Source of the DNA: Terriglobus albidus
GTDB taxonomy: Bacteria; Acidobacteriota; Terriglobia; Terriglobales; Acidobacteriaceae
DNA: 64,000 nucleotides
Reading direction: 5' to 3'
Assembly: GCF_008000815.1 (NCBI RefSeq)
Contig: NZ_CP042806.1
Location: 1,860,001-1,924,000, forward strand
Within the stretch, counting starts at the first letter, position 1; the number at the start of each line of letters is the position of its first letter. A program made the translations under genes and the position numbers. Below the pieces are notes generated by a model. It was not told the DNA's origin and made no database searches. It saw only the letters and a list, made by a program, of their open reading frames with translations. This document shows positions 1-64,000 of this stretch, one piece after another.

Positions 1-368
1 TCGACGACGGAGACCGCCTGCGAAATCTCGCCGACAGTAAGCCGGATGTCAGCGGTGACGGACTGACCGACGACGACCGGCACAGCCGTCAGAGTCTGGC
101 GGGCGAAGCCATCCTTTTCGGCGCTAACGGACCAGCGCCCGATGGTGACGGAGGGCGCGGAATAGCGGCCCTGAGCATCGGTGGTCAGGTGGCGTTCGGT
201 GCCCGTCTCTTCGTTGCGGACGGTGACGGTCGCACCGGAGACGGCGGCTCCGCTGGCGTCACTGACGGTGCCGGAGATGGAGCCGCCCACCATCTGGGCG
301 TGGGCTCGGAGGAGGGCGAAGCTGGCGAATAAGATCAGGAATGCAGCGAAGTATGCGATGCGACGCAT
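1..368 (-). CDS. TonB-dependent receptor, Oar-like, N-terminal part (runs off the window)
   Basis: Only the first 122 residues are in the window. They start MRRIAYFAAFLILF and form a Sec signal peptide ending near AHAQ (about residue 25). A carboxypeptidase-regulatory-like beta-sandwich follows, recognisable by GSISGTVSDASGAAVSGATV and the DAQGRYSAPSV and VSAEKDGF segments. This is the usual N-terminus of acidobacterial TonB-dependent outer-membrane receptors of the Oar type; plug and barrel would lie beyond base 1. The ATG at 366-368 has an AAGGAG ribosome site at 378-383, nine bases away, which fixes the start. It could also be a smaller protein with only this domain, but the two full receptors in the window (21635-25597 and 40816-44496) have the same beginning. 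Substrate cannot be read from this part. Confidence 0.8.
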   Translation of the reverse strand, partial: MRRIAYFAAFLILFASFALLRAHAQMVGGSISGTVSDASGAAVSGATVTVRNEETGTERHLTTDAQGRYSAPSVTIGRWSVSAEKDGFARQTLTAVPVVVGQSVTADIRLTVGEISQAVSVV

Positions 369-524
369 GGAGTCAATCTCCTTGTGGTTCTTGGGTGCGC
401 GTCTGTTTCAGGTGCAGCGCGGCTTGGGATGTGAAGTGGGAACAGCCAGAAGATGCAGGAAGGTGCGCGGCCCGGAGGGGCTAGCGACAACAACAACAGG
501 ATTCTGCGGAGCCGCGGCGTGACA

Positions 525-1622
525 TTAGCGAATATCTCCGCGGATAAAGGTCCAATAGACCAGTCCGAGTGTGACCAAGGCGATGAAGATCTCGCCGAGG
601 ATGCCGACCACTATGGGCCGCCAACCCTGCCCGGTCAGATCGCGCAGGTTGGTGCGCAGGCCAACCCCGGCGAATGCCGGAAGAAACGCCCAACGCGAAA
701 GATTGCTCAGACTGGAGAGCTGTGAACTGTTGAAGAAGCTCGAAGACGCCAGCACCGAGATGATCAGAAAGCCAAGGATGAACTTGGGGAACTTCTGCCA
801 GAGGAAAAGCGCCTTGTTCGGTACATCGGGCGCCTGTCCCTTGGATGCCCAGTAGACGGCATAGCCGAGAACGACAAAGCCGATGAAGGCAGAACGAGCG
901 GTCTTGGCGAGGATAGCGAAACGTCCGGCAACATCGCCGTAGAGTGCGCCAGTCACGGTGGCCTCGGCGGTGTTATCGACGGCCAGGCCGGTCCAGATGC
1001 CGTAGCTCTCCTGGCTTAGGTGGAGCAGGTGACCGATCGCCGGGAACGTGAACAGAGCGATGGCGCCCAGTGTGAGAATGGCGGCGATAGAGGTCGATAC
1101 GTCTTCTTCCTCAGGCTCGATAGCTCCGCGTGCTGCCATGATGGCGGTGACGCCGCAGATGGAGGAGCCGATGGCGAGCAGCGAGGTCAGCTTCGGACGC
1201 AGACCGAAGATGCGGCCCAGCAGCGTCATGACTGTGAGTGACAGCGCCAGCTCAATGAAGACGAGCACAAGGGAGACGGTGCCGATGCGCAATACATCGG
1301 AGAAGACAAAGCGCGCGCCGACCAGAACGATACCGAGCTTCAGCCAGAGCTCATAGGTAGCGACACCCGGACGGAAGATAGGTTTGACGCCGATGGTATT
1401 GGAGACGATGAGGCCAAGGATGATGGCCCAGAGCACATACTCGATCTGCGGCAGGCGCAGATGGTACTCGGTGCGAAGGTGGGTGAATTCGTGCTCGATC
1501 AGCTTGCCGAGGAACCCGATCCCGAAGAGCAGCGCCATGCCCGGTAGCAGACGCAATGATCCCCTATAGACAGACGCGGAACTCCGCGCGGAGGTATCCG
1601 GGGATGCGAGTACAGTAGACAC
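525..1622 (-). CDS. YeiH-family (UPF0324) putative sulfate/sulfur-compound transporter
   Basis: This 365-residue polytopic inner-membrane protein has about ten hydrophobic segments. It carries the family blocks LGLIVSNTIG, LKLGIVLVGARF, IGSSICGVTAIMAA (about residues 151-165) and LAVDNTAEATVTGALYG. The family (Pfam Cons_hypoth698) is annotated as a putative sulfate exporter; the real substrate is poorly established. The start is GTG at 1622 with no clear ribosome site, so translation may depend on the 42-codon gene that ends 21 bases upstream. Upstream of both lies a polycysteine leader ORF and a terminator hairpin, which ties the unit to sulfur status. If cysteine shortage relieves termination, as in classical attenuation, an importer or sulfur-scavenging role would make more sense than export. 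Family assignment is firm; direction of transport is inference. Confidence 0.85.
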   Translation of the reverse strand: MSTVLASPDTSARSSASVYRGSLRLLPGMALLFGIGFLGKLIEHEFTHLRTEYHLRLPQIEYVLWAIILGLIVSNTIGVKPIFRPGVATYELWLKLGIVLVGARFVFSDVLRIGTVSLVLVFIELALSLTVMTLLGRIFGLRPKLTSLLAIGSSICGVTAIMAARGAIEPEEEDVSTSIAAILTLGAIALFTFPAIGHLLHLSQESYGIWTGLAVDNTAEATVTGALYGDVAGRFAILAKTARSAFIGFVVLGYAVYWASKGQAPDVPNKALFLWQKFPKFILGFLIISVLASSSFFNSSQLSSLSNLSRWAFLPAFAGVGLRTNLRDLTGQGWRPIVVGILGEIFIALVTLGLVYWTFIRGDIR

Positions 1623-1643
1623 GGCCAGCGAGACTGCGAAGTA

Positions 1644-1772
1644 CTAAAAGCTGATATGGGGAACAACGTTGAGACGGACCAGTGCGGCCAGTGCCAGGGC
1701 AATGCCGATGGCCAGCATGTCGATGACGGCTGTGTTGTGCTTGACGGCTACCTTGGTTTGATTCGGTGACAT
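1644..1772 (-). CDS. 42-residue single-span membrane peptide preceding the YeiH transporter
   Basis: A 42-codon ORF starts at the ATG 1770-1772, with a perfect AAGGAG at 1783-1788 ten bases upstream, the best ribosome site in this unit. The peptide begins MSPNQTKVAVKHN, then has one hydrophobic helix (about residues 17-36, AVIDMLAIGIALALAALV) and a short tail NVVPHISF. It ends 21 bases before the YeiH start, in the same orientation and after the same leader and terminator, so the two are almost certainly co-transcribed. No family is recognised. It may be a small subunit or stabiliser of the transporter, or act mainly by bringing ribosomes to the weakly initiated YeiH gene. A longer in-frame reading from 1838 exists, but it would start inside the terminator hairpin and lacks a ribosome site. 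Confidence 0.6.
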   Translation of the reverse strand: MSPNQTKVAVKHNTAVIDMLAIGIALALAALVRLNVVPHISF

Positions 1773-1820
1773 CGTTGCGAAACTCCTTACCGGGTGGTTG
1801 GTTGTTCGCGATGCGCCGGA

Positions 1821-1861
1821 AAGAGAAAACCCACGCATCGCGCTTTGGCTGATGCGTGGGT
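1821..1861 (-). terminator. Terminator hairpin in the leader of the YeiH unit (attenuator)
   Basis: An 11-bp perfect stem (1851-1861 with 1829-1839) closes an 11-base loop and is followed on the minus strand by the U-rich run at 1821-1828. It lies between the polycysteine leader ORF and the 42-codon gene, so it would end transcription before the structural genes unless disrupted. The 3' arm contains GCGAUGCG (1834-1841), which is an exact 8-base complement of CGCAUCGC within leader codons 5-7 (1960-1967). That gives a possible competing structure. A second small hairpin (six-bp stem, 1875-1892) sits between the leader stop codon and the terminator. Confidence 0.7.
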
Positions 1862-1895
1862 CTCTGAATCTTGGAAGCGTCTTTTTACGCTTTGG

Positions 1896-1979
1896 CTAGG
1901 CCAGGTCAGAAACCGCGCAGCAGCATACGCTGTTGCAACAAACGCAACAGGTACAAGCGGCGATGCGGTTCATAACCAT
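1896..1979 (-). CDS. Polycysteine leader peptide (27 codons, 8 Cys)
   Basis: ATG at 1977-1979 opens a 27-codon frame ending in TAG at 1896-1898. Cysteines fall at residues 9, 11, 12, 14, 15, 19, 20 and 21: eight Cys in a 13-residue stretch, including a triplet. Such a run is very unlikely by chance in a GC-rich genome. The ORF is followed after about 35 bases by an intrinsic terminator and then by the sulfur-transporter unit. The Cys codons themselves form a 7-bp hairpin (1944-1950 with 1930-1936) that a translating ribosome would open. Polycysteine leader ORFs that act as cysteine-responsive attenuators are known in mycobacteria; here the role is inferred from layout. There is no Shine-Dalgarno site, and the predicted transcript starts at or one base before the ATG, which suggests leaderless translation. 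A second in-frame ATG is codon 3. Confidence 0.75.
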   Translation of the reverse strand: MVMNRIAACTCCVCCNSVCCCAVSDLA

Positions 1980-1986
1980 TAGTGAG

Positions 1987-2015
1987 AGGTTAGATGTTCC
2001 CGGGTCTCACGTCAA
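1987..2015 (-). promoter_or_regulatory. Sigma-70-type promoter of the Cys-leader/YeiH unit
   Basis: On the minus strand TTGACG (2010-2015) and TAACCT (1987-1992) are separated by exactly 17 bp. The predicted start of transcription is 1979-1980, at the first base of the leader ATG or one base before it, so the mRNA would be leaderless. The -35 box matches consensus in five of six bases; the -10 is weaker. Confidence 0.5.
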
Positions 2016-2086
2016 GGGCGGGTGGGCACTAAAATGGGGGCGGCGTTCGGTCCCCCAATGGACGCCCGGAAAGCTGCAGGTTGCGC

Positions 2087-3124
2087 ATGAAAGCTCTCGT
2101 CAAGAGCCGAGCCGAAAGAGGGCTATGGCTGGAAGATGTTCCCGAGCCGGAGATCGGCATCAACGACGTCAAGATCAAGGTTCTGGCAACAGGTATTTGC
2201 GGTACAGATCTCCATATCTATCAGTGGGATGAATGGGCTCAGAAGACCATCCCGGTCCCGATGACCATTGGCCACGAGTTTGTCGGTCAGATCGTTGAGG
2301 TTGGTTCCAATGTGACCGACTTTCATCCGGGAGACCGGGTCAGCGGCGAGGGACACGTGGTCTGCGGCCGCTGCCGCAACTGCCTGGCTGGGCGACGCCA
2401 CCTTTGCGCTCATACGCTGGGTGTCGGAGTGAACCGCCCCGGAGCCTTCGCCGAATATGTGGTGCTGCCGATGACCAATATCTGGCGGCATGCCGACAAT
2501 ATTCCTACGGAGGTCGCGGCTATCTTCGATCCCTTTGGCAATGCCGTGCATACAGCGCTGGCCTTCCCGGTACTGGGGGAGGATGTGCTGGTAACGGGAG
2601 CAGGTCCCATCGGTATTATGGCCGCAGCTGTGGCGAAGCATGCCGGAGCACGGCATGTCGTGATTACGGACCTGAATCCGGTGCGGCTGGAGCTGGCGCG
2701 CAAGGCTGCGGGTGTTTCTCTGGCGGTGAATCCGAAGGAGACGAGCCTCAAGGATGTGATGCAGCAGCTCGATATGCACGAAGGCTTCGATGTCGGTCTG
2801 GAGATGAGCGGCAACCAGAACGCCTTCCGCGACATGATTGCCACCATGTCGCACGGCGGCAAGATCGCAATGCTGGGCATCCCGTCGCCTTCGGAGATGG
2901 CGATCGACTGGAATCAGGTGATCTTCGATCAGCTTACGATCCGCGGTATCTATGGCCGCGAGATGTATGAGACCTGGTACAAGATGACGGTGATGCTGCA
3001 GTCAGGCCTGGACATCAGCAACGTGATTACGCATCGCTACCAGTGGAACGAGTTCGAAAAGGGCTTTGACGCAATGCGCGAAGGAAGCTCAGGGAAGGTC
3101 ATCCTGGATTGGAGCACGGTATAA
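2087..3124 (+). CDS. tdh: L-threonine 3-dehydrogenase
   Basis: The cytosolic zinc enzyme oxidises L-threonine to 2-amino-3-ketobutyrate with NAD+. The 345-residue product aligns throughout with E. coli Tdh. Catalytic zinc ligand C38 sits in ICGTD, with T40, H43, H63 and E64 also in place. The four structural zinc cysteines are C93, C96, C99 and C107, at the same numbers as in the E. coli enzyme. The nucleotide-binding loop is GAGPIG. The ATG at 2087 is chosen because it gives the family's MKAL start; an in-frame TTG lies six bases upstream. The kbl gene follows after three bases, forming the standard two-gene threonine-to-glycine operon. A 6-bp stem at 2035-2057 in the 5' region is visible but of unknown use. 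Confidence 0.96.
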
Positions 3125-3127
3125 CGC

Positions 3128-4333
3128 ATGAGCCAGACACGTCCTCAACTTGCACATCTGACCGCCACCCTGAATGAGCTGAAGGAGCGCGGGACCTATT
3201 TCAAGCTGCGTGTGCTCGACGGAGAGCAGGGGCCGGTCAGCATCTACGACGGCCGCGAGGTTATCAACCTCGCCTCCAACAACTACCTCGGCTTGTGCGA
3301 TCACCCGAAGCTGAAGGAAGCCGCGCTAAAGGCGACCGAACAGTATGGTGTCGGTTCGGGCGCCGTCCGCACAATTGCGGGCACAATGAAGATCCATCTT
3401 GAACTCGAAGAGAAGATCGCCGCTTTCAAGAATGTGGAGGCGTGCGTTGTCTTTCAGTCGGGATTTACGGCGAATGCGGGAACGGTCTCATCAATCCTCG
3501 GCAAGGAAGATTTCATTCTCTCCGATGAGCTGAACCACGCTTCCATCATCGATGGAGCGCGGCTCTCGCGGGCGAAGATCAAGGTCTTTCGCCATAAGGA
3601 TGTCGCTCACTGCGAAGAGCTACTGAAGGAAGTGCAAAACGAACCCGGCCACAAGTTGGTCATCACCGATGGTGTCTTCTCAATGGATGGTGATATCGGC
3701 CCTGTAGACAAGCTGGCCGATCTGGCGGAGAAGTACGGCGCCATCATGATGGTAGACGATGCGCATGCGTCCGGCGTACTGGGCCGCAACGGTCGTGGCT
3801 CAGTGGATCACTTCCACTGTCATGGACGTGTGGATGTGCAGGTTGGCACTCTGTCGAAGGCGATTGGTGCTCTGGGAGGGTATGTCTGTGGATCGCGTGA
3901 CCTGATTGAGTATCTCTACCATCGTGCGCGGCCGTTTCTGTTCTCGACATCTCATCCACCGTCGGTCGCGGCGACGTGCATCGCGGCCTTCGATCTGCTG
4001 GAGAGTGAGCCGGAGCGGATCGAGCGGCTGTGGGAGAACACACGCTACTTCAAGCAGCAGCTTACAAGTGCGGGCTTCGATGTAGGCGGCAAGACGACAC
4101 CTGCCAGCGAGACTCCGATCACGCCCATCATCATCGGCGAGGGAAAGCTGACGATGGAGTTCAGCAAGGCGTTGTTTGAGGCTGGGTTGCTGGCGACCGG
4201 GATTGCGTTCCCGACGGTTCCTGAAGGCAAGGCTCGGGTGCGGACGATTGTGTCCAGTGAACACACGAAGGCTCAGTTGGATCGGGCGCTGGAGATTCTG
4301 ACGGGGACGGCGAAGAGGATGGGGATTCTGTAG
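3128..4333 (+). CDS. kbl: 2-amino-3-ketobutyrate CoA ligase (glycine C-acetyltransferase)
   Basis: This PLP enzyme of the alpha-oxoamine synthase family splits 2-amino-3-ketobutyrate with CoA into glycine and acetyl-CoA, completing the pathway begun by Tdh. At 401 residues it is about the family length (E. coli Kbl 398). Visible motifs are SNNYLGL near the N-terminus, the FQSGFTAN cofactor region, VDDAHASGV (D210, H213) and the PLP-lysine segment GTLSKAIGALGG with K244. The start lies three bases after the tdh stop codon, so translation is probably coupled. Two inverted repeats follow the stop (4343-4361 and 4371-4391) and may end the transcript. Confidence 0.96.
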   Translation: MSQTRPQLAHLTATLNELKERGTYFKLRVLDGEQGPVSIYDGREVINLASNNYLGLCDHPKLKEAALKATEQYGVGSGAVRTIAGTMKIHLELEEKIAAFKNVEACVVFQSGFTANAGTVSSILGKEDFILSDELNHASIIDGARLSRAKIKVFRHKDVAHCEELLKEVQNEPGHKLVITDGVFSMDGDIGPVDKLADLAEKYGAIMMVDDAHASGVLGRNGRGSVDHFHCHGRVDVQVGTLSKAIGALGGYVCGSRDLIEYLYHRARPFLFSTSHPPSVAATCIAAFDLLESEPERIERLWENTRYFKQQLTSAGFDVGGKTTPASETPITPIIIGEGKLTMEFSKALFEAGLLATGIAFPTVPEGKARVRTIVSSEHTKAQLDRALEILTGTAKRMGIL

Positions 4334-4342
4334 GAAATTGGA

Positions 4343-4531
4343 GTTCGCGTATTTCGCGAACCGGTGGGAGCCGTGGGCTTTCAGCCCACGGCTTACTGAT
4401 CAAGAATGAATTGGGCTTTAGCCCTGGGCTTGTTCGCGCGTGAAGTAAAGACCCGGGGCTAAAGCCCATTTTTCTTAAGAGCAATATCGGCGTGGGCTGA
4501 AGCCGGCTGAAGCCCGCTGCTCCCACCCATT
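4343..4531 (+). repeat. Cluster of GGGCT-type palindromic repeats after tdh-kbl
   Basis: The 212-bp gap between kbl and the convergent YceI gene holds no gene. A hairpin with arms GTTCGCG/CGCGAAC (4343-4361) comes first, then a 9-bp perfect stem with arms CCGTGGGCT/AGCCCACGG (4371-4391). Several further units built on GGGCTTTAGCCC, GGGCTAAAGCCC and GGGCTGAAGCC follow, up to about 4525. Such units are dispersed in acidobacterial genomes, from general knowledge. They probably fold into the transcripts of both convergent genes and may terminate them. Confidence 0.6.
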
Positions 4532-4545
4532 CCATAAGTGGTTCC

Positions 4546-5217
4546 TTACGGCAAGGTGCGCTTGAAGCGGTAGGCAAGTTCCAGGTCGATCTTGTTCTCG
4601 ACGCTGGCGAGGCGGCCGATCTTCGGCGGGTTGAGGCCGAACTGGTCGAAGGTCAGGATCGTCTTGGCGCGGCCGGCGACCATGTTGTCGCGCGGATTGA
4701 AGGTGGCGATGCCCTGGAAGGTGACCTCTTTGGTCACTCCGTGGATGGTGAGGTTGCCGGTGAGGGCGACGCCTGTCTGTCCAGCGGAAGGAATCAGCTT
4801 ATCCAGGCCGGTCACCTTAGTCGGAACGAACTCCGCAGTGGGGAACTTTGCGGTCTCCAGGGTGCGGTTCTGGACAAAGCCGTCGCGCTGGTCCTGGTCG
4901 CTCTTGAGGCCGCGCAGGTCGACGGTGATCTTGGAGCCGGGGTCGACGGTCCCGTCGGCCTTGATAGTCAGGGTGCCGGAGACCAGGTTTGTCGTACCGA
5001 TGGCTTCATTGGTGAAGGCCACCCCGACAAACTGTTCGGTCACACGATAGCTGGCGGACGAACCGTCGGTGATGACGTCCAGTTTGGCGCCGGGAGTCGG
5101 GGGCGGCGGTGGCTGCTGCGGTCCACCGGGGCCGCCGGGACCGGGCATCTGAGCGTGGGCAGCGGAGCCCGCAAAAGTTAGCAGGGCTGCCAGAAGCAGA
5201 GTGGGTTTGCGAGACAT
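4546..5217 (-). CDS. YceI-family periplasmic lipid-binding protein
   Basis: The 223-residue product has a Sec signal peptide (MSRKPTLLLAALLTFAGSAAHA, cleavage near residue 22) and then a low-complexity Gly/Pro linker. The YceI lipocalin-like domain covers about residues 42-220. Family features are YRVTEQFVGVAFTNEAIGTT near the domain start, the DGFVQNRTLETAKFPTAEF segment, LTGNLTIHGVTKEV and the closing DLELAYRFKR. YceI proteins bind isoprenoid or amphiphilic ligands in the periplasm; the ligand here is unknown. A GGAGG ribosome site lies just upstream of the ATG at 5217. The neighbouring MsrA gene is in the same orientation, but a strong terminator at 5279-5321 separates the two, so the protein has its own promoter. 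Confidence 0.88.
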   Translation of the reverse strand: MSRKPTLLLAALLTFAGSAAHAQMPGPGGPGGPQQPPPPPTPGAKLDVITDGSSASYRVTEQFVGVAFTNEAIGTTNLVSGTLTIKADGTVDPGSKITVDLRGLKSDQDQRDGFVQNRTLETAKFPTAEFVPTKVTGLDKLIPSAGQTGVALTGNLTIHGVTKEVTFQGIATFNPRDNMVAGRAKTILTFDQFGLNPPKIGRLASVENKIDLELAYRFKRTLP

Positions 5218-5278
5218 ACGACCTCCACAAAAAGAAAGCAGATGTTATTGCGTGGTGGAGGTTTGACGGGGAGGGTGG

Positions 5279-5321
5279 AAAAAAAGCCGCAGGAAAAACG
5301 GTTACAGCCCGTTTCCCCTGC
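5279..5321 (-). terminator. Intrinsic terminator after msrA
   Basis: On the minus strand a 13-bp stem (5309-5321 with 5289-5301, two G-U pairs) closes a 7-base loop. It is followed, after GC, by a run of seven Ts (5279-5285). It lies 26 bases beyond the msrA stop codon. Confidence 0.8.
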
Positions 5322-5346
5322 GTTCTTTACTGTTGATTACTGTTCT

Positions 5347-6024
5347 TTACTGCTGATAGTGGCCGTTGTATTCGACGAAGAGCTCCGGGAACTGCTTCTT
5401 CAGAGCGGCGATCTTCGGCAGGTCACACACCTGGATGTAAGCATTGCCCGGGTTTTTGAGGGCATAGTCCTGGTGATAGTCCTCTCCGGGGTAGAAAGCC
5501 TGCAGGGGAGAGAGCTTGGTGACGATCTTCCCGTGGAAGACATGGGCGGCATCCAGTTGAGCAATATAGTCGGTAGCCAGCTTGCGTTGCTCCTCATTGG
5601 CGTAAAAGATGGCCGAGCGATAGGAGTAGCCGATGTCGTTGTCCTGGCGGTTGAGCTGGGTTGGATCGTGCGCAACGGAGAAGAAGATACGCAGCAAGGT
5701 ACCGTAGGTGATGCGTGCGGGATCGTAGACGACCTCAACCGATTCGGCATGATCGGTGGTCTCCGTGACAACCTGGCCGTAGTTTGCTGTCTCTTTGGTG
5801 CCGCCGGAATATCCAGCGGTGGTGTGCAGCACACCCTTGAGGCGCTGGAAGACGGCCTGTGTGCCCCAGAAGCATCCACCGGCAAAGACGGCGGTCTGGC
5901 GGCCGTGGGTGGTGGCCAGGGCGACATCGTGAGTTGGCGCGGGAATCGGCTGCTTCGTCGCTGCCCCTCCTGCGAGTGTGAACATGGCAAGCATGCCCGC
6001 CAAGACTCCTGAAAGTTTGCGCAT
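5347..6024 (-). CDS. msrA: Peptide-methionine (S)-S-oxide reductase, exported form
   Basis: MsrA reduces methionine-S-sulfoxide in proteins. The catalytic motif AGGCFWGTQAVF puts the active cysteine at C51. The family blocks GYSGG, HAESVEVVYDP, HDPTQLNRQDNDIGYSYRSAIF and YHQDY all follow. Unlike the cytosolic E. coli enzyme, this 225-residue form starts with a probable signal peptide (MRKLSGVLAGMLAMFTLAGGAA), so it likely acts in the periplasm. The only other cysteine is in QVCDLPKIA near the C-terminus, which could be the resolving residue. Ribosome site GGAGG lies nine bases before the ATG. The partner MsrB is not in the window. Confidence 0.94.
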   Translation of the reverse strand: MRKLSGVLAGMLAMFTLAGGAATKQPIPAPTHDVALATTHGRQTAVFAGGCFWGTQAVFQRLKGVLHTTAGYSGGTKETANYGQVVTETTDHAESVEVVYDPARITYGTLLRIFFSVAHDPTQLNRQDNDIGYSYRSAIFYANEEQRKLATDYIAQLDAAHVFHGKIVTKLSPLQAFYPGEDYHQDYALKNPGNAYIQVCDLPKIAALKKQFPELFVEYNGHYQQ

Positions 6025-6101
6025 GGCAGTTGACCTCCTCGCATTGGACTCCGCACCCGGCTGGCAGGTTACAGGTCGTCGTTCGGGCGTCCCAGGAAGT
6101 G

Positions 6102-7541
6102 CTACTTCGACTCCTGCTTGATGGGGAAGCTGACGGTAAACTCCGTCTTGCCCGGCTCTGAGAAAAAGCTGATGGCGCCGCCCGCCTGTTCGGCGATGCG
6201 TTGTGCGATGCCGAGTCCGAGTCCGGTGCCAACGCCCATCGGCTTGGTCGTGAAGAAGGTCTCGAAGATCTTGCCCTGGTCTTCCGGTGCAATACCGGCT
6301 CCGTTGTCCCCGATGGTGACGAAGATGCGGCCGCCGTTCGTTCCGGTCTTGACGGTGATCTCGCCTCCCTGGCTGGGCGCGGCGTCGATGGCGTTGTCGA
6401 GGAGATTGGTCCAGATCTGGTTCAGGCCCGCGGCGTGGACAGAGAGGGGAGGAAGGCCGCCGGCAAAGCTCTTTTTGATGCTTAGCTGTTTCTCGTAGAT
6501 CTTGTGTTTCAAAAGAATGAGCGTGGCATGCACGCTCTCGTTCAAGTCGATGGATTGTCCGCTCTTGCCTTCGTAGGTGTAAGTCTTTACCGCTTTGACG
6601 AGGCCGGTGATGCGGGTGATGCTCTCTTCGATGGTGCCTACCAGTTGCATGGAGCTGACCATCGAGGCGAGCCAGGCGATGATGTTTTCGACGGAGTGCT
6701 TGCCATCTTCGATTGCCTCAGCCTTGAGGCAATCCAGATCGTGGGTGGTAATGCCGATCGAGGTAAGGATCGGAGCCAGGCCCCAGGAGTTGGAGACGTT
6801 ATTCGATTCCAGCCACTCGGCTAGTGCCTCTTCGGCGTCGGCCTCTTCCAGGGAGCTCATGCACTGCGGCCGCTCGGAGGAGAAGGCGCGCTCCTGCAGC
6901 GCCCAGACGCACTCGAATTCGCGCTTATCGTGCTCTTTGGAGAATGCTTTGCCCAGCTCATGCATCAGGCGAAGGTTGCTTCGGAGCTGGCTGGCAGCGC
7001 GGCTGGCGGCTGCGCCGGGGTTATTCAGCTCGTGCATCAGACCAGCGGTGAGGGTACCCAGGGCCGCGAGCTTTTCTTCCTGAATGGAGCGGTGCTGTGC
7101 GCCGCGCAACCGCTCGTTCAACTGGCCCAGAATAAAGTTGCGCATGGCAGGGCAGCGCGCCATCAAGCCCCAGAACTCCTCTGCAGCGTAGGAGAGGATC
7201 AGGCAGTCCTCCACGGCTTCTGCCGTGACTGGGATGGCTTGTTGGGTGATGAGGGCGTATTCGCCCATGACCGCTCCAGCTTCGAGGGTGGAGATCGTCT
7301 GCGCCTGTTTGGTGCCGTAGTTGTAGTAGCCACGGACCGCCCCCTGCAGCAGTATGCCGAACAGGGTCAGCTTCTCTCCCTGCTGGGCAAGGATCTGCCC
7401 TGCAGGGACATGCACGACAGGAGCTGACGAGATACAGTTCAACTCCTCTTCGGAGAGGGTGGAGAAGACAGGCAGCGCACGAAGTCTTTCGGTAACTTCG
7501 GCGGGTGTGAGCGACACGGTCTGGGTTAGGTCAATCATCAT
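6102..7541 (-). CDS. Sensor histidine kinase with N-terminal cyclic-nucleotide-binding domain
   Basis: The 479-residue soluble kinase has no membrane segment. Residues 15-140 form a cNMP-binding (Crp-like) fold: FSTLSEEELNCISS, then PAGQILAQQGEKL and the phosphate-cassette region AGAVMGEYALI. A dimerisation/H-box follows, with the phosphorylated His in LTAGLMHELNNP, then a HATPase domain with N-box WTNLLDNAIDAAP, G1 IGDNGAGI, F-box FETFFTTKP and G2 GVGTGLGLGI. Its ATG overlaps the stop codon of the upstream receiver/thioredoxin-reductase-like gene (ATGA, 7538-7541), so the two are translated together. The probable partner is therefore the receiver domain of that fusion. A classical cAMP- or c-di-GMP-binding role is possible, but the ligand cannot be read from the sequence. 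Confidence 0.9.
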   Translation of the reverse strand: MMIDLTQTVSLTPAEVTERLRALPVFSTLSEEELNCISSAPVVHVPAGQILAQQGEKLTLFGILLQGAVRGYYNYGTKQAQTISTLEAGAVMGEYALITQQAIPVTAEAVEDCLILSYAAEEFWGLMARCPAMRNFILGQLNERLRGAQHRSIQEEKLAALGTLTAGLMHELNNPGAAASRAASQLRSNLRLMHELGKAFSKEHDKREFECVWALQERAFSSERPQCMSSLEEADAEEALAEWLESNNVSNSWGLAPILTSIGITTHDLDCLKAEAIEDGKHSVENIIAWLASMVSSMQLVGTIEESITRITGLVKAVKTYTYEGKSGQSIDLNESVHATLILLKHKIYEKQLSIKKSFAGGLPPLSVHAAGLNQIWTNLLDNAIDAAPSQGGEITVKTGTNGGRIFVTIGDNGAGIAPEDQGKIFETFFTTKPMGVGTGLGLGIAQRIAEQAGGAISFFSEPGKTEFTVSFPIKQESK

Positions 7542-9190
7542 CTGGAAAGGTTTGCGAGATATTGGTGAACGAACTGGACGGCGATAGAGCCTTCGCCAAC
7601 GGCGGAGGCACAGCGCTTGACGGAGCCATGGCGAACATCACCGGCGACAAAGATGCCGGGGACACTGCTCTCCAACAGGAACGGATCGCGGTCGATCTTG
7701 AGCTTTGCTCTCAGATCGGAAGGAAGGTCCGGACCGGCAAGGATGAAGCCGCGAGCGTCAGTCAAAACAGTCGAGGGCAGCCAATCGGTCTTGGGTGCGG
7801 CGCCGATGAAGATAAAGACAGAAGAGGTGGAACGCTTCTCTTCGCCCTTCGGGGTCTTCACGGTAATGCACTCAAGATGTCCATCGCCATCGAAACCGAC
7901 GATCTCGGTTTGGGTTTCGACCGTGATGTTCGGACGGGAGGCGATCTGATCGATCAGATACTTCGACATCGACTTTTCCAGGCCACCGCCGCGGACCAGC
8001 ATCCGTACGGAAGCGGCGTAGTTGGAGAAGTGCATGGCGGACTGGCCGGCGGAATTTGCTCCGCCTACGATGTAGACCTCTTCATTGGCGCAGGAGATGG
8101 CTTCGCTCATCGAAGCACCGTAGTAAACCCCTGCTCCGGTAAAGCGATCGGCTCCCGGGACTGCGAGCTTGCAGTAGGAGACACCCGTAGCGACCAGGCA
8201 GACGTGGCAGGAGACCTCGTTGCCGTCGGCCATCGTGATGATGTGATAGTTGTTCTCGCTGCGGACGCAGGTAGCGCGCTGGGTGAGGAACTCGGCTCCG
8301 AGACGGTTCGCCTGCAGGGTGGCCCGCTTGGCCAGCTCTTCGCCGGAGAGGCCCTGGGGGAAGCCAAGGTAGTTCTCGATGCGGGAGGAGGAGCCTGCCT
8401 GTCCACCAGGAGCCTCGGGCTCGACGATCAGGGTGCGAAGCCCTTCGGAGGCGCCGTAGACGCCAGCGGCCAGGCCGGCTGGACCTGCCCCGATGACAAC
8501 CAGGTCGTAGAACTGCTGCTCGGCCTGGGTACGGAGTCCGATCTTCTGGGCGAGTTCGAGCTGTGACGGCTGTACGAGGACATCCCCGTTCCCGAAGCAG
8601 ACCACCGGCAGGTTTTTAGCGTCGAGCTTGTGCTCTTCCAGGAGCTTGGCGGCCTCAGGATGCTGTTCCAGGTTCAGCCACTGATACTGCACGTGGTTAC
8701 GGCCGAGAAAGTCCCGTGTGGCGTGATCCTGGGGCGACCAGCGGGTGCCGATGACCCGAAGTCCCTCGAATGCAGGTTTGTAACCCTGCTGCCAGGCTTC
8801 CAGAAGGTCGTCCAGGACGGGGTAAAGCTTCTCCTCCGGCGGATCCCAGGGCTTGTTTAGGTAGTAGTGGATCTTGGCGGAGTTGATCGCCCGAATAGCC
8901 GCTTCGGTGTCCGCGTAGGCGGTCAGCAGGGCGCGCTTGGCGTCTGGATAGAGGGGGATAACGTTTTCCAGCAGTTCCACACCGGTCATACCGGGCATGC
9001 GCTGGTCTGAGAGGAAGAGTGCGACCTGCTCACCGCGTTCTTTGAGCTGTTCAGCCGTATCGAGCGCTGCTTTGCCGCTGGCGGCCCGGAGGATACGGTA
9101 TTGCTGCCCGTAATGGCGGCGAAGGTCCTGGACTACCGCTTCCAGAACGCTGGTATCGTCGTCGACTGCGAGGATGATTGGTTTGGGCAT
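7538..9190 (-). CDS. Fused response-regulator receiver / thioredoxin-reductase-like flavoprotein
   Basis: The 550-residue protein has three parts. Residues 5-125 are a receiver with acidic pocket D10-D12, phospho-acceptor D62 (LSDQRMP), T90 and K113. Residues about 143-222 resemble a glutaredoxin/thioredoxin fold with WSPQD where CxxC would be. Residues 228-550 form a FAD/NAD(P)H pyridine-nucleotide oxidoreductase with GAGPAG (234-239), GGQAGSSSRIENYLGFP and C-terminal FVAGDVR. The region that carries the redox CxxC in true thioredoxin reductases reads GVYYGASMSEA here, so both classical disulfide centres are absent. The architecture occurs in databases as fused response regulator/thioredoxin-disulfide reductase, but its chemistry should be regarded as open. 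It is co-translated with the downstream cNMP-binding histidine kinase, which suggests phosphorylation-controlled flavoenzyme activity. Confidence 0.88.
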   Translation of the reverse strand: MPKPIILAVDDDTSVLEAVVQDLRRHYGQQYRILRAASGKAALDTAEQLKERGEQVALFLSDQRMPGMTGVELLENVIPLYPDAKRALLTAYADTEAAIRAINSAKIHYYLNKPWDPPEEKLYPVLDDLLEAWQQGYKPAFEGLRVIGTRWSPQDHATRDFLGRNHVQYQWLNLEQHPEAAKLLEEHKLDAKNLPVVCFGNGDVLVQPSQLELAQKIGLRTQAEQQFYDLVVIGAGPAGLAAGVYGASEGLRTLIVEPEAPGGQAGSSSRIENYLGFPQGLSGEELAKRATLQANRLGAEFLTQRATCVRSENNYHIITMADGNEVSCHVCLVATGVSYCKLAVPGADRFTGAGVYYGASMSEAISCANEEVYIVGGANSAGQSAMHFSNYAASVRMLVRGGGLEKSMSKYLIDQIASRPNITVETQTEIVGFDGDGHLECITVKTPKGEEKRSTSSVFIFIGAAPKTDWLPSTVLTDARGFILAGPDLPSDLRAKLKIDRDPFLLESSVPGIFVAGDVRHGSVKRCASAVGEGSIAVQFVHQYLANLSR

Positions 9191-9370
9191 ACCGTGAGTC
9201 TAGCTTCGCGACGGCATTTAGATTCGTTCCACAGCCGCCGGGACGCAAAATTTAGGTTGCAACTCGAGATGTGCCCGATGCAAGATGTGTTCCGTTTCCA
9301 GACACCGCTTGCGAGGGCGGCGAGCGTGCCGATAAGCCGTGACGAGAGAGTTATCGAGAGGTATCGACTG

Positions 9371-9994
9371 ATGGTCCGGCTGATTCTAGGAGACAACGAG
9401 GCAATTTTCCGCGCGGGAATGGCGAGGGTTTTAGTCCGCGACGATGAGACTCGCATCGTCGCGCAGTGTGGCGATGAACAACGGCTGATGGAGTCCGTGC
9501 GTACGTTCCGGGCATCGATCGTTTTGGTGGGCCGGTCTATGTGCAGCGACCTGCCCGCACTGTTCGCCGCAGTCCATGAGTCGGGTAGCCGACTGATCCT
9601 GGTCCTGGAAAAGGGCGAGGAACCGACCCAGGAGACACGGGCCAAGGCTTTTGGCGTAGTGAACCGGGACGTGGACGGCCAGGCTCTGGTGGAGTGTGTG
9701 CGCCGGGTAACCCGCGGGCAGCGGGTATTTCCGGAGACGAAGCCGTCCGCCGGGGCAAAGGATGATATGGGCCATCTCGTACGCGAGAAGCTTACGCCGC
9801 GCGAGATGCAGGTCGTGGGTCTGATCGTCCAGGGATGCCGCAACAAGGACATCGCCAACCAGTTAGGCACCAAGGAGCAGGTTGTCAAAAACTACCTGCG
9901 CAGTGTCTACGGTAAGGTCGGCGTTTCGGACCGGCTGGAGCTGGCGCTGTTCGCCATCCATCACCATGTGGTTGAGGGTGTGGCTGTTACCTAG
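9371..9994 (+). CDS. NarL/LuxR-type transcription factor with degenerate receiver
   Basis: The 207-residue protein begins MVRLILGDNEAIFRAGM. Residues 1-120 keep the NarL receiver pattern, but the acidic pair is reduced to GDN and the phospho-Asp position reads VLVGRSM instead of VLLDxxMP, so it cannot be phosphorylated in the usual way. The C-terminal LuxR HTH is intact: KLTPREMQVVGLIVQG, then NKDIANQLGTKEQVVKNYLRSVYGKVG. The ATG at 9371 is preferred (GAGAGG nine bases upstream). An in-frame upstream reading from 9101 would overlap the divergent flavoprotein gene. It is divergent from the receiver-flavoprotein/kinase pair, a natural position for a regulator of that pair. Its stop codon overlaps the convergent receiver gene by four bases. 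Confidence 0.85.
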   Translation: MVRLILGDNEAIFRAGMARVLVRDDETRIVAQCGDEQRLMESVRTFRASIVLVGRSMCSDLPALFAAVHESGSRLILVLEKGEEPTQETRAKAFGVVNRDVDGQALVECVRRVTRGQRVFPETKPSAGAKDDMGHLVREKLTPREMQVVGLIVQGCRNKDIANQLGTKEQVVKNYLRSVYGKVGVSDRLELALFAIHHHVVEGVAVT

Positions 9995-10368
9995 CTGGCA
10001 AGCGTAGCCGTGTTCGCTGACGGGCGGAGGAGCGTTTCCAGGATGGTGACCAGCTCCGAAGGATCGACTGGCTTTTCAAGATAGATGTCGGCTGTCGGTT
10101 CCGAAGACTGAAAGGCGCGGAAGACATATCCGGAGACGACGATGACCGGAGCTGTAGAGAGCTGTTTGATCTGCTGCAGCAGAAGGTGACCGTCTTCTGT
10201 GCCAAGCTGCCAGTCCATCACGATGGCGTCGAAGGGCGTCGTCCGCAGATGTGCCAGTGCCTGGGTAACAGATGGAGCCGGGATCGCCGTGTGACCGGCC
10301 CGATCCAGAATTGCGCATTTCAGAAGCAAAGCATCCGACTCATCATCGACGCAGAGAATGCGGGCCAC
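9991..10368 (-). CDS. Single-domain response regulator (CheY-like)
   Basis: The product is 125 residues, essentially only a receiver domain: VARILCVDDESDALLL with the acidic pair D8-D9, IVMDWQLG with the phospho-acceptor Asp, VIVVSGY, and YLEKPVDPSEL with the conserved Lys. The start is GTG at 10366-10368, chosen because GAGGAGG lies ten bases upstream and the receiver fold begins at once. The longer in-frame reading would run back into a dispersed repeat. There is no output domain, so it may act by protein contact or as a phosphorelay intermediate. The C-terminal end overlaps by four bases with the convergent LuxR-type gene. Its cognate kinase is not evident; the cNMP-binding kinase at 6102-7541 is a candidate. 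Confidence 0.82.
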   Translation of the reverse strand: MARILCVDDESDALLLKCAILDRAGHTAIPAPSVTQALAHLRTTPFDAIVMDWQLGTEDGHLLLQQIKQLSTAPVIVVSGYVFRAFQSSEPTADIYLEKPVDPSELVTILETLLRPSANTATLAS

Positions 10369-10432
10369 GGTTCCGGTCCCTCCTCGCTCGGGGGAATTTT
10401 CCGTTAGACAGCGGTGTGTGTCAATGCGCTCG

Positions 10433-10541
10433 AGCATTTTCCCTGTTGATGGGTGGCCCGGAAGGGTGTGCAGCGGCGTTTTCATTGCGGAAAACGCCCA
10501 TAGATATGGAAGCCCTACACGACACCTAGAGGAAAAATGCT
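10433..10541 (+). repeat. Dispersed 108-bp inverted-end repeat, copy A
   Basis: It begins AGCATTTTCCCTGT and ends with the near complement GAGGAAAAATGCT. In the middle is a second palindrome, GGCGTTTTC-attgc-GGAAAACGCC (10474-10497). The right end directly abuts the TAA (10542-10544) of the aldehyde dehydrogenase gene reading leftward. Copies B to E have the same orientation, copy F the opposite one. Confidence 0.85.
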
Positions 10542-12107
10542 TTACTGCACTTTTTCAGCGATGGACTTCGCCTGCGTGAAGAGTAGCAGATAGTCTGCCC
10601 CGCCCGCCTTGGAGTCCGTACCACTCATATTGAAGCCCCCGAAGGGGTGCGCTCCGACCATCGCGCCGGTGCACTTGCGGTTGAAGTACAGGTTGCCGAC
10701 GTGGAACTCCACCAGGGCACGGTCGAGTTTAGCGGCGGAGTTGGAGTAAAGGGCTCCGGTCAGACCGTACTCGGTGTTATTGGCAATGGAGAGCGCATCG
10801 TCGAAGTCATGCGACTTGATTACGGCAAGCACCGGGCCAAAGATCTCTTCCTGAGCAATGCGAGCCGTTGGTGCAACATCGGTAAATATTGTGGGCTCAA
10901 TGTAGTAGCCGTTTTCTTTGGTGGGGATAGCGTTGCCGCCCAGAAGCAGCTTGCCTTCCGTTTTCCCTAGAGCGAGATAGCTCATCACACGGTCGAAGGC
11001 GCGCTGGCTGCTCACCGGACCGGTATAAACGTTCTCGACGGGATCGCCCGTTTTGAGTGCAGAGACCTTGTCGCGGAGTTTGTCGGTGAAGGTGTCATAG
11101 ATAGCCTGGTTGACGATGACGCGCGAGCAGGCGGAGCACTTCTGGCCGTTGAATCCGAAGGCTGAGGCGATGACGCCATCAACCGCCGCATCGAGATCGC
11201 AGTCCGCTTCGACGATGATGGAGTCTTTTCCGCCCAGCTCGAGGATGGTGCGCTTGATGAACTTCTGCCCGGGCTGCGTCTTAGCGGCGCGCTCGTGAAT
11301 CTCCAGGCCAACCGCCTTCGAGCCGGTGAAGGAGATGAAGCGGGTCTGGGGATGGTCGACGAGAGCACGGCCGACTTCGGGGCCTTCGCCCTGCAGCAGA
11401 TTTACAACTCCGTCGGGCAGACCCGCCTCTTCCAATACGGCGACGAAGCGTGCGGCGATGGTCGGCGCATCGGCCGATGGCTTAAGAACGACAGTGTTGC
11501 CACAGACGATGGCGGCAACCGTCATGCCCGCCATGATGGCGAGGGGAAAATTCCACGGGGGAATCACGGCGCCCACACCCAAAGGCATGTAGCGGAGCCG
11601 GTTGCGCTCACCGGGATACTGGATCGGCGTTGTGGACTGGTCGAGCTTCAAAGCTTCGCGGGCGTAGAACTCGAGGAAGTCAATGGTCTCGCCCACGTCA
11701 GCATCTGCTTCTGCCCAGTTTTTGCCAACTTCGTAGGTCAGCCAGGCGCAGAACTCGAACTTGCGTGCCCGTACAAGCTGAGCGGTGCGGATCAGGACCT
11801 TCACGCGATCTTCCATGGGAAGGCGGGACCAGGTCTGAAAGGCCGCTTGCGCTGCCTGCATTGCCTGCTCGGCATGCTCTTCGGTGGCGCGCTGATGAAT
11901 GCCGACAACTTGTCCGGTACGCGCAGGATTGACGGAGATGATCTTTTCGGAGGCGGCGACACGTCTGCCGCCAATGATGAGGTCGTACTCTTTGCCGAGG
12001 AGCCCTGCTACCGTATCGAGGCCTTCGCGCATAGATTGCGCTGCGGCCGGGTCGTTGAAATTAACAAAGGGTTCGTTCTCAAACGGGGGCAGGTCAAGGA
12101 TCGACAT
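10542..12107 (-). CDS. L-glutamate gamma-semialdehyde (delta-1-pyrroline-5-carboxylate) dehydrogenase
   Basis: This 521-residue aldehyde dehydrogenase oxidises glutamate semialdehyde to glutamate with NAD+, the second step of proline breakdown. It matches the stand-alone RocA/PruA type. N-terminal residues [11 protein letters not shown] are typical of that subgroup. The active-site glutamate E290 lies in [12 protein letters not shown] and the catalytic cysteine C324 in [11 protein letters not shown]. The cofactor loop FTGSKAVG and the C-terminal [14 protein letters not shown] complete the family pattern. No proline dehydrogenase gene is next to it; tdh-kbl and this gene suggest general amino-acid catabolism in the region. 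The stop codon is immediately followed by dispersed repeat copy A, which could form the 3' end of the mRNA. Confidence 0.92.
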
Positions 12108-12212
12108 AACAGGTTAAGTTTATCGCTTTGGAGATTTTGAAGTTGGGCGGGGCCAGATGGCCCCGATGGTTGAATCGTTGAATGGTTGAATAGTTGCCGT
12201 TGGCTCTCAGGA

Positions 12213-15200
12213 CTACGTCTTGGTTAGCTGTTCTGTTTCGACCGACATCTGAGCCGTGCGTTCCAGTTTGTCCCAGTTGAAGGGCTTGCCGTCGATGGCA
12301 CGTTTGATGGTCTTGAGCAACACCACCGAGAAGACCTGGCGGTAGCTGAAGCGCTGAATCCAGATGTGCGCCAGCAGCCAGCCGTCTCCCTTACTTGCCG
12401 GATGCTTGCGTTCAAGCGCGAAAGCGAGCGCTGACGCGGCGAAGTCCACCACCATGAAGGTAACGAAGAATGCCAGCAGCTTGAGGAAGCTGGCGTTGGA
12501 GGCTGCTTCCGGATGGAAGTGCTTGTCCAGCAGATAATGCACAATGCTGGCGAGGAACATCAGATCGATCAGCGGCGAGAGCAGCGGCAGGATGATCTGG
12601 AAGATGATGATGTTGGGCAGGGCAAAGAGACCCATAGCCCGATGGTGTCTGACGGCTCCGATGTGCTTGAAGACGGCCTGCAGGATGCCGAAGGACCAGC
12701 GGAATCGCTGCCGCATCAGGCCACGCATATTCTCAGGTGCCTCAGTAAACGCGAGCGCCTGATCTTCATAGATCACCGAGTAGCCCTGTTCGAGCAGGTT
12801 CATGGTGAGATCGGCGTCTTCAGCGACGGTGTTGGCGTGATAGCCGCCGAGATCCTGCACGGCACGGGTGCGCCACGCGCCGATGGCTCCGGGAACCACC
12901 ATGACAACGTCGAACAGATCCAGCGCTCGGCGCTCGAAGTTTTGGCTGGTGATGTACTCAAGCGCCTGCCAGCGTGTCCAGAGGTTCACGCGATTGCCGA
13001 CCTTGGCGTTGCCGGCGACGGCGCCGATCTTCGGATTGGCGAAGTGTGGCACAAGGCGTGAGATGGCGTCGTGAGCGATGACGCCGTCGGCGTCGATACC
13101 GATATAGATATCCTCGTCGATCTGTTGTAGTGCGTAATTGAGAGCCTCGGCCTTGCCGGCATTCGGTTTGGTAAGCAGCGTGAGGCGGCCACTCTCAATC
13201 TCCTTCGGATAGGTCTCGCGGACGACAGCGGAGGTGCGGTCTTTGGAGCCGTCGTCGATGACCACGATGCGGAGGTTCTTGTAGTTCGACATCATCACCG
13301 AGCGGATGGTGCGGGCGATGACCTTCTCCTCGTTATAGGCCGGAATCAGCACGGCGACACGCGGTGTGTAGTCCTCGCCGGCCATCGACCTGCGTTTACG
13401 GAGGCGGTCAATGAGGGCAAAGAGGCCGATGATGATGAGCCGCGCGGTCATCAGGATGTCGCCGACAAAGAAGACCGCGACGACAAAGTGATTGAAGAAG
13501 CCGAAGAGCGAGAACATCACCGAATCGACGAAAGCCTGCCAGCGCTGGCGGAAGCCGGTGATGGACGGCATCACTTCGCCACGGCTCTTCCCCAGAAGTT
13601 GGGAGACGGGGACGATCTCATACCCGCGTTGACGCAGGGCCTGGATGAGAACGGGAAGGGCATCGATAGTGGGCTGGCGGTTTCCGCCTCCGTCATGCAT
13701 CAGGATGATGGAGCCGCGCATCCACGGCTTTTGTTCCATCATGTCGATCTGGTCCCAGACGCTTTCGGTGATCTCGGCCGGCGTCTTGCGCGGATGCTCG
13801 TCCCAGTCGTTGGTGTCGATCTTGTTGCCGACGATCACATAGCCGAGCTTCTGCACGTCTTCCACAGGAGCCGCCTGATCGTTGGTATCCGGCTCCTGGT
13901 CGATGGAGTAAGGCGGACGGAAGTAGAGAGGCTGTACACCGACTTTGCTGGCGAACAGACGGGTCGTGAGCGTGAGCTCCAGGTCAAGCTGGCTCTTGGA
14001 GATTTCGCTGATGTCAGGGTGGGTGAAGGTGTGATTGCCTATTTCGTGGCCTTCACGGTAGATGCGTTTGACCAGACCGACATTTTCCTGTGCCTCTTCT
14101 CCGATCAGGAAGAAGGTTGCAGGTACTTTGTACTTCTTAAGAATGTCGAGGATCTTTGGTGTCCAGTCAGGATCGGGACCGTCGTCAAAGGTGATGGCGA
14201 CCCGCTTCGGGTGATAGCCGTATAGCTGGACGGTATAGGAGAGCGGGTATTTCTGGAAGGTCTCTTCGGCGATGAACTTGTTGTCGTCGTCCATCTTCAC
14301 CGTACGCAGACCGTTCTGCATGGTGCGCGTGACCTTGAGGACATCGCCGTCTCCTTCGGTATCGATACCGTTGCCGGGGGGGACGTCGGCCAGCTCTTTG
14401 ACTGGATTAGAACGGCCGGGCTGGTCCCAGATCTTCCACATCGATGGGTCTTCAGTTCCCAGGCGCCAGAGAGCATAAGTCTGCAGGCCGAGCTCACGAG
14501 CGGCCCGCATCTCATTCAGTACGGTGACGGCGTCGAGGAACCAGATCTCGTGGCGAATCTTTGCATCGACATCGTCATAGGCGAAGTGCGGGTTCAGCGT
14601 GTCTGGATCCAGGACGACCTCTGCCTCTGAGTCGACCGCCTCCTGCCAGGCTTCCTGCGTTGCCAGATTGATCGTGTTTACGACTTTCGGCGCCGGCGGC
14701 TTGCGGTGCGGGTGCCTCTTGTCCACGGGCTCCGGCATGGTCGTAGACCAGTCATAACCATAGGAACCGAGGGCGCAGATGAGCTTTTCCTTCGGGACCT
14801 TCTTCAGAATGTCCTGCAGGTTCTGCACAAACCATTCCTGCGAAGCGATGGGACCGGGCTTGCTCTCGGTCTGGTGCTCGTCATAATTCATCAGCAGCAG
14901 ACCGTCTGAGTGCGCGGCCAGATAGGCCATGTCGAAGTCGTCGTCGCCGACCGGCACGTTGATGTAGAGCCGCAGGTTGTGTGGATGGAAGTCTGCGTAG
15001 AGGGCGGCTACCAGAGCCCGGAAGCCGGGTTGGGCGTCGCTGGGAATCTCTTCGAAGTCGAGCGAGATGCCACGGTAACGCGGATTGGCGGCAAGAAAGG
15101 TGTGAATCTGCTGGACGAGATTTGAGGTGGCGTCGGGGCTATTGAGGAGCTGGCCAATCTCGGGAATAAAGCTGCCGCGTTTGACGTCGTAGTTGTTCAG

Positions 15201-15743
15201 CAGGGGAAAGATTTCGGTGTCTTCCCGTGCCTGGGTAATGGTGCGGGCGACCTTGTTTTCGTGATCGACGCCATGAACCGTACCCGCTTTATCAACGACA
15301 GGGAACGGACGGTTATCGATGGCGTAGGCCGTGAGTGCGCCGTCGGGGGTGATAGCGTGCAGCCACTCCGGAAAGAGAAGATCGATCTGGTGGATGTGCT
15401 GCTTCAGCGAGGAGTAGCTGGCCGGATCGTCGTCGACGTAATAGGCCGCGCGGAGGCCTTCCCCGGAGTTGAAGGCGATGTCAGAGGGCTTGCGGGTCGT
15501 GCGACGATGAGCGTTGAGCTGGGCGCGCTCTCTGGGAGTCAGCTCAGGGACCGGTGGATTCGACAGCGACTTGTAATTCCGCTTGGGAGCTTCGATGAGC
15601 AGTTGCGGCAGCGGGCGGATACGCACCAGGCCGATGATGAAGAACACGATGAGAATGCTGCCGATGACCGCGCAGACGTCGAGAATGCGGCGCAGCCGTT
15701 TCCAGCGCCGTCGTTGCGGATCGTAAAAGACAGGTTTCGTCAT
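12213..15743 (-). CDS. GH18-like / polysaccharide deacetylase / family 2 glycosyltransferase fusion
   Basis: The 1176-residue protein carries three catalytic modules. After a cytoplasmic basic stretch and one membrane helix (about 22-42), residues 95-450 form a GH18-like domain with GISLDFEEIP (D229, E231). Residues 514-720 are a NodB-type deacetylase with ITFDDGPDPDW (D520, D521), metal site HTFTHPD, RPPYS and LMHDGG. Membrane helices at 740-785 bring the chain back to the cytoplasm, where residues 793-1030 form a processive GT2 domain with IPAYNEE, DDGS, GIDADG, EDADL and QRFRW. Further membrane helices follow. The arrangement resembles poly-N-acetylglucosamine or hyaluronan-like synthase systems in which synthesis, deacetylation and trimming are fused. 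Product identity is inference. Neighbour 15797-17197 is divergent. Confidence 0.9.
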   Translation of the reverse strand: MTKPVFYDPQRRRWKRLRRILDVCAVIGSILIVFFIIGLVRIRPLPQLLIEAPKRNYKSLSNPPVPELTPRERAQLNAHRRTTRKPSDIAFNSGEGLRAAYYVDDDPASYSSLKQHIHQIDLLFPEWLHAITPDGALTAYAIDNRPFPVVDKAGTVHGVDHENKVARTITQAREDTEIFPLLNNYDVKRGSFIPEIGQLLNSPDATSNLVQQIHTFLAANPRYRGISLDFEEIPSDAQPGFRALVAALYADFHPHNLRLYINVPVGDDDFDMAYLAAHSDGLLLMNYDEHQTESKPGPIASQEWFVQNLQDILKKVPKEKLICALGSYGYDWSTTMPEPVDKRHPHRKPPAPKVVNTINLATQEAWQEAVDSEAEVVLDPDTLNPHFAYDDVDAKIRHEIWFLDAVTVLNEMRAARELGLQTYALWRLGTEDPSMWKIWDQPGRSNPVKELADVPPGNGIDTEGDGDVLKVTRTMQNGLRTVKMDDDNKFIAEETFQKYPLSYTVQLYGYHPKRVAITFDDGPDPDWTPKILDILKKYKVPATFFLIGEEAQENVGLVKRIYREGHEIGNHTFTHPDISEISKSQLDLELTLTTRLFASKVGVQPLYFRPPYSIDQEPDTNDQAAPVEDVQKLGYVIVGNKIDTNDWDEHPRKTPAEITESVWDQIDMMEQKPWMRGSIILMHDGGGNRQPTIDALPVLIQALRQRGYEIVPVSQLLGKSRGEVMPSITGFRQRWQAFVDSVMFSLFGFFNHFVVAVFFVGDILMTARLIIIGLFALIDRLRKRRSMAGEDYTPRVAVLIPAYNEEKVIARTIRSVMMSNYKNLRIVVIDDGSKDRTSAVVRETYPKEIESGRLTLLTKPNAGKAEALNYALQQIDEDIYIGIDADGVIAHDAISRLVPHFANPKIGAVAGNAKVGNRVNLWTRWQALEYITSQNFERRALDLFDVVMVVPGAIGAWRTRAVQDLGGYHANTVAEDADLTMNLLEQGYSVIYEDQALAFTEAPENMRGLMRQRFRWSFGILQAVFKHIGAVRHHRAMGLFALPNIIIFQIILPLLSPLIDLMFLASIVHYLLDKHFHPEAASNASFLKLLAFFVTFMVVDFAASALAFALERKHPASKGDGWLLAHIWIQRFSYRQVFSVVLLKTIKRAIDGKPFNWDKLERTAQMSVETEQLTKT

Positions 15744-15796
15744 CGTAAGTACGTTCTATGCCTCATCTTAGAACTGAATTGCGAACCTGGCACAGT

Positions 15797-17197
15797 ATGA
15801 TGCGTTTGATGACAAACCCAAGGCGCCGAGTCCTGTTTTGGTCCATCGTCGCCCTCTTTGCCGGCGCTCTGCTTCGGGCGTACTGTATCCGACATTACCC
15901 ACAGTTGCAGGGCGACCCGCAGCTCTATGCGGAGGTGATTCGTAACTGGATGACCCGCGGCGTCTATGGGTTTACTCAGGAAGCCGGGGTTCGGCCAACG
16001 CTGATCCGGCTACCCGGATATCCCATCTTCCTCGGGGTCTGCTTCCGGCTCTTCGGCATGGCTAACCTGCAGGCGGCACTGTGGGTACAGGTGGCAGTCG
16101 ATCTGTTGACCTGCGGTTTACTAGCTCTGCTGGCCCGGCGTTTTGCAGGTGACCGGGCGGCGATAACAGCTTTATGGTTGGCTGCGTTGTGTCCCTTCCT
16201 GGCAGAGTTTACTGCTGCCGGATTAACAGAGACGTTAACGCTCTTCTGTACGGTGCTTGCCTTTTGGGCACTGCAGCGATGGCTGGATGCTCCGCTGTGG
16301 CGGCGGGTCGTTGTACTGGGTGCGGCGCTGGCATATGCCATTTTGTTACGGCCAGATCAAGGACTGCTGGCGGCATCAGTCTTACTAACGATGCTGCTGG
16401 GGCGTGGATACAGGCTGCCTCAGGTAAAAGGAACGATCGTTCCGGCAGCGGTGTGTGCCTTGCTGGCGGTGCTTCCCCTGGTTCCGTGGACGGCCCGGAA
16501 CTACCGCGTCTTCCACGTGCTGCAACCGCTGGCGCCGCGTTATGCGAACGATCCCGGAGAGCCGAATCCGTATGGCTTCCAGCGATGGTATCGGACATGG
16601 GCGATCGACTACGCGTCGACAGAAGATATCTATTGGGACTACGACGGCGATGCCATGGACTTTGCAACGCTGCCGGCACGCGCCTTCGATTCGCCAGAGC
16701 AGTATCGAGAGACAGCAGCGATCCTTGCTCTCTATAACGAGACGAAGCGGAACTCGCCCGAGGTGGATTCCCGCTTTGCGGCTCTGGCGGAGCAGCGTGT
16801 GCGAAAGCACCCAGTGCGCTATTACGTGCTGCTGCCGGTTGCCCGCCTGGGAAATATGTTGCTGCGTCCACGCGTGGACTGGCTTCCCGGATCGCTGCAG
16901 TGGTGGCGATGGAGTGAGTCGTCGCCGCTTCAATTTGGCCGAGCCCTGTTCCTCGGAGCACTGAATCTGGCATTGATAGTGTTCGCGGCGATCGGCGCAT
17001 GGAGGTTGAAGGCACAGACCGATCTGCGTCCAATCCTGCTTGCCATGCTGGCGTATGGCGTTTTGCGGTGTGCGCTGTTGTTAACGGTCGATAACTCGGA
17101 GCCGCGTTATACGGTGGAGTTCGTTCCCTTGTGGATTGTGTTGAGCGCTGTGGCGCTGACGAAGCCGCGGGCTGCCGCGCTCGGGCGTATCGATTGA
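15797..17197 (+). CDS. GT39/ArnT-like membrane glycosyltransferase
   Basis: The product has about 466 residues with some ten to eleven hydrophobic helices. The first extracytoplasmic loop contains GDPQLYAEVIRNWM, in the position where PMT/ArnT-like (GT39/GT83, GT-C fold) enzymes keep their acidic catalytic pair. Such enzymes transfer sugars from polyprenyl-phosphate carriers at the outer face of the inner membrane. Acceptor and sugar are unknown. Starts at 15758, 15797 and 15809 are possible. ATG 15797 is used because it leaves 53 bp for the divergent fusion gene and precedes the basic MTNPRRR segment before the first helix. A hairpin at 17267-17296 follows the stop codon. Confidence 0.7.
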   Translation: MMRLMTNPRRRVLFWSIVALFAGALLRAYCIRHYPQLQGDPQLYAEVIRNWMTRGVYGFTQEAGVRPTLIRLPGYPIFLGVCFRLFGMANLQAALWVQVAVDLLTCGLLALLARRFAGDRAAITALWLAALCPFLAEFTAAGLTETLTLFCTVLAFWALQRWLDAPLWRRVVVLGAALAYAILLRPDQGLLAASVLLTMLLGRGYRLPQVKGTIVPAAVCALLAVLPLVPWTARNYRVFHVLQPLAPRYANDPGEPNPYGFQRWYRTWAIDYASTEDIYWDYDGDAMDFATLPARAFDSPEQYRETAAILALYNETKRNSPEVDSRFAALAEQRVRKHPVRYYVLLPVARLGNMLLRPRVDWLPGSLQWWRWSESSPLQFGRALFLGALNLALIVFAAIGAWRLKAQTDLRPILLAMLAYGVLRCALLLTVDNSEPRYTVEFVPLWIVLSAVALTKPRAAALGRID

Positions 17198-17266
17198 ATA
17201 TTGCTCGAATGGTTTATCCCAGCGAAACGAGTTCGATGGGGGACCCGAATAATTTGCCCCAAATGT

Positions 17267-17296
17267 CCCACCCATCGCTTGTCGCGATGGATGGGG
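17267..17296. terminator. Hairpin between convergent genes, probable terminator
   Basis: A 12-13 bp stem (17267-17278 with 17284-17296, one mismatch) closes a 5-base loop between two convergent genes. Its text, CCCACCCATCGC and partner, resembles a dispersed acidobacterial repeat rather than a classical U-tailed terminator, since no T run follows on either strand. Confidence 0.45.
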
Positions 17297-17327
17297 CACC
17301 CAATGCATGGGGTAACACTAGGTCGGG

Positions 17328-19673
17328 TTATGCCTTTAGCAGTTCTTTGACGTAAACCGGGCGCAGCGGGAGGCGGCGGATCGGTTTCCCTGTCGCGTCG
17401 AAGACAGCCGCTGCAATTGCCGGTGATGCGAGCGCGTTGGCTGCTTCCGAGCCCTGGCCGTAGCTGCCGACTGTTGGATTATGGAGGAGGACGACTTTAA
17501 TCTCCGGAATCTCGTTCATCTTCAGGATTGGGTAAGAGATCCAGTCAGCTGCGGTGACGGCTCCTTCATCGAAGGCCACCTCTTCGTAGAGTGCCTGGCT
17601 GATGCCCATTACCGCTCCACCTTCGATCTGCCGTTTGAGCTGCTCCGGGTTCACCACGATGCCGGGATCCACAGCGATGGTGTACTTCTCGACCTTTACG
17701 TCTCCGGTTGCCGGTGTGACGGTGATCTGGCAGGCGCACGCCCAGTAGACTCCACCGCGGAACATGACAGAGACGCCCTGTCCGCGAACCGGCGTAGAGC
17801 CTGTAGAAGCAGCGGCTGGTTGCGGCGATGGACGTGTCTGCCATCCGGACTCTTCGCGCAGCCGCTGCAGCACGTGAATCAGGCGCTCTTCTTTCGCATG
17901 GTCGATACGGAACTGAAGAGGATCGGCCGCGGCAAGCGCCGCCGCGTCGCTGATAGCGAGCTCGCGTGGGAAGTTCTGCTGGTATTGCGTGGGTGTCCGC
18001 ATGCTGTGGTCACGCAGCCCGATGGCGAGAGGGGATGCTTTCTGACCAACCTGGAAAGTGCCGTGGTAACGCTCTTCGAGATTGGGGGCGGCGTCGTATT
18101 GCCAGGGATCGGCGCTCCCGTTGGCGATGCTGGTGAGCATGCCGCCCTTTTCCGAAGGAGCCGGCATGGTGGGAAGCCCCGCAAGCACGGCGCCGATCGG
18201 ACGGTCGTCCTGGCCGGCAGGCTGATGGTGATCGGCTTCGTACGCAACGATGCGCCCATTCGCGTCAAGTCCGATCCTGATGTCGGTAAAGGCGGCCGGA
18301 GATTGCGTTGACCACTGGATATCGTCGTTGCGCATCCACTGAACACGCACAGGCTTGCGGAGCTCTTTGGAAAGAAGGACAGCTTCATCCTCGGCTCCTG
18401 CGTTGCCTCCGTTCGAGCGGCCGTAGTGCCCGGCCCCGGCATAGGTCTTGACGATGACTTTGTCGGTGTTGACGCCCAGCATCATGGCGAGCTCGCCTCG
18501 TAGTGCCTGTGCGTTCTGGGTATGCGTGTGCACAGTCACGACGTCGTCAGGACGGTAATCTGCAACGGCGACCGTGGGACCGATGGGCGCGTGTTTCATG
18601 TAGGGCAGCTCGTAGGTGGCGTTGAGCACCTTTGCCGCGGACTTCATTCCGGAGGCGACGTCGCCTGTGCTCTTGCGGCTCTTCTGGACGGGCGTGGCGT
18701 TCCAGTCAGCTTCATTCCGTAGATGCTGGTGAAGCTTCTCTTTGCCGGGAAGCCCCTTCCATTCGGTCCATTTGGTGGTACCGGCAACCTGTCCCGATGC
18801 CTGGATCGCCTCCCACTCGGTGGGAGCAACAACCGCGACCAGGTCGCCTTTCACGATGACCTGAGCGTTGGGATATTTCTGTTTGTCGACTTTACCGACG
18901 GAGACCAGGCGCGATCCCAGCGTGGCTGGATGAATGGTGCGCGCATGCAGCATGCCCGGAAGCTTGACGTTCGTGACCCACGGTTCCTGGTGCTTCACCT
19001 TCTGGGCGATGACGCTGTTCTTATACGACTTGCCGATCACCTTGTAGCTGCTGACCGCCTTCATCGGTGGATTACCGCCGACCGCGAGCCCAAAGATGCT
19101 GGTGAGGTCACCGCTGACCGGGATGGTGAGCTTGAGATCCTTGCCTTTCACCAGATCGCCGTAGCGAACTTGTTTTCCGCCTCCGGAGACCATGCCGTCA
19201 TGCGTCGATAGCTGTTCGGCAGGTACTCCAAGATGTTCTGAGGCGAGCTGCAGGATCGCCTGACGGGTATACGCAGCGGCTTTGCGGATATTGGGTGAGC
19301 CGTTACCAAGAAGGTCGAAGGTGCCTCCGCCGTCCGCGGTGACATCGGTGTCGCCGGTGACAACAGTGGTGATGGCCTCGAAGGGAAGGTCCAGCTCTTC
19401 GGCCACGATCTGACGGTATGCGGTATAGATGGTTCCCTGGCCGAAGTCGCTCTTGCCGGTGCGGAAGAGGACGGTATTGTCAGGACGGATCTCGATCCAC
19501 GAGCCCGGCAGGGAAGCGTCAAAGGCGCGAAGGCTGGTGTTGGCGGCGGCTTCGGCGGCGCCGGAACGCAGTATGCCGAAGCCGACCATCAGCACCCCGC
19601 CAGCTTTCATAAACCCGCGGCGGCTGAGCTGTGCTCCATAGATATCGGTGGTCTGTTCCGTAAACCCGATCAT
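17328..19673 (-). CDS. Molybdopterin-binding subunit of an IorB-like (xanthine dehydrogenase family) oxidoreductase
   Basis: The 781-residue product starts with a Tat signal (LSRRGFMKAGG, R18-R19, then a hydrophobic stretch ending SGAAEAA), so it is exported folded with cofactor. The rest matches the isoquinoline 1-oxidoreductase beta-subunit type of molybdenum hydroxylase: GKSDFGQGTIYTAYRQIVAEEL, DVTADGGGTFDLLGNGSPNIRKAA, GAGHYGRSNGGNAGAEDEAV, RGQGVSVMFRGGVYWACACQ and the C-terminal GQGSEAANALASPAIAAAV with a candidate catalytic Glu. The ATG overlaps the stop of the 2Fe-2S subunit (ATGA at 19670-19673), so the two are co-translated. Substrate is probably an N-heterocycle or aldehyde; not determinable. 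A far longer upstream reading is rejected because it covers the partner gene. Confidence 0.88.
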   Translation of the reverse strand: MIGFTEQTTDIYGAQLSRRGFMKAGGVLMVGFGILRSGAAEAAANTSLRAFDASLPGSWIEIRPDNTVLFRTGKSDFGQGTIYTAYRQIVAEELDLPFEAITTVVTGDTDVTADGGGTFDLLGNGSPNIRKAAAYTRQAILQLASEHLGVPAEQLSTHDGMVSGGGKQVRYGDLVKGKDLKLTIPVSGDLTSIFGLAVGGNPPMKAVSSYKVIGKSYKNSVIAQKVKHQEPWVTNVKLPGMLHARTIHPATLGSRLVSVGKVDKQKYPNAQVIVKGDLVAVVAPTEWEAIQASGQVAGTTKWTEWKGLPGKEKLHQHLRNEADWNATPVQKSRKSTGDVASGMKSAAKVLNATYELPYMKHAPIGPTVAVADYRPDDVVTVHTHTQNAQALRGELAMMLGVNTDKVIVKTYAGAGHYGRSNGGNAGAEDEAVLLSKELRKPVRVQWMRNDDIQWSTQSPAAFTDIRIGLDANGRIVAYEADHHQPAGQDDRPIGAVLAGLPTMPAPSEKGGMLTSIANGSADPWQYDAAPNLEERYHGTFQVGQKASPLAIGLRDHSMRTPTQYQQNFPRELAISDAAALAAADPLQFRIDHAKEERLIHVLQRLREESGWQTRPSPQPAAASTGSTPVRGQGVSVMFRGGVYWACACQITVTPATGDVKVEKYTIAVDPGIVVNPEQLKRQIEGGAVMGISQALYEEVAFDEGAVTAADWISYPILKMNEIPEIKVVLLHNPTVGSYGQGSEAANALASPAIAAAVFDATGKPIRRLPLRPVYVKELLKA

Positions 19674-20197
19674 TGTGCGCCTCCTTTCGCCATGAGGGTC
19701 GAAGCAAAGCGGACGGCTTCGATGATGGCGACATAGCTGCCGCAGCGGCACAGATGTGGTGACGGTCCTGAGTTGGTGAAGGTGTCCTTGATCTCTTCGA
19801 CGGAGGGGTTCTGTTTGCTTTCCAGCAGCTCGGTGGCTTTGATCATCATGCCGTTCTGGCAGAAACCGCAAAGGTGAACCTGCTGTTCGATCCAGGCCTC
19901 CTGCACCGGGTGCAATGTCTTCGCTGCCTGAGCGGCGGAGAGATGTTGCTGCTTTGCCCAGCGGTCAGGCAGGCCCTCAAGGGTTGTGATTTCCTTGCCT
20001 GCTGCAGCCGTGGCGGGTGTAATGCAGGAACGAACCTCTTTGCCGTCGAGTAGTACGGAACAGGCTCCGCATTGCGCCAGGCCGCAGCCGAACTGGGGAC
20101 TGGTGACATCCAACTCATCGCGAAGAACATAGAGAAGCGGCGTATCCTCAGCGGACTGCACCTCGCGCTTCTTTCCATTGACCGTAATCGTCAACAT
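19670..20197 (-). CDS. 2Fe-2S subunit of an IorA-like molybdenum hydroxylase
   Basis: The 175-residue electron-transfer subunit has the usual two clusters. The plant-type ferredoxin site is GCGLAQCGACSVLLDG plus the later Cys in VRSC. The second site is HLCGFCQNGM with PHLCRCGSY. ATG 20195-20197 is selected since GGAGGTGG lies directly upstream and the protein then begins MLTITVNGKK like its family. It passes electrons from the molybdenum subunit encoded immediately downstream. The gene has no Tat signal, so it is presumably carried out with its partner. It is divergent from a MarR-GNAT gene with a palindromic operator at 20400-20420, which may control both. Confidence 0.9.
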   Translation of the reverse strand: MLTITVNGKKREVQSAEDTPLLYVLRDELDVTSPQFGCGLAQCGACSVLLDGKEVRSCITPATAAAGKEITTLEGLPDRWAKQQHLSAAQAAKTLHPVQEAWIEQQVHLCGFCQNGMMIKATELLESKQNPSVEEIKDTFTNSGPSPHLCRCGSYVAIIEAVRFASTLMAKGGAQ

Positions 20198-20399
20198 CGA
20201 TCCACCTCCAGATTGAGCTCCGGCTTCGTCTCGGTGGCGAGCAGTCATGACAGTGGTTGCCGCGCAGGGAGGGTTCGCGGAGCCTGCCACAGAAGAGTAG
20301 CCCATTCCACCTGACGGGGCCACCGTGCGGTCGGCAAAACCGGCGTTTGGCGCGATCGGCATGTCTTTTGACGGGATCAGCTTGCGAAGACGATGTTAG

Positions 20400-20420
20400 A
20401 TAGTTGCTTAAAGCAACTAT
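20400..20420. promoter_or_regulatory. Perfect 21-bp palindrome, MarR-type operator
   Basis: Arms ATAGTTGCTT and AAGCAACTAT (10 bp each, one central A) form a perfect inverted repeat 20 bases before the MarR-GNAT start codon. The core TTGCTTxAAGCAA is the usual MarR-family shape. It lies in the 243-bp gap between this gene and the divergent IorAB pair. Confidence 0.75.
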
Positions 20421-20440
20421 TTTGGTTTAGGGTCGAGTGC

Positions 20441-21364
20441 ATGAGTGATGCGGCCCAGATCTTTGCCATTCGCGACTTCAATCGCTTCTATACGGCCCGG
20501 CTGGGTCTATTGCGGAAGCGACATCTTGATGGCGAGTTTTCGCTTACGGAAGCGCGCATGCTGTACGAGATCTGGGCGAATCCCCGGCTGACGGCGTCGA
20601 ATCTTCGGGGAATCCTGGGTCTGGATGCGGGCTATATCAGCCGGCTGCTGGCTTCATTGACGAAGCGGAAGCTTGTGCGGCAAGCAGTGTCAAAGGCCGA
20701 CAGCAGGGAACGTCTGCTCTCATTGACGCAAGCCGGTGAGAAGAAGGTGGCCGCACTCAACCGGCAATCGGAGCAGCAAATTGAAGCGATGCTGCAAGGG
20801 CTGAGCGGAGAGGAAAAGGAGAAGCTGGTCGCTTCACTCTCGGCCGTACGTTCTCTGCTGAGCGCGCAGAAGAGCTCTGAGGTGCAGGTCGAGCGGCTAA
20901 ACGAGGTTACCGATGAGGTGCTCGATCTTCTACAGGAGTATTACGAGGCGGTGGGCGTAATGGTGCGGGATACGCCTGAGTCGGTGCGCGAGATCGTGGA
21001 CGATCCCGATGCCGGCGTATGGATCGCTACGTTGAACGGAAAGATCGTGGGATGCTCCTATCTTCACAGCCTGCCATCGATGCAGGGAGCGACGGAGTGT
21101 AAGCGGCTCTACGTCAGACCGAGCGCTCGCGGCAAAGGTGTCGCGCATGCTCTGCTCGATGCACAGGAGGCCTTTGCAAAGAGCCGGGGCTTTAAGCGGA
21201 TCTATCTGGACAGTAAGGATGATCTGCGCGTTGCCATTGGCCTCTATCAGCGGAGAGGCTTTGTGGCCTGTGAGCGTTACAACGACAACCCACAGGCGAC
21301 GGTGTTTCTGATGAAAGAGATTGCGGAGACGTCGAAGAAAGCTATGCGAAGGCCCTCAAGGTAG
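20441..21364 (+). CDS. MarR-family regulator fused to a GNAT acetyltransferase
   Basis: The 307-residue protein has two domains. Residues 5-150 are a MarR winged helix: RDFNRFYTARLGLL, SLTEARMLYEIW, LRGILGLDAGYISRLLASL and SKADSRERLLSLTQAG. Residues about 160-300 are a GNAT fold, with RLYVRPSARGKGVAHALLDA carrying the acetyl-CoA loop RGKG and the late segment IGLYQRRGFVACERY. The fusion is a known architecture, but the acetylated substrate is not known for most members. ATG 20441 follows the palindromic operator by 20 bases; a longer reading from 20393 would start before the operator. It probably regulates itself and perhaps the divergent molybdenum hydroxylase. Confidence 0.9.
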   Translation: MSDAAQIFAIRDFNRFYTARLGLLRKRHLDGEFSLTEARMLYEIWANPRLTASNLRGILGLDAGYISRLLASLTKRKLVRQAVSKADSRERLLSLTQAGEKKVAALNRQSEQQIEAMLQGLSGEEKEKLVASLSAVRSLLSAQKSSEVQVERLNEVTDEVLDLLQEYYEAVGVMVRDTPESVREIVDDPDAGVWIATLNGKIVGCSYLHSLPSMQGATECKRLYVRPSARGKGVAHALLDAQEAFAKSRGFKRIYLDSKDDLRVAIGLYQRRGFVACERYNDNPQATVFLMKEIAETSKKAMRRPSR

Positions 21365-21634
21365 ACAAAGGCCGCCGCCACTCCGTGGCCTGCCGCATGG
21401 AGAAGAACGAGCATGCCCTTCCTGTCATAGCGCTTCGATGAGTTCGCTCTGCGCATAATCACCCCGTAAATACGAGACGTCTCAATTTTTAGCGCGTACT
21501 TAGCGCGCCCAAATCGAAACGATTTTTCTTGACGATCGATGTTTGGTTCAAATACCGTCTCGTCCATCTCGAAACTGTTTTTCTATCGAAACGGCCTACC
21601 GGTCTTTCAATCTCCGCAGAGAGGGTTTCTGTCG

Positions 21635-24600
21635 ATGCTTCGTATTTTTGTGCGTTTTCTGGCTTTGTTTGTGCTGTTCAGTAGTTCCCTGGGCGCTGCC
21701 TTTGCCCAGGGTGGTGAGGGCGCCATCTCCGGGACGGTGACGGATCCGACCGGAGCAATCGTTCCGCGCGCGACTGTCGTTGCTCATAACACTGCCACCG
21801 GCGTGGACGCGACTCGTACCACCACCAGCGACGGTGTCTATAACGTTGCTCCGCTGATGCCGGGTACCTATACGCTGACGGTTACCGCAACCGGTTTCAG
21901 CAGCTTCCGGCAGGAGAATATTCAGGTCAATGCGCTGGCCAACGTAGGCCTGAATGTGTCCCTCAAAGTCGGCAATCAGAGTGAGACGGTGACGGTCACC
22001 GATGCTCCTCCCATAATTGAAACGACGAATGCCACACTTGGCGGAACCATCGACAACAAGCTATATACCGCACTGCCGATCATGATCACAGGCCTGCAGC
22101 AGCGCGACATCACCCAGTTCTCAAATCTGCTGCCGGGCGCACAGGTTCCTCCCGGAGGCCGCTCGTCGATCATCGGTGGAACGGGACAACGGCTTGGCGA
22201 ACTATATCTCGACGGTATGCCGATCACGACGCTGTCGCAGCAGGGCGACAATCGTCCGATCTTCAACATCGTTCCGCTTGAGGCCATTGACCAGGTGAAG
22301 GTGGTGACGTCAGGTTTCTCTGCGGAGTATCAGGGCGCGGGTCTGGAGAACTACAACACCAAGGGTGGGGGAAACAAATACCACGGAGCTATCTTCGGAT
22401 ACTTCCGCAATACGATTTTTGATGCATGGACATTCAGCAATAAGCCAGGCGCGCCTGGAAACCAGCAGAGTGTGGTGGTCAACGGAGTTGTTACCAAGGT
22501 CGATGGGCCGAAGACTCCGGAGCATCAGATCGAGACAGGTTTCACCATTGGTGGCCCAATCAAGATTCCTCATCTGATCGATGGGCACGACAAGCTGTTC
22601 TTTTTCGCGACGTACGATAAATTTCACTCAAGCCAGGGCGCGAACAACACCCCGAGCACCGTCCCCACGACGTTAATGCGACAGGGTAATTTCCAAGAAT
22701 TGCTTACGGCGAACGCAACGACGGGAGGCAAGGGGAATACGGCGAACGTCAACTACCCGATTTACGATCCGACGACGCAGGCTGCCTGCACGGCGCAATA
22801 TAAAACCGCGTGCCGCTATCAGTATGGCTATGGCCCCGGAGTCGGTAACAGCGCTCCGGTTCTGATCACTCCCGGTGGGGCAAACATTATTCCGGCGAGC
22901 CAACTCTCTCCGATCACGCAGTTCATGCAGAAATATCTGCCTGCACCGAGTGTGGACACTGTTGGCGCCATTGCGAACAACTACGTGGGCGGCATTCCGC
23001 AGGGCTACGACAACTGGCTCTACTCAGGCCGCATAGACTACGCCATCTCGCCGAAACAGACTTTGATCATGGTCATTACGGGCGGTAATCGTCACGCTGT
23101 CCCGTACACGACCTCGTCCACTTCCAATCTTCCGGTACCGTATCTTGCCACGACCATGTCTACGGTCGGTGGTCATTGGGCATCGCTGGAAGATAACTAC
23201 GTCATCACGTCGAACCTTGTGAACCAGTTCAAATATGGCTTCATGAACTTCGGCGGGCCTCCGGTGCGTAACATCACCCAGGGAAATCCACTTTATTCTG
23301 CGGCTGCCGCGGGTATCACCGGGCTGCCGGCGGGCCAGGCGTCGGAAAATTTTCCAAACACTACTTTTTCAGGAAGTAATGCGCCGGCAGCGTGGGTTGG
23401 CAATACGCCAACGACGACGAATGTTTCGGAGACCTATACCCTTAAGGACAACCTGTCCTGGTTGCACAGCGCACATTCCTTCAACTTCGGTTTCCAGTAT
23501 CAGTGGCTCGAAAACAATTCGAGCGTCGCCGATGGTGCATCACAGCCGATGACACTGACGTGGAACACGAATGAGACCGCCAATCTTTCCGGTACGAGCT
23601 ACGCTTCAAACACAGGGTATTCCTACGCTAGCTACATGATTGGCGCCGTGGGCAGTTCTACCATCACGCAGCAGGCATTTAGCGTCTTAGGTGGCCGTTT
23701 CCGTCCCTGGGCGGTGTATGGACAAGACGACTGGAGAGTAAGCAAAGACCTCACGCTTAACATCGGGCTGCGTTATGACTATCTGCCTACGTATCGAGAA
23801 GTGCTCGACCGGTGGTCGTTTCTGAACCCGAACATCCAGAATCCAATCACAGGAAATCTCGGAGCCTTACAGTTCGCCGGAAATCGCGCAGGCGGTCTTC
23901 CCGTAAGTTGCAATTGCAGTACGCCGGTGGATACGCACAAAACGAACTTCGGACCGCGCGTTGGATTTGCGTGGACGATTCATGACAAGACCGTTGTCCG
24001 GGGCGGCTTCGGCCTGTTGTATTCGCATGCGGGCGGTACGGGGGGAGCAGGCGGAGCGGGCACAGGCTCCGGCCAATTTGGCTTCACTTCGGCAGTCACA
24101 CTTGCCGATAGTACTGCCGGTCCGGCCTTCTATCTCAACAGCGCCAACTCCAAATGGGGTGGGCCCGGATATGTTCTGCCGGCGCCTGCAACCGTCACTC
24201 CGACCAGCCAGACACTTGGAACCGGGTACTACGTCTGCTCGGGGCAGAACTTTACCCCTTGCAATGGAGCCTCAGGCACCTCAGCCGGGAATGGCAGCAG
24301 CCTCGCATATCCAGACAGGTATCTTGGAGGCCGCGCACCGGTCTTCAACTTCTGGAACTTCGGTGTCCAGCGCGAGATTACGCAGAACATCACGATCACC
24401 CTCAACTATGTCGGCAGCCAAAGCCATTTCCTGGCGGGCGCGAACAACATTCGCGGGTTGCAGTCAGGGCAGGTGCCGGCATCGTATCTGGCATCGGTGG
24501 GCGCAGCGGATTGCAGCCAAACACCGGGCACAACGGCCTTCAACTCCTGCCTGAATCTGCCTGCAACAACGGCGAATCTTGCATTGGCACAGACCCGTAG

Positions 24601-25597
24601 CGGTGTAACGCTTGCCGCTCCGTACTCCGGTTACACCGCCGCCGCGGCTGTCAACTCAAATGCCACCATTGCTCACATGCTCACCTGGATGCCCCAGTAT
24701 TCCGGTACCTCGGATACGTGGGGAAATGTCGCGAATGCGAATTACAACGCATTTCAGCTGAGCCTGGCTCATCGCGCGGCTCATGGTTTGACGCTGAATC
24801 TCAACTACACCTATTCGAAGAATATCGATGATGCCGGAACCGCCCGTTCGGGCTGGGATCTCCCTGCCGGCGTAACATCGACGGGCAGGGCATGGAAACA
24901 GAATGCGATCGACCGATCCCTCTCCATCAACTCGCAGCCGCATAACCTGAGCGTCTTTGGTGTCTATGAGCTGCCTTTCGGAAAGGGTAAGATCGGCGGG
25001 AACAACTTCCTTGTCCGCGCATTGCTTGGCGGATGGCAGACCGGAGACATCTTCCAGTACTCCTCCGGTCTTGCACTGGCCCTGGTCGGCTCCTGCAACA
25101 CACAGCAAAACATCGGTCAAGGGACGTGCATGCCGGACTATAACCCCGCGTTCACCGGGTCAGTGCGCACCAGCGACGGCTGGGGTAAGGGAGTTACCGC
25201 GGCAACCCTGGGAACCAAGTCCTACTTGAATGGATATATCTCTACGACAAACTCAGGCATGGGCGCAGGCGGTGCGGCTTGTGGTTCATCGACGGGACCG
25301 TTCTGCAATGCCGGCAATGCCAAGATCGGTAACCTCACGCGTATTGGGGCGTATGGTCTACGCGGACCGAGCATCTATCGCCTCACATCAAACCTGCGCC
25401 GCACCTTCGACATCAATGACCGTGTGAAATTCCTCTTCGGTGTTGATTGCCAGAATGTAACGAACCACACCACCTTCGGAAACAATGCCGCGAATAACCA
25501 AATCACGGTCAACGTCAACAGCTCGACCTTCGGTACGTTGAACTTTGCCAGCGCGGACTCCCGCGCCTTCCAGTTCTCCGGCCGGTTGACCTTCTAG
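21635..25597 (+). CDS. TonB-dependent receptor, Oar-like, full length
   Basis: The 1320-residue outer-membrane protein starts with a Sec signal peptide (MLRIFVRFLALFVLF, cleavage after AFAQ). A carboxypeptidase-regulatory-like domain follows (GAISGTVTDPTGAIVPRATV, about residues 28-110), then a plug-like region with QRLGELYLDGMPI and a large beta-barrel. The chain ends FQFSGRLTF with a terminal Phe, typical of BamA-assembled barrels. It is much longer than classical siderophore receptors and has no SusD partner, like other acidobacterial Oar-type proteins. Substrate is unknown. ATG 21635 is preferred over an in-frame ATG at 21539 because it starts exactly at the signal peptide. A hairpin at 25616-25648 follows the stop codon. 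Confidence 0.9.
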   Translation: MLRIFVRFLALFVLFSSSLGAAFAQGGEGAISGTVTDPTGAIVPRATVVAHNTATGVDATRTTTSDGVYNVAPLMPGTYTLTVTATGFSSFRQENIQVNALANVGLNVSLKVGNQSETVTVTDAPPIIETTNATLGGTIDNKLYTALPIMITGLQQRDITQFSNLLPGAQVPPGGRSSIIGGTGQRLGELYLDGMPITTLSQQGDNRPIFNIVPLEAIDQVKVVTSGFSAEYQGAGLENYNTKGGGNKYHGAIFGYFRNTIFDAWTFSNKPGAPGNQQSVVVNGVVTKVDGPKTPEHQIETGFTIGGPIKIPHLIDGHDKLFFFATYDKFHSSQGANNTPSTVPTTLMRQGNFQELLTANATTGGKGNTANVNYPIYDPTTQAACTAQYKTACRYQYGYGPGVGNSAPVLITPGGANIIPASQLSPITQFMQKYLPAPSVDTVGAIANNYVGGIPQGYDNWLYSGRIDYAISPKQTLIMVITGGNRHAVPYTTSSTSNLPVPYLATTMSTVGGHWASLEDNYVITSNLVNQFKYGFMNFGGPPVRNITQGNPLYSAAAAGITGLPAGQASENFPNTTFSGSNAPAAWVGNTPTTTNVSETYTLKDNLSWLHSAHSFNFGFQYQWLENNSSVADGASQPMTLTWNTNETANLSGTSYASNTGYSYASYMIGAVGSSTITQQAFSVLGGRFRPWAVYGQDDWRVSKDLTLNIGLRYDYLPTYREVLDRWSFLNPNIQNPITGNLGALQFAGNRAGGLPVSCNCSTPVDTHKTNFGPRVGFAWTIHDKTVVRGGFGLLYSHAGGTGGAGGAGTGSGQFGFTSAVTLADSTAGPAFYLNSANSKWGGPGYVLPAPATVTPTSQTLGTGYYVCSGQNFTPCNGASGTSAGNGSSLAYPDRYLGGRAPVFNFWNFGVQREITQNITITLNYVGSQSHFLAGANNIRGLQSGQVPASYLASVGAADCSQTPGTTAFNSCLNLPATTANLALAQTRSGVTLAAPYSGYTAAAAVNSNATIAHMLTWMPQYSGTSDTWGNVANANYNAFQLSLAHRAAHGLTLNLNYTYSKNIDDAGTARSGWDLPAGVTSTGRAWKQNAIDRSLSINSQPHNLSVFGVYELPFGKGKIGGNNFLVRALLGGWQTGDIFQYSSGLALALVGSCNTQQNIGQGTCMPDYNPAFTGSVRTSDGWGKGVTAATLGTKSYLNGYISTTNSGMGAGGAACGSSTGPFCNAGNAKIGNLTRIGAYGLRGPSIYRLTSNLRRTFDINDRVKFLFGVDCQNVTNHTTFGNNAANNQITVNVNSSTFGTLNFASADSRAFQFSGRLTF

Positions 25598-25615
25598 ACT
25601 CTCCATACTCTTAAA

Positions 25616-25648
25616 ACAGCGGGCCGCCTTTCATGGGTGGCTCGCTGT
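25616..25648. terminator. Hairpin terminator between convergent genes
   Basis: ACAGCGGGCCGCC (25616-25628) pairs with GGTGGCTCGCTGT (25636-25648), 13 bp with two G-U wobbles and a 7-base loop. It stands between the receptor and the convergent iron-permease-like gene. A clear U-tract is absent on both sides. Confidence 0.45.
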
Positions 25649-25655
25649 ACGTATT

Positions 25656-26111
25656 TCAGGACTTTGCCCGTTGAGCGCGGGTCATGCATTCGGCGCGAAT
25701 CGCCTCGTAGCGCTTATGCAGTTCGCCCAGCTCTTCATCGCTGAGCGATTCGATATCCATCATCTCGTTTTCGGCTTTGTCGATGGAGTGGATCAGCTCA
25801 TCAAGCTTGAGATTGATGGCTTTGGCGTCACGATTCTGTGTGTTCTGAATCAAGAAGACCATGATGAAGGTGACGATGGTTGTGCCGGTATTGATGACCA
25901 GCTGCCAGGTGTCGGAATAATGGAACAGTGGGCCGGTAGCCGCCCACCCGCCAATCACCAGTACCGCTGCCAGGAACGCCCACTTCGATCCGACCCATGC
26001 AGATGCCTGCGCCGAGAAGTGCCCGAAAGTATCGGCCGTTGCCTGAGGTTTAACATTTGTCGATACGCGGACGGCGGCATTTTCCTTTTGAACTGTCTGA
26101 TCTGCTGACAT
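25656..26111 (-). CDS. Low-affinity iron permease-like small membrane protein
   Basis: The product has about 151 residues. After a polar N-terminus come FGHFSAQASAWVGSKWAFLAA and two hydrophobic helices separated by TGPLFHYSDTWQLVINTGTTI. The conserved VFLIQNTQNRDAKAINLKLDELI follows, and the tail is acidic and helical (LSDEELGELHKRYE). This pattern is that of the low-affinity iron permease family (Pfam Iron_permease), named after yeast Fet4; bacterial members are short and their role is not well proven. ATG 26111 is used; an in-frame GTG lies four codons upstream. Confidence 0.78.
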   Translation of the reverse strand: MSADQTVQKENAAVRVSTNVKPQATADTFGHFSAQASAWVGSKWAFLAAVLVIGGWAATGPLFHYSDTWQLVINTGTTIVTFIMVFLIQNTQNRDAKAINLKLDELIHSIDKAENEMMDIESLSDEELGELHKRYEAIRAECMTRAQRAKS

Positions 26112-26293
26112 GCGCTGCCCCACCCAAAGCTACCAAGCAAAGACGTGAGTGACACATGTGCGGGTTGGCCGGGGCTGGATATAGCGAAGACCGTGACAAG
26201 ACGTCACGACTGTGTGGCCGTCGAGCCTCTCGATCGATCACTTCAATCCGAGAATGTCAGTAGCGAATAGAAGGCGAAAATGTCACAATAGCG

Positions 26294-27421
26294 ATGATGC
26301 CGGAGAACTTATCCGTGATTGAGGCCCTGGGAACGCGCAAGATCGTGCACGTCGACATGGATGCGTTCTATGCCTCGGTGGAGCAGAGGGACGATCCTTC
26401 ATTGCGTGGACGGCCTGTTGTCGTGGCGTGGAAGGGTAAGCGGTCCGTGGTATGTGCGGCTTCGTATGAGGCGCGACGATTTGGTGTGCGGTCGGCGATG
26501 GCGGCGGTGCATGCAGAACGTCTGTGCCCTGAGGCGGTCTTCATCCCGCCTGATTTCACTCGCTATAAGGCAGTCTCGGCGGCAGTGCGTGAGATCTTTC
26601 AGCGTCACGCCGACCTGATTGAGCCGTTGTCGCTGGATGAGGCCTATCTCGATGTGACGGTGAACAAGACGGGGCTGCCGACGGCGACGCAGGTGGCGAA
26701 GACGATTCGGCGTCAGATCCGCGAAGAGCTGAATCTGACAGCCTCCGCCGGTGTGGCTCCGAATAAGTTTCTGGCGAAGATCGCCTCCGACTGGAAGAAG
26801 CCTGATGGACTGTTCGTGATTCAGCCGCATGAGGCGCAGGCATTTCTGTTGCCGCTTCCGATCGGGCGTATTCCAGGAGTTGGTAAGGTGACGGAGGTTC
26901 GGATGACGGAGCTTGGCGTGAAGACTGTCGGAGACATTCATGCGATGGAGATCGCGGCACTGGAGAGCTATTTCGGCCGTTGGGGTGTGCGCCTACATCA
27001 GCTATCTCGCGGCATCGACCACAACCCGGTCATGCCAAACCGGGTCCGTAAGCAGATCTCTGCTGAAGATACCTTTCCGGACGACGTTCCTCTGGCGGAG
27101 TGTGAATCGCATATTCGCAGGCTGGCAGAGAAAGTGTGGGTTGCGTCGCGGGAGAATGTGCGTGGTGCGAAGACCGTTGTGTTGAAGTTGAAGACGAAGG
27201 AGTTCAACACGCTGACGCGGAGCCTGACCTCCCAGATACCACCAGCGTCGTGTGAAGAAGTGACGAGTATCGCGCTGCGATTATGCGAGCGTGTTGCGCT
27301 GCCTCCCCAGCAGCTTTATCGCCTGGTCGGAGTAGGCCTCAGTAACTTTCAGGACGAAATGATGGAAGTAGAGTCTCCGTTGTTTTCTGCGATCAGAGAA
27401 TCAGAGACAGATGCTCTTTGA
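26294..27421 (+). CDS. dinB: DNA polymerase IV (Y-family translesion polymerase)
   Basis: The 375-residue polymerase copies damaged DNA. Palm residues are seen in VHVDMDAFYASVEQRDDP (first catalytic Asp) and SLDEAYLDVT (second Asp/Glu pair); the finger segment is YEARRFGVRSAMA. The thumb HhH region is GRIPGVGKVTEVRM, and the little-finger domain runs from about residue 240. Near the C-terminus VESPLF resembles a weak beta-clamp binding motif. No LexA-type operator could be recognised upstream. The gene converges on the patatin gene with only eight bases between stops. Confidence 0.95.
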   Translation: MMPENLSVIEALGTRKIVHVDMDAFYASVEQRDDPSLRGRPVVVAWKGKRSVVCAASYEARRFGVRSAMAAVHAERLCPEAVFIPPDFTRYKAVSAAVREIFQRHADLIEPLSLDEAYLDVTVNKTGLPTATQVAKTIRRQIREELNLTASAGVAPNKFLAKIASDWKKPDGLFVIQPHEAQAFLLPLPIGRIPGVGKVTEVRMTELGVKTVGDIHAMEIAALESYFGRWGVRLHQLSRGIDHNPVMPNRVRKQISAEDTFPDDVPLAECESHIRRLAEKVWVASRENVRGAKTVVLKLKTKEFNTLTRSLTSQIPPASCEEVTSIALRLCERVALPPQQLYRLVGVGLSNFQDEMMEVESPLFSAIRESETDAL

Positions 27422-27429
27422 TCTCCTAT

Positions 27430-30075
27430 CTATGGTTTTACGCAATGGTCTACCTGGATATTGCCGGAGAGCTGCTGAACGGGATTGGTTGAAGGCTTCT
27501 GCATGAGAGCATCGGCCGTCCATGTAGACGCGACAGCGATGCATGGGGCAACACGCGACTTGGCCTCTTCAATCTTTTGTGTCTGGAGCGGGGTGAGAAA
27601 CCATGAAAGAGGCTGTGCGGAGCCCTGCTTCTTGCCATTGCTCTCTGTTGCATCCCGGTAGTCAAGGACGATGTGCTTAAACGGAATCTGCTGCGCCTGC
27701 AGCATGTCCATAAGGATCTCCAGTTCCCGGCGATTTCTGCGGCTGACGGCCTCGTGGCCAGCGGACCAGAATGCTCCCAAGGGACCAGAGAACTGCCGGA
27801 ACGAGTTCCAGTATGTAGGGACATCTTTGCTGAAGGGGGCTTTCCCGCCCTGTTCAGGGCTTGAGTTTGCGTCGAGATCAGCGCCATCACGAATCTCGAT
27901 CAGGAGCAGGGGAACTCCCAGTGTCTTATCTTGCGCATTCGCCGGCCGCGCGATTGCCTTTCGTCCAGCAAGCAGAAACTCAATCACTGAGGCAATGCCG
28001 TCGTTATCGTAGTAGCCGCCGTCGACGAAATGAAGGGTTCCCGCATCTTCTGTCCGGTTACTTCTCGCGGCGGAGGACACAAAGGGAAAGGTTGCAGAGA
28101 GACGGGCGGCAGTGGAGAGATGGATATCGGCATTCCCGCTGGCAGATCGCCTCCCATAGCCGCTGAGAAAATCTTCGGCCGGCGCTACTCCAGCATCTGC
28201 AATTGCATCTGGTTCTATGTGATAGTTGGAAAGAAGGAATCGGCCTCCCGTCTCTGCCGCAGTTGTATTCATGGTGAATGCCGGAACATAGTTGCCGGTA
28301 TGTCCCGCGTGCCGAGTCCAGGCCTTGAGCTGCTCGGATAGATCTCCGAGCGTCTTTTCTTCCTTGGGGTCGCGGATAGGAGCTTTGGCGCGGTCTTTGC
28401 CATCCGCCGGGTTGTTCGATGGACAGGGCGCATCGAAGAGATGACGGCGGATGCCGGCTTCGAGGGCTGTACTTCGATCCCATTGTGGTGAGAAGAGACC
28501 CGACAATACCGGAGCCAGAAATACATCGAAGTCCCGATACTCGAGGCCCCATGCAACTGCTTCCAACGCAGAGCAGTTGGAGGCATTGAACATCCATTGT
28601 TGCCAGCCTGGAGAAGTGAATGGGGCGGCAGCGGTGTATTCGTTCAGAAAAGGGAGCAGACCAACGCTTCCACCTGAGACAGTGCTGAAGAGTGCCACAT
28701 TGTTGTGAAAGCTGTACTGGTTGCTTGCCAGGCGCTGTTCGTTCCGGAAACTGTCTTCCAGTGAGGTCAACATCAGCGTGGTCCAGGCAGCGGCGTGAAT
28801 ACCGCCTCCGGTTGCACTGACGACGATGACGGGACATGGGACCGGGGAGTTCTGGACAGTGCAGGTGCGATTTGCCAGTACATCTGCCGGTGTTGCGAGC
28901 TCCGGTTGGCTGCCGTGGTTGAGAACCTCGAAGTAATGGTCGCTGAAGCCGCCTAATCTGGGGTTCCAATATATCCCCGGCAGGCGATAGATCAGGCTGG
29001 TTCCTCCATGCAATAACAGAATCAAGGCGGCGAAGGCCAATCCTACCGGAAGGTGAAGGCGATCGACATAGAAGGCGATTCCCGCCATGATCAGGGACAC
29101 CAGGGTGAGAAGAACCAGCACGGAGCACAGAACAGGAAACGACTGCCTCGCCTTGATCTCCTGCAAGAAAAGCCCAAACGCGCCGCCGGACAAAGTCAGT
29201 AGCTCTATCACTATGAGGTATTTCGCCCACCGAATACACGGAGGCGTCAGTCCCCAAAGGATGCTGATAGCAACAGCGAGCGTGAGGATACCGAATCCTA
29301 CAAGCCCGATTGTGTAGCCTTTGCCCGCCGTGAAAGGAGACGTAAGCGGAAACATGAAAAGGTAAACCAGAAAATAGCCGATTGCGGCGATGATCGTGAA
29401 CTGGTGCCCGCTATAGAGCACTTTTCCGCTTTTTGAATAGCCGGGACCCAGACCGGCGATGCGTCCCCATAGGTTGGAGATGAATTGGGGTGGTATCAAG
29501 ACCGACGCGGGTTTTGCCTTCTCGAGTTTTTCCAATCCGAGCCAACATCTTGGAAGCAGGATTGTGCGTGGTGGCACCCCAGTGGCATCGTCCGCAGTCC
29601 AGTAATAGATCACGTTCAAGCTCGTCCAGAAGAGGAGAGCTAACGCGATGCCGATCAGGCTCATGAGAATTGCGATGAACCAGGCGGTAACAGCCGTCTC
29701 CCGATGCGCGGTATAGATCAGATAGGTGAGAACCCCGATCCCGGGAAGCTGGTAGGTGAGAAGTACTCCTCCGGCATAAGGATCGCTATCGTGGCCAAGG
29801 AACTTAGAAAGCAGTTGAGGCGGGTCCGCTTGATAGCGATCCCGGCCGTTCAACACGACCACGCGGCTCGTGATTAATGCAATAACGCCCGCGCATGTCA
29901 GGAAGAATGCTTCACCAATAAACGAATAGACCTCGGTTGAGGTAAAGATGCCGCGCGTAACGCTATTAATGCCGGTAAAGCGATCCGCCAGCGCAAGTAG
30001 CGGAACGGTGAGAAGGCATAAAAGGCTGAAACGGAGAAAGTATAGATACTGCAGATAGGCGAAGAATGCACTCAT
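27430..30075 (-). CDS. Membrane-anchored patatin-like phospholipase
   Basis: The 881-residue protein combines a polytopic N-terminal half (about eight to ten helices over residues 1-370) with a patatin-type hydrolase (about 410-870). Patatin signatures are SATGGGIHAAAW (oxyanion glycines), FSTVSGGSVG (nucleophile Ser in GxSxG) and HFVDGGYYDNDG (catalytic Asp in DGG). An insertion of about 170 residues separates the Ser and Asp blocks. Predicted activity is lipid acyl hydrolysis at the cytoplasmic membrane. ATG 30075 has GAGAGG four bases upstream. It is not placed with a secretion system or cyclic-nucleotide synthase, so a CBASS-type effector role is not supported. Confidence 0.82.
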   Translation of the reverse strand: MSAFFAYLQYLYFLRFSLLCLLTVPLLALADRFTGINSVTRGIFTSTEVYSFIGEAFFLTCAGVIALITSRVVVLNGRDRYQADPPQLLSKFLGHDSDPYAGGVLLTYQLPGIGVLTYLIYTAHRETAVTAWFIAILMSLIGIALALLFWTSLNVIYYWTADDATGVPPRTILLPRCWLGLEKLEKAKPASVLIPPQFISNLWGRIAGLGPGYSKSGKVLYSGHQFTIIAAIGYFLVYLFMFPLTSPFTAGKGYTIGLVGFGILTLAVAISILWGLTPPCIRWAKYLIVIELLTLSGGAFGLFLQEIKARQSFPVLCSVLVLLTLVSLIMAGIAFYVDRLHLPVGLAFAALILLLHGGTSLIYRLPGIYWNPRLGGFSDHYFEVLNHGSQPELATPADVLANRTCTVQNSPVPCPVIVVSATGGGIHAAAWTTLMLTSLEDSFRNEQRLASNQYSFHNNVALFSTVSGGSVGLLPFLNEYTAAAPFTSPGWQQWMFNASNCSALEAVAWGLEYRDFDVFLAPVLSGLFSPQWDRSTALEAGIRRHLFDAPCPSNNPADGKDRAKAPIRDPKEEKTLGDLSEQLKAWTRHAGHTGNYVPAFTMNTTAAETGGRFLLSNYHIEPDAIADAGVAPAEDFLSGYGRRSASGNADIHLSTAARLSATFPFVSSAARSNRTEDAGTLHFVDGGYYDNDGIASVIEFLLAGRKAIARPANAQDKTLGVPLLLIEIRDGADLDANSSPEQGGKAPFSKDVPTYWNSFRQFSGPLGAFWSAGHEAVSRRNRRELEILMDMLQAQQIPFKHIVLDYRDATESNGKKQGSAQPLSWFLTPLQTQKIEEAKSRVAPCIAVASTWTADALMQKPSTNPVQQLSGNIQVDHCVKP

Positions 30076-30198
30076 GATGCCTCTCGGGAGAGATAAAGGC
30101 GATGGTGATACACGGCCCGGGCTACATGGGAAAAAGAGGATCGACGACAGACAGCTTTTTGCGAAACGGAGAATTCCGTGGAACAGGGAGTGACTGAA

Positions 30199-31635
30199 TC
30201 ATTCGGTTGCTTGGTGGATAAGATCAAGTGCCGTTTGAATAATTTTATTCTCCGCGCAGCCGGGTTTGAGACGGGAGTCGATCACCTGGAAAGAAAGATG
30301 GCTGTAGGCATCGTCCGAGTAGATGTAGCCGGAGTTTGCCCTGCCATTGGTCAGCGTAGAAAAAATGAGGTTGTTGACTGGAGCGGTCTGTTTCAGCTTG
30401 AGACCGATGTTGGTGTAGACCTCGCCATCGACTCCGGTGATATAGATGTCGCCGATGCGGAGCAGACTTACCGTCATCGTGACGTCCGGTCCATCTTTAT
30501 AAGGCGGCATCGCATTTTCGCGGACGGGATTGTCGGTATCGGTGCGGTCGCGGCCTGGGCAGGAGATGAGTTGTTGACCGCCCCAGAGGCGGGCCTCCGG
30601 GACAGGCTTGATCTCGTGCCGCATCAGATAGAGAGTCTTCTCGGCGAGCAGAACTCCCATCATGGCGACATTGGCTCCGGTGCGGGCAACTGCCTTGCGG
30701 TACGCCGGCATACTCTGGTCGGGAACTGCTTTGAGATTCGCAACTGCATTTGTCTGATTGAAATTGGGCGTCGGCGCCGGAGGCGGCGGAGGTGCACCGA
30801 TGGTCTCGGTTCCGGGAGCGTTCTCTCGGCGGAAGGCGGTGAGCTGGGTCTCGCGCAGCAGCGGATTCTGGTCGCCCGAGGTTCCCTGGGTGAAGATGGC
30901 GACGGTCTTGTGGTCGAAGTGTTCTTCGATGGCGCGTGAGGCCTCGCCGGGAAAGTCGGCGCTGACCACACCGGAGAGATAGAAATTAATTGGGTGCATT
31001 CCATAGTTCATGTACACGCCGATGGGGATGTAGTCGGGGCCGATGAACTCGATGACGGAGAGCGTCTTGTCGGAGACACCCTGCGGATTCGGTTCCTGCC
31101 GCCACTCCAGCTTGCTGTTGAAGAGATCGCGATTGATATTCAGGTCGACGGTGGAGCGGGCATAGCCAACCGTGGCAGGCACGAGCTTTGACTTTGCCTC
31201 GGTCACGGCTTTGACGATGCCTGCGGTGACGATCTCCGGCGACGGCGATCCACCGGAGAGACTGGTAGACCCGCTATGAGTATGCGTCGCAGCGATGAGG
31301 ATGTTTTGCTTGGGGCATCCCGTGATGGAAACGACCTGCGGCAGGGAAGCATCGTAGACATCTTTGCGCATGTTGATCTGATCGACGCCTACCAGCACGG
31401 CGCAACTGTTACCTGATGTGATCACGATAGCGCGGGCGAAGAGAGGATCGCGAATGATGTCGCTCTTGAAAAGCAGCTGGCCGGGCTTTGGCGTGATGTC
31501 TGCCATGGCAGCGCCGGCACGCAGCGTATGTGCCTGCGGTTGTGCCTGAGCCATGCTCACGATCGTGGAAACACAAAGAATCGCTATTGCTCCAAGGAGG
31601 AACAGCTTCTGCGTGGCTTGGCTGTGAGGCCGCAT
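30199..31635 (-). CDS. Exported neutral/alkaline ceramidase-like hydrolase
   Basis: The 478-residue product has a signal peptide (hydrophobic residues 10-28, cleavage near AQAQ). It matches the N-terminal catalytic domain of neutral ceramidases: RAGAAMADITPKPGQ, then zinc-site text AATHTHSGSTSLSG, MNYGMHPINFY and the nucleophile region TQGTSGDQNP. Neutral ceramidases hydrolyse the amide of ceramide outside the cytoplasm. The usual C-terminal immunoglobulin-like domain seems absent, since the chain is shorter than the 640-750 residues of characterised enzymes. Many acidobacteria carry such shortened relatives of untested activity. A ribosome site GGAG lies just before the ATG. Confidence 0.75.
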   Translation of the reverse strand: MRPHSQATQKLFLLGAIAILCVSTIVSMAQAQPQAHTLRAGAAMADITPKPGQLLFKSDIIRDPLFARAIVITSGNSCAVLVGVDQINMRKDVYDASLPQVVSITGCPKQNILIAATHTHSGSTSLSGGSPSPEIVTAGIVKAVTEAKSKLVPATVGYARSTVDLNINRDLFNSKLEWRQEPNPQGVSDKTLSVIEFIGPDYIPIGVYMNYGMHPINFYLSGVVSADFPGEASRAIEEHFDHKTVAIFTQGTSGDQNPLLRETQLTAFRRENAPGTETIGAPPPPPAPTPNFNQTNAVANLKAVPDQSMPAYRKAVARTGANVAMMGVLLAEKTLYLMRHEIKPVPEARLWGGQQLISCPGRDRTDTDNPVRENAMPPYKDGPDVTMTVSLLRIGDIYITGVDGEVYTNIGLKLKQTAPVNNLIFSTLTNGRANSGYIYSDDAYSHLSFQVIDSRLKPGCAENKIIQTALDLIHQATE

Positions 31636-31790
31636 CTCTTCTCCAATCTGATTCTCTGCTGAAAACGTACAGCGCCTCTTGTAGACCCGGAAGACCGAGG
31701 CCGATTCGTAATGACAGGAGTGATTCCGGACGCGAGAAGGCTATAGCACGGAGAGGACGTTACACAACCGGCGTCCCCTCCGGCGTGGTT

Positions 31791-32336
31791 TCACTGCTGA
31801 GCTCTGTGAAACTCCATGAACCAATTTGTCTCCCAGGTTTCGCCGCTGTCCTCAGAGAATGCCTGTTGCCATTTTGCGGAATCCTCCGAGATATCAAACC
31901 AGCGGAAGCGGATGACGATCGGGCGGCCCTCGAAGGTGTCGTTCGCAAAGAACGTCCCGACGCCGTTCTTAAAGCTGCCGACAACCGGAACATCCAGGTG
32001 TCCTGGATGACGGCCGTCGAGCCACCAGATGCTCCATGTCTTCTTCTTCGGATCGAAGGCTCGTAGAGCCACAGCCTTATAAGGAGCGCCGGGCACGTCC
32101 ATCACATTCTCATCGACGTTGGCGTGACCGGAGAGAAGAGGCTGCATGACGCAGGTTCCAGAGAAGACCTGCCAGGTGTCATCGTTGGCAAGCCGGTGTA
32201 CCAGCTTGCGGTGCTGTACTTTCCAGCTTCCGATCAGGAAGTCGAAGTCGTGTTCGGAAGAGGTGCCCTGCGTGGCTGTGTCCTGCACTGCTGGCTGCGA
32301 TTGTGGAGTCATCATAGGAGCGGTTCCGGCCAACAA
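31791..32336 (-). CDS. DUF1579-like small protein
   Basis: The 181-residue protein has the core DFDFLIGSWKVQHRKL, typical of DUF1579-like lipocalin-shaped proteins, plus repeated Trp-rich strands (WSIWWLDGRHPGHLDVP, IRFRWFDISEDSAKWQQAF). Its function is unknown. The start is uncertain: TTG at 32336 has AGGAG at 32349-32353, twelve bases away, whereas the first ATG pair (32310-32315) has no ribosome site. Neither start gives a clear signal peptide. It lies downstream of tandem dispersed repeats B and C, and upstream of the ceramidase-like gene with a 155-bp gap that holds nothing recognisable. Confidence 0.65.
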   Translation of the reverse strand: MLAGTAPMMTPQSQPAVQDTATQGTSSEHDFDFLIGSWKVQHRKLVHRLANDDTWQVFSGTCVMQPLLSGHANVDENVMDVPGAPYKAVALRAFDPKKKTWSIWWLDGRHPGHLDVPVVGSFKNGVGTFFANDTFEGRPIVIRFRWFDISEDSAKWQQAFSEDSGETWETNWFMEFHRAQQ

Positions 32337-32380
32337 CCTATCAAATTGCTCCTGACATTGTGAAATGCCGCCTCTCTATC

Positions 32381-32488
32381 GCATTTTCCCTGTTGCTGGG
32401 TATCCCAGAAGAGGAGTGCAGCGGCGTTTTCATTGCGGAAAACGCCCATAGATGCGGAGTCCCTACATTACACCTACAGGGAAAATGC
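32381..32488 (+). repeat. Dispersed 108-bp inverted-end repeat, copy B
   Basis: Ends GCATTTTCCCTGT and ACAGGGAAAATGC are perfect inverse complements. The inner palindrome GGCGTTTTC-attgc-GGAAAACGCC is intact. It stands six bases before copy C in direct tandem. Confidence 0.9.
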
Positions 32489-32494
32489 TTTAGA

Positions 32495-32602
32495 GCATTT
32501 CCCTGTTACTGGGTATTCCGGAAAGGGCATACAGTGGCGTTTTCATTTGCGGAAAACGCCCATAGATGCGGAGTCCCTACATTACACCTACAGGGAAAAT
32601 GC
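32495..32602 (+). repeat. Dispersed 108-bp inverted-end repeat, copy C
   Basis: Tandem partner of copy B, with one T lost in the left end and one T gained in the central loop. Its right end is one base from the TAG (32604-32606) of the leftward gene 32604-33554. Confidence 0.9.
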
Positions 32603-32603
32603 T

Positions 32604-33554
32604 CTATCGCAAGGGCGGCGGTTCAGGGATATCTTCGACGGTGTAGCCGGCGGGAACCTGGAAGAGCTTTTCGCCGGGTTCTTTGGCTGAGATCTTTACC
32701 AGGGTGTACTTCGTTTCGCCGAACCGTGGATCGTTCTGCGTGCTTTCGAGAATGAGCTTGAGATCCGCTGAATACCAGGTCTCATGAGTGATCTCGATGG
32801 GGGAGTCATTGCCAATGGAGTTGGCTGGGATGACGACGCGTGTTCTCTTACCGACGGCCTTGAAGCCTTCGATCTGGCGCTCTCCCAGTTGTTCTGTCTC
32901 AGGTTCCTTCGCAGGAGTGCCGGGAGCGGCAAGGACTCGGGTCTGCGTTGCGAAGCCCACGGCGCCGCTGGTAGGCTCTCCGGCAACGTAGGTGATGTTG
33001 GGACCGCCCCCAGCGACGGATGCCGTAAGAACCGGGCCGCCAAAGCCTCCAAGAGGAATGACATGGGCTAGTTTTGGATTGTCGGTGTAGTCGATGTGAG
33101 TTTTGCTCACCGGATCAAAGATTGTCGTCAGTGTCGGCGCCGTTTCATTCTGACCACCTGCTGAAGCAGGTTCACCGCTGGAGGTCCACGGGCCGATGGA
33201 TTTCATCGTCTGGACACGGAAGGTACGCCCCTTGCTGTCGCGGCCGACGGATGCCTCGCTCTTCTGCGTAATGTGAGCGCCATTGCCAAGGGTCTGCTTG
33301 AGCTCGGTAACTGCCTGCGCGGTATAGGGGCGACCGGTCACCACCTCCGCATGTCCCTGAACCCGCATCGGTCCACCGACAGAGAGAATGCCGACTTCGG
33401 CGGGCATGCCTGCGGCCGCTATCGTGCATGGTCCGCTGGAGTCATCCGCAGGCTCGCAATGGATAGCGCGAGTAACCTGCGTTTGTGCAAAGGCGCAGAG
33501 GGACACAGCGAAAGGGAGTGCTACGGCATAACGGAGGGTTGAGGCGTGCTTCAT
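32604..33554 (-). CDS. Secreted protein of unknown function in the sigma-factor operon
   Basis: The 316-residue product has a signal peptide (MKHASTLRYAVALPFAVSLCAFA). No catalytic motif is recognised. Features are a pair of Cys early in the mature part (IHCEPADDSSGPCTI), a central Gly/Pro-rich region and a beta-rich C-terminal half with THETWYSADLKLILES and FQVPAGYTVEDIP. The latter reminds of lipoprotein-carrier or anti-sigma-associated sensor proteins. Its ATG lies one base after the stop of the anti-sigma-like gene, so it belongs to the sigma operon and may be the periplasmic sensor or a target. The stop is directly followed by repeat copy C. Confidence 0.65.
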   Translation of the reverse strand: MKHASTLRYAVALPFAVSLCAFAQTQVTRAIHCEPADDSSGPCTIAAAGMPAEVGILSVGGPMRVQGHAEVVTGRPYTAQAVTELKQTLGNGAHITQKSEASVGRDSKGRTFRVQTMKSIGPWTSSGEPASAGGQNETAPTLTTIFDPVSKTHIDYTDNPKLAHVIPLGGFGGPVLTASVAGGGPNITYVAGEPTSGAVGFATQTRVLAAPGTPAKEPETEQLGERQIEGFKAVGKRTRVVIPANSIGNDSPIEITHETWYSADLKLILESTQNDPRFGETKYTLVKISAKEPGEKLFQVPAGYTVEDIPEPPPLR

Positions 33555-33555
33555 G

Positions 33556-34197
33556 TCAGTTCTCCTTTACAACCTGAAGTGGGAGCGGCAAGCTGATTGA
33601 TTTCGGCAGTCCATCATCGCCGAGGGTGACGTCTGCGATGATCCTTGAGTCTGCGGCTACTGCAGGCAGGGGCAGGCCCAATGCAGCCAATTGCACTTGC
33701 GGCATGGCTACGCGGACGACGGTGGAGGTGCCGGTCGAGATATCCGGATTGGAGTAAGGCAGAGGGACAGTAAGTCTGTCTATCGGCTTTGTTTTGGGAG
33801 GAGCCGCGTCTGGCACCCGCGTGCTCTTCTTTGTGCTCGATACCGGGGAAGAGATTTCAGGGACCTGAGAATTGGAAGAGTTAGAGCCAGGCGACGGCGG
33901 CAGTCCCGGCGGAGTTACCTGCAGATCCAATGCTGCAACTTGAGGACGGAGTGGTAAGAACATAACGACCACCACAATCGCAAGCGCGGCAATCGGAAGC
34001 GCCCACAGCCAGTGATGTTGGAGCGCCTGTCGCCCGCGTTGAAACGGTGTGCTGCTGAATTGCAGGGAGCCCATCGCCTCCAGTTGTTCGCGAATATAGG
34101 GAGAAGGTTCTTGCGGTGAGGCCTCTCGCAACAGGCGCAGCAACTCGTCGGTGCGCGCCAGACGTTTGTCAGCCGTTTGCAACGGATGCTTTCGCAT
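33556..34197 (-). CDS. Single-span membrane protein, probable anti-sigma factor partner
   Basis: The 213-residue protein has a cytoplasmic N-terminal stretch of about 65 residues (RLARTDELLRLLREASPQEPSPYI), one membrane helix (WALPIAALAIVVVVMFLPL), a Pro/Ser-rich linker and a C-terminal periplasmic domain (VTLGDDGLPKSISLPLPL). The position directly after an ECF sigma gene, with overlapping frames (29 bases), and the topology fit an anti-sigma factor. The zinc-binding HxxxCxxC motif of the ZAS class is missing, so this is inference from context. ATG 34197 is set by a strong GGAGG site four to five bases upstream. Confidence 0.6.
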   Translation of the reverse strand: MRKHPLQTADKRLARTDELLRLLREASPQEPSPYIREQLEAMGSLQFSSTPFQRGRQALQHHWLWALPIAALAIVVVVMFLPLRPQVAALDLQVTPPGLPPSPGSNSSNSQVPEISSPVSSTKKSTRVPDAAPPKTKPIDRLTVPLPYSNPDISTGTSTVVRVAMPQVQLAALGLPLPAVAADSRIIADVTLGDDGLPKSISLPLPLQVVKEN

Positions 34198-34876
34198 GGA
34201 GACCTCCTTCCTTGAGTTTGCGATGATTCTTCCTGTTTCGGTCACCGGCGGTGAGCTTCGCTGTGAGCAGGACCTTGGCACGGTTCAACCGGGAGGCTAC
34301 GGTACCTTCCGAGCACTGCAGCATTGCTGCGACATCGCGATAGCTCTTCTCCTGCAGAGCACAGAGAACGACAACCGTACGGTAGTGTTCCGGCAGCTCG
34401 AGAATGAAGCGATGGAGCAGCTTGATCTCGGTCTGTGTTGTCAGCGCCGCCAGATACTCCCAGGACCCTGAAGTCTGCTGGATGTTGTTGAACAGGCCGC
34501 TCCAGTCCATCTTTCCCTGCATCTCGTCCAGCGAAAGCAGCCGGAGGTTTCTGCGATGCTCCTGCTTGGCAAGATTACGCGCGATGCCGAGCAGATAGCC
34601 TTCCAGGGTGCCTTTGGCGGAATCGAAGGAACGCATCGGTTCGGGAGTGGCCATTGCATCCAGAATCACGATGAAGACCTCCTGTGTAAGCTCTTCCGCC
34701 GCCGAGATGGAACCCGTCATATGCATCAGATAGCGGTATACAGTTCTGCCATAACGGTCATACAGCTCAAGAAACGAGTCCTTGTCCCTCCGCTTCAGGC
34801 GGAGTGCAAGGTCTTTGTCAGGGCCGCCTTCGCGGGCTGACGGTGTCGTTTTAGCTGGAGCTTCAAACCAGCGCAC
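34169..34876 (-). CDS. ECF-type RNA polymerase sigma factor
   Basis: The 235-residue sigma factor has region 2 at about residues 25-95 (DSFLELYDRYGRTVYRYLMHMTG, AEELTQEVFIVIL) and region 4 at about 150-210 (LPEHYRTVVVLCALQEKSYRDVAAMLQCSEGTVASRLNRAK). The basic tail extends beyond the usual ECF length. GTG at 34874-34876 is chosen as start, with GAGGGA nine bases upstream; an in-frame TTG at 34918 is the alternative. It reads into an anti-sigma-like gene and a secreted protein. Two secretin-family genes lie directly upstream in the same orientation, separated by 93 bp, so the sigma operon may follow from or control them. Confidence 0.85.
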   Translation of the reverse strand: MRWFEAPAKTTPSAREGGPDKDLALRLKRRDKDSFLELYDRYGRTVYRYLMHMTGSISAAEELTQEVFIVILDAMATPEPMRSFDSAKGTLEGYLLGIARNLAKQEHRRNLRLLSLDEMQGKMDWSGLFNNIQQTSGSWEYLAALTTQTEIKLLHRFILELPEHYRTVVVLCALQEKSYRDVAAMLQCSEGTVASRLNRAKVLLTAKLTAGDRNRKNHRKLKEGGLHAKASVANG

Positions 34877-34969
34877 TTGCTTCTGTCCCTCGTAATGTAT
34901 TGGACGGGCGGCGCGCAAGCTTCCACAGAAAGCGGATATTTTTCAGGGGAAGCCGAACAGGCTGATGAA

Positions 34970-36370
34970 TCAGCGGGTTGGGAGAAGAAGGACCGTACCC
35001 GCAGATTTGTCGTGCGCCATGCGAACGATATGCGGTGTCACCATCAGGATGATCTCCATGACGTCATGCTCGGCATTCCGATGGGGTTCGGCATTGAGCG
35101 GCAAACCTGTCAATGCGGCTGAGGCTTGTTTCTCAAGCAGGCTAACCAGCAGGGCGCTCTGCCCGGAATGCAGCACAGCTTCACCGGTGTACTGCCGGTT
35201 CGAGAGTATCGGCAGATCTCCGATGCCCGTTCCGGTGAGAGCCGCGACGGTGAGATCCAGATTCAGTGCGATGTGTTCCGATTGGTTGATGCGAGGGGTG
35301 ACCTTGAGAGTGATGCCCAGGTCCTGGTATTGGAACTGTGGAACGGTCGAGCCAGAAGAGGAGGAGCCGACGTTGGAGGTCTTTGAGATGAGGATGGGAT
35401 ATCGCGATCCAATGCGGATGGTTCCTTGCTCCTGATCCAGAAGGCGAAGCTGTATCTGTTTAAGAGAGCGGGCCTCCGATGAGTTGAGGGCCAGGTCCGC
35501 CGCGACGTCGCCGATATTGAGGCCCAACTCCGTCAGACCGCCTCCAAAGACAACGAAAGGGCTGTTAAAGACACTGTCTTTTACCGCGCCCGAGGCGATG
35601 AGGATCGCAATGATCTTTTCGTAGTCGGTTGCGTCGGCCAGGCCACTGGCGACGATCTGTTTAACGGCATCGGCGTTCGCAGAGAGAATCTGGCTGATCT
35701 CCGTAGCGACGTGGAAGAGATTGGTCGATCCCGGCAGGGTCAGGCCGATGTTTCGGGTTTTGCTCTTGTCGAGCTCATAGAGTTCAACATCCAACAGAAT
35801 TACGCTGCGTCCGTTCAGCAGCTCATGAAGAAGAGCATCCAGTGGAAGCAGCTCCCGTTGTGGGGCGCGAATTGTAATACTGTTGGCGTTTGTCTCGAGC
35901 GCATAGGAGCCGGTCTCCAGGATGGACCGCATCAGACCTGCAATGTCATTCATCTCTGCAGCAGACATGCCGAGCAGGCGGATTGTCCCCATCTGCAGAT
36001 ACTCATACCGTTTGTGGTTTTCTACGGTGTCTTCATAGAAATGAGCCTGCGTTGTCTCCCAGGGAACGGCAAAGGTTCCGGTGACGAGTTCCAGGGCTTC
36101 GAGTGCCTGTTGCAATGAGGCATCGTCGATCTGCAGCGATACCTGCCGTTGTGGGACGGTGACGTCGATCGACGCCTCCAGATCATATGCGCCAAGCACC
36201 TGGCGAATGAGCGTCTGCGTATCGGTTCGCGTGTGAAATGAGCAGTGTTTCTCCGAAGGTTTAAGTTCGATAGCTGATTTCAGCTCATACGATGGCGCAG
36301 ATGTCTGTGCGCCGCAGGCCACGAGGTAGCTTGCGGTGAAAGCCGAGAGGATTCCTGTCCGTCTGATCAT
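34970..36370 (-). CDS. Secretin-family lipoprotein (type II/III secretion or pilus type)
   Basis: The 466-residue product starts with a lipoprotein-type signal (MIRRTGILSAFTASYLVAC, lipobox LVAC at about 16-19). An STN-like region follows (TQTLIRQVLGAYDLEASIDVTVPQRQVSLQ), then a NolW-like part. The secretin core begins near residue 190 (VILLDVELYELDKSKTRNIGLTLPG) with SRYPIL and the closing IILMVTPHIVR. The barrel gate region appears shortened compared with PilQ or GspD. It follows another secretin-family gene by 15 bases in one operon. Two different adjacent secretins are unusual; this one may be a partner or paralogue in a hetero-oligomeric pore. Confidence 0.78.
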   Translation of the reverse strand: MIRRTGILSAFTASYLVACGAQTSAPSYELKSAIELKPSEKHCSFHTRTDTQTLIRQVLGAYDLEASIDVTVPQRQVSLQIDDASLQQALEALELVTGTFAVPWETTQAHFYEDTVENHKRYEYLQMGTIRLLGMSAAEMNDIAGLMRSILETGSYALETNANSITIRAPQRELLPLDALLHELLNGRSVILLDVELYELDKSKTRNIGLTLPGSTNLFHVATEISQILSANADAVKQIVASGLADATDYEKIIAILIASGAVKDSVFNSPFVVFGGGLTELGLNIGDVAADLALNSSEARSLKQIQLRLLDQEQGTIRIGSRYPILISKTSNVGSSSSGSTVPQFQYQDLGITLKVTPRINQSEHIALNLDLTVAALTGTGIGDLPILSNRQYTGEAVLHSGQSALLVSLLEKQASAALTGLPLNAEPHRNAEHDVMEIILMVTPHIVRMAHDKSAGTVLLLPTR

Positions 36371-36385
36371 GTGTGCAAAGCCGCG

Positions 36386-38104
36386 TCATTCTTCTGAGTG
36401 CGATTTCCGCAGCTGGATCGACTCGCCCGTCCCGATATCCACCTGCTTCAGACTTGCCGGATTGACCTGCATGGTACGGACGAGGTGCGGTGTGATGAGA
36501 AAGACGATCTCGTCATGTTCCAGCGTCTGTTTCTGGGTGCTGAAGAGATATTTGATGAGAGGAACCTCACCCAGGCCGGGTGTCCCGCTGACATCCTTGT
36601 TGTTCTGGTCTTCAAGAAGACCTCCTATCAGGTTGCTCTCTCCCTCTTTGAGCCGGATGACCTCGTCGACGGCTTGCTGGCTGATGATCGGCTCGGTGAC
36701 ACCGCTGATGGTGGTCTCACCGGTCTTCGCACTGATCTCCACCTTTACCTTCAGCGTTACATCGCCGTTGTAGTGGATCACCGGCTGCATCTCCATGGTG
36801 ACGCCTACGTCGATATAGGTGAACTGCGTCTGCACGGCAGCAGAGCTCGCCGCCGTAGGAGTGCTGTAAGAACCGGTTGCGACGGGGATCCTTGAGCCGA
36901 TCTTGAGCGTGGACTTCTGACCGTCGGTCGCCCGCAGTCTCGGGTTCTGCAGAATACGGGTCTCACTATCGGTCATCAGAACCTGGGCTGCGGCAGAACC
37001 GACCGTAAGCTGAATGTTCTTTGCATTCAGATGAGCCAGGTCGTTCAGGTTGAATTTGGCATCGGAGTCGGTGCTGGTGCTTTGCAGTGCAGCCGAGATG
37101 CTCTGCGGAAGCTGCAGGCCGAGATTACGTACCTTATCTTTGCTTACTGTCATCACGGCGACGTCGATGACAACCTCGGCATGCGCCCGGTCCAGATCGT
37201 CGATCACCTTTTGGGCCAGGAGAAGCTGATCGGGCGTACCCCGCATGACGATGGCGTTCTGACTGGGGACAAGGAAGGTTCGTACGCTCTGGTCCATCAC
37301 ATTCCGCAAGGCCGTGATGAGTTCATTGGCGTCGCTCTGTTGCGTGGTGTTGGCGAGATAGAAGGTCTGCAGCGCCTGGGTCTCCACGCTGGTTCGTTTC
37401 GCCCGGGTATCGGCCGCAACAAAAATAGTGTTCGGGGTGATCGGCCTCCAGAATGTTCCGGTGAGCGTGCCGATGACCTGCAGTGCATCCGCGAGCGGTA
37501 TCTTCGTGATGTCGACGGCGACCCGTTTGGTGATGAGGTCAGGATCGAACAATACGTTAACTCCCGCGGTCTTGCCGATAGCCTGATAGATCACCTTGGT
37601 GTCTTCGATCATGTGCAGTGTGATGGCATCGTCTGAGAGCGCTTTCAGTTCGACTGGTTTTGCCATGGCCGCAACCTTACGGTTGGTCTCAGGGGATTGC
37701 GGCAGGTCGCTCTTTTCAGTTGGAGAAGGGATGATGCCTGCAAGTCCGGCGATCGCCTGCTGGACAGCTGCATTGGATGGATCGACAGAGGAGGCGCGAA
37801 GGTACTCCGCCAGGGCATCGGTTGTTTTCCCTGCCTGCCTGTATTCGTTGCCCCGCTTCAAATGAGCGGCCGACGATAGCAGCCGTACGCGCTCGCAGGC
37901 AGTGCGGTAGCGAAGATCGGTGGGTGACTTCTGCAGGGCTGTGCGATATGCGAGGAAAGCCTCTTCATACTGCTGCCGGGCCTCTGCAGCCTGTCCTTGC
38001 TTGTAGAGAGAACGCGCCGAAGGTTCTGCCCATCCTGATACGGGCAACAGGCATAGCAAGGTCATGGCCAGAAAGGAAAGAGCACAAGTTCGGTTCAAAG
38101 GCAC
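36386..38104 (-). CDS. Secretin with N-terminal TPR region
   Basis: The product has about 572 residues from GTG 38104, selected because GGGGGTG lies nine bases upstream and a signal peptide starts at once (hydrophobic stretch up to GWAEPSA). TPR-like helices cover about 30-125 (EAFLAYRTALQKSPTDLRYR, ALAEYLRASSVDPSNAAV). An STN domain follows (DAITLHMIEDTKVIYQAIGKTAGVNVLFDPDL), then a NolW domain (FLVPSQNAIVMRGTPDQLL) and a secretin core ending IVFLITPHLVR. The TPR-plus-secretin order is common in acidobacterial and deltaproteobacterial type II-like proteins. No ATPase, pseudopilin or inner-membrane component is encoded nearby. Confidence 0.85.
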   Translation of the reverse strand: MPLNRTCALSFLAMTLLCLLPVSGWAEPSARSLYKQGQAAEARQQYEEAFLAYRTALQKSPTDLRYRTACERVRLLSSAAHLKRGNEYRQAGKTTDALAEYLRASSVDPSNAAVQQAIAGLAGIIPSPTEKSDLPQSPETNRKVAAMAKPVELKALSDDAITLHMIEDTKVIYQAIGKTAGVNVLFDPDLITKRVAVDITKIPLADALQVIGTLTGTFWRPITPNTIFVAADTRAKRTSVETQALQTFYLANTTQQSDANELITALRNVMDQSVRTFLVPSQNAIVMRGTPDQLLLAQKVIDDLDRAHAEVVIDVAVMTVSKDKVRNLGLQLPQSISAALQSTSTDSDAKFNLNDLAHLNAKNIQLTVGSAAAQVLMTDSETRILQNPRLRATDGQKSTLKIGSRIPVATGSYSTPTAASSAAVQTQFTYIDVGVTMEMQPVIHYNGDVTLKVKVEISAKTGETTISGVTEPIISQQAVDEVIRLKEGESNLIGGLLEDQNNKDVSGTPGLGEVPLIKYLFSTQKQTLEHDEIVFLITPHLVRTMQVNPASLKQVDIGTGESIQLRKSHSEE

Positions 38105-38140
38105 AGCAAAACACCCCCACGGGTATTTGTTCGGAAGCAA

Positions 38141-38584
38141 GAAAACTTCCGGAAAATCTCAGATTTTTGTGGAAGGAAGCGTCAGGAATGCAGGCTTATA
38201 AGCAAGGTGAAACGATGTCGCACGGGCGACATAGCGCATTTTCCCTGTTGCTGGGTATCCCATAAGAGGAGTGCAGCGGCGTTTTCATTGCGGAAAACGC
38301 CCATAGATGCGGAAGCCCTACTCTACACCTACAGGGAAAATGCTCTAGCGCCGGCATATCTGCGATGTAATCGGTAGACGCAGCAGGAACGAATGACGTT
38401 AGCAAGAATGAATGCCGGATTGATTCCTGCTGCATGAAGGGGGACGAGCCGTGCATACATCGGAGGATGCCTCGATCAGGCCGCCTGGATCGCGTCAGCA
38501 CTTACTTCATTGCAATGATGACGTCTTCGCCAATTCTTCGAAATACGCTTGCCATTTACGGCGCAGTGGCATGACACTTCAGAT
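38141..38584. other. Intergenic region between divergent secretin and membrane-protein genes
   Basis: A 444-bp gap without a convincing gene. It contains repeat copy D (38236-38343) and must hold promoters for both directions. A partial inverted repeat around GCAGCAGGAA/TTCCTGCTGC (about 38379-38434) is visible. No promoter pair could be set with confidence. Confidence 0.5.
38236..38343 (+). repeat. Dispersed 108-bp inverted-end repeat, copy D
   Basis: Ends GCATTTTCCCTGT and ACAGGGAAAATGC are perfect inverse complements, with the central GGCGTTTTC/GGAAAACGCC palindrome. Unlike copies A, C, E and F it lies in a divergent intergenic region, not at a stop codon. Confidence 0.9.
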
Positions 38585-39112
38585 ATGAATCCATTGTGGT
38601 TCTGTACGACCGCCAGCCTTATCGCGCTGTGTGCCATCTGCCTTGTTACTAAGGTATATAAGGAGCTGCGTTTCTATTCCGGTATGCAGGCCCTGTTCGC
38701 GCTGTTGGCGCTAGTGTTTATCTGGGCCTATTACTCTCCCCGGGTTTCACAAACTTCCTACGAAGAGCTGTTCTGGTGGAAGCAGCACTTTACCCAGGCC
38801 AGTGAGATTGTGCTCTGCGTATATCTACTGAATGAGGAGATTCAACGTCCGTCCCGGCTGAAGAAGCTGCTGGCTTACATGAATGGCGGATATGCGTTGA
38901 TCAAGTATCTGCCTTCGATTGTCAGCGATGTGCCGCAGGAGGTAGAGAAAAGTTTCTTGTATCAAGTGCAGCAATGGACGAACTTTGCTGTCATAATCGG
39001 CTCGGGAATTGCCATCCTATGGCTCTATCCCAAGGAGAAAGTGAATGCCGGAAGAGTTGAAGGAAACGAAAGAGACGGGGTATACGCAGGAGCCGACGGA
39101 GGCAGCGTTTAA
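38585..39112 (+). CDS. Small polytopic membrane protein of unknown function
   Basis: The 175-residue protein has about four hydrophobic segments (SLIALCAICLV, LFALLALVFIWAYY, ASEIVLCVYLL, NFAVIIGSGIAILWLYP). The loops include the WWKQHFTQ motif and a basic stretch EEIQRPSRLKKLL. No family is recognised. Its last 22 residues overlap a separate 48-codon frame (39045-39191) that has its own strong ribosome site. The C-terminal tail after WLYPKEK is therefore likely just overlap sequence. Together they form a two-gene unit closed by the terminator at 39193-39222. Confidence 0.6.
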   Translation: MNPLWFCTTASLIALCAICLVTKVYKELRFYSGMQALFALLALVFIWAYYSPRVSQTSYEELFWWKQHFTQASEIVLCVYLLNEEIQRPSRLKKLLAYMNGGYALIKYLPSIVSDVPQEVEKSFLYQVQQWTNFAVIIGSGIAILWLYPKEKVNAGRVEGNERDGVYAGADGGSV

Positions 39113-39191
39113 CGTAGCTGAAGTGGCCGCGCTGAGCGAAGATGATGGTTCAGACGGTGGCGAGCCCCCGACGAAGCCCAGCAATGGCTGA
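39045..39191 (+). CDS. 48-residue acidic peptide, translationally linked to the membrane protein
   Basis: ATG 39045 has a perfect AAGGAG at 39032-39037, seven bases upstream, and the frame runs 48 codons to TGA 39189-39191. An intrinsic terminator starts two bases later, which is exactly where an operon should end. The peptide begins MPEELKETKETGYTQEP, is rich in Glu/Asp (SEDDGSDGGEPP) and ends PSNG with no membrane helix. It overlaps the upstream gene by 68 bases in another frame. No family is recognised. It could be a small soluble partner of the membrane protein, or a precursor peptide; no maturation gene is adjacent. Confidence 0.6.
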   Translation: MPEELKETKETGYTQEPTEAAFNVAEVAALSEDDGSDGGEPPTKPSNG

Positions 39192-39192
39192 G

Positions 39193-39222
39193 AAAAAGCC
39201 CCTCGCGATGGAGGGGCTTTTT
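39193..39222 (+). terminator. Strong intrinsic terminator
   Basis: A 12-bp perfect stem (AAAAAGCCCCTC at 39193-39204, GAGGGGCTTTTT at 39211-39222) closes a 6-base loop. With A and T runs on the two sides it can work in both directions, and it separates the peptide gene from the convergent regulator. Confidence 0.9.
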
Positions 39223-39262
39223 ACTGTTCTAGAACGACCGAAAGAGATTCTGGTCGTTGTTC

Positions 39263-40585
39263 CTACCAGAAATAAACGTCCACAATTTTGGGAGAGCTGG
39301 TCGTTGTTCCCACCAGATTGGTCTCTAAGACCACTTGCAGATTCTTTTTCTCCCAGCCGGCGGGCGCCCGCGCGGCCACTTCATTCCAGGACGACTCCTG
39401 CGAGACGAATTCTCCCGCGATCTGATTGCCGAAGCTGTGCAGTCCGGCGAGGGACAGGAAGGGTTCATGCGTCACTGGATCAAAGGTCCGGGTCACGATG
39501 GCATAGTCTTTCGCCTGCGGCTCCGGATAAGTGCGAAGCAGGGACCATGACCGTTGCGGGTTGAAGGCGTCCCGGATGCGCGGCGGCCCGCTGTCAGAGT
39601 CGCCGCGGTCGAAGGTAAAACGCAGCCCGGCAACATTCTGTTGGGTCCAGGGATTGGAGAATGAGCCGATCGCAATGATCGGGTGGCCGCGAAGCTCGTC
39701 CATCTTCAGATCGGTACCCTGGCGAACCAGGGGAGTCTTGCCCTTCCGTTCCAACGCAAGCGTAACCGACAGTGTCGCCTGAAGGACCGGTAACGAGACG
39801 TGCCAGTTATGAAAGGTCTGAACGTCCGCCAGTCCAAGATTTATTGACTCGCCCGGTTTCAGCCGGGAGAACTGCTGCATGGCGTTGGGTTGGAACTGAA
39901 GTGTATCGGTGGTCGGCAGACTGACGACCGGCGAGGACGGAGCATCCAGGATGGGCTGCCAGAAACGATCGAAGTTGGTCGTGTGGGGGCGAAGCGCAAG
40001 CGTCATCCATACGGCCACGACGATAAGGGCAACGGCTCCGCTCCCCCAGAAGAGCCTGACGCGTCCCGGCATCGTCGCGTGCTGACCGACCGACTCTTCG
40101 GTTGCTGCGACGTGCGGGTGGTCTTCCTGAAGGGAGACCGGCGGCCGATCGATGGGGCTGGGCAGGGCTGAGTTGGGCTGGGGCGAGGGCTGGCTCTGCG
40201 TCTCCTGAAGCTTCCAATGAAACTCCGGAATATATCCCCCGGCCATCAGGTCGATCCGCACCGGCGTCGCAGATCGCTGACTGGAGTAGTACTGCGCTAG
40301 TCTCCGGCGGACATCGTTCGCCCTTACCCGGACGATGGAATCGGTTGCGGTCTCATAGTCGACCGCCCGGCCAAAGAGCTCTACACCCAGGAACCGTTCG
40401 GTCAGGCTGTCGGCGTCGCCGGCAAGGGCATGCTTGACGACGAACTCAAGAAAATCCCTGCACCGTTTACTGCTCGAAAAACTATCGCTGGTCAAAATTC
40501 TCGCCAGCTCATCTAGAGCCGCGTCTACCTGCTCCCGGGAAGGGGGCGACGCGTGCGCTGACGATTGCGCTAAAGAGGAAGTCAT
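39263..40585 (-). CDS. Membrane-spanning regulator with N-terminal cytoplasmic and C-terminal extracytoplasmic domain
   Basis: The 440-residue protein has a conserved N-terminal module (about residues 18-125) marked by SSSKRCRDFLEFVVKHALAG and VRANDVRRRLAQYY, and ending GGYIPEF. A Pro-rich linker, one helix (179-198) and a periplasmic domain of about 240 residues follow. This layout is frequent in Terriglobia, where the N-terminal module also occurs ahead of TPR or cyclase domains, and it looks like a DNA-binding one-component receptor. No classical HTH could be marked. It is divergent from a TonB receptor and probably senses the nutrient; a 10-bp direct repeat at 40618-40638 lies between them. 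The C-terminal codons stem from a short duplication (39250-39270 and 39297-39317). Confidence 0.6.
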   Translation of the reverse strand: MTSSLAQSSAHASPPSREQVDAALDELARILTSDSFSSSKRCRDFLEFVVKHALAGDADSLTERFLGVELFGRAVDYETATDSIVRVRANDVRRRLAQYYSSQRSATPVRIDLMAGGYIPEFHWKLQETQSQPSPQPNSALPSPIDRPPVSLQEDHPHVAATEESVGQHATMPGRVRLFWGSGAVALIVVAVWMTLALRPHTTNFDRFWQPILDAPSSPVVSLPTTDTLQFQPNAMQQFSRLKPGESINLGLADVQTFHNWHVSLPVLQATLSVTLALERKGKTPLVRQGTDLKMDELRGHPIIAIGSFSNPWTQQNVAGLRFTFDRGDSDSGPPRIRDAFNPQRSWSLLRTYPEPQAKDYAIVTRTFDPVTHEPFLSLAGLHSFGNQIAGEFVSQESSWNEVAARAPAGWEKKNLQVVLETNLVGTTTSSPKIVDVYFW

Positions 40586-40617
40586 TGTCTTCTCGTTGGG
40601 AAACCAAGCATATCACG

Positions 40618-40638
40618 CTCGTAACGTGCTCGTAACGT
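40618..40638. promoter_or_regulatory. Helically phased direct repeat, candidate regulator site
   Basis: CTCGTAACGT occurs twice (40618-40627 and 40629-40638), exactly 11 bases apart, in the gap between the regulator and the divergent receptor. One-turn spacing is typical for tandem protein binding. Confidence 0.45.
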
Positions 40639-40815
40639 TCTTTGTAAAAGCGCGCAAGTTATTGATGAGCTTCATGATGCGGCCATTCTGCACGGCTGAA
40701 CTGTTCCAAACGTTGACACCCCGATTTCAGCAAAAGAGACTCGGCGACGTTCAGGAACAGGGTGCTTGACGAGTAGATGCTCCCTGTCCTTCGGATGCTC
40801 ATTAGGAGGCTTTCA

Positions 40816-43800
40816 GTGAAAGCACGTATAGCAAGTCATCAACGGTGGGGTTGGAATCTGGCAGTCAGGTCGTTCGCAATCGGTATGCTCTGCCTTCTGT
40901 TCGCCGGAGCAATCGGTTCCTTACATGGACAGGTCCTGCAGCGGCTTCTCGGGAGGGTCAGTGACCCCTCAGGCGCTGTTGTTCCCGAGGCGACCGTAAC
41001 TATTACGAATGAAGAGACGGGGGTGGTGACGACGACACAGACCTCCAAAACAGGAGATTGGGTCGCGCCTTATCTCTCTCCCGGACGTTACACAGTCTCG
41101 GCCGCAAGGCCAGGTTTCACCACCGCCATCGAGACCGGAGTCATTCTGAACGTCGGACAACTACGGTCAGTCGATCTTGAATTGAAGATCGGTGCGACGA
41201 CGGAGTCCGTCACCACAACGGCGCACACCCTGGCGCTCGACACGGTCTCGGCCGACAGGCAAGCGGTGATCGAAGGTACAGCGGTCTCTGATCTGCCCTT
41301 CAACGCCAGGAACGTGATGGTCAGCACCATCGCAGTCCCAGGAGTAGGCAGCAAGAACGGCCTTAACAATCAGCTTCCCTATGGCAATATCACCAGCGGC
41401 CTGGTGGTGAACAGCTCGGCGCTGTCGATCAACATGGACGGTGTAAATAACATGTCCACCGGCTTCCAGACGATGTCGTACCTTCCGTTGGTCGATACCG
41501 TCCAGGAGATGGTTGTGGACACCACGCCGTATGACGCCGGTGCGGTAGGCTTTGCGACGGCCGGCAATCTCGACGTCCACTTGAAGAGCGGAACAAATAC
41601 GTTGCACGGAACCGTGTACGAGTACTACAAGAGCACCGGCCTGGATGCGAACAGCTACCAGAACAACTACTTCGGAAGACCGAGGGCGAGTCATAAGAGC
41701 AACCAATACGGTTTTGAGCTCGATGGACCGGTTCGTATCCCTCTCGTCTATAACGGTGTCGATAGAACCTTCTTCACCATCGCGTTTGAGAACTTCCGCA
41801 ACCTGACGCCAAATCCGATCACAACGTCGGTTCCCGGAGTCTTTGGTGGAGCATCATGGTTCACGCCGATCAATGGCTATTACCAGTTCAATGGCCTCGT
41901 CCAGGGAAATGGTGCGGCTATTACGCTCTACGACCCTGCATCTCCGAATGCCGCGGCGCGTAAGTCGTTTCTCAGCGAGGGTGCGCCGAATAGCTATTCC
42001 ATTCCTGTATCGCGGGTGAATACGGCGGCTCTGAATATCCTCAAGTACTATCCGGCTCCGAATGTCGCTGCTCCTGCGGGCTCGGCTCCCTGGCAGAACA
42101 ACTACTACTTCAACGGATCGATTCCCAGCATCTACCGGAACTTCATGATCAAACTCGATCACAATCTCAGTCCGAACGACCGCGTATCGGCCCGCTGGGG
42201 TTGGTGGAATCAGTTCCAGACAAGCAACACAAACGGCTTTGCCGCGAATAGTCCGGCGGTCTATGGCCAGTTCCCGAATGGGCAGAAATTCCAGACCTTC
42301 TTCGCCGACTGGGTACATACCTTCAGTGCGCACGCGGTCTTCAACTTCAAGGCGAGCGTCAATATGGACGAAGCGGAGAACAAGGCATCCATCCCCTTCG
42401 ATACGAGTTCTCTGGGGACTCCGAATGTATCTGCGGGGGTGACGCAACAGAGCCTTCTCGGGTTCTTCCCGCAAGTAGGCCTCAGCGGATTTGCGCAGAT
42501 GGGATCAACGGCAACGTCGATTGCCATCCACAATCAACTCAGCATCCTGCCATCCATCACACTGGTCCACGGTCCGCATGATATCCATATCGGACTGGAC
42601 AACCGTGAGTACCAGATATCCGCGAAGCAGAATGCCGGTGGGTTCACCCTCACCTCGAACCAGCAGTGGACGCAGGCAAGCAATGCGAACACGGCGGATG
42701 CCGCCTCCGGCCTCTCGATTGCGTCGTTTATGTTGGACCACGGATATCTTTCGGCAACCGCTTCTGTCCCCACGGCCCCGAACACGGTCACTGGCGGTCT
42801 GGTTCAGCCGGCGCAGGAGTTCCGCTCGTTCCACTACTGGGGCGTCTTCTTCCAGGACAACTACAAGGTCAAACAGAATCTGACGCTCAATCTGGGATTG
42901 CGCTATGACTTCCCGACACAGGCCGTCGATCGTCACAACCGCTATACCAACACCTTCAACTCGACTGTCGTGAATCCCATCAGTGCGGCGGCGGGAAGCG
43001 TGTACACGGGCGGCCTTACCTTCTCCGGCGTGAATGGAACTCCGCGAACCCAGATCCCGCGAGCATGGTACCTGTTTGAACCGCGCTTCGGCTTCTCGTA
43101 CAGCCTCAACCAGAAAACTGTGATCAAGGGAGGCATTGGAGGCACCTTCAACTGGGCGGCATATACCGGCTCGCAGACCGGATTCAGCGCGACAACGCCG
43201 CTTACTGCCTCTCCGACGACCCTCTACACAACGCCGACGTCAACGCTCGATACTCCATTTCCCGGTGGCTATGTTTCTGCTCCAGGAGCGTCGTTGGGAT
43301 ATCTTGCCGGTCTCGGCTCAAACATCAGTTATTACAGCCCGGACACGCGCTTCGGCGAGACCTGGAACTACTCCCTCGGTATTCAGCGGCAGTTGAGCCG
43401 AGGAGACATCCTTGATGTCAGCTACGAAGGGAAGTCCTTCACCAAGGGACCGACCGGCGACGACATCAACGTTGTGCCTGCGAGCTGGTACGCGCAGTGC
43501 AATGCCGAGATCGGTGGCAATCCCACTCTCTGCACCGCTGCGAATACGGCGAATCCCTTCAAGGGCGTCAATGGGTTTCAGGGAACGAACTTTTACACCG
43601 CGTCCACGGTGCAGAGTGGAGTCTTCAAGCAAGCCTTCCCGCAGTACACGGCGGTCTTCCAAAACGGAGCCCAGAACCATAACGGCCTGTGGCTGAACTC
43701 GTTCCAGGTCTCCGAGACTCATCGCTTTGCCCATAGCCTTACGTCCACCGCGAGCTATGCCTATTCCAGAATCATGGATAACAATGGATGGCTCGACTAC

Positions 43801-44496
43801 ACCTATCGCATCAACGCGAGAATCCAGGATCAGAACGACCTGAATCATCGCATCACGTTCACTGGTGTTTATCAGCTACCGGTCGGAAGAGGACAATCTT
43901 TCCTCGGGCAGGCAAACCGCCTCGTAGATGCGCTTCTCGGAGGATGGAAGGTCGGTGGGCTCTTCCTCTTTGAGACCGGCAGACCATGGCAGCCGCAATG
44001 CGGCGGTGGGCAGCACGCTGGTCTGGGTGGATCGACAGGCTGCCTGGAAACTCCCTTCGGCCTGAGCCCGATCAAAATGGCACGCACTGTGTCTGGTTCG
44101 GGGCCTCAGGTGATTCGCGGTGCAGCACCATGCGTGGGCGATCGCAATGCAACCACCGGAGCGATTGTTCTTCGCGCCTCGGCGATCTCCTACGGATGCC
44201 AACAGGCGAACTTCGTCTACAAGGCGCTCTATGCACCGGTGCAGCAGATCACGTCGTTCGGCATCCGGCTCGGAAACACGTCGGAGTTTGACGCTAATCT
44301 CAGCAAGAGCTTCAAGATGTGGGAGAACTACACCCTCATCTTCAAGGTCGATGCTTTCAACGCGCTCAATCATGCGGTCTGGAATAACAGCTATCAGACT
44401 ACGAACGATGCTAACTTCGGCGCCCTGTTGAAGGGACCGACGGGGCAGGGCAATCAACCGCGACAGGTCCAGTTATCCGGCACTGTCCGCTGGTAA
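40816..44496 (+). CDS. TonB-dependent receptor, Oar-like, in glycan-use cluster
   Basis: The 1226-residue outer-membrane protein starts at GTG 40816, fixed by AGGAGG at 40804-40809. The signal peptide has a long basic front (VKARIASHQRWGWN) and ends near LHGQ. A carboxypeptidase-regulatory-like domain (LGRVSDPSGAVVPEATVTI), a plug-like part and a barrel follow; the terminal residues LSGTVRW end in an aromatic, as barrels do. It is followed by GH43-like and GH31-like genes and preceded by a divergent regulator, so it probably imports an oligosaccharide. No SusD-type lipoprotein is present. Confidence 0.9.
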   Translation: MKARIASHQRWGWNLAVRSFAIGMLCLLFAGAIGSLHGQVLQRLLGRVSDPSGAVVPEATVTITNEETGVVTTTQTSKTGDWVAPYLSPGRYTVSAARPGFTTAIETGVILNVGQLRSVDLELKIGATTESVTTTAHTLALDTVSADRQAVIEGTAVSDLPFNARNVMVSTIAVPGVGSKNGLNNQLPYGNITSGLVVNSSALSINMDGVNNMSTGFQTMSYLPLVDTVQEMVVDTTPYDAGAVGFATAGNLDVHLKSGTNTLHGTVYEYYKSTGLDANSYQNNYFGRPRASHKSNQYGFELDGPVRIPLVYNGVDRTFFTIAFENFRNLTPNPITTSVPGVFGGASWFTPINGYYQFNGLVQGNGAAITLYDPASPNAAARKSFLSEGAPNSYSIPVSRVNTAALNILKYYPAPNVAAPAGSAPWQNNYYFNGSIPSIYRNFMIKLDHNLSPNDRVSARWGWWNQFQTSNTNGFAANSPAVYGQFPNGQKFQTFFADWVHTFSAHAVFNFKASVNMDEAENKASIPFDTSSLGTPNVSAGVTQQSLLGFFPQVGLSGFAQMGSTATSIAIHNQLSILPSITLVHGPHDIHIGLDNREYQISAKQNAGGFTLTSNQQWTQASNANTADAASGLSIASFMLDHGYLSATASVPTAPNTVTGGLVQPAQEFRSFHYWGVFFQDNYKVKQNLTLNLGLRYDFPTQAVDRHNRYTNTFNSTVVNPISAAAGSVYTGGLTFSGVNGTPRTQIPRAWYLFEPRFGFSYSLNQKTVIKGGIGGTFNWAAYTGSQTGFSATTPLTASPTTLYTTPTSTLDTPFPGGYVSAPGASLGYLAGLGSNISYYSPDTRFGETWNYSLGIQRQLSRGDILDVSYEGKSFTKGPTGDDINVVPASWYAQCNAEIGGNPTLCTAANTANPFKGVNGFQGTNFYTASTVQSGVFKQAFPQYTAVFQNGAQNHNGLWLNSFQVSETHRFAHSLTSTASYAYSRIMDNNGWLDYTYRINARIQDQNDLNHRITFTGVYQLPVGRGQSFLGQANRLVDALLGGWKVGGLFLFETGRPWQPQCGGGQHAGLGGSTGCLETPFGLSPIKMARTVSGSGPQVIRGAAPCVGDRNATTGAIVLRASAISYGCQQANFVYKALYAPVQQITSFGIRLGNTSEFDANLSKSFKMWENYTLIFKVDAFNALNHAVWNNSYQTTNDANFGALLKGPTGQGNQPRQVQLSGTVRW

Positions 44497-44636
44497 ATGC
44501 GGGGGGGGCGCGTTCGTACAGGGCGTGCCTCCTTTGACGCAGGAATCCCGCTGCCAGCAGAATGGCTGCGACTGCTCCGCTGATTGTGCTCGGGCAGATC
44601 TTACGCATTCATGGTTCGCGGAAAGGATCTTGGAAG

Positions 44637-45635
44637 ATGAAGAGGTCGAGGTGGCTGTTCACGTTGGTTTCCAGCATTTGTGTGGGTGTCATGTTGCAGC
44701 AAGCGTGCTCAGCACAGGAGAAGATCATTCGGCCGGGAGATGTATGGCTTGATGACCGTGGGCGTTCCATTGAGGCGCACGGTGGTGGGATCCTGAAGGT
44801 GAAGGATACGTACTTCTGGTTTGGAGAAGACCGCACTCCCACGAATGATCCCGATAAGCGTTATGTCTCCTGCTATTCCTCAACAGACCTGGTGCATTGG
44901 AAGTTTCGCAACCAGGTGTTGAAGCTGAGCAATCCTGAGAACCTTACCAACTGGATTCTGGAACGGCCGAAGGTCTTCTACAACAGGCAAACGAAGAAGT
45001 TTGTCATGTATGCCCACCTGGATGCTGCTGGCTACAAGCTTGCGCGCGTGGCCGTTGCGGTGAGCGACGCGGTAGATGGCGACTACAAGTACGTGAAGAG
45101 CTTTCGTCCTCTCGATCAGGAGAGCCGCGATATCGGTCAGTTTATCGATGATGATGGCGCTGCCTACCTGATCTTCGAATCGCGTCCGACGCACGGATTC
45201 TTTATCGCCAAACTCTCAAACGATTATCTGTCGATCGAAAAGCAGGTCAGCTTTATCCAGGCTCCGCTCGAAGGCGGAGCGATTGTGCATTACAAGGGGC
45301 TGTACTACGTTCTTGGCTCGCATCTCACCGGCTGGAAGCCAAACCCCAACGTCTATGCCACGTCCAAGTCACTGGCGGGGCCATGGAGTGAGTTCAAGGA
45401 TGTCGCTCCACCGGAAGTGAACACCTATGCCTCGCAGTCGAGCATGTTGGTCAAAGTTACCGGGACGAAAGATACAACCGTGATCTATATCGGCGACCGC
45501 TGGAAGCCGTCTGCGCTCACTGATAGCCGCTATATCTGGATGCCGCTCGCGATCGGGGAAGGAAACATGAAGCTGCCTGAGCCAAGGCCGTGGACCCTGG
45601 ACGTAAAGAGCGGCATAGCGGCGGTTCTTCCATAG
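44637..45635 (+). CDS. GH43-like exported glycosidase
   Basis: The 332-residue product has a signal peptide (MKRSRWLFTLVSSICVGVML, cleavage near CSAQ) and a five-bladed propeller of the GH43 kind. The set IEAHGGGILKVKDTYFWFGED, FRPLDQESRDIGQFIDDDG and LEGGAIVHYKGLYYVLGSHLTGW is typical for the exo-beta-1,3-galactanase-like subgroup (GH43_24). The Glu of LEGG is the candidate general acid. Activity on beta-1,3-galactan is inference from the subgroup. It lies between the receptor and GH31 genes, all in one direction. Confidence 0.8.
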   Translation: MKRSRWLFTLVSSICVGVMLQQACSAQEKIIRPGDVWLDDRGRSIEAHGGGILKVKDTYFWFGEDRTPTNDPDKRYVSCYSSTDLVHWKFRNQVLKLSNPENLTNWILERPKVFYNRQTKKFVMYAHLDAAGYKLARVAVAVSDAVDGDYKYVKSFRPLDQESRDIGQFIDDDGAAYLIFESRPTHGFFIAKLSNDYLSIEKQVSFIQAPLEGGAIVHYKGLYYVLGSHLTGWKPNPNVYATSKSLAGPWSEFKDVAPPEVNTYASQSSMLVKVTGTKDTTVIYIGDRWKPSALTDSRYIWMPLAIGEGNMKLPEPRPWTLDVKSGIAAVLP

Positions 45636-45676
45636 CCGCGAAATTTGTTTGCACCACAACATACGAAGGAAGGTCG

Positions 45677-47809
45677 ATGTCATCGAATCGGATTACGAGA
45701 AGAAGCCTGGCGAAACGTCTCCTGATGACGAGCGCTGCAGCCTCAACGCCAGGAGTATTGTTTGCTCAGGAGAAAGAACAGTCATCACGGCAAGCAGCAG
45801 ACTGGACCGAGGTTCGCCCGGGTGTATGGAGAGCACGCATTGGAACTCCGGAGTCCTACACCCCGGTCTCAGGCCGGCTGGTGGATCCGCAGATCAACGG
45901 ATTTGATCGCCTGCCTCATGTGGCCGAATCTCCACTTCCTTCTATCTCAGGCACTATTTCCATCCGCGGAACAGTCGTTCAATTGCCGCTCCGGCCCAAC
46001 GAGCTTGTCTTCGGCTTAGGGTTGCAACTTCTTTCCTTCGATCAACGCGGGAAGAAGAAGACCATCCGCGTGAATGCCGATCCCAGGTTTGATTCAGGAG
46101 ACTCTCACGCCCCCGTGCCGTTTTACGTCACGACCAAGGGCGTAGGGATCCTGGTCGATACCACTCGTTACGCAACCTTCTTTGTCGGGAACGCACGGCC
46201 CAAGCCGGAGGAGCCGGCAACGAACGTCAGCAACGTCAATCCTGATCCGAATTACACACACAACATTGAGACGGACGATCAGGGGCAGGTTACGGTGGAG
46301 ATCCCGAACGCCGCTGGCGTCGATGTCTATCTCTTCGCCGGGCCGAGCATGCTGGATGCCGTGCGTCGTTATAACGTCTTTTCTGGCGGTGGTTTTGTTC
46401 CGCCGGAGTGGGGGCTGGGGTTCTGGTATCGGGCAGATTCACGGGCGACATCGCAGAGAGTCGTGTCACTCATGAAAGAGTTCCGTGATCGCAAAATCCC
46501 CTGCGATGTCTTCGGATTGGAGCCGGGCTGGCAGAGTCACTCGTACTCCTGCACCTTTGCGTGGGAGGGGCAACGGTTTCCGGAGCCGACAGCATTCCTG
46601 TCGGAGATGAAGGCGTTGAACTGCCGCGTCAATCTCTGGGAGCACGCTTTCGTCCATCCGGCTTCACCCATGTTTCCCGCAATGCGGTCACTGTCGGGAG
46701 ACTATGGCGTTTGGGGAGGTCTGACTCCGGACTTTGCGGATCCTGCAGCAAGACGCGTGTTCGGCGAATACCATGGCAAGACCTTTGTCGATGCGGGTGT
46801 CAGCGGTTTCAAGCTGGATGAATGCGACAACTCTGACTACACCGGAGGCTGGTCGTTTCCTGAGCTCAGCCGTTTTCCCTCAGGGCTGGATGGGGAACAG
46901 ATGCACAGCGTGTTTGGTCTTCGCTATCAATTCACCATCTGGGATGAGTATCGCAAGCGGAATCTGAAGACCTACGGTCTGGTGCGTTCCAGCGGCGCCC
47001 TGGCTGCGCCTTACCCCTTTGTTCTCTATAGCGATCTGTATAACCATCGAGACTTCATTCGCGGCTTGGCAAACTCCGGCTTTAGCGGTTTGCTGTGGTG
47101 TCCGGAGGTACGCGATGCCGCCAGCGAAGAGGATCTGCTGAGGCGCCTGCAAAGCGTCGTCTTCTCGCCGCTGGCGCTTGTGAATGGTTGGTACATCAAG
47201 AGTCCGCCGTGGCGACAACTGAATCGCAAGCTGAATAATGCGGGACAGGACATGGCCAACTGGGAGGCGACTGAGTCGCGCTGCCGCGAGATTATCGGCT
47301 GGCGCATGAGCCTGATCCCATATCTGAAGAGCGCATTTCATCGCTATGCGGCGGACGGAACTCCTCCGTTCCGCGCACTGGTGATGGACTGGCCGACTGA
47401 TGCCCGCCTGACCAAAGTGGACGATCAATACATGATCGGCGATCGCATGATGGTGGCTCCGTTGTTCGCCGGAGAGGCAAAGAGGGAAGTTGTTTTCCCC
47501 GGCGGGAGCGACTGGCATGATTTATGGACAGGAGAGCTGATCAAGGGCGGCACTACAATTACAGTCGATCGAACTGCCGAGAAGATTCCTGTGTATGTGA
47601 AGGCTGGCAGCATTGTGCCCTGGGCCGATGTGGGAGCTCATACAGCCGCGCCGGAGTCCAGGCGTCTATCGGCGCGGGTATACGGTAATGGATCACTGAG
47701 CTTCAAGTTCGAGGGCGATGCCGGCGCGGAGATGCGGTGGTCTGGCGGGAAAGGGGCAGTCGCCGGTGAGACGGACTATCGCATTCATCACTGGCAGCAC
47801 CTCGGTTGA
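45677..47809 (+). CDS. GH31 family alpha-glycosidase, Tat-exported
   Basis: The 710-residue enzyme starts with a twin-arginine-like signal (NRITRRSLAKRLLMTSAAAS) and has the GH31 layout. An N-terminal beta-sandwich (about 40-240) is followed by a (beta/alpha)8 barrel with WGLGFWYRADSRA, DVFGLEPGWQS, the nucleophile segment GVSGFKLDECDNSDY and RSSGALAAPYPF. The C-terminal beta domains end with the typical PVYVKAGSIVPW. GH31 enzymes are retaining alpha-glucosidases, alpha-xylosidases or alpha-galactosidases; exact specificity is open. GAAGGAAGG upstream supports ATG 45677. A bidirectional terminator follows at 47831-47856. Confidence 0.88.
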   Translation: MSSNRITRRSLAKRLLMTSAAASTPGVLFAQEKEQSSRQAADWTEVRPGVWRARIGTPESYTPVSGRLVDPQINGFDRLPHVAESPLPSISGTISIRGTVVQLPLRPNELVFGLGLQLLSFDQRGKKKTIRVNADPRFDSGDSHAPVPFYVTTKGVGILVDTTRYATFFVGNARPKPEEPATNVSNVNPDPNYTHNIETDDQGQVTVEIPNAAGVDVYLFAGPSMLDAVRRYNVFSGGGFVPPEWGLGFWYRADSRATSQRVVSLMKEFRDRKIPCDVFGLEPGWQSHSYSCTFAWEGQRFPEPTAFLSEMKALNCRVNLWEHAFVHPASPMFPAMRSLSGDYGVWGGLTPDFADPAARRVFGEYHGKTFVDAGVSGFKLDECDNSDYTGGWSFPELSRFPSGLDGEQMHSVFGLRYQFTIWDEYRKRNLKTYGLVRSSGALAAPYPFVLYSDLYNHRDFIRGLANSGFSGLLWCPEVRDAASEEDLLRRLQSVVFSPLALVNGWYIKSPPWRQLNRKLNNAGQDMANWEATESRCREIIGWRMSLIPYLKSAFHRYAADGTPPFRALVMDWPTDARLTKVDDQYMIGDRMMVAPLFAGEAKREVVFPGGSDWHDLWTGELIKGGTTITVDRTAEKIPVYVKAGSIVPWADVGAHTAAPESRRLSARVYGNGSLSFKFEGDAGAEMRWSGGKGAVAGETDYRIHHWQHLG

Positions 47810-47830
47810 GTAGCGATCGGGTAGAAGTAC

Positions 47831-47856
47831 AAAGCGGAGCCATGTGGCTCCGCTTT
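47831..47856. terminator. Bidirectional terminator between convergent genes
   Basis: A 12-bp perfect stem (AAAGCGGAGCCA/TGGCTCCGCTTT) closes a 2-base loop, with A's on one side and T's on the other. It separates the GH31 gene and the convergent SDR gene. Confidence 0.88.
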
Positions 47857-47874
47857 TGTAGTTACCAGATGGAT

Positions 47875-48855
47875 TTACGCGAAGGTCTCGCCCACCATCT
47901 CTTCGCTCTTCTTCCAGAGACCTGCCGCATTTGCGGGGTCGAGAGCGTAGCCGCGAACGCCTTCGCTGATGGCGCTGATCACTACGTCGTCTGCAACGAT
48001 ATGGCCAACGTGGCAATTCTCGCAGTACTGACCGCCGACCTCATCGCTACCGGCGACCACAGCCGCCCAGACAGAGGTTGAGGAACCCTGCGGAATGGTC
48101 TTGAACTCGAAGCCGCTCTTGCCTTCGTTGGCGAGCTGCTCATTGATCGCGTCGACCATCTTCTCGATGGCTCCGGGATCCATGTGACGCGCCAGCTCGG
48201 TCATAATTCCGCCGGGATGTACCGCGGCCGCGCGTACGCCGCGCCCGCGATGACGGCGGTCGAACTCCACGGCAAACAGAATGTTAGCCGTCTTCGAGCG
48301 TCCATAGGCAATGAAGGGTTCATACGGAGTGGTTTCGAAGTTCGGGTCGTTCAAATCGATATTCGAGAAACGATGACCGGATGAGGCAAGGTTTACCAGA
48401 CGGCCTCCATCCTTGATGAGCGATGCAATGCGGTTGATGAAGACAAAGTGGCCCAGATGGTTGGTGCCGAACTGCGTCTCGAATCCGTCCTCGGTTTTGC
48501 CCAAGGGAGTTGCCATTACGCCTGCGTTCGCGATGATCACATCGAAAGGCTTGCCTGCAGCGACCAGCCTGTCAGCGGCCGCGCGGACGCTCTTCAGGCT
48601 GGCGAGGTCCAGCTCAATCAACTCAAAGCCACCGCCGCCGGCCTCAGCCGCTTTGGTGATCTCTGCGGTGGCTCGCTTCGCCTTTTGCAGGTCACGCGCG
48701 GCTCCGACGACATCTGCTCCATGCGCCGCAAGGGCGCGGGCCGTCTCCACACCCAGACCGGCGGAGACGCCAGTGACTAGAATTCGTTTGCCCTTCAGGC
48801 TGATACCGGCAAGAACCTCATCGGTGGTTGTTGTGTATCCAAACTGCGCTGCCAT
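47875..48855 (-). CDS. Short-chain dehydrogenase/reductase
   Basis: The 326-residue NAD(P)-dependent oxidoreductase has the Rossmann motif TGVSAGLG (TGxxxGxG), the structural NAG in IANAGVMATPL, and active-site Tyr and Lys in YGRSKTANIL. It belongs to the extended retinol-dehydrogenase-like SDR group. GGAGG lies seven bases before the ATG. It is divergent from a TetR gene, with twin operators between them, so it is probably induced by the TetR ligand. Substrate is unknown. Confidence 0.9.
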   Translation of the reverse strand: MAAQFGYTTTTDEVLAGISLKGKRILVTGVSAGLGVETARALAAHGADVVGAARDLQKAKRATAEITKAAEAGGGGFELIELDLASLKSVRAAADRLVAAGKPFDVIIANAGVMATPLGKTEDGFETQFGTNHLGHFVFINRIASLIKDGGRLVNLASSGHRFSNIDLNDPNFETTPYEPFIAYGRSKTANILFAVEFDRRHRGRGVRAAAVHPGGIMTELARHMDPGAIEKMVDAINEQLANEGKSGFEFKTIPQGSSTSVWAAVVAGSDEVGGQYCENCHVGHIVADDVVISAISEGVRGYALDPANAAGLWKKSEEMVGETFA

Positions 48856-48879
48856 ATTGCTTCCTCCGCATAGAACCTT

Positions 48880-48908
48880 TTGACCCGGACCGCGCCGGGG
48901 AGTAAAAC
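48880..48908 (+). promoter_or_regulatory. Promoter of the TetR gene
   Basis: TTGACC (48880-48885) and TAAAAC (48903-48908) are spaced by 17 bp. The last base of the -10 box is the first base of the upstream operator, which explains autorepression. Confidence 0.55.
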
Positions 48909-48956
48909 GGAGAGTGTCTCCGCTCGGAAGATAGGATTACCGGAGACTCTCTCCGG
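48908..48956. promoter_or_regulatory. Twin TetR-type operators
   Basis: Two inverted repeats of the same design lie 32 bases apart: CGGAGA-GTG-TCTCCG at 48908-48922 and CCGGAGA-CTC-TCTCCGG at 48940-48956. They sit in the 114-bp gap between the divergent SDR and TetR genes. Confidence 0.75.
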
Positions 48957-48969
48957 ATACAAAAAGATT

Positions 48970-49548
48970 ATGGCTGGAAGATCCGCTCCTCCTGTTGCCC
49001 GTAAACCGCGCGCCGACGCACTGCGGAATCGCGAGCGAATTCTTGCAGTTGCGAAGAAGGCGTTTACGCGCAGTGGAGCCAATGCCAGTCTGGATGAGAT
49101 CGCCAAACAGGCCGAAGTAGGACCGGGAACACTCTATCGTCACTTTCCGACTCGTGATGATCTGCTGGCAGCGGTCTACCGTTCGGAAGTTGAGAAGCTG
49201 GGTGAGGCGCAGGAGCGATTCTCGGCATCCATGCCGCCAATCGAGGCGCTGCGGGAGTGGCTGCTGCTCTTTGTCGATTACATTGCGGCTAAGAAGATCA
49301 TTGCGCCGGCTCTTGAATCAATCGCCGGAGGGCCGTCGCGGCTCTACGAAAACACGACAGGTGTTTTAACGGGAGCGATCAACACGCTGGTCCGGCGTGC
49401 TGTCGAGAGCGGCGATGTGTTGCCGGATACGGATCCTATGGATCTGCTCCGCGCGGTCTACGGAGTGAGCAGCGTGGCTCCGGACGTGGATTGGACAGCC
49501 AGCGCCAGGCGCATGGTGGAGATTCTTATTCGCGGTCTGCGACCTTAG
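48970..49548 (+). CDS. TetR/AcrR-family transcriptional repressor
   Basis: The 192-residue regulator has its HTH at about residues 15-60: RERILAVAKKAFTRSG, ASLDEIAKQAEVGPGTLYRHFPTRDDLL. The ligand-binding C-terminal part has the SBP-like region ALESIAGGPSRLYENTTG. ATG 48970 is used; a longer reading would begin inside the promoter. It probably represses itself and the divergent SDR gene through the twin operators. The stop codon (49546-49548) merges with a fragment of the dispersed repeat end. Confidence 0.9.
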   Translation: MAGRSAPPVARKPRADALRNRERILAVAKKAFTRSGANASLDEIAKQAEVGPGTLYRHFPTRDDLLAAVYRSEVEKLGEAQERFSASMPPIEALREWLLLFVDYIAAKKIIAPALESIAGGPSRLYENTTGVLTGAINTLVRRAVESGDVLPDTDPMDLLRAVYGVSSVAPDVDWTASARRMVEILIRGLRP

Positions 49549-49568
49549 AGCGTTATCCCTGTAGGGTT
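49546..49568 (-). repeat. Fragment (one end) of the dispersed 108-bp repeat
   Basis: TAGAGCGTTATCCCTGTAGG resembles the reversed end TAGAGCATTTTCCCTGTAGG (two differences) and starts exactly with the TetR stop codon. The rest of the element is missing. Confidence 0.5.
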
Positions 49569-49610
49569 TAATAGACGGATTTTTATGCCGAGAAAGTAAT
49601 TTTCATAATT

Positions 49611-49652
49611 ACGATAAAGATCGTTGACGTACGATTATAGTCGTACTAATCT
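49611..49652 (+). promoter_or_regulatory. BlaI-type operator within the promoter of the BlaI/BlaR1-like operon
   Basis: TTGACG (49624-49629) and TAATCT (49647-49652) are 17 bp apart. The palindrome GTACGA-TTATAG-TCGTAC (49629-49646) fills the spacer almost exactly. A second smaller one, ACGAT-AAAG-ATCGT (49611-49624), lies upstream. Transcription should start about at the ATG 49660, so the mRNA is leaderless or nearly so. Confidence 0.7.
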
Positions 49653-49659
49653 CCTGGCT

Positions 49660-50046
49660 ATGAAGAAGAATGCACCACTGCCGCTGCCAACAGAGGCCGA
49701 GCTCGAGATTCTGAATGTTCTCTGGAACTCCGGTCCTTCTACGGTTCGTGAAGTCCATGCTGTTCTGGGGCGTGATACCGGCTACACCACGGTGCTGAAA
49801 CAGATGCAGGTGATGGCTGCAAAGGGATTGCTCAGCCGCAGCGAACGTTTCCGTTCCCACGTGTACGAGGCACGCCTGCCCAAACAGGAGACGCAACAGC
49901 GGCTTGCAGGCAATCTGCTGAACCGTGCCTTTGAAGGCTCGGCGTCTCACCTGGTGCTGGGTGCTCTCTCTTCCAAGCCGGTCTCCGCGAAGGAACTCGC
50001 TGAGATCCGGCGCATCCTCGACGACTTTGAAAGGGGATCGAAATGA
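49660..50046 (+). CDS. BlaI/MecI/CopY-family repressor
   Basis: The 128-residue winged-helix repressor matches BlaI: PLPTEAELEILNVLWNSGPSTVREVHAVL, then the recognition helix region TGYTTVLKQMQVMAAKGLLSR, and a C-terminal dimerisation part. In the classic system the repressor leaves DNA after cleavage by a BlaR1-type protease. The gene overlaps its BlaR1-like partner (ATGA at 50043-50046). The start is set at ATG 49660, next to the predicted transcription start; there is no ribosome site. The palindrome between -35 and -10 is the expected binding site. Confidence 0.92.
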   Translation: MKKNAPLPLPTEAELEILNVLWNSGPSTVREVHAVLGRDTGYTTVLKQMQVMAAKGLLSRSERFRSHVYEARLPKQETQQRLAGNLLNRAFEGSASHLVLGALSSKPVSAKELAEIRRILDDFERGSK

Positions 50047-51839
50047 CGACCGGCCAATATCTTGCTCATGTCTTCGGATGGACGCTGCTTCATTTCTGCT
50101 GGCAGGGAACGCTGATCGCTCTTCTGCTGGCTTGCGTTCTCGCGTTGCTCTCAAAGCATTCCCCGCAACTTCGTTACGGTGTCTGTTGCGCGGCGCTCGC
50201 CCTGAATCTCGTCACGCTTGCAATTACGTTCGAACGCGTAGCAGTGAATGACGGGGGGCGTCTGCGGCATGCCGTCGTAAGTCCAAATGGATGGTTTGGA
50301 GGCGTGCCGGAGGACCTGGTCCAAGTGACCCCATCGCGGTTGGATGAACTCGAACAGGCGCTTGATCATTCGTTGCCGGTCGTTGTCATCGTGTGGAGCC
50401 TTGGCTTTGCGCTCTGCGTTACTCGTCTGAGCCTGGGACTTGCTGCTGCAAGACGTCTGAGGCTGACTGGTACGATGCCGGCGTCTATAGAAGAGACGCA
50501 TCTATTCCTTGCTCTCCGCGAACGTATCGGCATCGATCGTCCTGTCAGATTGTTGCGCTCGGCGGTGGTGCAGGTGCCGGCGGTCGTGGGTTGGCTGCGG
50601 CCAGTCGTTCTAATCCCGATAGGCGCGCTCGCTGGTCTGTCTCAGGTGCAGATTGAGGCTATCTTTGCGCATGAGTTGGCGCATATTCGCCGTCACGACT
50701 ATCTGGTCGGTATCCTGCAGTCCGTTGCTGAATCGCTGCTCTTCTATCATCCGGCCGTCTGGTGGATCTCGCACCAGATCCGTAAAGAGCGTGAGCTCTG
50801 CTGCGACGATCTCGCGGTCTCCTGGACCGGCGATCCGGTTCTCTATGCACATGCGCTCTTTCAGCTTGCAGCGCAGCGGTCCAATTCACCTGCAATCACA
50901 CTCAATGCCAACGGAGGCTCTCTCACGATGCGTATCCGCCGTCTGCTCAACCAGAACAATCCGCCGGCCGTTCAACCTTTTGCGGTACTCTCTGTGCTTG
51001 CACTCGCGTTCATCGTAGCTGGTGTCTGTTTCAGCAGTGCACAAGCACAACACTCACTCACCGCAGTCGACCGGTTGAATATGATTCATGCCATCACGGG
51101 TGTGCATTCTGTCATCGACACGGCCTCCAAAGAGAGCAGCGATCTGATGGTTGCAAAGGTCGCTCAGCCCGCACAGCCGCTGCTTACTACCGCTGACTTA
51201 TCGACGCTCGCTGTGGCTGATCAGAAGGAACAGGAAAAGAAGAAACCGATCAGGGTCTCCGCTTCGATTATGGCTGGTCAAATCGTTTCGACGGTAAACC
51301 CCGTTTATCCCGAAGCGGCCAGAAAGGCGCGGATCGAGGGAACCGTCGTGTTGCATGCGATCATCTCAGAGACCGGCGATGTCATGGCGCTTCAGGTGCT
51401 CAGCGGTCCTACAGCGCTTCTTGATAGTGCTATCGACGCAGTGCAGCAGTGGAAGTACAAGCCCTATCTGTTGAATGGGCAGCCAATCGAAGTTTCAACG
51501 ACCATAAGTGTGACCTATTCGATCAGCGATGAATCCTCAGCCGTGGCTCCATGCACGACCCAGAACTCGGGATGCACGATGCCGGTGCTGCTCTCTGCAG
51601 TAGAGCCCGAGTATCCATCCCAGGCGCGCGAGGCGAAGTCGTCCGGGGTTGTGATCGTGAGCCTTACCGTCGATGAGAAGGGCACTCCGCAGAACCTCGC
51701 CGTATTCAGCTCTGCAGGGCATGGCTTTGACGAGAAGGCGCTCGAAGCGGTTCGCAGATACAGATTTCAGCCGGCGACAAGGAACGGTCTTCCAACAGTT
51801 GCGGAGCTGAAGATCACAGTTAACTTCCAGTTGTTCTAG
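50043..51839 (+). CDS. BlaR1-like M56 membrane metallopeptidase with two TonB-C-like domains
   Basis: The 598-residue protein has four membrane helices. The cytoplasmic zinc protease domain carries HELAHIRRHD (H210, E211, H214) and a third ligand in ERELCCDD (E251). Instead of a penicillin-binding sensor domain, the periplasmic part holds two TonB-C-type modules: about residues 415-500 (VNPVYPEAARKARIEGTVVL) and 520-598 (VEPEYPSQAREAKSSGVVIV). Such M56-TonB fusions are common in acidobacteria; their signal is unknown, and beta-lactam sensing is not implied. It probably cleaves or releases the co-encoded BlaI. A terminator at 51856-51885 ends the operon. Confidence 0.88.
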   Translation: MTTGQYLAHVFGWTLLHFCWQGTLIALLLACVLALLSKHSPQLRYGVCCAALALNLVTLAITFERVAVNDGGRLRHAVVSPNGWFGGVPEDLVQVTPSRLDELEQALDHSLPVVVIVWSLGFALCVTRLSLGLAAARRLRLTGTMPASIEETHLFLALRERIGIDRPVRLLRSAVVQVPAVVGWLRPVVLIPIGALAGLSQVQIEAIFAHELAHIRRHDYLVGILQSVAESLLFYHPAVWWISHQIRKERELCCDDLAVSWTGDPVLYAHALFQLAAQRSNSPAITLNANGGSLTMRIRRLLNQNNPPAVQPFAVLSVLALAFIVAGVCFSSAQAQHSLTAVDRLNMIHAITGVHSVIDTASKESSDLMVAKVAQPAQPLLTTADLSTLAVADQKEQEKKKPIRVSASIMAGQIVSTVNPVYPEAARKARIEGTVVLHAIISETGDVMALQVLSGPTALLDSAIDAVQQWKYKPYLLNGQPIEVSTTISVTYSISDESSAVAPCTTQNSGCTMPVLLSAVEPEYPSQAREAKSSGVVIVSLTVDEKGTPQNLAVFSSAGHGFDEKALEAVRRYRFQPATRNGLPTVAELKITVNFQLF

Positions 51840-51855
51840 AGATTTCTCTAGTCTC

Positions 51856-51885
51856 GGGACGGCTTATGCCGTCCCTCTTTCTTTT
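51856..51885 (+). terminator. Intrinsic terminator of the BlaI/BlaR1-like operon
   Basis: The 8-bp perfect stem GGGACGGC/GCCGTCCC (51856-51863, 51868-51875) with loop TTAT is followed by TCTTTCTTTT. Confidence 0.88.
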
Positions 51886-51899
51886 GGCCGCGCAGCCAG

Positions 51900-52008
51900 G
51901 GCGTTTCCCCTGTGGGTGTGATCAAGGGCCTCCGCATCTATGAGCGTCTTCCGCAAAGAACGCCGCTCTTCTGTCCCTCCGGGACACTCGGCAATAGGAA
52001 AACGCTCT
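51900..52008 (-). repeat. Dispersed 108-bp inverted-end repeat, copy F (diverged, reverse orientation)
   Basis: The reverse complement of the family consensus can be followed across the span: GGGCGTTTCCCCTGTGGGTG, CTCCGCATCTATGAGCGT, then TTCCGCAAAGAACGCCG and end GGAAAACGCTCTA. The last three bases overlap the TAG (52007-52009) of the leftward oxidoreductase gene. Confidence 0.7.
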
Positions 52009-52918
52009 AAAAGAGCAGAATCTTCCCTTGAGATCCGCCGCCATGCTCGGCCATGCGATGTGCTTCGGCTGCCTCGGTGAGCGGCAGTTCGGTACGGATA
52101 GGAAGCCGAAACTTCCCATCTCGAACGTCGTCAGCGAACTCCCGTACCTTGGATGGATCGGGAACGGCCATCATGGCATTGACGGTAATGGCTGGAAACT
52201 GCTGCGCATTTTTCGGCGGACCGACGACACTGCCGTACATCCCGCCACTTTTTACCTTCGCGATCAGCTTTGTGGCGATGTCTCCACCAATGGTGTCAGC
52301 CACTGCATCGAGCGGCGGCAGGGTCTTGAGGGCGTTGTCATCATCGAGTGCGAAAACACCGTTCGCATTCAAGCCCAGGGCCTGTTCGATCTGGGTCTTG
52401 CGTACGCCGGCGAGAACAGTTGCTCCTGCTTTGCGGGCAGAGTGAATCGCGGCTCGGCCAACGCTGCCGAGAGCTCCTGTGACAAGCACTGTTCTTCCGG
52501 CATGAACCTTTGCCGCGCGTCGGACCAATTGGTCTCCGGTAAGTGAGACCAACGGCAAAGCTGCTGCCGCAACCGGATCGACTCCGTCGGGCAGATGAGT
52601 CACGTCATTCGCCTTAACCGTCACCAACTCGGCATAGGTGTGCCAGGCCAGCGCCAGCACCTTCTGGCCGGGTTCGAACTGTGTCACTCCCGGTCCCGTC
52701 GACTCGACGATTCCACTGAGATCTCGTCCCAGAATGGCAGGGAACTGCAGCGGAAAGCGTTCTTTCGTTGCGCCGCTTCGCATCTTATAGTCGATTGGAT
52801 TGACACTGGTCGCGAGCAGGCGGACCAGAATCTCACCTTCTCCGGGTACTGGATCAGGAACTTCCTCCAGGACAAGTTCTTCGGGACCGCCATACCTATG
52901 AATGCATACTGCCTGCAT
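52007..52918 (-). CDS. Quinone oxidoreductase-type NADPH dehydrogenase (MDR family)
   Basis: The 303-residue zinc-free medium-chain reductase starts MQAVCIHRYGGPEELVLEEV, with the family segments VNPIDYKMRSG, LGRDLSGIVESTGPGV and the NADP loop VTGALGSVGRAAI. ATG 52918 is fixed by AGGAG ten bases upstream; an in-frame start 29 codons earlier is less likely. It reduces quinones or alkenals with NADPH; substrate is unknown. The last codons run directly into repeat copy F. Confidence 0.9.
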   Translation of the reverse strand: MQAVCIHRYGGPEELVLEEVPDPVPGEGEILVRLLATSVNPIDYKMRSGATKERFPLQFPAILGRDLSGIVESTGPGVTQFEPGQKVLALAWHTYAELVTVKANDVTHLPDGVDPVAAAALPLVSLTGDQLVRRAAKVHAGRTVLVTGALGSVGRAAIHSARKAGATVLAGVRKTQIEQALGLNANGVFALDDDNALKTLPPLDAVADTIGGDIATKLIAKVKSGGMYGSVVGPPKNAQQFPAITVNAMMAVPDPSKVREFADDVRDGKFRLPIRTELPLTEAAEAHRMAEHGGGSQGKILLF

Positions 52919-53044
52919 GCCGGCTGTTCTCCTTTCGAGCGAATGATGTTGTCGTACAAATGCCAGAGAGATAGAGGCGCGCTCCGGCGAATAACGATAT
53001 GCCATGCAACGTTGGTTGACGAAACTGGCGAAAGGGATGCGTGC

Positions 53045-53767
53045 TCACCCAAGTGAAGCCCGATAAGGCGATCGCGCCAGCAACGCATATTGACCGCCCA
53101 GCGGGACCTTTGCAAGCAAGCTCTCGAGAGAAGCCATACGAGAATAAAGGCGTTCCGGAAGATAGAGAAAATAGTCAGAAAAAAGTGGTGCAAAGCCACA
53201 GCCGCTCATCAGCGCTTTTGCGTCCCTCGCGGTAAGAAGTTCGGCGTCGACATCTACCGGGCATCGACTGACAATGGCTCGCGTGACCGGGTTCCAGGGA
53301 TTGTGCTCGATAATGCAGGCCAGCCCCCCGGGTGACAGGACTCGCTTGATCTCATTCATCAACAGCTTTCTCGCTGCCTGCGGAACATGATGATACACAC
53401 ACACTGCCGTTACGAAGTCTGCTGAACCGGTATCAAACGGAAGCTCGATCTGCGATTGCTGTTGGCGCACCTCGAAGCGGGTGCTGGAATCAAGCATTGC
53501 GGCAGATGGATCGCAGCCGCCTGCCCATGCGAAATGGCTTCCCGCTAACTCGAGCAGCTCTCCTTTGCCGCACCCTACATCCAGCCATCGTAGCGAACTT
53601 GTATTCAGCCCAGCCCGATGCAGGAGATCCTGAATCAGGACCCATTTTCTCTGGTGGAAATAGTGTGTCCCATGGGCGAACCGGTTCCTGATGGGATCTT
53701 CCAGCAACGCATCGTACGATGCCGCATACAGATCGAACTCTGGAGATAGTTTTTCGTTTGCCGCCAT
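53045..53767 (-). CDS. Class I SAM-dependent methyltransferase
   Basis: The 240-residue enzyme has the SAM motif I WLDVGCGKGELLELAG, motif II region DPSAAMLDSS, and VYHHVPQAARKLLMNEIKRVLSPGG. It most resembles type 11 methyltransferases. It is the last gene of a leftward run with a GT39-like and a GT2 gene, so it may modify a glycan or lipid-linked sugar. Confidence 0.88.
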   Translation of the reverse strand: MAANEKLSPEFDLYAASYDALLEDPIRNRFAHGTHYFHQRKWVLIQDLLHRAGLNTSSLRWLDVGCGKGELLELAGSHFAWAGGCDPSAAMLDSSTRFEVRQQQSQIELPFDTGSADFVTAVCVYHHVPQAARKLLMNEIKRVLSPGGLACIIEHNPWNPVTRAIVSRCPVDVDAELLTARDAKALMSGCGFAPLFSDYFLYLPERLYSRMASLESLLAKVPLGGQYALLARSPYRASLG

Positions 53768-53783
53768 GCTATTTCCTTTTCGT

Positions 53784-55397
53784 TCAGCGCTCTAACCGTT
53801 CCATAATCCGGAAGCCATCGACCACCTGTACAAGCCGGTAGTGCGATTTAAGATATGGCTCCACGATGAAATCACCTGGGGCTACCTGGGTCGACGAGGG
53901 AAAGACCACGGCGGCTACCTGCTCGATGTTCTTGTCCCAGACAACGTAACGAACCTTGCGCTCCTCCAGAATTCGCACTGTCTCCTGAAACTGAGACGGC
54001 GTGTTGTAGTTGTAAACGAGGATGCTATAGGGAGTAGGGTTGGTTGTAGCGTCCAGGAAGTAATACCTCGGGGCATACGGGTAGACGAAAATCTCTTCTC
54101 CGGGAGCAGCATACTTTTCCAGGGCGGCGAAAACGTCCATAGTTTTGAACGTCCGGATGGTCCCGGCGCGGGTCGTGACGGAGTGCGAGGCCAGAAGCAG
54201 GCAAAGAAGGTTGAAAATGGCAAGGCTTGCCGAACAGACCAAGAGGAGACGCCTCGCCGCGATTGCCAGTGGTGCTCGGTACTCGCCTAGAAAATGAACA
54301 CCCAAAATCATCAATAGCGGCGATCCGAAGACGAGATGAGTGACATCCTTACGATGAATTTCACTCAGCCATAGCGCTGCTCCGGCAAGCCAGTAGAGCA
54401 GAATCTCATTCCTGGCCAGATTCCATCGAAACCGTGCGCCCAACGCCGCCAACAGGCCGGGGAGTGCTATGACAAATAACAAGGGCACAATCAGCACAGC
54501 CGCCATTGGGACTGTCCATCCGAAGCCCTTTACTTTGACAACCCAGTGATCCCAGAAATTTGACAAGATGTCGTGAGCGTAAGGTACGGCATTGACCGCG
54601 GAGTAATGCTGGGAGGGCCAGATGAAGTTGACATAGATCAGGGCTGACAGGGCTCCCTTGTGCCAGAAATAAAGTGCAACGGCCGCAAGCACGGTAAGGT
54701 AGCTCCCGGTGAGTAATGCCATGGCAGACAGGGATGCGGCGCGGCGGAGCTTCAGCACAAAAAGCCAGACCAGAAACGCGCAGAATAAGAGGAGCCCCTT
54801 CGGTTGAAGGAAACAGGTCGTGGCGCCGGCAAGACCACCGGCTGCGAGTAACAGACTTCTGTTACCCCTTTCCAGCCATAGGAGCGCGCAGACAACCGCG
54901 GCCAATGCAAAGAAGTTGCTATCTACATGATGGCTGATGGCCGGCCACAGGCCACCGAAGCAGGTCGCAGCCAGCACGATGCTGGGAGTAATGGGGGACG
55001 TTCTGCATATGCGGCGCGATAGGAAATACATGGCGAGCGCCGTTCCTATCGACGTAATGAATAGACATATGCGGCTTGCAAGAAAGGTCTCTCCGAACAC
55101 CTTAAAGAAGCCTGCAAGCCAATAGAACGTCCCCGGCCCAATCACTTCGAAGAAGTCGCGCGCAAAGACCTGGCCGTGCGCGACCCTGATCGCCCCATAA
55201 TCCAGTGTTCCTTCATCGGAGCCGACAAGGAAGAGGCGCATGAACGGCAAGATGTATAAGGAGCCCCAGAATGCAAAGAGGACGAGACTTTTAAGCTGCT
55301 TGCTGGAGAGCACCTCGACCGGCTTTACTGCAGGTGCGGATACCAGCTCGATATCCATACTGCAATCAACGAAGTCTCTGGAAGTGTCGACAGGCAT
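53784..55397 (-). CDS. GT39-like membrane glycosyltransferase
   Basis: The 537-residue protein has about eleven membrane helices. The acidic motif in the first periplasmic loop (VGSDEGTLDYGAIRVAHGQ) and the downstream PGTFYWLAG fit polyprenyl-phosphate-sugar dependent GT-C enzymes (GT39 family). The C-terminal soluble domain has PYAPRYYFLDATTNPTPY. It starts two bases after the stop of the GT2 gene, which likely makes the lipid-linked sugar it uses. Acceptor could be pilin or another cell-surface protein, as the gene follows two Flp pilins. Confidence 0.8.
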   Translation of the reverse strand: MPVDTSRDFVDCSMDIELVSAPAVKPVEVLSSKQLKSLVLFAFWGSLYILPFMRLFLVGSDEGTLDYGAIRVAHGQVFARDFFEVIGPGTFYWLAGFFKVFGETFLASRICLFITSIGTALAMYFLSRRICRTSPITPSIVLAATCFGGLWPAISHHVDSNFFALAAVVCALLWLERGNRSLLLAAGGLAGATTCFLQPKGLLLFCAFLVWLFVLKLRRAASLSAMALLTGSYLTVLAAVALYFWHKGALSALIYVNFIWPSQHYSAVNAVPYAHDILSNFWDHWVVKVKGFGWTVPMAAVLIVPLLFVIALPGLLAALGARFRWNLARNEILLYWLAGAALWLSEIHRKDVTHLVFGSPLLMILGVHFLGEYRAPLAIAARRLLLVCSASLAIFNLLCLLLASHSVTTRAGTIRTFKTMDVFAALEKYAAPGEEIFVYPYAPRYYFLDATTNPTPYSILVYNYNTPSQFQETVRILEERKVRYVVWDKNIEQVAAVVFPSSTQVAPGDFIVEPYLKSHYRLVQVVDGFRIMERLER

Positions 55398-55399
55398 TG

Positions 55400-56461
55400 T
55401 TATGCTCGCAGGCTTGTGAGTGAGTTCAGCGTTGTCTCTGCCTCGATGCTATGATCGGGTGCTTCATCGGCGCCGATCACAACCGCCTTTCGCGGCTGAG
55501 GTTTTTCCAGAAGCACCGCACGTGTAAGCCCATGCTGCGGCGAAGAGACGTTGCACGTGTCGTTCACGACATAGAGAGGCCGGCCTTTGGTCTCTTCATA
55601 GGTGCGGGCGACATAGTCTCCCACGGCGCCCAGGGCCAGTAGAAGCATCCCGGAGAACGTGCACTGCATGGCGACAACGGATGCCCATCCGGGGATAAGT
55701 GTCTTCGTCCAAAGCGCCAGGTACAGCACCCATAAGAGGTACAGAAAACCGGCTCCGCCAAGGAAGCTGCCCGCCGCGATGCTTATCCGCAACGGAAATG
55801 CAGAGAACGAAGAAATACCTGTCCATGCAAAACGAAGCATCTTGGCGAGTGGATACTTCGTTTCGCCTGCTACGCGGGCACAGCGCCGAAAGGGAAGCAA
55901 GGCTTCTTTCATTCCCAGCCATGCAATCATGCCGCGCATGTACCGGTGTTCTTCTCGAAGAGAGCGGATGGCATTGACCGCCCTGTGGCTGAAGAGTCGA
56001 AAATCTCCAACATCCTGAGTGAGTTGATGGCTGGAAATCCGCGAAAGGGTCCGATAGAACAGAGCCGCGGTCCACCGTTTGAACCTGGTCTCCGACTCGC
56101 GGGAGATCCTCTGTGGCGACACAACGTCATAGCCTTGCTCATACAGTGCAAGCATCTCTGGCAGCAGCTCCGGCGGATCCTGCAGGTCTACATCCATGAC
56201 CACTACGGCGTCACCATCGGCGAAGTCGAGTCCCGCCGTGACGGCAGCCTGATGGCCGAAGTTACGAGTAAAACGGAGCACCTTTACACATGGATCGTTC
56301 GAGGCGAGTTCTCCAAGAATCTCCGATGTCGCATCGGTGCTTCCATCGTCTATGAAGATAACCTCCCAGATCCGGCCGTGCAGTGCGGCGCGAAGGCGCG
56401 GGAGGAACAACGGTATTGTTTCCGCTTCATTGAGTACTGGAACCACAACCGAAAGAAGCAT
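55400..56461 (-). CDS. GT2 polyprenyl-phosphate sugar synthase (DPM1/GtrB-like)
   Basis: The 353-residue enzyme has a GT2 domain (residues 3-230) with VVPVLNEAETI, FIDDGSTDAT, RNFGHQAAVTAGLDFADGD and MDVDLQDPP. Two membrane helices follow (ISIAAGSFLGGAGFLYLLWV and VVAMQCTFSGMLLLALGAVG), then ARTYEETKGRPLYVV. This is the form of enzymes transferring a sugar from a nucleotide donor to polyprenyl phosphate. The tail of about 50 residues is extra. It is directly coupled to the GT39-like gene. Confidence 0.88.
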   Translation of the reverse strand: MLLSVVVPVLNEAETIPLFLPRLRAALHGRIWEVIFIDDGSTDATSEILGELASNDPCVKVLRFTRNFGHQAAVTAGLDFADGDAVVVMDVDLQDPPELLPEMLALYEQGYDVVSPQRISRESETRFKRWTAALFYRTLSRISSHQLTQDVGDFRLFSHRAVNAIRSLREEHRYMRGMIAWLGMKEALLPFRRCARVAGETKYPLAKMLRFAWTGISSFSAFPLRISIAAGSFLGGAGFLYLLWVLYLALWTKTLIPGWASVVAMQCTFSGMLLLALGAVGDYVARTYEETKGRPLYVVNDTCNVSSPQHGLTRAVLLEKPQPRKAVVIGADEAPDHSIEAETTLNSLTSLRA

Positions 56462-56573
56462 GGCATTTCACCTAAGTGTTCTGCGTGAGCCCGTTGACCT
56501 GAGGCAGAAAGATACAGCAAACAGACCGTACTGCAAGAAAGGTGATGCATGGCCGAAAGACCTGGCCAGACAA

Positions 56574-56771
56574 TCACCCAATGGCATTGGTAAGCGTCGT
56601 GCCGATGTTCTGGAACGCGGTGTTGATATTGGTCGCCAGGGTGTTCATTCCGGCCGTAGCGGCGAAGGCGATGAGTGCAACCACCAGCGCGTATTCGATA
56701 AGATCCTGGCCTTCGTCTCCCAGAAGGACGGCTCGAACCATGACAGCAAGTTTTCTAAATTCGAATTTCAT
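56574..56771 (-). CDS. Flp-type (type IVb) pilin, copy 1
   Basis: The 65-residue prepilin has a basic leader MKFEFRKLAVMVRAVLLGDE and the processing site G|QDLIEY, with Glu at mature position 5 and Tyr at 6, both hallmarks of Flp pilins. The hydrophobic helix ALVVALIAFAATAGMNTLA and tail NTAFQNIGTTLTNAIG follow. GAGGAG ten bases before ATG 56771 sets the start. It forms the fibre of the Tad apparatus encoded around it. Confidence 0.94.
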   Translation of the reverse strand: MKFEFRKLAVMVRAVLLGDEGQDLIEYALVVALIAFAATAGMNTLATNINTAFQNIGTTLTNAIG

Positions 56772-56933
56772 TGTGATGTTTCTCCTCTGAATGGTTAGCT
56801 TCAAACGTTCGAGATTTGAGCGCTTTGGAATTGAGTAGGGAGAGCACGGAAGGGCCACCTTAAGCGCCTCCCCCCTCAGAATCCCGCAGTGAAAATCAAG
56901 TACAGCTAGCCCAGCGATATGCCCCGCCACAAA

Positions 56934-57131
56934 TCAGCCGATGGCGTTAGTAAGCTTCGTGCCGATGTTCTGGAACGCGGTGTTGATATTACCCGCCAGG
57001 GTGTTCATTCCGGCCGTAGCGGCGAAGGCGATCAGTGCAACCACCAGCGCGTATTCGATAAGATCCTGGCCGTCCTCGTTGCTCAGAACGTCCTTTACCG
57101 TCAGGTACATCATCCACATTTTGTTCTTCAT
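56934..57131 (-). CDS. Flp-type (type IVb) pilin, copy 2
   Basis: The 65-residue prepilin has a different leader (MKNKMWMMYLTVKDVLSNED) but a mature part nearly identical to copy 1 (two differences: A/T in NTLAGNI and K/T in GTKLTN). GGAGG eight bases upstream of ATG 57131 sets the start. Identity at the DNA level is also high from the processing site on, which points to recent duplication or gene conversion. Confidence 0.94.
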   Translation of the reverse strand: MKNKMWMMYLTVKDVLSNEDGQDLIEYALVVALIAFAATAGMNTLAGNINTAFQNIGTKLTNAIG

Positions 57132-57536
57132 GGTGAATCCTCCACTCCCTTTGTTTTTTTGTTCCAGTCGATGACTGGTTGACTTCATATCTTGATATCT
57201 AGCAACTGAGATGCCATTCCTTGTCGGTTGCCATATGCCGATAAATAGCCAGGAAATTGCGTGAAGCCGACTCCAGCGGCGCAATTAGGCAGGATATTGA
57301 AGCAGAATAATGCCGCTCTGGCGTTCTAAGTGTGCAAGCATTTGTCATTTCTTTGCTGATATCTACGACGGCATTTATCGTAAGTAGTGTTGTCGCTGCC
57401 GAGGCATTCATCTGCTCAATGAAATGCCACAAAGAGCAATAAATACGGGCTGTTGATGGCTTAAATGGAAACAACAATGCCAGATTCGCATTGTTGCCCG
57501 TCGTGATGATGTTATGAGTCATGTTGGAGGCCTTTA
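57132..57536. other. AT-richer gap upstream of the pilin genes
   Basis: This 405-bp stretch is poorer in GC than its surroundings and should hold the pilin promoter. A leftward frame of 107 codons (57199-57522) has neither a ribosome site nor a recognisable family, and is not called. No promoter pair was fixed. Confidence 0.4.
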
Positions 57537-57643
57537 AGTAGTTTCCCTGTTACTCGGTACCTCGGAATGGGGTGCAGTGGCGTTTTCATTGCGGAAAACG
57601 CCCATAAATGCGGAAGCCTGCTCTACACCTGCAGGGAGAATGC
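57537..57643 (+). repeat. Dispersed 108-bp inverted-end repeat, copy E
   Basis: The left end is worn (TTTCCCTGT kept); the right end GCAGGGAGAATGC and the central GGCGTTTTC/GGAAAACGCC palindrome are clear. The right end is one base from the TAA (57645-57647) of the DUF192 gene. Confidence 0.85.
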
Positions 57644-57644
57644 T

Positions 57645-58082
57645 TTAGTCGTTCTTGTGGAGCGCCAAGGGTAACTCAAGCCGATCGCCGCGGCGCGTTC
57701 CGCTGCTGCAAACGGAGCCGGCTTCTAATTCCAGTACGGAGTGAGCGAGAAGACATAATGAAATCCTCCAGGGAGGCACGCTATGTCTTATTTTTCTTAC
57801 TCGCTTATCACGGCTCAGATAGACAAGATCGATCGCGAACTGCATTCTGAAGGTGTGAATCCCCGCGCAGGGAACGATCCATAGGCCTCCTCCTTGTGCG
57901 AGTTTCTTTTGTCCAAGCAACCCTTTTCTGCGGGTTTTGCTTGTATCTGCTACGTCAATGCATCGGGCTAACTCGGTGCCGCGTGTTATATTTTTGACGA
58001 TTAAATGGATCTCGGGCCTCTCCGCGTGTGAAGCGAAAATGCCCGAGATCCATTTGAGAAGAGCCATGGCGCTATGTTCCAT
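57645..58082 (-). CDS. DUF192-family protein at the end of the cpaB-cpaC unit
   Basis: The product has 145 residues (or 140 from an ATG at 58067). Family motif: RRKGLLGQKKLAQGGGLWIVPCAGIHTFRMQFAIDLVYL, given here in parts as GLLGQKKL, GLWIVPC and IHTFRMQFAIDLVYL. Then come PPWRISLC and SVLELEAG. DUF192 (Pfam) forms a small beta-barrel; its function is unsettled, and it is often exported, though here no signal peptide is seen. It follows the secretin gene with two bases between, hence co-transcribed, an association that is also found in other Tad loci. Confidence 0.85.
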   Translation of the reverse strand: MEHSAMALLKWISGIFASHAERPEIHLIVKNITRGTELARCIDVADTSKTRRKGLLGQKKLAQGGGLWIVPCAGIHTFRMQFAIDLVYLSRDKRVRKIRHSVPPWRISLCLLAHSVLELEAGSVCSSGTRRGDRLELPLALHKND

Positions 58083-58084
58083 CT

Positions 58085-59638
58085 TTATTGCTGTGGACTA
58101 GCTTGTTGTTGTGGATTGTCTGTTTCCCCGTTGTTCGTGAAGTTATACACGGCTACGGGAGTCATACTTTCCGTTTGCAACGTACGCCCTGGCTTCATGC
58201 TCTCAACCAGTTTCTCAACAGAAATCGTTGCTGGAGGAGGTATTGTTCCTGCGGGAGCGCTCGGGTTTTCCATGAGGGTGCCGGAGAGCGAAGGCAGGAA
58301 TTTATCGGGGAATTTGATCTCCGGCCTGGGTGCTCCAGCCGGAATTGGATTCACGATTTCGGGAGTTATAATAACTACTAACTCCGTATTTGACTTAGTA
58401 ACTGACATGGATTGGAAGAGCTTGCCGAGGACCGGGACATCGCCGATGAAAGGAATCTTCGACAGGTTCTTGGTTTCGCGATTATCGAGCAGTCCGCCAA
58501 TTGCAAAACTCTGACCCTGGCCGAGCTCAACTTCGGTTTTGACCTTGCGCGTGCTGATTGCCGGAACATTGAAGCCGGATAACCTTACTCCGTTTGCGAA
58601 GTCGAGAGAACTGACCTCGGGTGCAACCTGAAGCCGGATTGTCCCACGAGGTGTAATGGTTGGGATGAAGTCCAGACGGACGCCAAACTCCTTGAACTGG
58701 ATCGTCACTGCGCCGGTGCCGCTTCCAGTAACGCCCTGGACAACGGGGAACGGGAACTGGCCGCCGGCCAGAAAGCTTCCTTGTTTTCCATTGCTCGTCA
58801 GGACATTGGGTTCCGCCAGGACCTGCAATACACCAGTTGTCTGCATCGCCTGGAGTGTTGCGCCGAGATTCAAATCGGGCCGGAAGATGAAGATGTTCAT
58901 CAGATCCGACAGGGCTATTCTCGACCCTGAACCGTCCTGACTGTTCTCGAGCGTTGGCGGTGCGAACTGCTGCGTCGTGACGGTACCAATACTGTTGGTG
59001 GCGCCCGTGCTGAAGACGTTCAGGCCAAGCTGTTGACCGCGGTTTCTGTCGACACTGGCGAAACGCACCTTCAACAGAATCTGCGGTTCGCCTGCAGGGA
59101 CGTTGACATACAGCAGGTTGACTACCTTGCCGGCGGTAGCTGCGATCTGGACGGCCCGCTTGGAGCTGTCGAGATCCTTCACTGTGCCGCGAAGGAAGAT
59201 AGAGCCTCCCTCGGCGCTGACGCGTACAGCCTGGCCGGGAAACTCGGTCCTGAGTTCACGGCGTATGGCTTCCAACTTGTCACCGGCGTCGGCACGGCCG
59301 CCGTAGACCTTCACGTTGAAGAACTGCCGGGCTCCTCCGGCCTGCCAGACAATGAGTGTGGTCTCTCCAGGGGCTTTACCGTTGATCATGACCTCGGAAG
59401 GGCTTACAGCGGTAGCCTCGGCGATGTCAGAGGAACCGACAGCGATCCGCGACACCGAGCGAAGACTATCAACCAGGACGGACTTGCCAACGGCGACTAC
59501 CAGATCATTTGCAGAATCCTGCGTTGAGGCTCCGGGAGCAGCCATGGGGGTTCCGCTCGTCTGTGCATACATGGGCTTTCCGGCACAGACGGCACAAGAC
59601 AGAAAAGATAGGCAAGCGATAATGAATGTGTCTCTCAC
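58085..59638 (-). CDS. cpaC: Tad pilus secretin CpaC/RcpA
   Basis: The 517-residue outer-membrane channel of the Tad system has a signal peptide (up to about MYAQ), then a BON/pilus-type N-terminal region (LVVAVGKSVLVDSLRSVSRIAVGSSDIAEATAV, in parts) and a secretin core. Core segments are PNVLTSNGKQGSFLAGGQFPFPVV, QFKEFGVRLDFIPTI and ELVVIITPEIVNPIP. The Gln-rich tail NPQQQASPQQ is unusual. It overlaps cpaB by four bases (ATGA at 59635-59638), and the next gene is a DUF192 protein. Confidence 0.92.
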   Translation of the reverse strand: MRDTFIIACLSFLSCAVCAGKPMYAQTSGTPMAAPGASTQDSANDLVVAVGKSVLVDSLRSVSRIAVGSSDIAEATAVSPSEVMINGKAPGETTLIVWQAGGARQFFNVKVYGGRADAGDKLEAIRRELRTEFPGQAVRVSAEGGSIFLRGTVKDLDSSKRAVQIAATAGKVVNLLYVNVPAGEPQILLKVRFASVDRNRGQQLGLNVFSTGATNSIGTVTTQQFAPPTLENSQDGSGSRIALSDLMNIFIFRPDLNLGATLQAMQTTGVLQVLAEPNVLTSNGKQGSFLAGGQFPFPVVQGVTGSGTGAVTIQFKEFGVRLDFIPTITPRGTIRLQVAPEVSSLDFANGVRLSGFNVPAISTRKVKTEVELGQGQSFAIGGLLDNRETKNLSKIPFIGDVPVLGKLFQSMSVTKSNTELVVIITPEIVNPIPAGAPRPEIKFPDKFLPSLSGTLMENPSAPAGTIPPPATISVEKLVESMKPGRTLQTESMTPVAVYNFTNNGETDNPQQQASPQQ

Positions 59639-60489
59639 TTTTTGACCTCATCTGAGACAAATTTTTCTTCCGTACGTTTTGATCCATTGAAGACCTGAAC
59701 GAGATAGATCTGTGGGGCCGCTGCACGAACCACGCGAGGTGCTGATACTGTTCGCGGCTTCGGCGGTACGGGGCTGTTCTTATCGGCGAAGAGGTTCGCC
59801 ATTACAGTGCCCGGAGGTTGAGCGATCTGGTTGTCGAGAGGGTTTCTCAGAACTAACTGGATGTGAGTCTGGTTACTTGCCAGACTGAGATCTTCTGCCT
59901 GCTCCGGAGTCACCAACAGATTGACGACCTGTACCGGCTTCGGCTTTCCTTCCTGATCTTTCTGGATGTCCGTGCCTGCTGACAGAACCTGGATATTCTG
60001 CAGCAGCGTCTTTACCTTCGGCCCGTCGACCGGATTTGGTGTCCCCGGCGGGTTTCCTGAGATCAAAACGTCGACGCGCATTCCAGGTGTTACGAAGCCG
60101 GCAACGCCGACGACGTCATCCACCTTGACGGCGCATGCGCGCATACCGGGGCTGATGGTTGCAGCCAGTCCACCACCTGAGCCCGATGCGGCCAGGCGGC
60201 TATCGACTACAGGCTCGTTCTGGTAGAGGTTGGAGACTACTCCTCTTCCGACTGCGTCCTTGAGATTGAGAATTGCTCCCTTGGGTGCGGGCGAGGCAAT
60301 TTCAGAGTAAGTTACGTCGACGTCGCGAAGCACGCTGCCCAGCTTGATATCGGTGGTTGCTACAACGACGCGCGTCATATTCGAGTGCGACGCCAAAACG
60401 CGTTTCCCAACCAGGCGAGATACAAGCAAGCTGCAGATAGCCGCGACGATGAATGCACTGAAGAGAATGACTACCACTCTTTTATTCAT
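59635..60489 (-). CDS. cpaB: Flp pilus assembly protein CpaB/RcpC
   Basis: The 284-residue protein has one N-terminal membrane helix (VVVILFSAFIVAAICSLLV) and a SAF-like domain: TRVVVATTDIKLGSVLRDVDV, GRGVVSNLYQNEPVVDSRL, then GMRACAVKVDDVVGVAGFVTPGMRVDVLI (in parts). It is the periplasmic partner of the CpaC secretin. Its start overlaps the stop of a small secreted protein gene (ATGA). Confidence 0.92.
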   Translation of the reverse strand: MNKRVVVILFSAFIVAAICSLLVSRLVGKRVLASHSNMTRVVVATTDIKLGSVLRDVDVTYSEIASPAPKGAILNLKDAVGRGVVSNLYQNEPVVDSRLAASGSGGGLAATISPGMRACAVKVDDVVGVAGFVTPGMRVDVLISGNPPGTPNPVDGPKVKTLLQNIQVLSAGTDIQKDQEGKPKPVQVVNLLVTPEQAEDLSLASNQTHIQLVLRNPLDNQIAQPPGTVMANLFADKNSPVPPKPRTVSAPRVVRAAAPQIYLVQVFNGSKRTEEKFVSDEVKK

Positions 60490-60746
60490 TGGCTGAACCT
60501 ATCCGAAGGCAGATAGAGTCGCTTGCCTTCGGTACCCAACGTCGCAATTGCTGTGCCAAAAAAGTCAGGGCTTGTCTGCCTGAAAGGCGGCGAAAGTGTG
60601 ACCATCTGTATACCAATGGCAAAGGTGGTGTCCTCGCGTAGATACAGGGCGTTCGTTTTAGGTGACTTCAACGCGGACTGGGTTGGTCTGGGAATTGCAC
60701 TTGTTTGACACATTGCAGTTGTCCAAATCGCGGAGCCAACCATCAT
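60486..60746 (-). CDS. Small secreted protein at the head of the cpaB-cpaC unit
   Basis: An 86-residue frame from the ATG pair at 60741-60746, with a short signal-like start (MMVGSAIWTTAMCQTSA). The rest has FAIGIQMVTLSPPF and LGTEGKRLYLPSDRF, no family recognised. The four-base overlap with cpaB argues that it is translated. The start codon overlaps that of the divergent TonB-like gene (60745), and no ribosome site is seen; a longer frame from 60875 would invade that gene. Confidence 0.5.
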   Translation of the reverse strand: MMVGSAIWTTAMCQTSAIPRPTQSALKSPKTNALYLREDTTFAIGIQMVTLSPPFRQTSPDFFGTAIATLGTEGKRLYLPSDRFSQ

Positions 60747-62139
60747 GAGGCCGAGTACGCTTACGACGCTTTTTTCTGAACAGCCTTCTTCCAGCACTCC
60801 TCCATCTGCCGCCGTGATCTCGCTTCTGCTGCACGGTATTGGATTTGCCATTCTATTGACGGCTTCGCGGCACATGCTGCGGCTTCCCGCGCACGTTGTT
60901 GCTGAACGCTACACCGTTCGGCTTCTGAAGAATGCCCGGGTCGACGAATTTCGGAGACTGACAATCAGCGGCAGCGAGATGCAAACGGCTACACACGGTG
61001 GAGATCGCAATCTGGTGGCAGGCGGTGCGGCACCGGTGATGTCGGCTCCAGTTCAGGTCGCGCAGCCGTCACAGTCTCAAATGCTCCTACAGCCCGATGC
61101 GCCGCCCCGTCTCGTTGTGAAAGAGCCTGTGCCTGTTCCACTCGTTCGGTTGTGGTCTGCGGCGGAGATGCCGAACCGGATTCTTGTCGCTCCACCTCCA
61201 CAGGAAGTTACTGTGGTGGCAACACGGCCCGCGCTGATCAAGCCGAATCGGGAGCCGAATCTGGCCGACGTCAGCATGACGATGACACCTTTTCCTGTCC
61301 AGGCTCCGATCTTTCCTGCAGGCACGACGTCTCCGATCATTGTGCGGAGCGCTGAACCGGCGCCCCAGCAGATTCCGATGACTGCTTCTACTCAGATGGA
61401 GCAGCCAACGCCTGCACAGGTAATCTCGTTGTCGGCCCTGCAGAGCGATGGGCCAGTGGCTATTCCCCTGGTGAATCAAGCCGTGGTGGCGAACTCTACT
61501 GATGGGCTTACACCTGGTCGCCCTGATAAAGCCACGGCCAACGGTAGTGGCGATGTTACCGGAAATCAGAATGCTAAAGGAGCGGGGGCCTCAGGCACGC
61601 CGACGATGGCGCAGTCGGGCACCGCAGATCAGAATGGTGCGGTGGCTGGTTCGGGAGTGGATAGCAAGCCGGCAGTGACTCACATCACGCAGCCGAAAGA
61701 TGGCAAGTTCGGTGTCATCGTTGTTGGATCACCTTTGGCGGAGCGTTATCCGGAGATCGAAGGGGTATGGCACGATCGCGTAGTGTACACGGCGTATCTG
61801 CGTGTCGGTGCGAGCAAGAGCTGGATCCTGCAATACGCTCTTCCGCAGGAGGGAGACACAGTAGTCAACAGCACCTCACGGCCGGACGCACCCTGGCCCT
61901 ACGATATGCTGCGGCCTCATCTCGCTTCTACTGACTATGACGCAGACGCGATTCTTATTCACGGGTTCGTTAACATGGCTGGCCGATTCGAAAAGCTGGC
62001 ACTTGTTTTCCCCGCGGGATTCCAACAGGCGAAGTTCCTGCTGGATGCGCTGCAACAGTGGCAGTTCCGGCCGGCGCTGCAGGATGGACATGTTTCGATG
62101 GTCGAAGTCCTGCTGATCATTCCCGAAGAGGCAGAGTAG
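60745..62139 (+). CDS. TonB-like energy transducer protein
   Basis: The 464-residue protein has one N-terminal membrane helix (VISLLLHGIGFAILLTA, about 24-40) followed by a long Pro/Ala/Gln-rich periplasmic region. The C-terminal domain (about 355-464) includes GFVNMAGRFEKLALVFPAGFQQ and LLDALQQWQFRPALQDG, which resembles TonB-C. It lies inside the Tad locus in the opposite direction. It might energise outer-membrane receptors or be part of the pilus machine; the second is only suggested by place. CGGAG before the ATG is a weak ribosome site. Confidence 0.7.
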   Translation: MRPSTLTTLFSEQPSSSTPPSAAVISLLLHGIGFAILLTASRHMLRLPAHVVAERYTVRLLKNARVDEFRRLTISGSEMQTATHGGDRNLVAGGAAPVMSAPVQVAQPSQSQMLLQPDAPPRLVVKEPVPVPLVRLWSAAEMPNRILVAPPPQEVTVVATRPALIKPNREPNLADVSMTMTPFPVQAPIFPAGTTSPIIVRSAEPAPQQIPMTASTQMEQPTPAQVISLSALQSDGPVAIPLVNQAVVANSTDGLTPGRPDKATANGSGDVTGNQNAKGAGASGTPTMAQSGTADQNGAVAGSGVDSKPAVTHITQPKDGKFGVIVVGSPLAERYPEIEGVWHDRVVYTAYLRVGASKSWILQYALPQEGDTVVNSTSRPDAPWPYDMLRPHLASTDYDADAILIHGFVNMAGRFEKLALVFPAGFQQAKFLLDALQQWQFRPALQDGHVSMVEVLLIIPEEAE

Positions 62140-62235
62140 TTCGGGTTGCTACGAACTGCGCTCGAGCAGTTGTACGATGGCGGGGGGAATGCGGGTTCTT
62201 CGCTATGCTTAGGATTACAAGCCATAAAATATTCC

Positions 62236-62277
62236 TGTCATCCTGAGCGTAGCGAAGGACCCGCTTCACCTTTGCAG
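62236..62277 (+). repeat. TGTCATCCTGAG-type dispersed repeat, copy 1
   Basis: TGTCATCCTGAGCGTAGCG followed by AAGGACCCGCTTCACCTTT and GCAG. This text is known to me as a very frequent intergenic repeat of Terriglobia genomes. Confidence 0.75.
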
Positions 62278-62626
62278 AATCTCTTACCCTTCAAAACCCT
62301 TTTCCACCACCAGTTCCTGATACCGCGGAACAGGGAGCCGCACGAACAAACTGGGATATGAATTTTCCCCAAATTTGGTTGTTTTGCTTGATCAGAGCGA
62401 CTTTTTTTGCGCGCAGCCATCCGTTAACCTGCTTCTCGCGGCGGATCGCCATCCGGATATCAGTGAAGTGTTCAAATGGCGATGTGCCTCAACGCGACGG
62501 CGCAATTAATTCGTAACCCCGGTATAAAGCGTTCTAGACCGACTCACGAGGATATAGACGTAGTAGTGATGCTCTTCTTTCGGCACGATCTGCGGTCTCA
62601 GGCTTGCAGCGCCTCAGCATAACATC

Positions 62627-62680
62627 CTGCAAAGGTGAAGCAGGTCCTTCGCTTCGGCTGCGCCTACACTCAGGATGACA
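62627..62680 (-). repeat. TGTCATCCTGAG-type dispersed repeat, copy 2 (inverted)
   Basis: Inverse of copy 1, with a 12-base insertion after TGTCATCCTGAG. Ends and flanking CACCTTTGCAG match. Confidence 0.75.
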
Positions 62681-62807
62681 AACCATAAATGATCGGTTGT
62701 CACGAAACATATGAGTTGCTATCCCGAGCCGCAGTGAAGGAGTTGCTTTCCAAAAATCTCGCCGCGGAATGCCTTCATGATTCCTTAGAAACAGCACACT
62801 AGCAAAG

Positions 62808-62843
62808 CCAGGGCGTATCGACTGATTTGTCGATACGCCCTGG
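62808..62843 (-). terminator. Strong hairpin after the TadG-like gene
   Basis: A 15-bp perfect stem (62808-62822 with 62829-62843) and a 6-base loop lie 26 bases beyond the stop codon on the minus strand. Only a weak T-run follows, so termination is likely but not certain. Confidence 0.65.
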
Positions 62844-62868
62844 TTTGCGGTCAGATGCAGCTTCCAGC

Positions 62869-64000
62869 CTATTGCACCAGTGCGACCTCATTGACGTTTA
62901 AAATTGCAAGGGAGCTGAGGTTCATCGTGATGGCGCCATTGCCACCCAGTTGCAGCGCTCCAACGATGATCTCTCCTTGCACTAGGGTGCCACTTCCGGA
63001 CCCGCCCTGTAGATTGAGCTGCTGGAACTGAGTTGGGGTGCTCAGCATCGTGGCGCGGGCATTAGTGAGATAGATGGTTCCTCTCAGCGTCATGGCTCCG
63101 CCGCCACCCAGGTTATGTGTAGTCGCGGCAGCTGTGCGGTCCTGGAAGAACAGAATGCCTTTATAGGCCGAGTCGGATGGCGAACCGATAAGGTTGATGG
63201 TGCCATTGGCTCCAAGGTTGAAGTTGCCGCCTCCCGTGTTGTAGACCATGATGCCGCCTCCGGTAGGCGTTCCGTCCCAACCTGTATTCGTGCCAAGGGA
63301 TCCATCAGTAAATCCTGTAGCCATGTACATGTCACAATTTGCCGAGCAGTCCATACCACCGCTCTGGATGTAGTAGATTCCCGGCTTCATCACGGGAGTT
63401 TTATTCTTTCCATCAAGTCCGGTCGGGTAGATGCCAGGCGAAAAGAGATAGCAGGTTTTACCGGGAGATACCGGGCACCCGCTGGTGCCAGGCGTAAGTG
63501 CTGTCGGAAGTGGTGCGGTTGGGAGAGTCGCCAGAGTCGGTGGGTCGACACCGGCAAGAGGGTCCTGCATCCAGGAATCGGGTTCCACATAGTGTCCCGT
63601 GGTTCCATAACTTACGCTGGGAGATGTGCTCGGCCCTCCAGTCACACCAAGGTCGGCGCCCGTTCCCGTAGTGCAGTTTCCTCCCGTGTCGTTCGGGCCG
63701 GCATGGGAGAGGTCGATGCTGGAATTGCCTCCGGTGGCGGCTGCCGATGCAGAGGTGGAGTTGACCTGGATGCTACGGCTGGGACCTCCGCAGATCTTGA
63801 TCGTAGGCGTGCCTTGCAGAGACAGAGAGCTCGCCATCGTTGGATGTGTCACAAGGATGGGAACCGGAGCGACGACACTGACGATGGCCGCTGTGGCCGT
63901 GGCGCTCACGGTTGTTGCCGTCTGACCAATGAGGGCGATCAGGAACGTATTCACGTTTCGGCTCACCGTGGCGCGAACAACGTTCACGGGATAGCCTGTC
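62869..64000 (-). CDS. TadG-like pilus assembly protein, C-terminal part (runs off the window)
   Basis: The frame stays open to the window edge and the last bases still code (TGYPVNVVRATVSRNVNTFL), so the gene starts beyond 64000. That piece, followed by a hydrophobic LIALIGQTATTVSATATAA, fits TadG/TadE-like pseudopilin family members after their N-terminal helix. The later 300 residues are Gly/Thr/Ser-rich beta-type sequence with SPGIYPTGLDG, KPGIYYIQSGGMDC and LRGTIYLTNARATM. That looks like a surface or fibre domain. It belongs to the Tad locus; the product is probably a minor pilus component. Confidence 0.72.
   Translation of the reverse strand, partial: TGYPVNVVRATVSRNVNTFLIALIGQTATTVSATATAAIVSVVAPVPILVTHPTMASSLSLQGTPTIKICGGPSRSIQVNSTSASAAATGGNSSIDLSHAGPNDTGGNCTTGTGADLGVTGGPSTSPSVSYGTTGHYVEPDSWMQDPLAGVDPPTLATLPTAPLPTALTPGTSGCPVSPGKTCYLFSPGIYPTGLDGKNKTPVMKPGIYYIQSGGMDCSANCDMYMATGFTDGSLGTNTGWDGTPTGGGIMVYNTGGGNFNLGANGTINLIGSPSDSAYKGILFFQDRTAAATTHNLGGGGAMTLRGTIYLTNARATMLSTPTQFQQLNLQGGSGSGTLVQGEIIVGALQLGGNGAITMNLSSLAILNVNEVALVQ

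Follow-up and report, generated by a model that had tools for sequence, protein, structure and literature searches.

What might a flavoprotein do that resembles thioredoxin reductase (TrxR), is fused to a response-regulator receiver and is encoded next to a histidine kinase, when both of its CxxC thiol centers are missing? The question is raised by a gene pair in the window, i.e. the 64,000-nucleotide stretch of Terriglobus albidus DNA that was analyzed. The two reading frames are as proposed in the earlier note and have a 4-nt overlap (Table 1).

Domain organization of the gene pair

Pfam assigns Response_reg (residues 6-118) and Pyr_redox_2 (residues 228-534, 107.1 bits) to the flavoprotein, both over cut-off. 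The response-regulator signature is complete (D10, D11, D62, T90, and K113) and identical in 97/97 receiver-fused relatives, bearing out the earlier observation that D62 and K113 are intact. The middle segment, previously described as thioredoxin-like, matches the mycoredoxin model TIGR02200 (residues 145-217, E 1.3e-6, 28.7 bits, cut-off 89.5) and is thus better considered glutaredoxin-like; the accompanying proposal that WSPQD replaces a CxxC motif stands, the stretch pairing in the alignment with WCPDC of thiol-bearing cousins.

The predicted TrxR-like module matches 3r9u_A (Z 33.1, rmsd 2.2, 304 residues aligned), and the predicted model superposes on the flavin-reducing form of L. lactis TrxR (5mh4, rmsd 2.3), but not on the oxidizing form (5mjk_A, rmsd 8.2); the fold-search matches for the flavoprotein mainly cover residues 223-550 and leave room for families outside those listed. 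The FAD and nucleotide motifs, including R400, are invariant or nearly so in the family. With respect to TrxR-type membership, therefore, the fold and the FAD/NAD(P)H motifs are present, whereas the CxxC pair and an equivalog-level score are absent, the match to TIGR01292 (thioredoxin reductase) being 197.8 bits against a curated equivalog cut-off of 343.45. A thiol-bearing cousin, L114, is likewise under that cut-off (304.1 bits).

The partner has the features of a histidine kinase, i.e. a candidate phospho-acceptor His, conserved N379/N383 and glycines 414-442 (N and G boxes), and the HATPase fold, and a fold search with its model returned ordinary histidine kinases. Among the kinases tested with Pfam, HATPase_c was found in 42/42 and the PF00027 fold model in 41/42. 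The kinase gene adjoins the flavoprotein gene, on the same strand, in 92/97 receiver-fused relatives. The cAMP phosphate-binding cassette motif includes a Glu and an Arg; in the aligned cassette of the window kinase, GEYALITQQAIPVTAEA, the Glu is retained and the Arg is missing. Thus the adjacent same-strand kinase of the earlier note is confirmed, but the cNMP binding ascribed to it reduces to a fold match; the arginine expected for cAMP is missing, and certain cAMP sensing was rejected.

Table 1. Positions in the window of the two genes and of the features assigned to them
Feature	Positions	Strand	Basis
Receiver / glutaredoxin-like / TrxR-like flavoprotein, 550 aa	7538..9190	(-)	
Receiver domain, residues 1-135	8786..9190	(-)	Pfam Response_reg 6-118, conservation
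Glutaredoxin-like domain, about residues 144-222, without active-site cysteines	8525..8761	(-)	TIGR02200 145-217, below cut-off; cousin alignment
WSPQD (151-155) at glutaredoxin CxxC site	8726..8740	(-)	Aligned with cousins
TrxR-like FAD/NAD(P)H module, residues 225-548	7547..8518	(-)	Pyr_redox_2; 3r9u_A fold match
YYGAS (356-360) at TrxR CxxC site	8111..8125	(-)	Alignment, conservation
C328-H-V-C331, CxxC in predicted strand (325-333)	8198..8209	(-)	Model and conservation
4-nt overlap, flavoprotein stop / kinase start	7538..7541	(-)	Reading frames
Histidine kinase, 479 aa, N-terminal cNMP-fold domain	6102..7541	(-)	Pfam, predicted model
cNMP-fold domain, residues 43-129, without cassette arginine	7155..7415	(-)	PF00027, 56.3 bits; alignment
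H170, candidate phospho-acceptor in LMHELNNP	7032..7034	(-)	H in 72/72 full-length relatives; invariant in A2
Helical insert, residues 206-276, between two long dimerization-region helices	6714..6926	(-)	Predicted model
HATPase_c domain, residues 371-475	6117..6431	(-)	Pfam

Loss of both thiol centers

The YYGAS stretch, correctly identified earlier as the TrxR CxxC region, aligns with the HFCAT stretch of the thiol-bearing cousins, such that G358 and M361 occupy the positions of the two TrxR cysteines. Neither CxxC is present in any of the 97 receiver-fused relatives; position 358 is Gly in all 97, none has a cysteine at positions 356-363, and a single cysteine in the glutaredoxin-like site occurs in four of them and in some cNMP or plain members. 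The other thiol-less members inspected have a CxxC at neither site, whereas the thiol-bearing cousins have their pairs intact. Decay of a single window gene is ruled out, the loss being common to 97/97 relatives. The survey of receiver-TrxR fusions envisaged in the earlier note found loss in all 97 relatives counted, and CxxC loss, which was there taken as special to the window protein, is a family trait that marks a widespread family. Because both centers are gone, ordinary disulfide reduction is unlikely, as was argued from the window alone; retention of the FAD and NAD(P)H motifs makes electron entry plausible. The thiol-less TrxR-like flavoprotein probably uses electrons for something other than thioredoxin reductase's job.

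The set of relatives draws on the best 80 of 580 and so leans to close ones; the 97 contain near-copies (A1 retains 61 plus the query). Of the 110 loci, 13 fall outside the 97: L081 (the copy in the window), L079 (partial), L099-L108, and L110. Both CxxC pairs are present in L108, and the TrxR site is without a cysteine in the remaining 12. L105 was excluded despite a match over residues 3-545; its receiver is degenerate and a glutaredoxin-like segment is absent.

In trees the 42 thiol-less rows fall on one side of a branch, with support of 100/99 using all columns and 100/100 once the CxxC columns are removed; their removal lowers the support for a single group of thiol-bearing fusions from 94/81 to 75/28. 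Row labels (receiver, cNMP, or plain) derive from match ranges and annotation, with a Pfam check of cNMP rows for L111 and L112 only.

Thiol-less members occur in 27/149 Acidobacteriota, 50/246 Actinomycetota, and 20/151 Chloroflexota genomes drawn, as counted from matches per genome with one copy each inspected at the active sites. The Actinomycetota count leaves aside G374, a receiver-type copy whose TrxR site is uncovered. For Chloroflexota, the thiol-less call was made on just the glutaredoxin-like part in G462 and on just the TrxR part in G413, G416, G417, and G435. The G417 frame is of 344 aa and reads IYADS. Intermediates occur among rows counted as thiol-bearing: L214 is minus one glutaredoxin cysteine and G442 minus one TrxR cysteine. 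At a threshold of 1e-40, 133 plasmid records have a family match.

The D62 column is Ala, Asn, Gly, or a gap in 8/42 Actinomycetota receiver-type copies, and Ile in L105, so phosphorylation is not general in the family. Two siblings in the T. albidus genome itself have the same body with a cNMP-fold domain replacing the receiver.

A UBP-type zinc-finger companion

A small UBP-type zinc-finger protein is present in 40/50 thiol-less Actinomycetota genomes compared with 15/195 others, and in 0/10 Actinomycetota and 3/24 Chloroflexota genomes having only a thiol-bearing cousin. Over three phyla, its gene lies within 2.5 kb of the flavoprotein gene in 19/75 genomes with both; in the window genome it is not beside the gene pair, being ~171 kb away. 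In L173 the Streptomyces-type flavoprotein, kinase, and zinc-finger genes form an operon. For two unrelated families used as controls, the odds ratios of co-occurrence are 4.8 and 4.7 with the flavoprotein and 6.6 and 5.8 with the finger, so the association in part reflects genome type, although this background is weaker. The protein carries several CxxC pairs and, in the window genome, matches PDB 2ida at E 2.8e-38, a free-standing bacterial UBP-type finger without a flavoprotein part, whose molecule entry is "Hypothetical protein". A literature search found nothing on the missing cysteines of REC-TrxR proteins or on a link to UBP zinc fingers; the companionship of the finger with the thiol-less flavoprotein family is new.

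MsrA (5347-6024) was rejected as a functional part: among 110 loci only L001 has an MsrA gene in that position, and in L018 an MsrA of 71% identity lies upstream. A divergent LuxR-type gene was rejected as a general feature, being present at 50/110 loci, mostly Acidobacteriota, with L046 an exception; its matches are divergent and upstream in 51/51 cases.

Relationship to known systems

The REC-TrxR architecture is already published: the available part of PMC5847659 describes a Mycobacterium-like combination of REC and thioredoxin reductase in two Heimdallarchaeota. The window flavoprotein shares this fusion; that part deals with architecture only, with nothing on lost cysteines, a glutaredoxin-like segment, or a zinc-finger partner. 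The portions seen of PMC8945050, PMC6843130, and PMC6599016 likewise contain nothing on the receiver/glutaredoxin-like/TrxR-like family. With low-Mr thioredoxin reductase the window flavoprotein has the fold and the FAD and nucleotide motifs in common, but its CxxC is replaced. The FFTR and DDOR flavoenzymes, as covered in the accessible text of PMC9025218, have the reverse pattern, i.e. the CxxC is kept and the NAD(P)H motif lost. The glutaredoxin-TrxR fusions (L114 and L211-L220) have the same two-domain body but with the thiols kept (L214 minus one); L114 has no receiver or cNMP domain by Pfam, and the L211-L220 frames are of 411-479 aa. Finally, L175, L178, and L179 share the glutaredoxin-like and TrxR-like body, without CxxC, and have a cNMP-fold domain where the window protein has a receiver. 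Judging from their sequences, the name they carry, "cyclic nucleotide-binding domain-containing thioredoxin-disulfide reductase," is probably wrong as to its last part; the receiver-type records inspected are named "FAD-dependent oxidoreductase".

Possible roles of the module

The reading preferred here, with a probability of about 0.55, is that of a phosphorylation-switched NAD(P)H-flavin two-component module, in which disulfide reduction has been lost and, in many lineages, the output involves the zinc finger. Of the earlier note's interpretation, the loss of both thiol centers and the adjacent kinase are supported, whereas control of electron transfer by phosphorylation and a separate acceptor are putative. 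D62 would be phosphorylated by the kinase, whose sensor domain has a CRP-like fold, as the intact motifs and gene pairing suggest, and the receiver would then gate a TrxR-descended module that keeps its FAD and NAD(P)H motifs. The disulfide relay of the glutaredoxin-like and TrxR-like parts would have been lost in the family ancestor, with the reduced flavin passing electrons to a non-thiol acceptor, or serving for NAD(P)H or redox read-out. On genomic evidence, the output may involve the small UBP-type zinc-finger protein in many lineages.

It may instead be that the protein is a pure sensor, i.e. a signaling pseudo-enzyme without substrate turnover, which informs the receiver, kinase, or finger of redox or nucleotide state. 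This is a serious possibility, though short of even odds. The glutaredoxin-like part is kept without its cysteines, the body is coupled to more than one kind of signaling domain, and the companion is a small zinc finger rather than a metabolic gene; the strict conservation of the FAD and NAD(P)H motifs, however, suits turnover just as well.

A TrxR-like ferredoxin/flavodoxin-NADP reductase (FNR) under receiver control is unlikely. According to the part of PMC10294844 available, TrxR-like FNRs also have no CxxC, and the initial annotation of many of them was TrxR; the TrxR-like fold without the TrxR CxxC is a membership trait that the window flavoprotein has, although neither a receiver nor a glutaredoxin-like part is described there. 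A further trait of such FNRs is a residue from the C-terminus of the partner monomer that stacks on the re-face of the flavin. The predicted model, a monomer without FAD, fits the B. subtilis FNR (3lzw; Z 26.5, rmsd 5.8, 305 aligned) less well than 3r9u_A, possibly as a result of domain orientation. Further, the glutaredoxin-TrxR fusions with CxxC are nearest to the thiol-less group among the tree rows, which include no FNR, and no ferredoxin or flavodoxin gene was recognized among the neighbors inspected, for which plasmid gene tables are incomplete.

Quite improbable is a supply of thiols in trans, with flavin electrons passing to a partner rich in cysteine, such as the zinc finger, which is the recurrent companion and has several CxxC pairs, or a nearby thioredoxin. 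In each of two plasmid stress clusters a trxA lies two genes upstream, and thioredoxin-domain and DsbA-family genes precede a plain member in one further plasmid region; but such genes were found in only 3/10 annotated plasmid regions, none with a receiver-type member, and homology to eukaryotic UBP fingers makes zinc binding the likelier role of the finger cysteines. The least probable proposal, by a wide measure, is a normal thioredoxin reductase with C328/C331 as an unusual pair: a cysteine pair elsewhere in the fold, which the earlier note had named as contrary evidence, is indeed present (CHVC), but both cysteines occur in just 24/97 relatives and lie in a predicted strand, the flavoprotein of L077 has no cysteines at all, and the TIGR01292 score is below cut-off. 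C328 and C331 could form a local pair in the window flavoprotein.

The eukaryotic UBP finger fold recognizes the C-terminal tail of ubiquitin. More tentatively than the phosphorylation-switched module, it is possible that the family represents an unnamed signaling module, in which phosphorylation or a cNMP-fold domain gates a thiol-stripped NAD(P)H-flavin switch, whose state is read by the UBP finger. If so, bacterial UBP fingers would have a function and many proteins annotated as thioredoxin reductases would be redefined. If the thiol-less members are signaling flavoproteins, models of redox homeostasis would be misled by the name thioredoxin-disulfide reductase. The association with the zinc finger provides a direct, testable entry point to the function of both the thiol-less flavoproteins and the bacterial UBP fingers.

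Gene Layout and Domain Organization

The flavoprotein and kinase genes of the window lie on one strand, the stop of the former and the start of the latter sharing four bases. The flavoprotein comprises, in order, a receiver, a glutaredoxin-like segment and a thioredoxin reductase (TrxR)-like module. The predicted models have mean pLDDT values of 90.4 (flavoprotein) and 90.7 (kinase); Pfam HisKA is found in just eight of 42 kinase relatives. Across the 110 loci compared, MsrA occupies the same position in L001 alone, and the LuxR-type regulator is matched in 50, every one upstream and divergent and mostly in Acidobacteriota; besides the window's copy, the stand-alone receiver is matched in loci L001, L012, L015 and L021.

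Features of the flavoprotein-kinase locus, with positions in the window
Feature	Position	Strand	Residues	Remarks
Flavoprotein, 550 aa	7538-9190	-		
Receiver			flavoprotein 6-118	Pfam
Glutaredoxin-like segment			flavoprotein 145-217	mycoredoxin model match, below cut-off
TrxR-like FAD/NAD(P)H module			flavoprotein 228-534	
Kinase, 479 aa	6102-7541	-		cNMP-fold domain, histidine in LMHELNNP, helical insert in dimerisation region, HATPase domain
Helical insert	6714-6926		kinase 206-276	parts two long dimerisation-region helices in the predicted model
MsrA	5347-6024	-		PF01625, 198 bits; 77 bases downstream of kinase, same strand
LuxR-type regulator	9371-9994	+		divergently transcribed; no phospho-acceptor Asp apparent in its receiver-like part
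Stand-alone receiver protein	9991-10485	-		upstream

Loss of Both Thiol Centers

The earlier note was right that both CxxC centers are gone from the window flavoprotein: G358 and M361 occupy the positions of both TrxR cysteines in alignments with solved TrxRs and with thiol-bearing cousins (glutaredoxin-TrxR fusions with CxxC pairs), and W151-S-P-Q-D aligns to the WCPDC of those cousins. The loss is a family trait. Among 97 receiver-fused relatives, drawn from the best 80 of 580 matches and from genomes of the window's phylum, residue 358 is invariably glycine (97/97), none has a cysteine at the TrxR site (positions 356-363; 0/97), and four have a single cysteine within the glutaredoxin-like site; one protein, L077, contains no cysteine at all. 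A cysteine pair elsewhere in the fold, which the same note had named as telling against its reading, does exist (C328-H-V-C331), but it lies in a predicted strand and both residues are present in only 24 of the 97 relatives.

The window flavoprotein scores 197.8 bits against a TrxR model with a cut-off of 343.45, although by itself this is weak evidence, because the thiol-bearing fusion L114 reaches only 304.1 bits. R400, MSxYL, the NSAGQ stretch and the FAD-loop residues show no or almost no variation, which argues for a functioning flavin/NAD(P)H module. The predicted model superposes on the flavin-reducing form of Lactococcus lactis TrxR (5mh4; Z 32.9, rmsd 2.3, 298 aligned) and does not superpose on the oxidising form (5mjk_A; Z 29.3, rmsd 8.2, 297 aligned), a fit that is suggestive only, because the model is without cofactor and residues 271-278 fall below pLDDT 50. 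It is very probable (about 0.9) that the window flavoprotein does not reduce disulfides. Three thiol-less siblings, i.e. lacking CxxC at both sites, carry the name 'thioredoxin-disulfide reductase' in plasmid records.

A Mycobacterium-like combination of REC and thioredoxin reductase is mentioned in a passage of PMC5847659, so the fusion itself was already known, as, from a passage of PMC10294844, were TrxR-like FNRs without CxxC. A literature search, largely of open-access sources, found nothing on the family's missing cysteines or its zinc-finger link.

Family Wirings and Origin of the Loss

The relatives share one body in three wirings: receiver-fused, cNMP-fused and plain. The window's genome encodes two cNMP-fused siblings, L111 (549 aa) and L112 (577 aa), both without CxxC, and also two thioredoxin reductases above the family cut-off, each with CATC. 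Thiol-bearing fusions occur in Acidobacteriota (L114) and Actinomycetota (L211-L220, of which L214 retains one glutaredoxin cysteine only); the Chloroflexota draw holds 24 genomes with the thiol-bearing type only, the TrxR pair being damaged in one.

In a 55-row tree, rooted at the midpoint by the program, all 42 thiol-less rows fall on one side of a branch of length 0.79 (support 100/99; 100/100 without the CxxC columns), so that a single thiol loss is the simplest reading, provided that the root is on the trxB side. Support for the 11 thiol-bearing fusions as a single group drops from 94/81 to 75/28 once the CxxC columns are omitted. With all columns, the receiver label needs three changes on this tree and the cNMP label two.

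Kinase Pairing and Proposed Phosphorylation

In 92 of the 97 loci the flavoprotein gene has a same-strand relative of the window kinase as its neighbor: downstream in 79, upstream in 11, and touching or overlapping it in L001 and L073. The kinase is on the opposite strand in L070, and no kinase relative was found near the flavoprotein gene in four loci, one of which (L074) has just 222 bases upstream. In two Rubrobacteraceae loci (L040, 9664-13915; L042, 9664-13921) three genes of 457-488 aa stand in tandem behind the flavoprotein gene. The first matches the window kinase and the other two begin in a similar-looking way; the three may give one flavoprotein several inputs.

The kinase had been described as cNMP-binding. 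The cNMP-fold domain is present (PF00027 is matched in 41 of the 42 kinases of set A2), but the cassette arginine is absent in the window kinase and seemingly in its close relatives, and is present in several Chloroflexota kinases, so that this domain may bind a different ligand or none. In eight of the 42 receiver-type copies read from Actinomycetota, D62 is replaced by A, N, G or a gap, and part of the wider family thus appears to have abandoned phosphorylation. Divergent copies (L275, L277, L279, L280, L281, L283, L284 and L285, and also L105) have no Asp at the D62 position, and their flavodomain is thiol-less too.

A Zinc-finger Companion

The flavoprotein is associated, statistically and in part physically, with a small UBP-type zinc-finger protein (PF02148), which clustering of neighbors placed beside some family members. 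In Actinomycetota (246 genomes, one ambiguous genome set aside) PF02148 is present in 40/50 thiol-less genomes versus 15/195 others, an odds ratio of 48, and in 0/10 with the thiol-bearing cousin only. The corresponding counts are 15/20 versus 16/131 in Chloroflexota (cousin-only genomes, 3/24) and 20/27 versus 8/122 in Acidobacteriota, or 8/14 versus 8/120 without the window's own family. The unrelated families DUF892 and YceI also associate in the same Actinomycetota genomes: their odds ratios are 4.8 and 4.7 for the flavoprotein and 6.6 and 5.8 for the finger. Genome type therefore accounts for part of the signal, though hardly for a value as high as 48. The p-values of all these associations ignore kinship among the genomes and call for caution.

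A second, separate line of evidence is physical linkage. On a Streptomyces fungicidicus plasmid the order is receiver-TrxR, kinase, UBP finger, with 4-nt overlaps at both joints; in Rhodococcus qingshengii the finger lies upstream of a plain member, and S. angustmyceticus and Rhodococcus sp. DK17 have cbpM-clpB-trxA-UBP-cNMP-TrxR clusters. These clusters are plasmid-borne and hold the cNMP-type members L179 and L180; their trxA has a CxxC-rich N-terminal stretch. The finger is visible in four of ten plasmid regions and not in the other six, the gene tables being incomplete. Finger and flavoprotein genes lie within 2.5 kb in 13/40 Actinomycetota, 4/20 Acidobacteriota (G019, G125, G128, G137) and 2/15 Chloroflexota (G416, G426) genomes with both; as this amounts to only 19/75, they are non-adjacent in most. 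Nine Actinomycetota gaps measure 1.47-1.56 kb, as long as the kinase gene. The window's own genome carries a finger of 90 aa (51.1 bits) ~171 kb from the window genes, and neither flavoprotein nor kinase was recognised beside it; this finger matches the 2ida protein (E 2.8e-38) and, weakly, eukaryotic ubiquitin-hydrolase fingers.

Proposed Mechanism

The kinase would phosphorylate D62 of the receiver, and the receiver would control a flavin module reduced by NAD(P)H. Electrons may then pass to a non-thiol acceptor, or the module may have a read-out role, and the flavoprotein may contact the zinc-finger protein.
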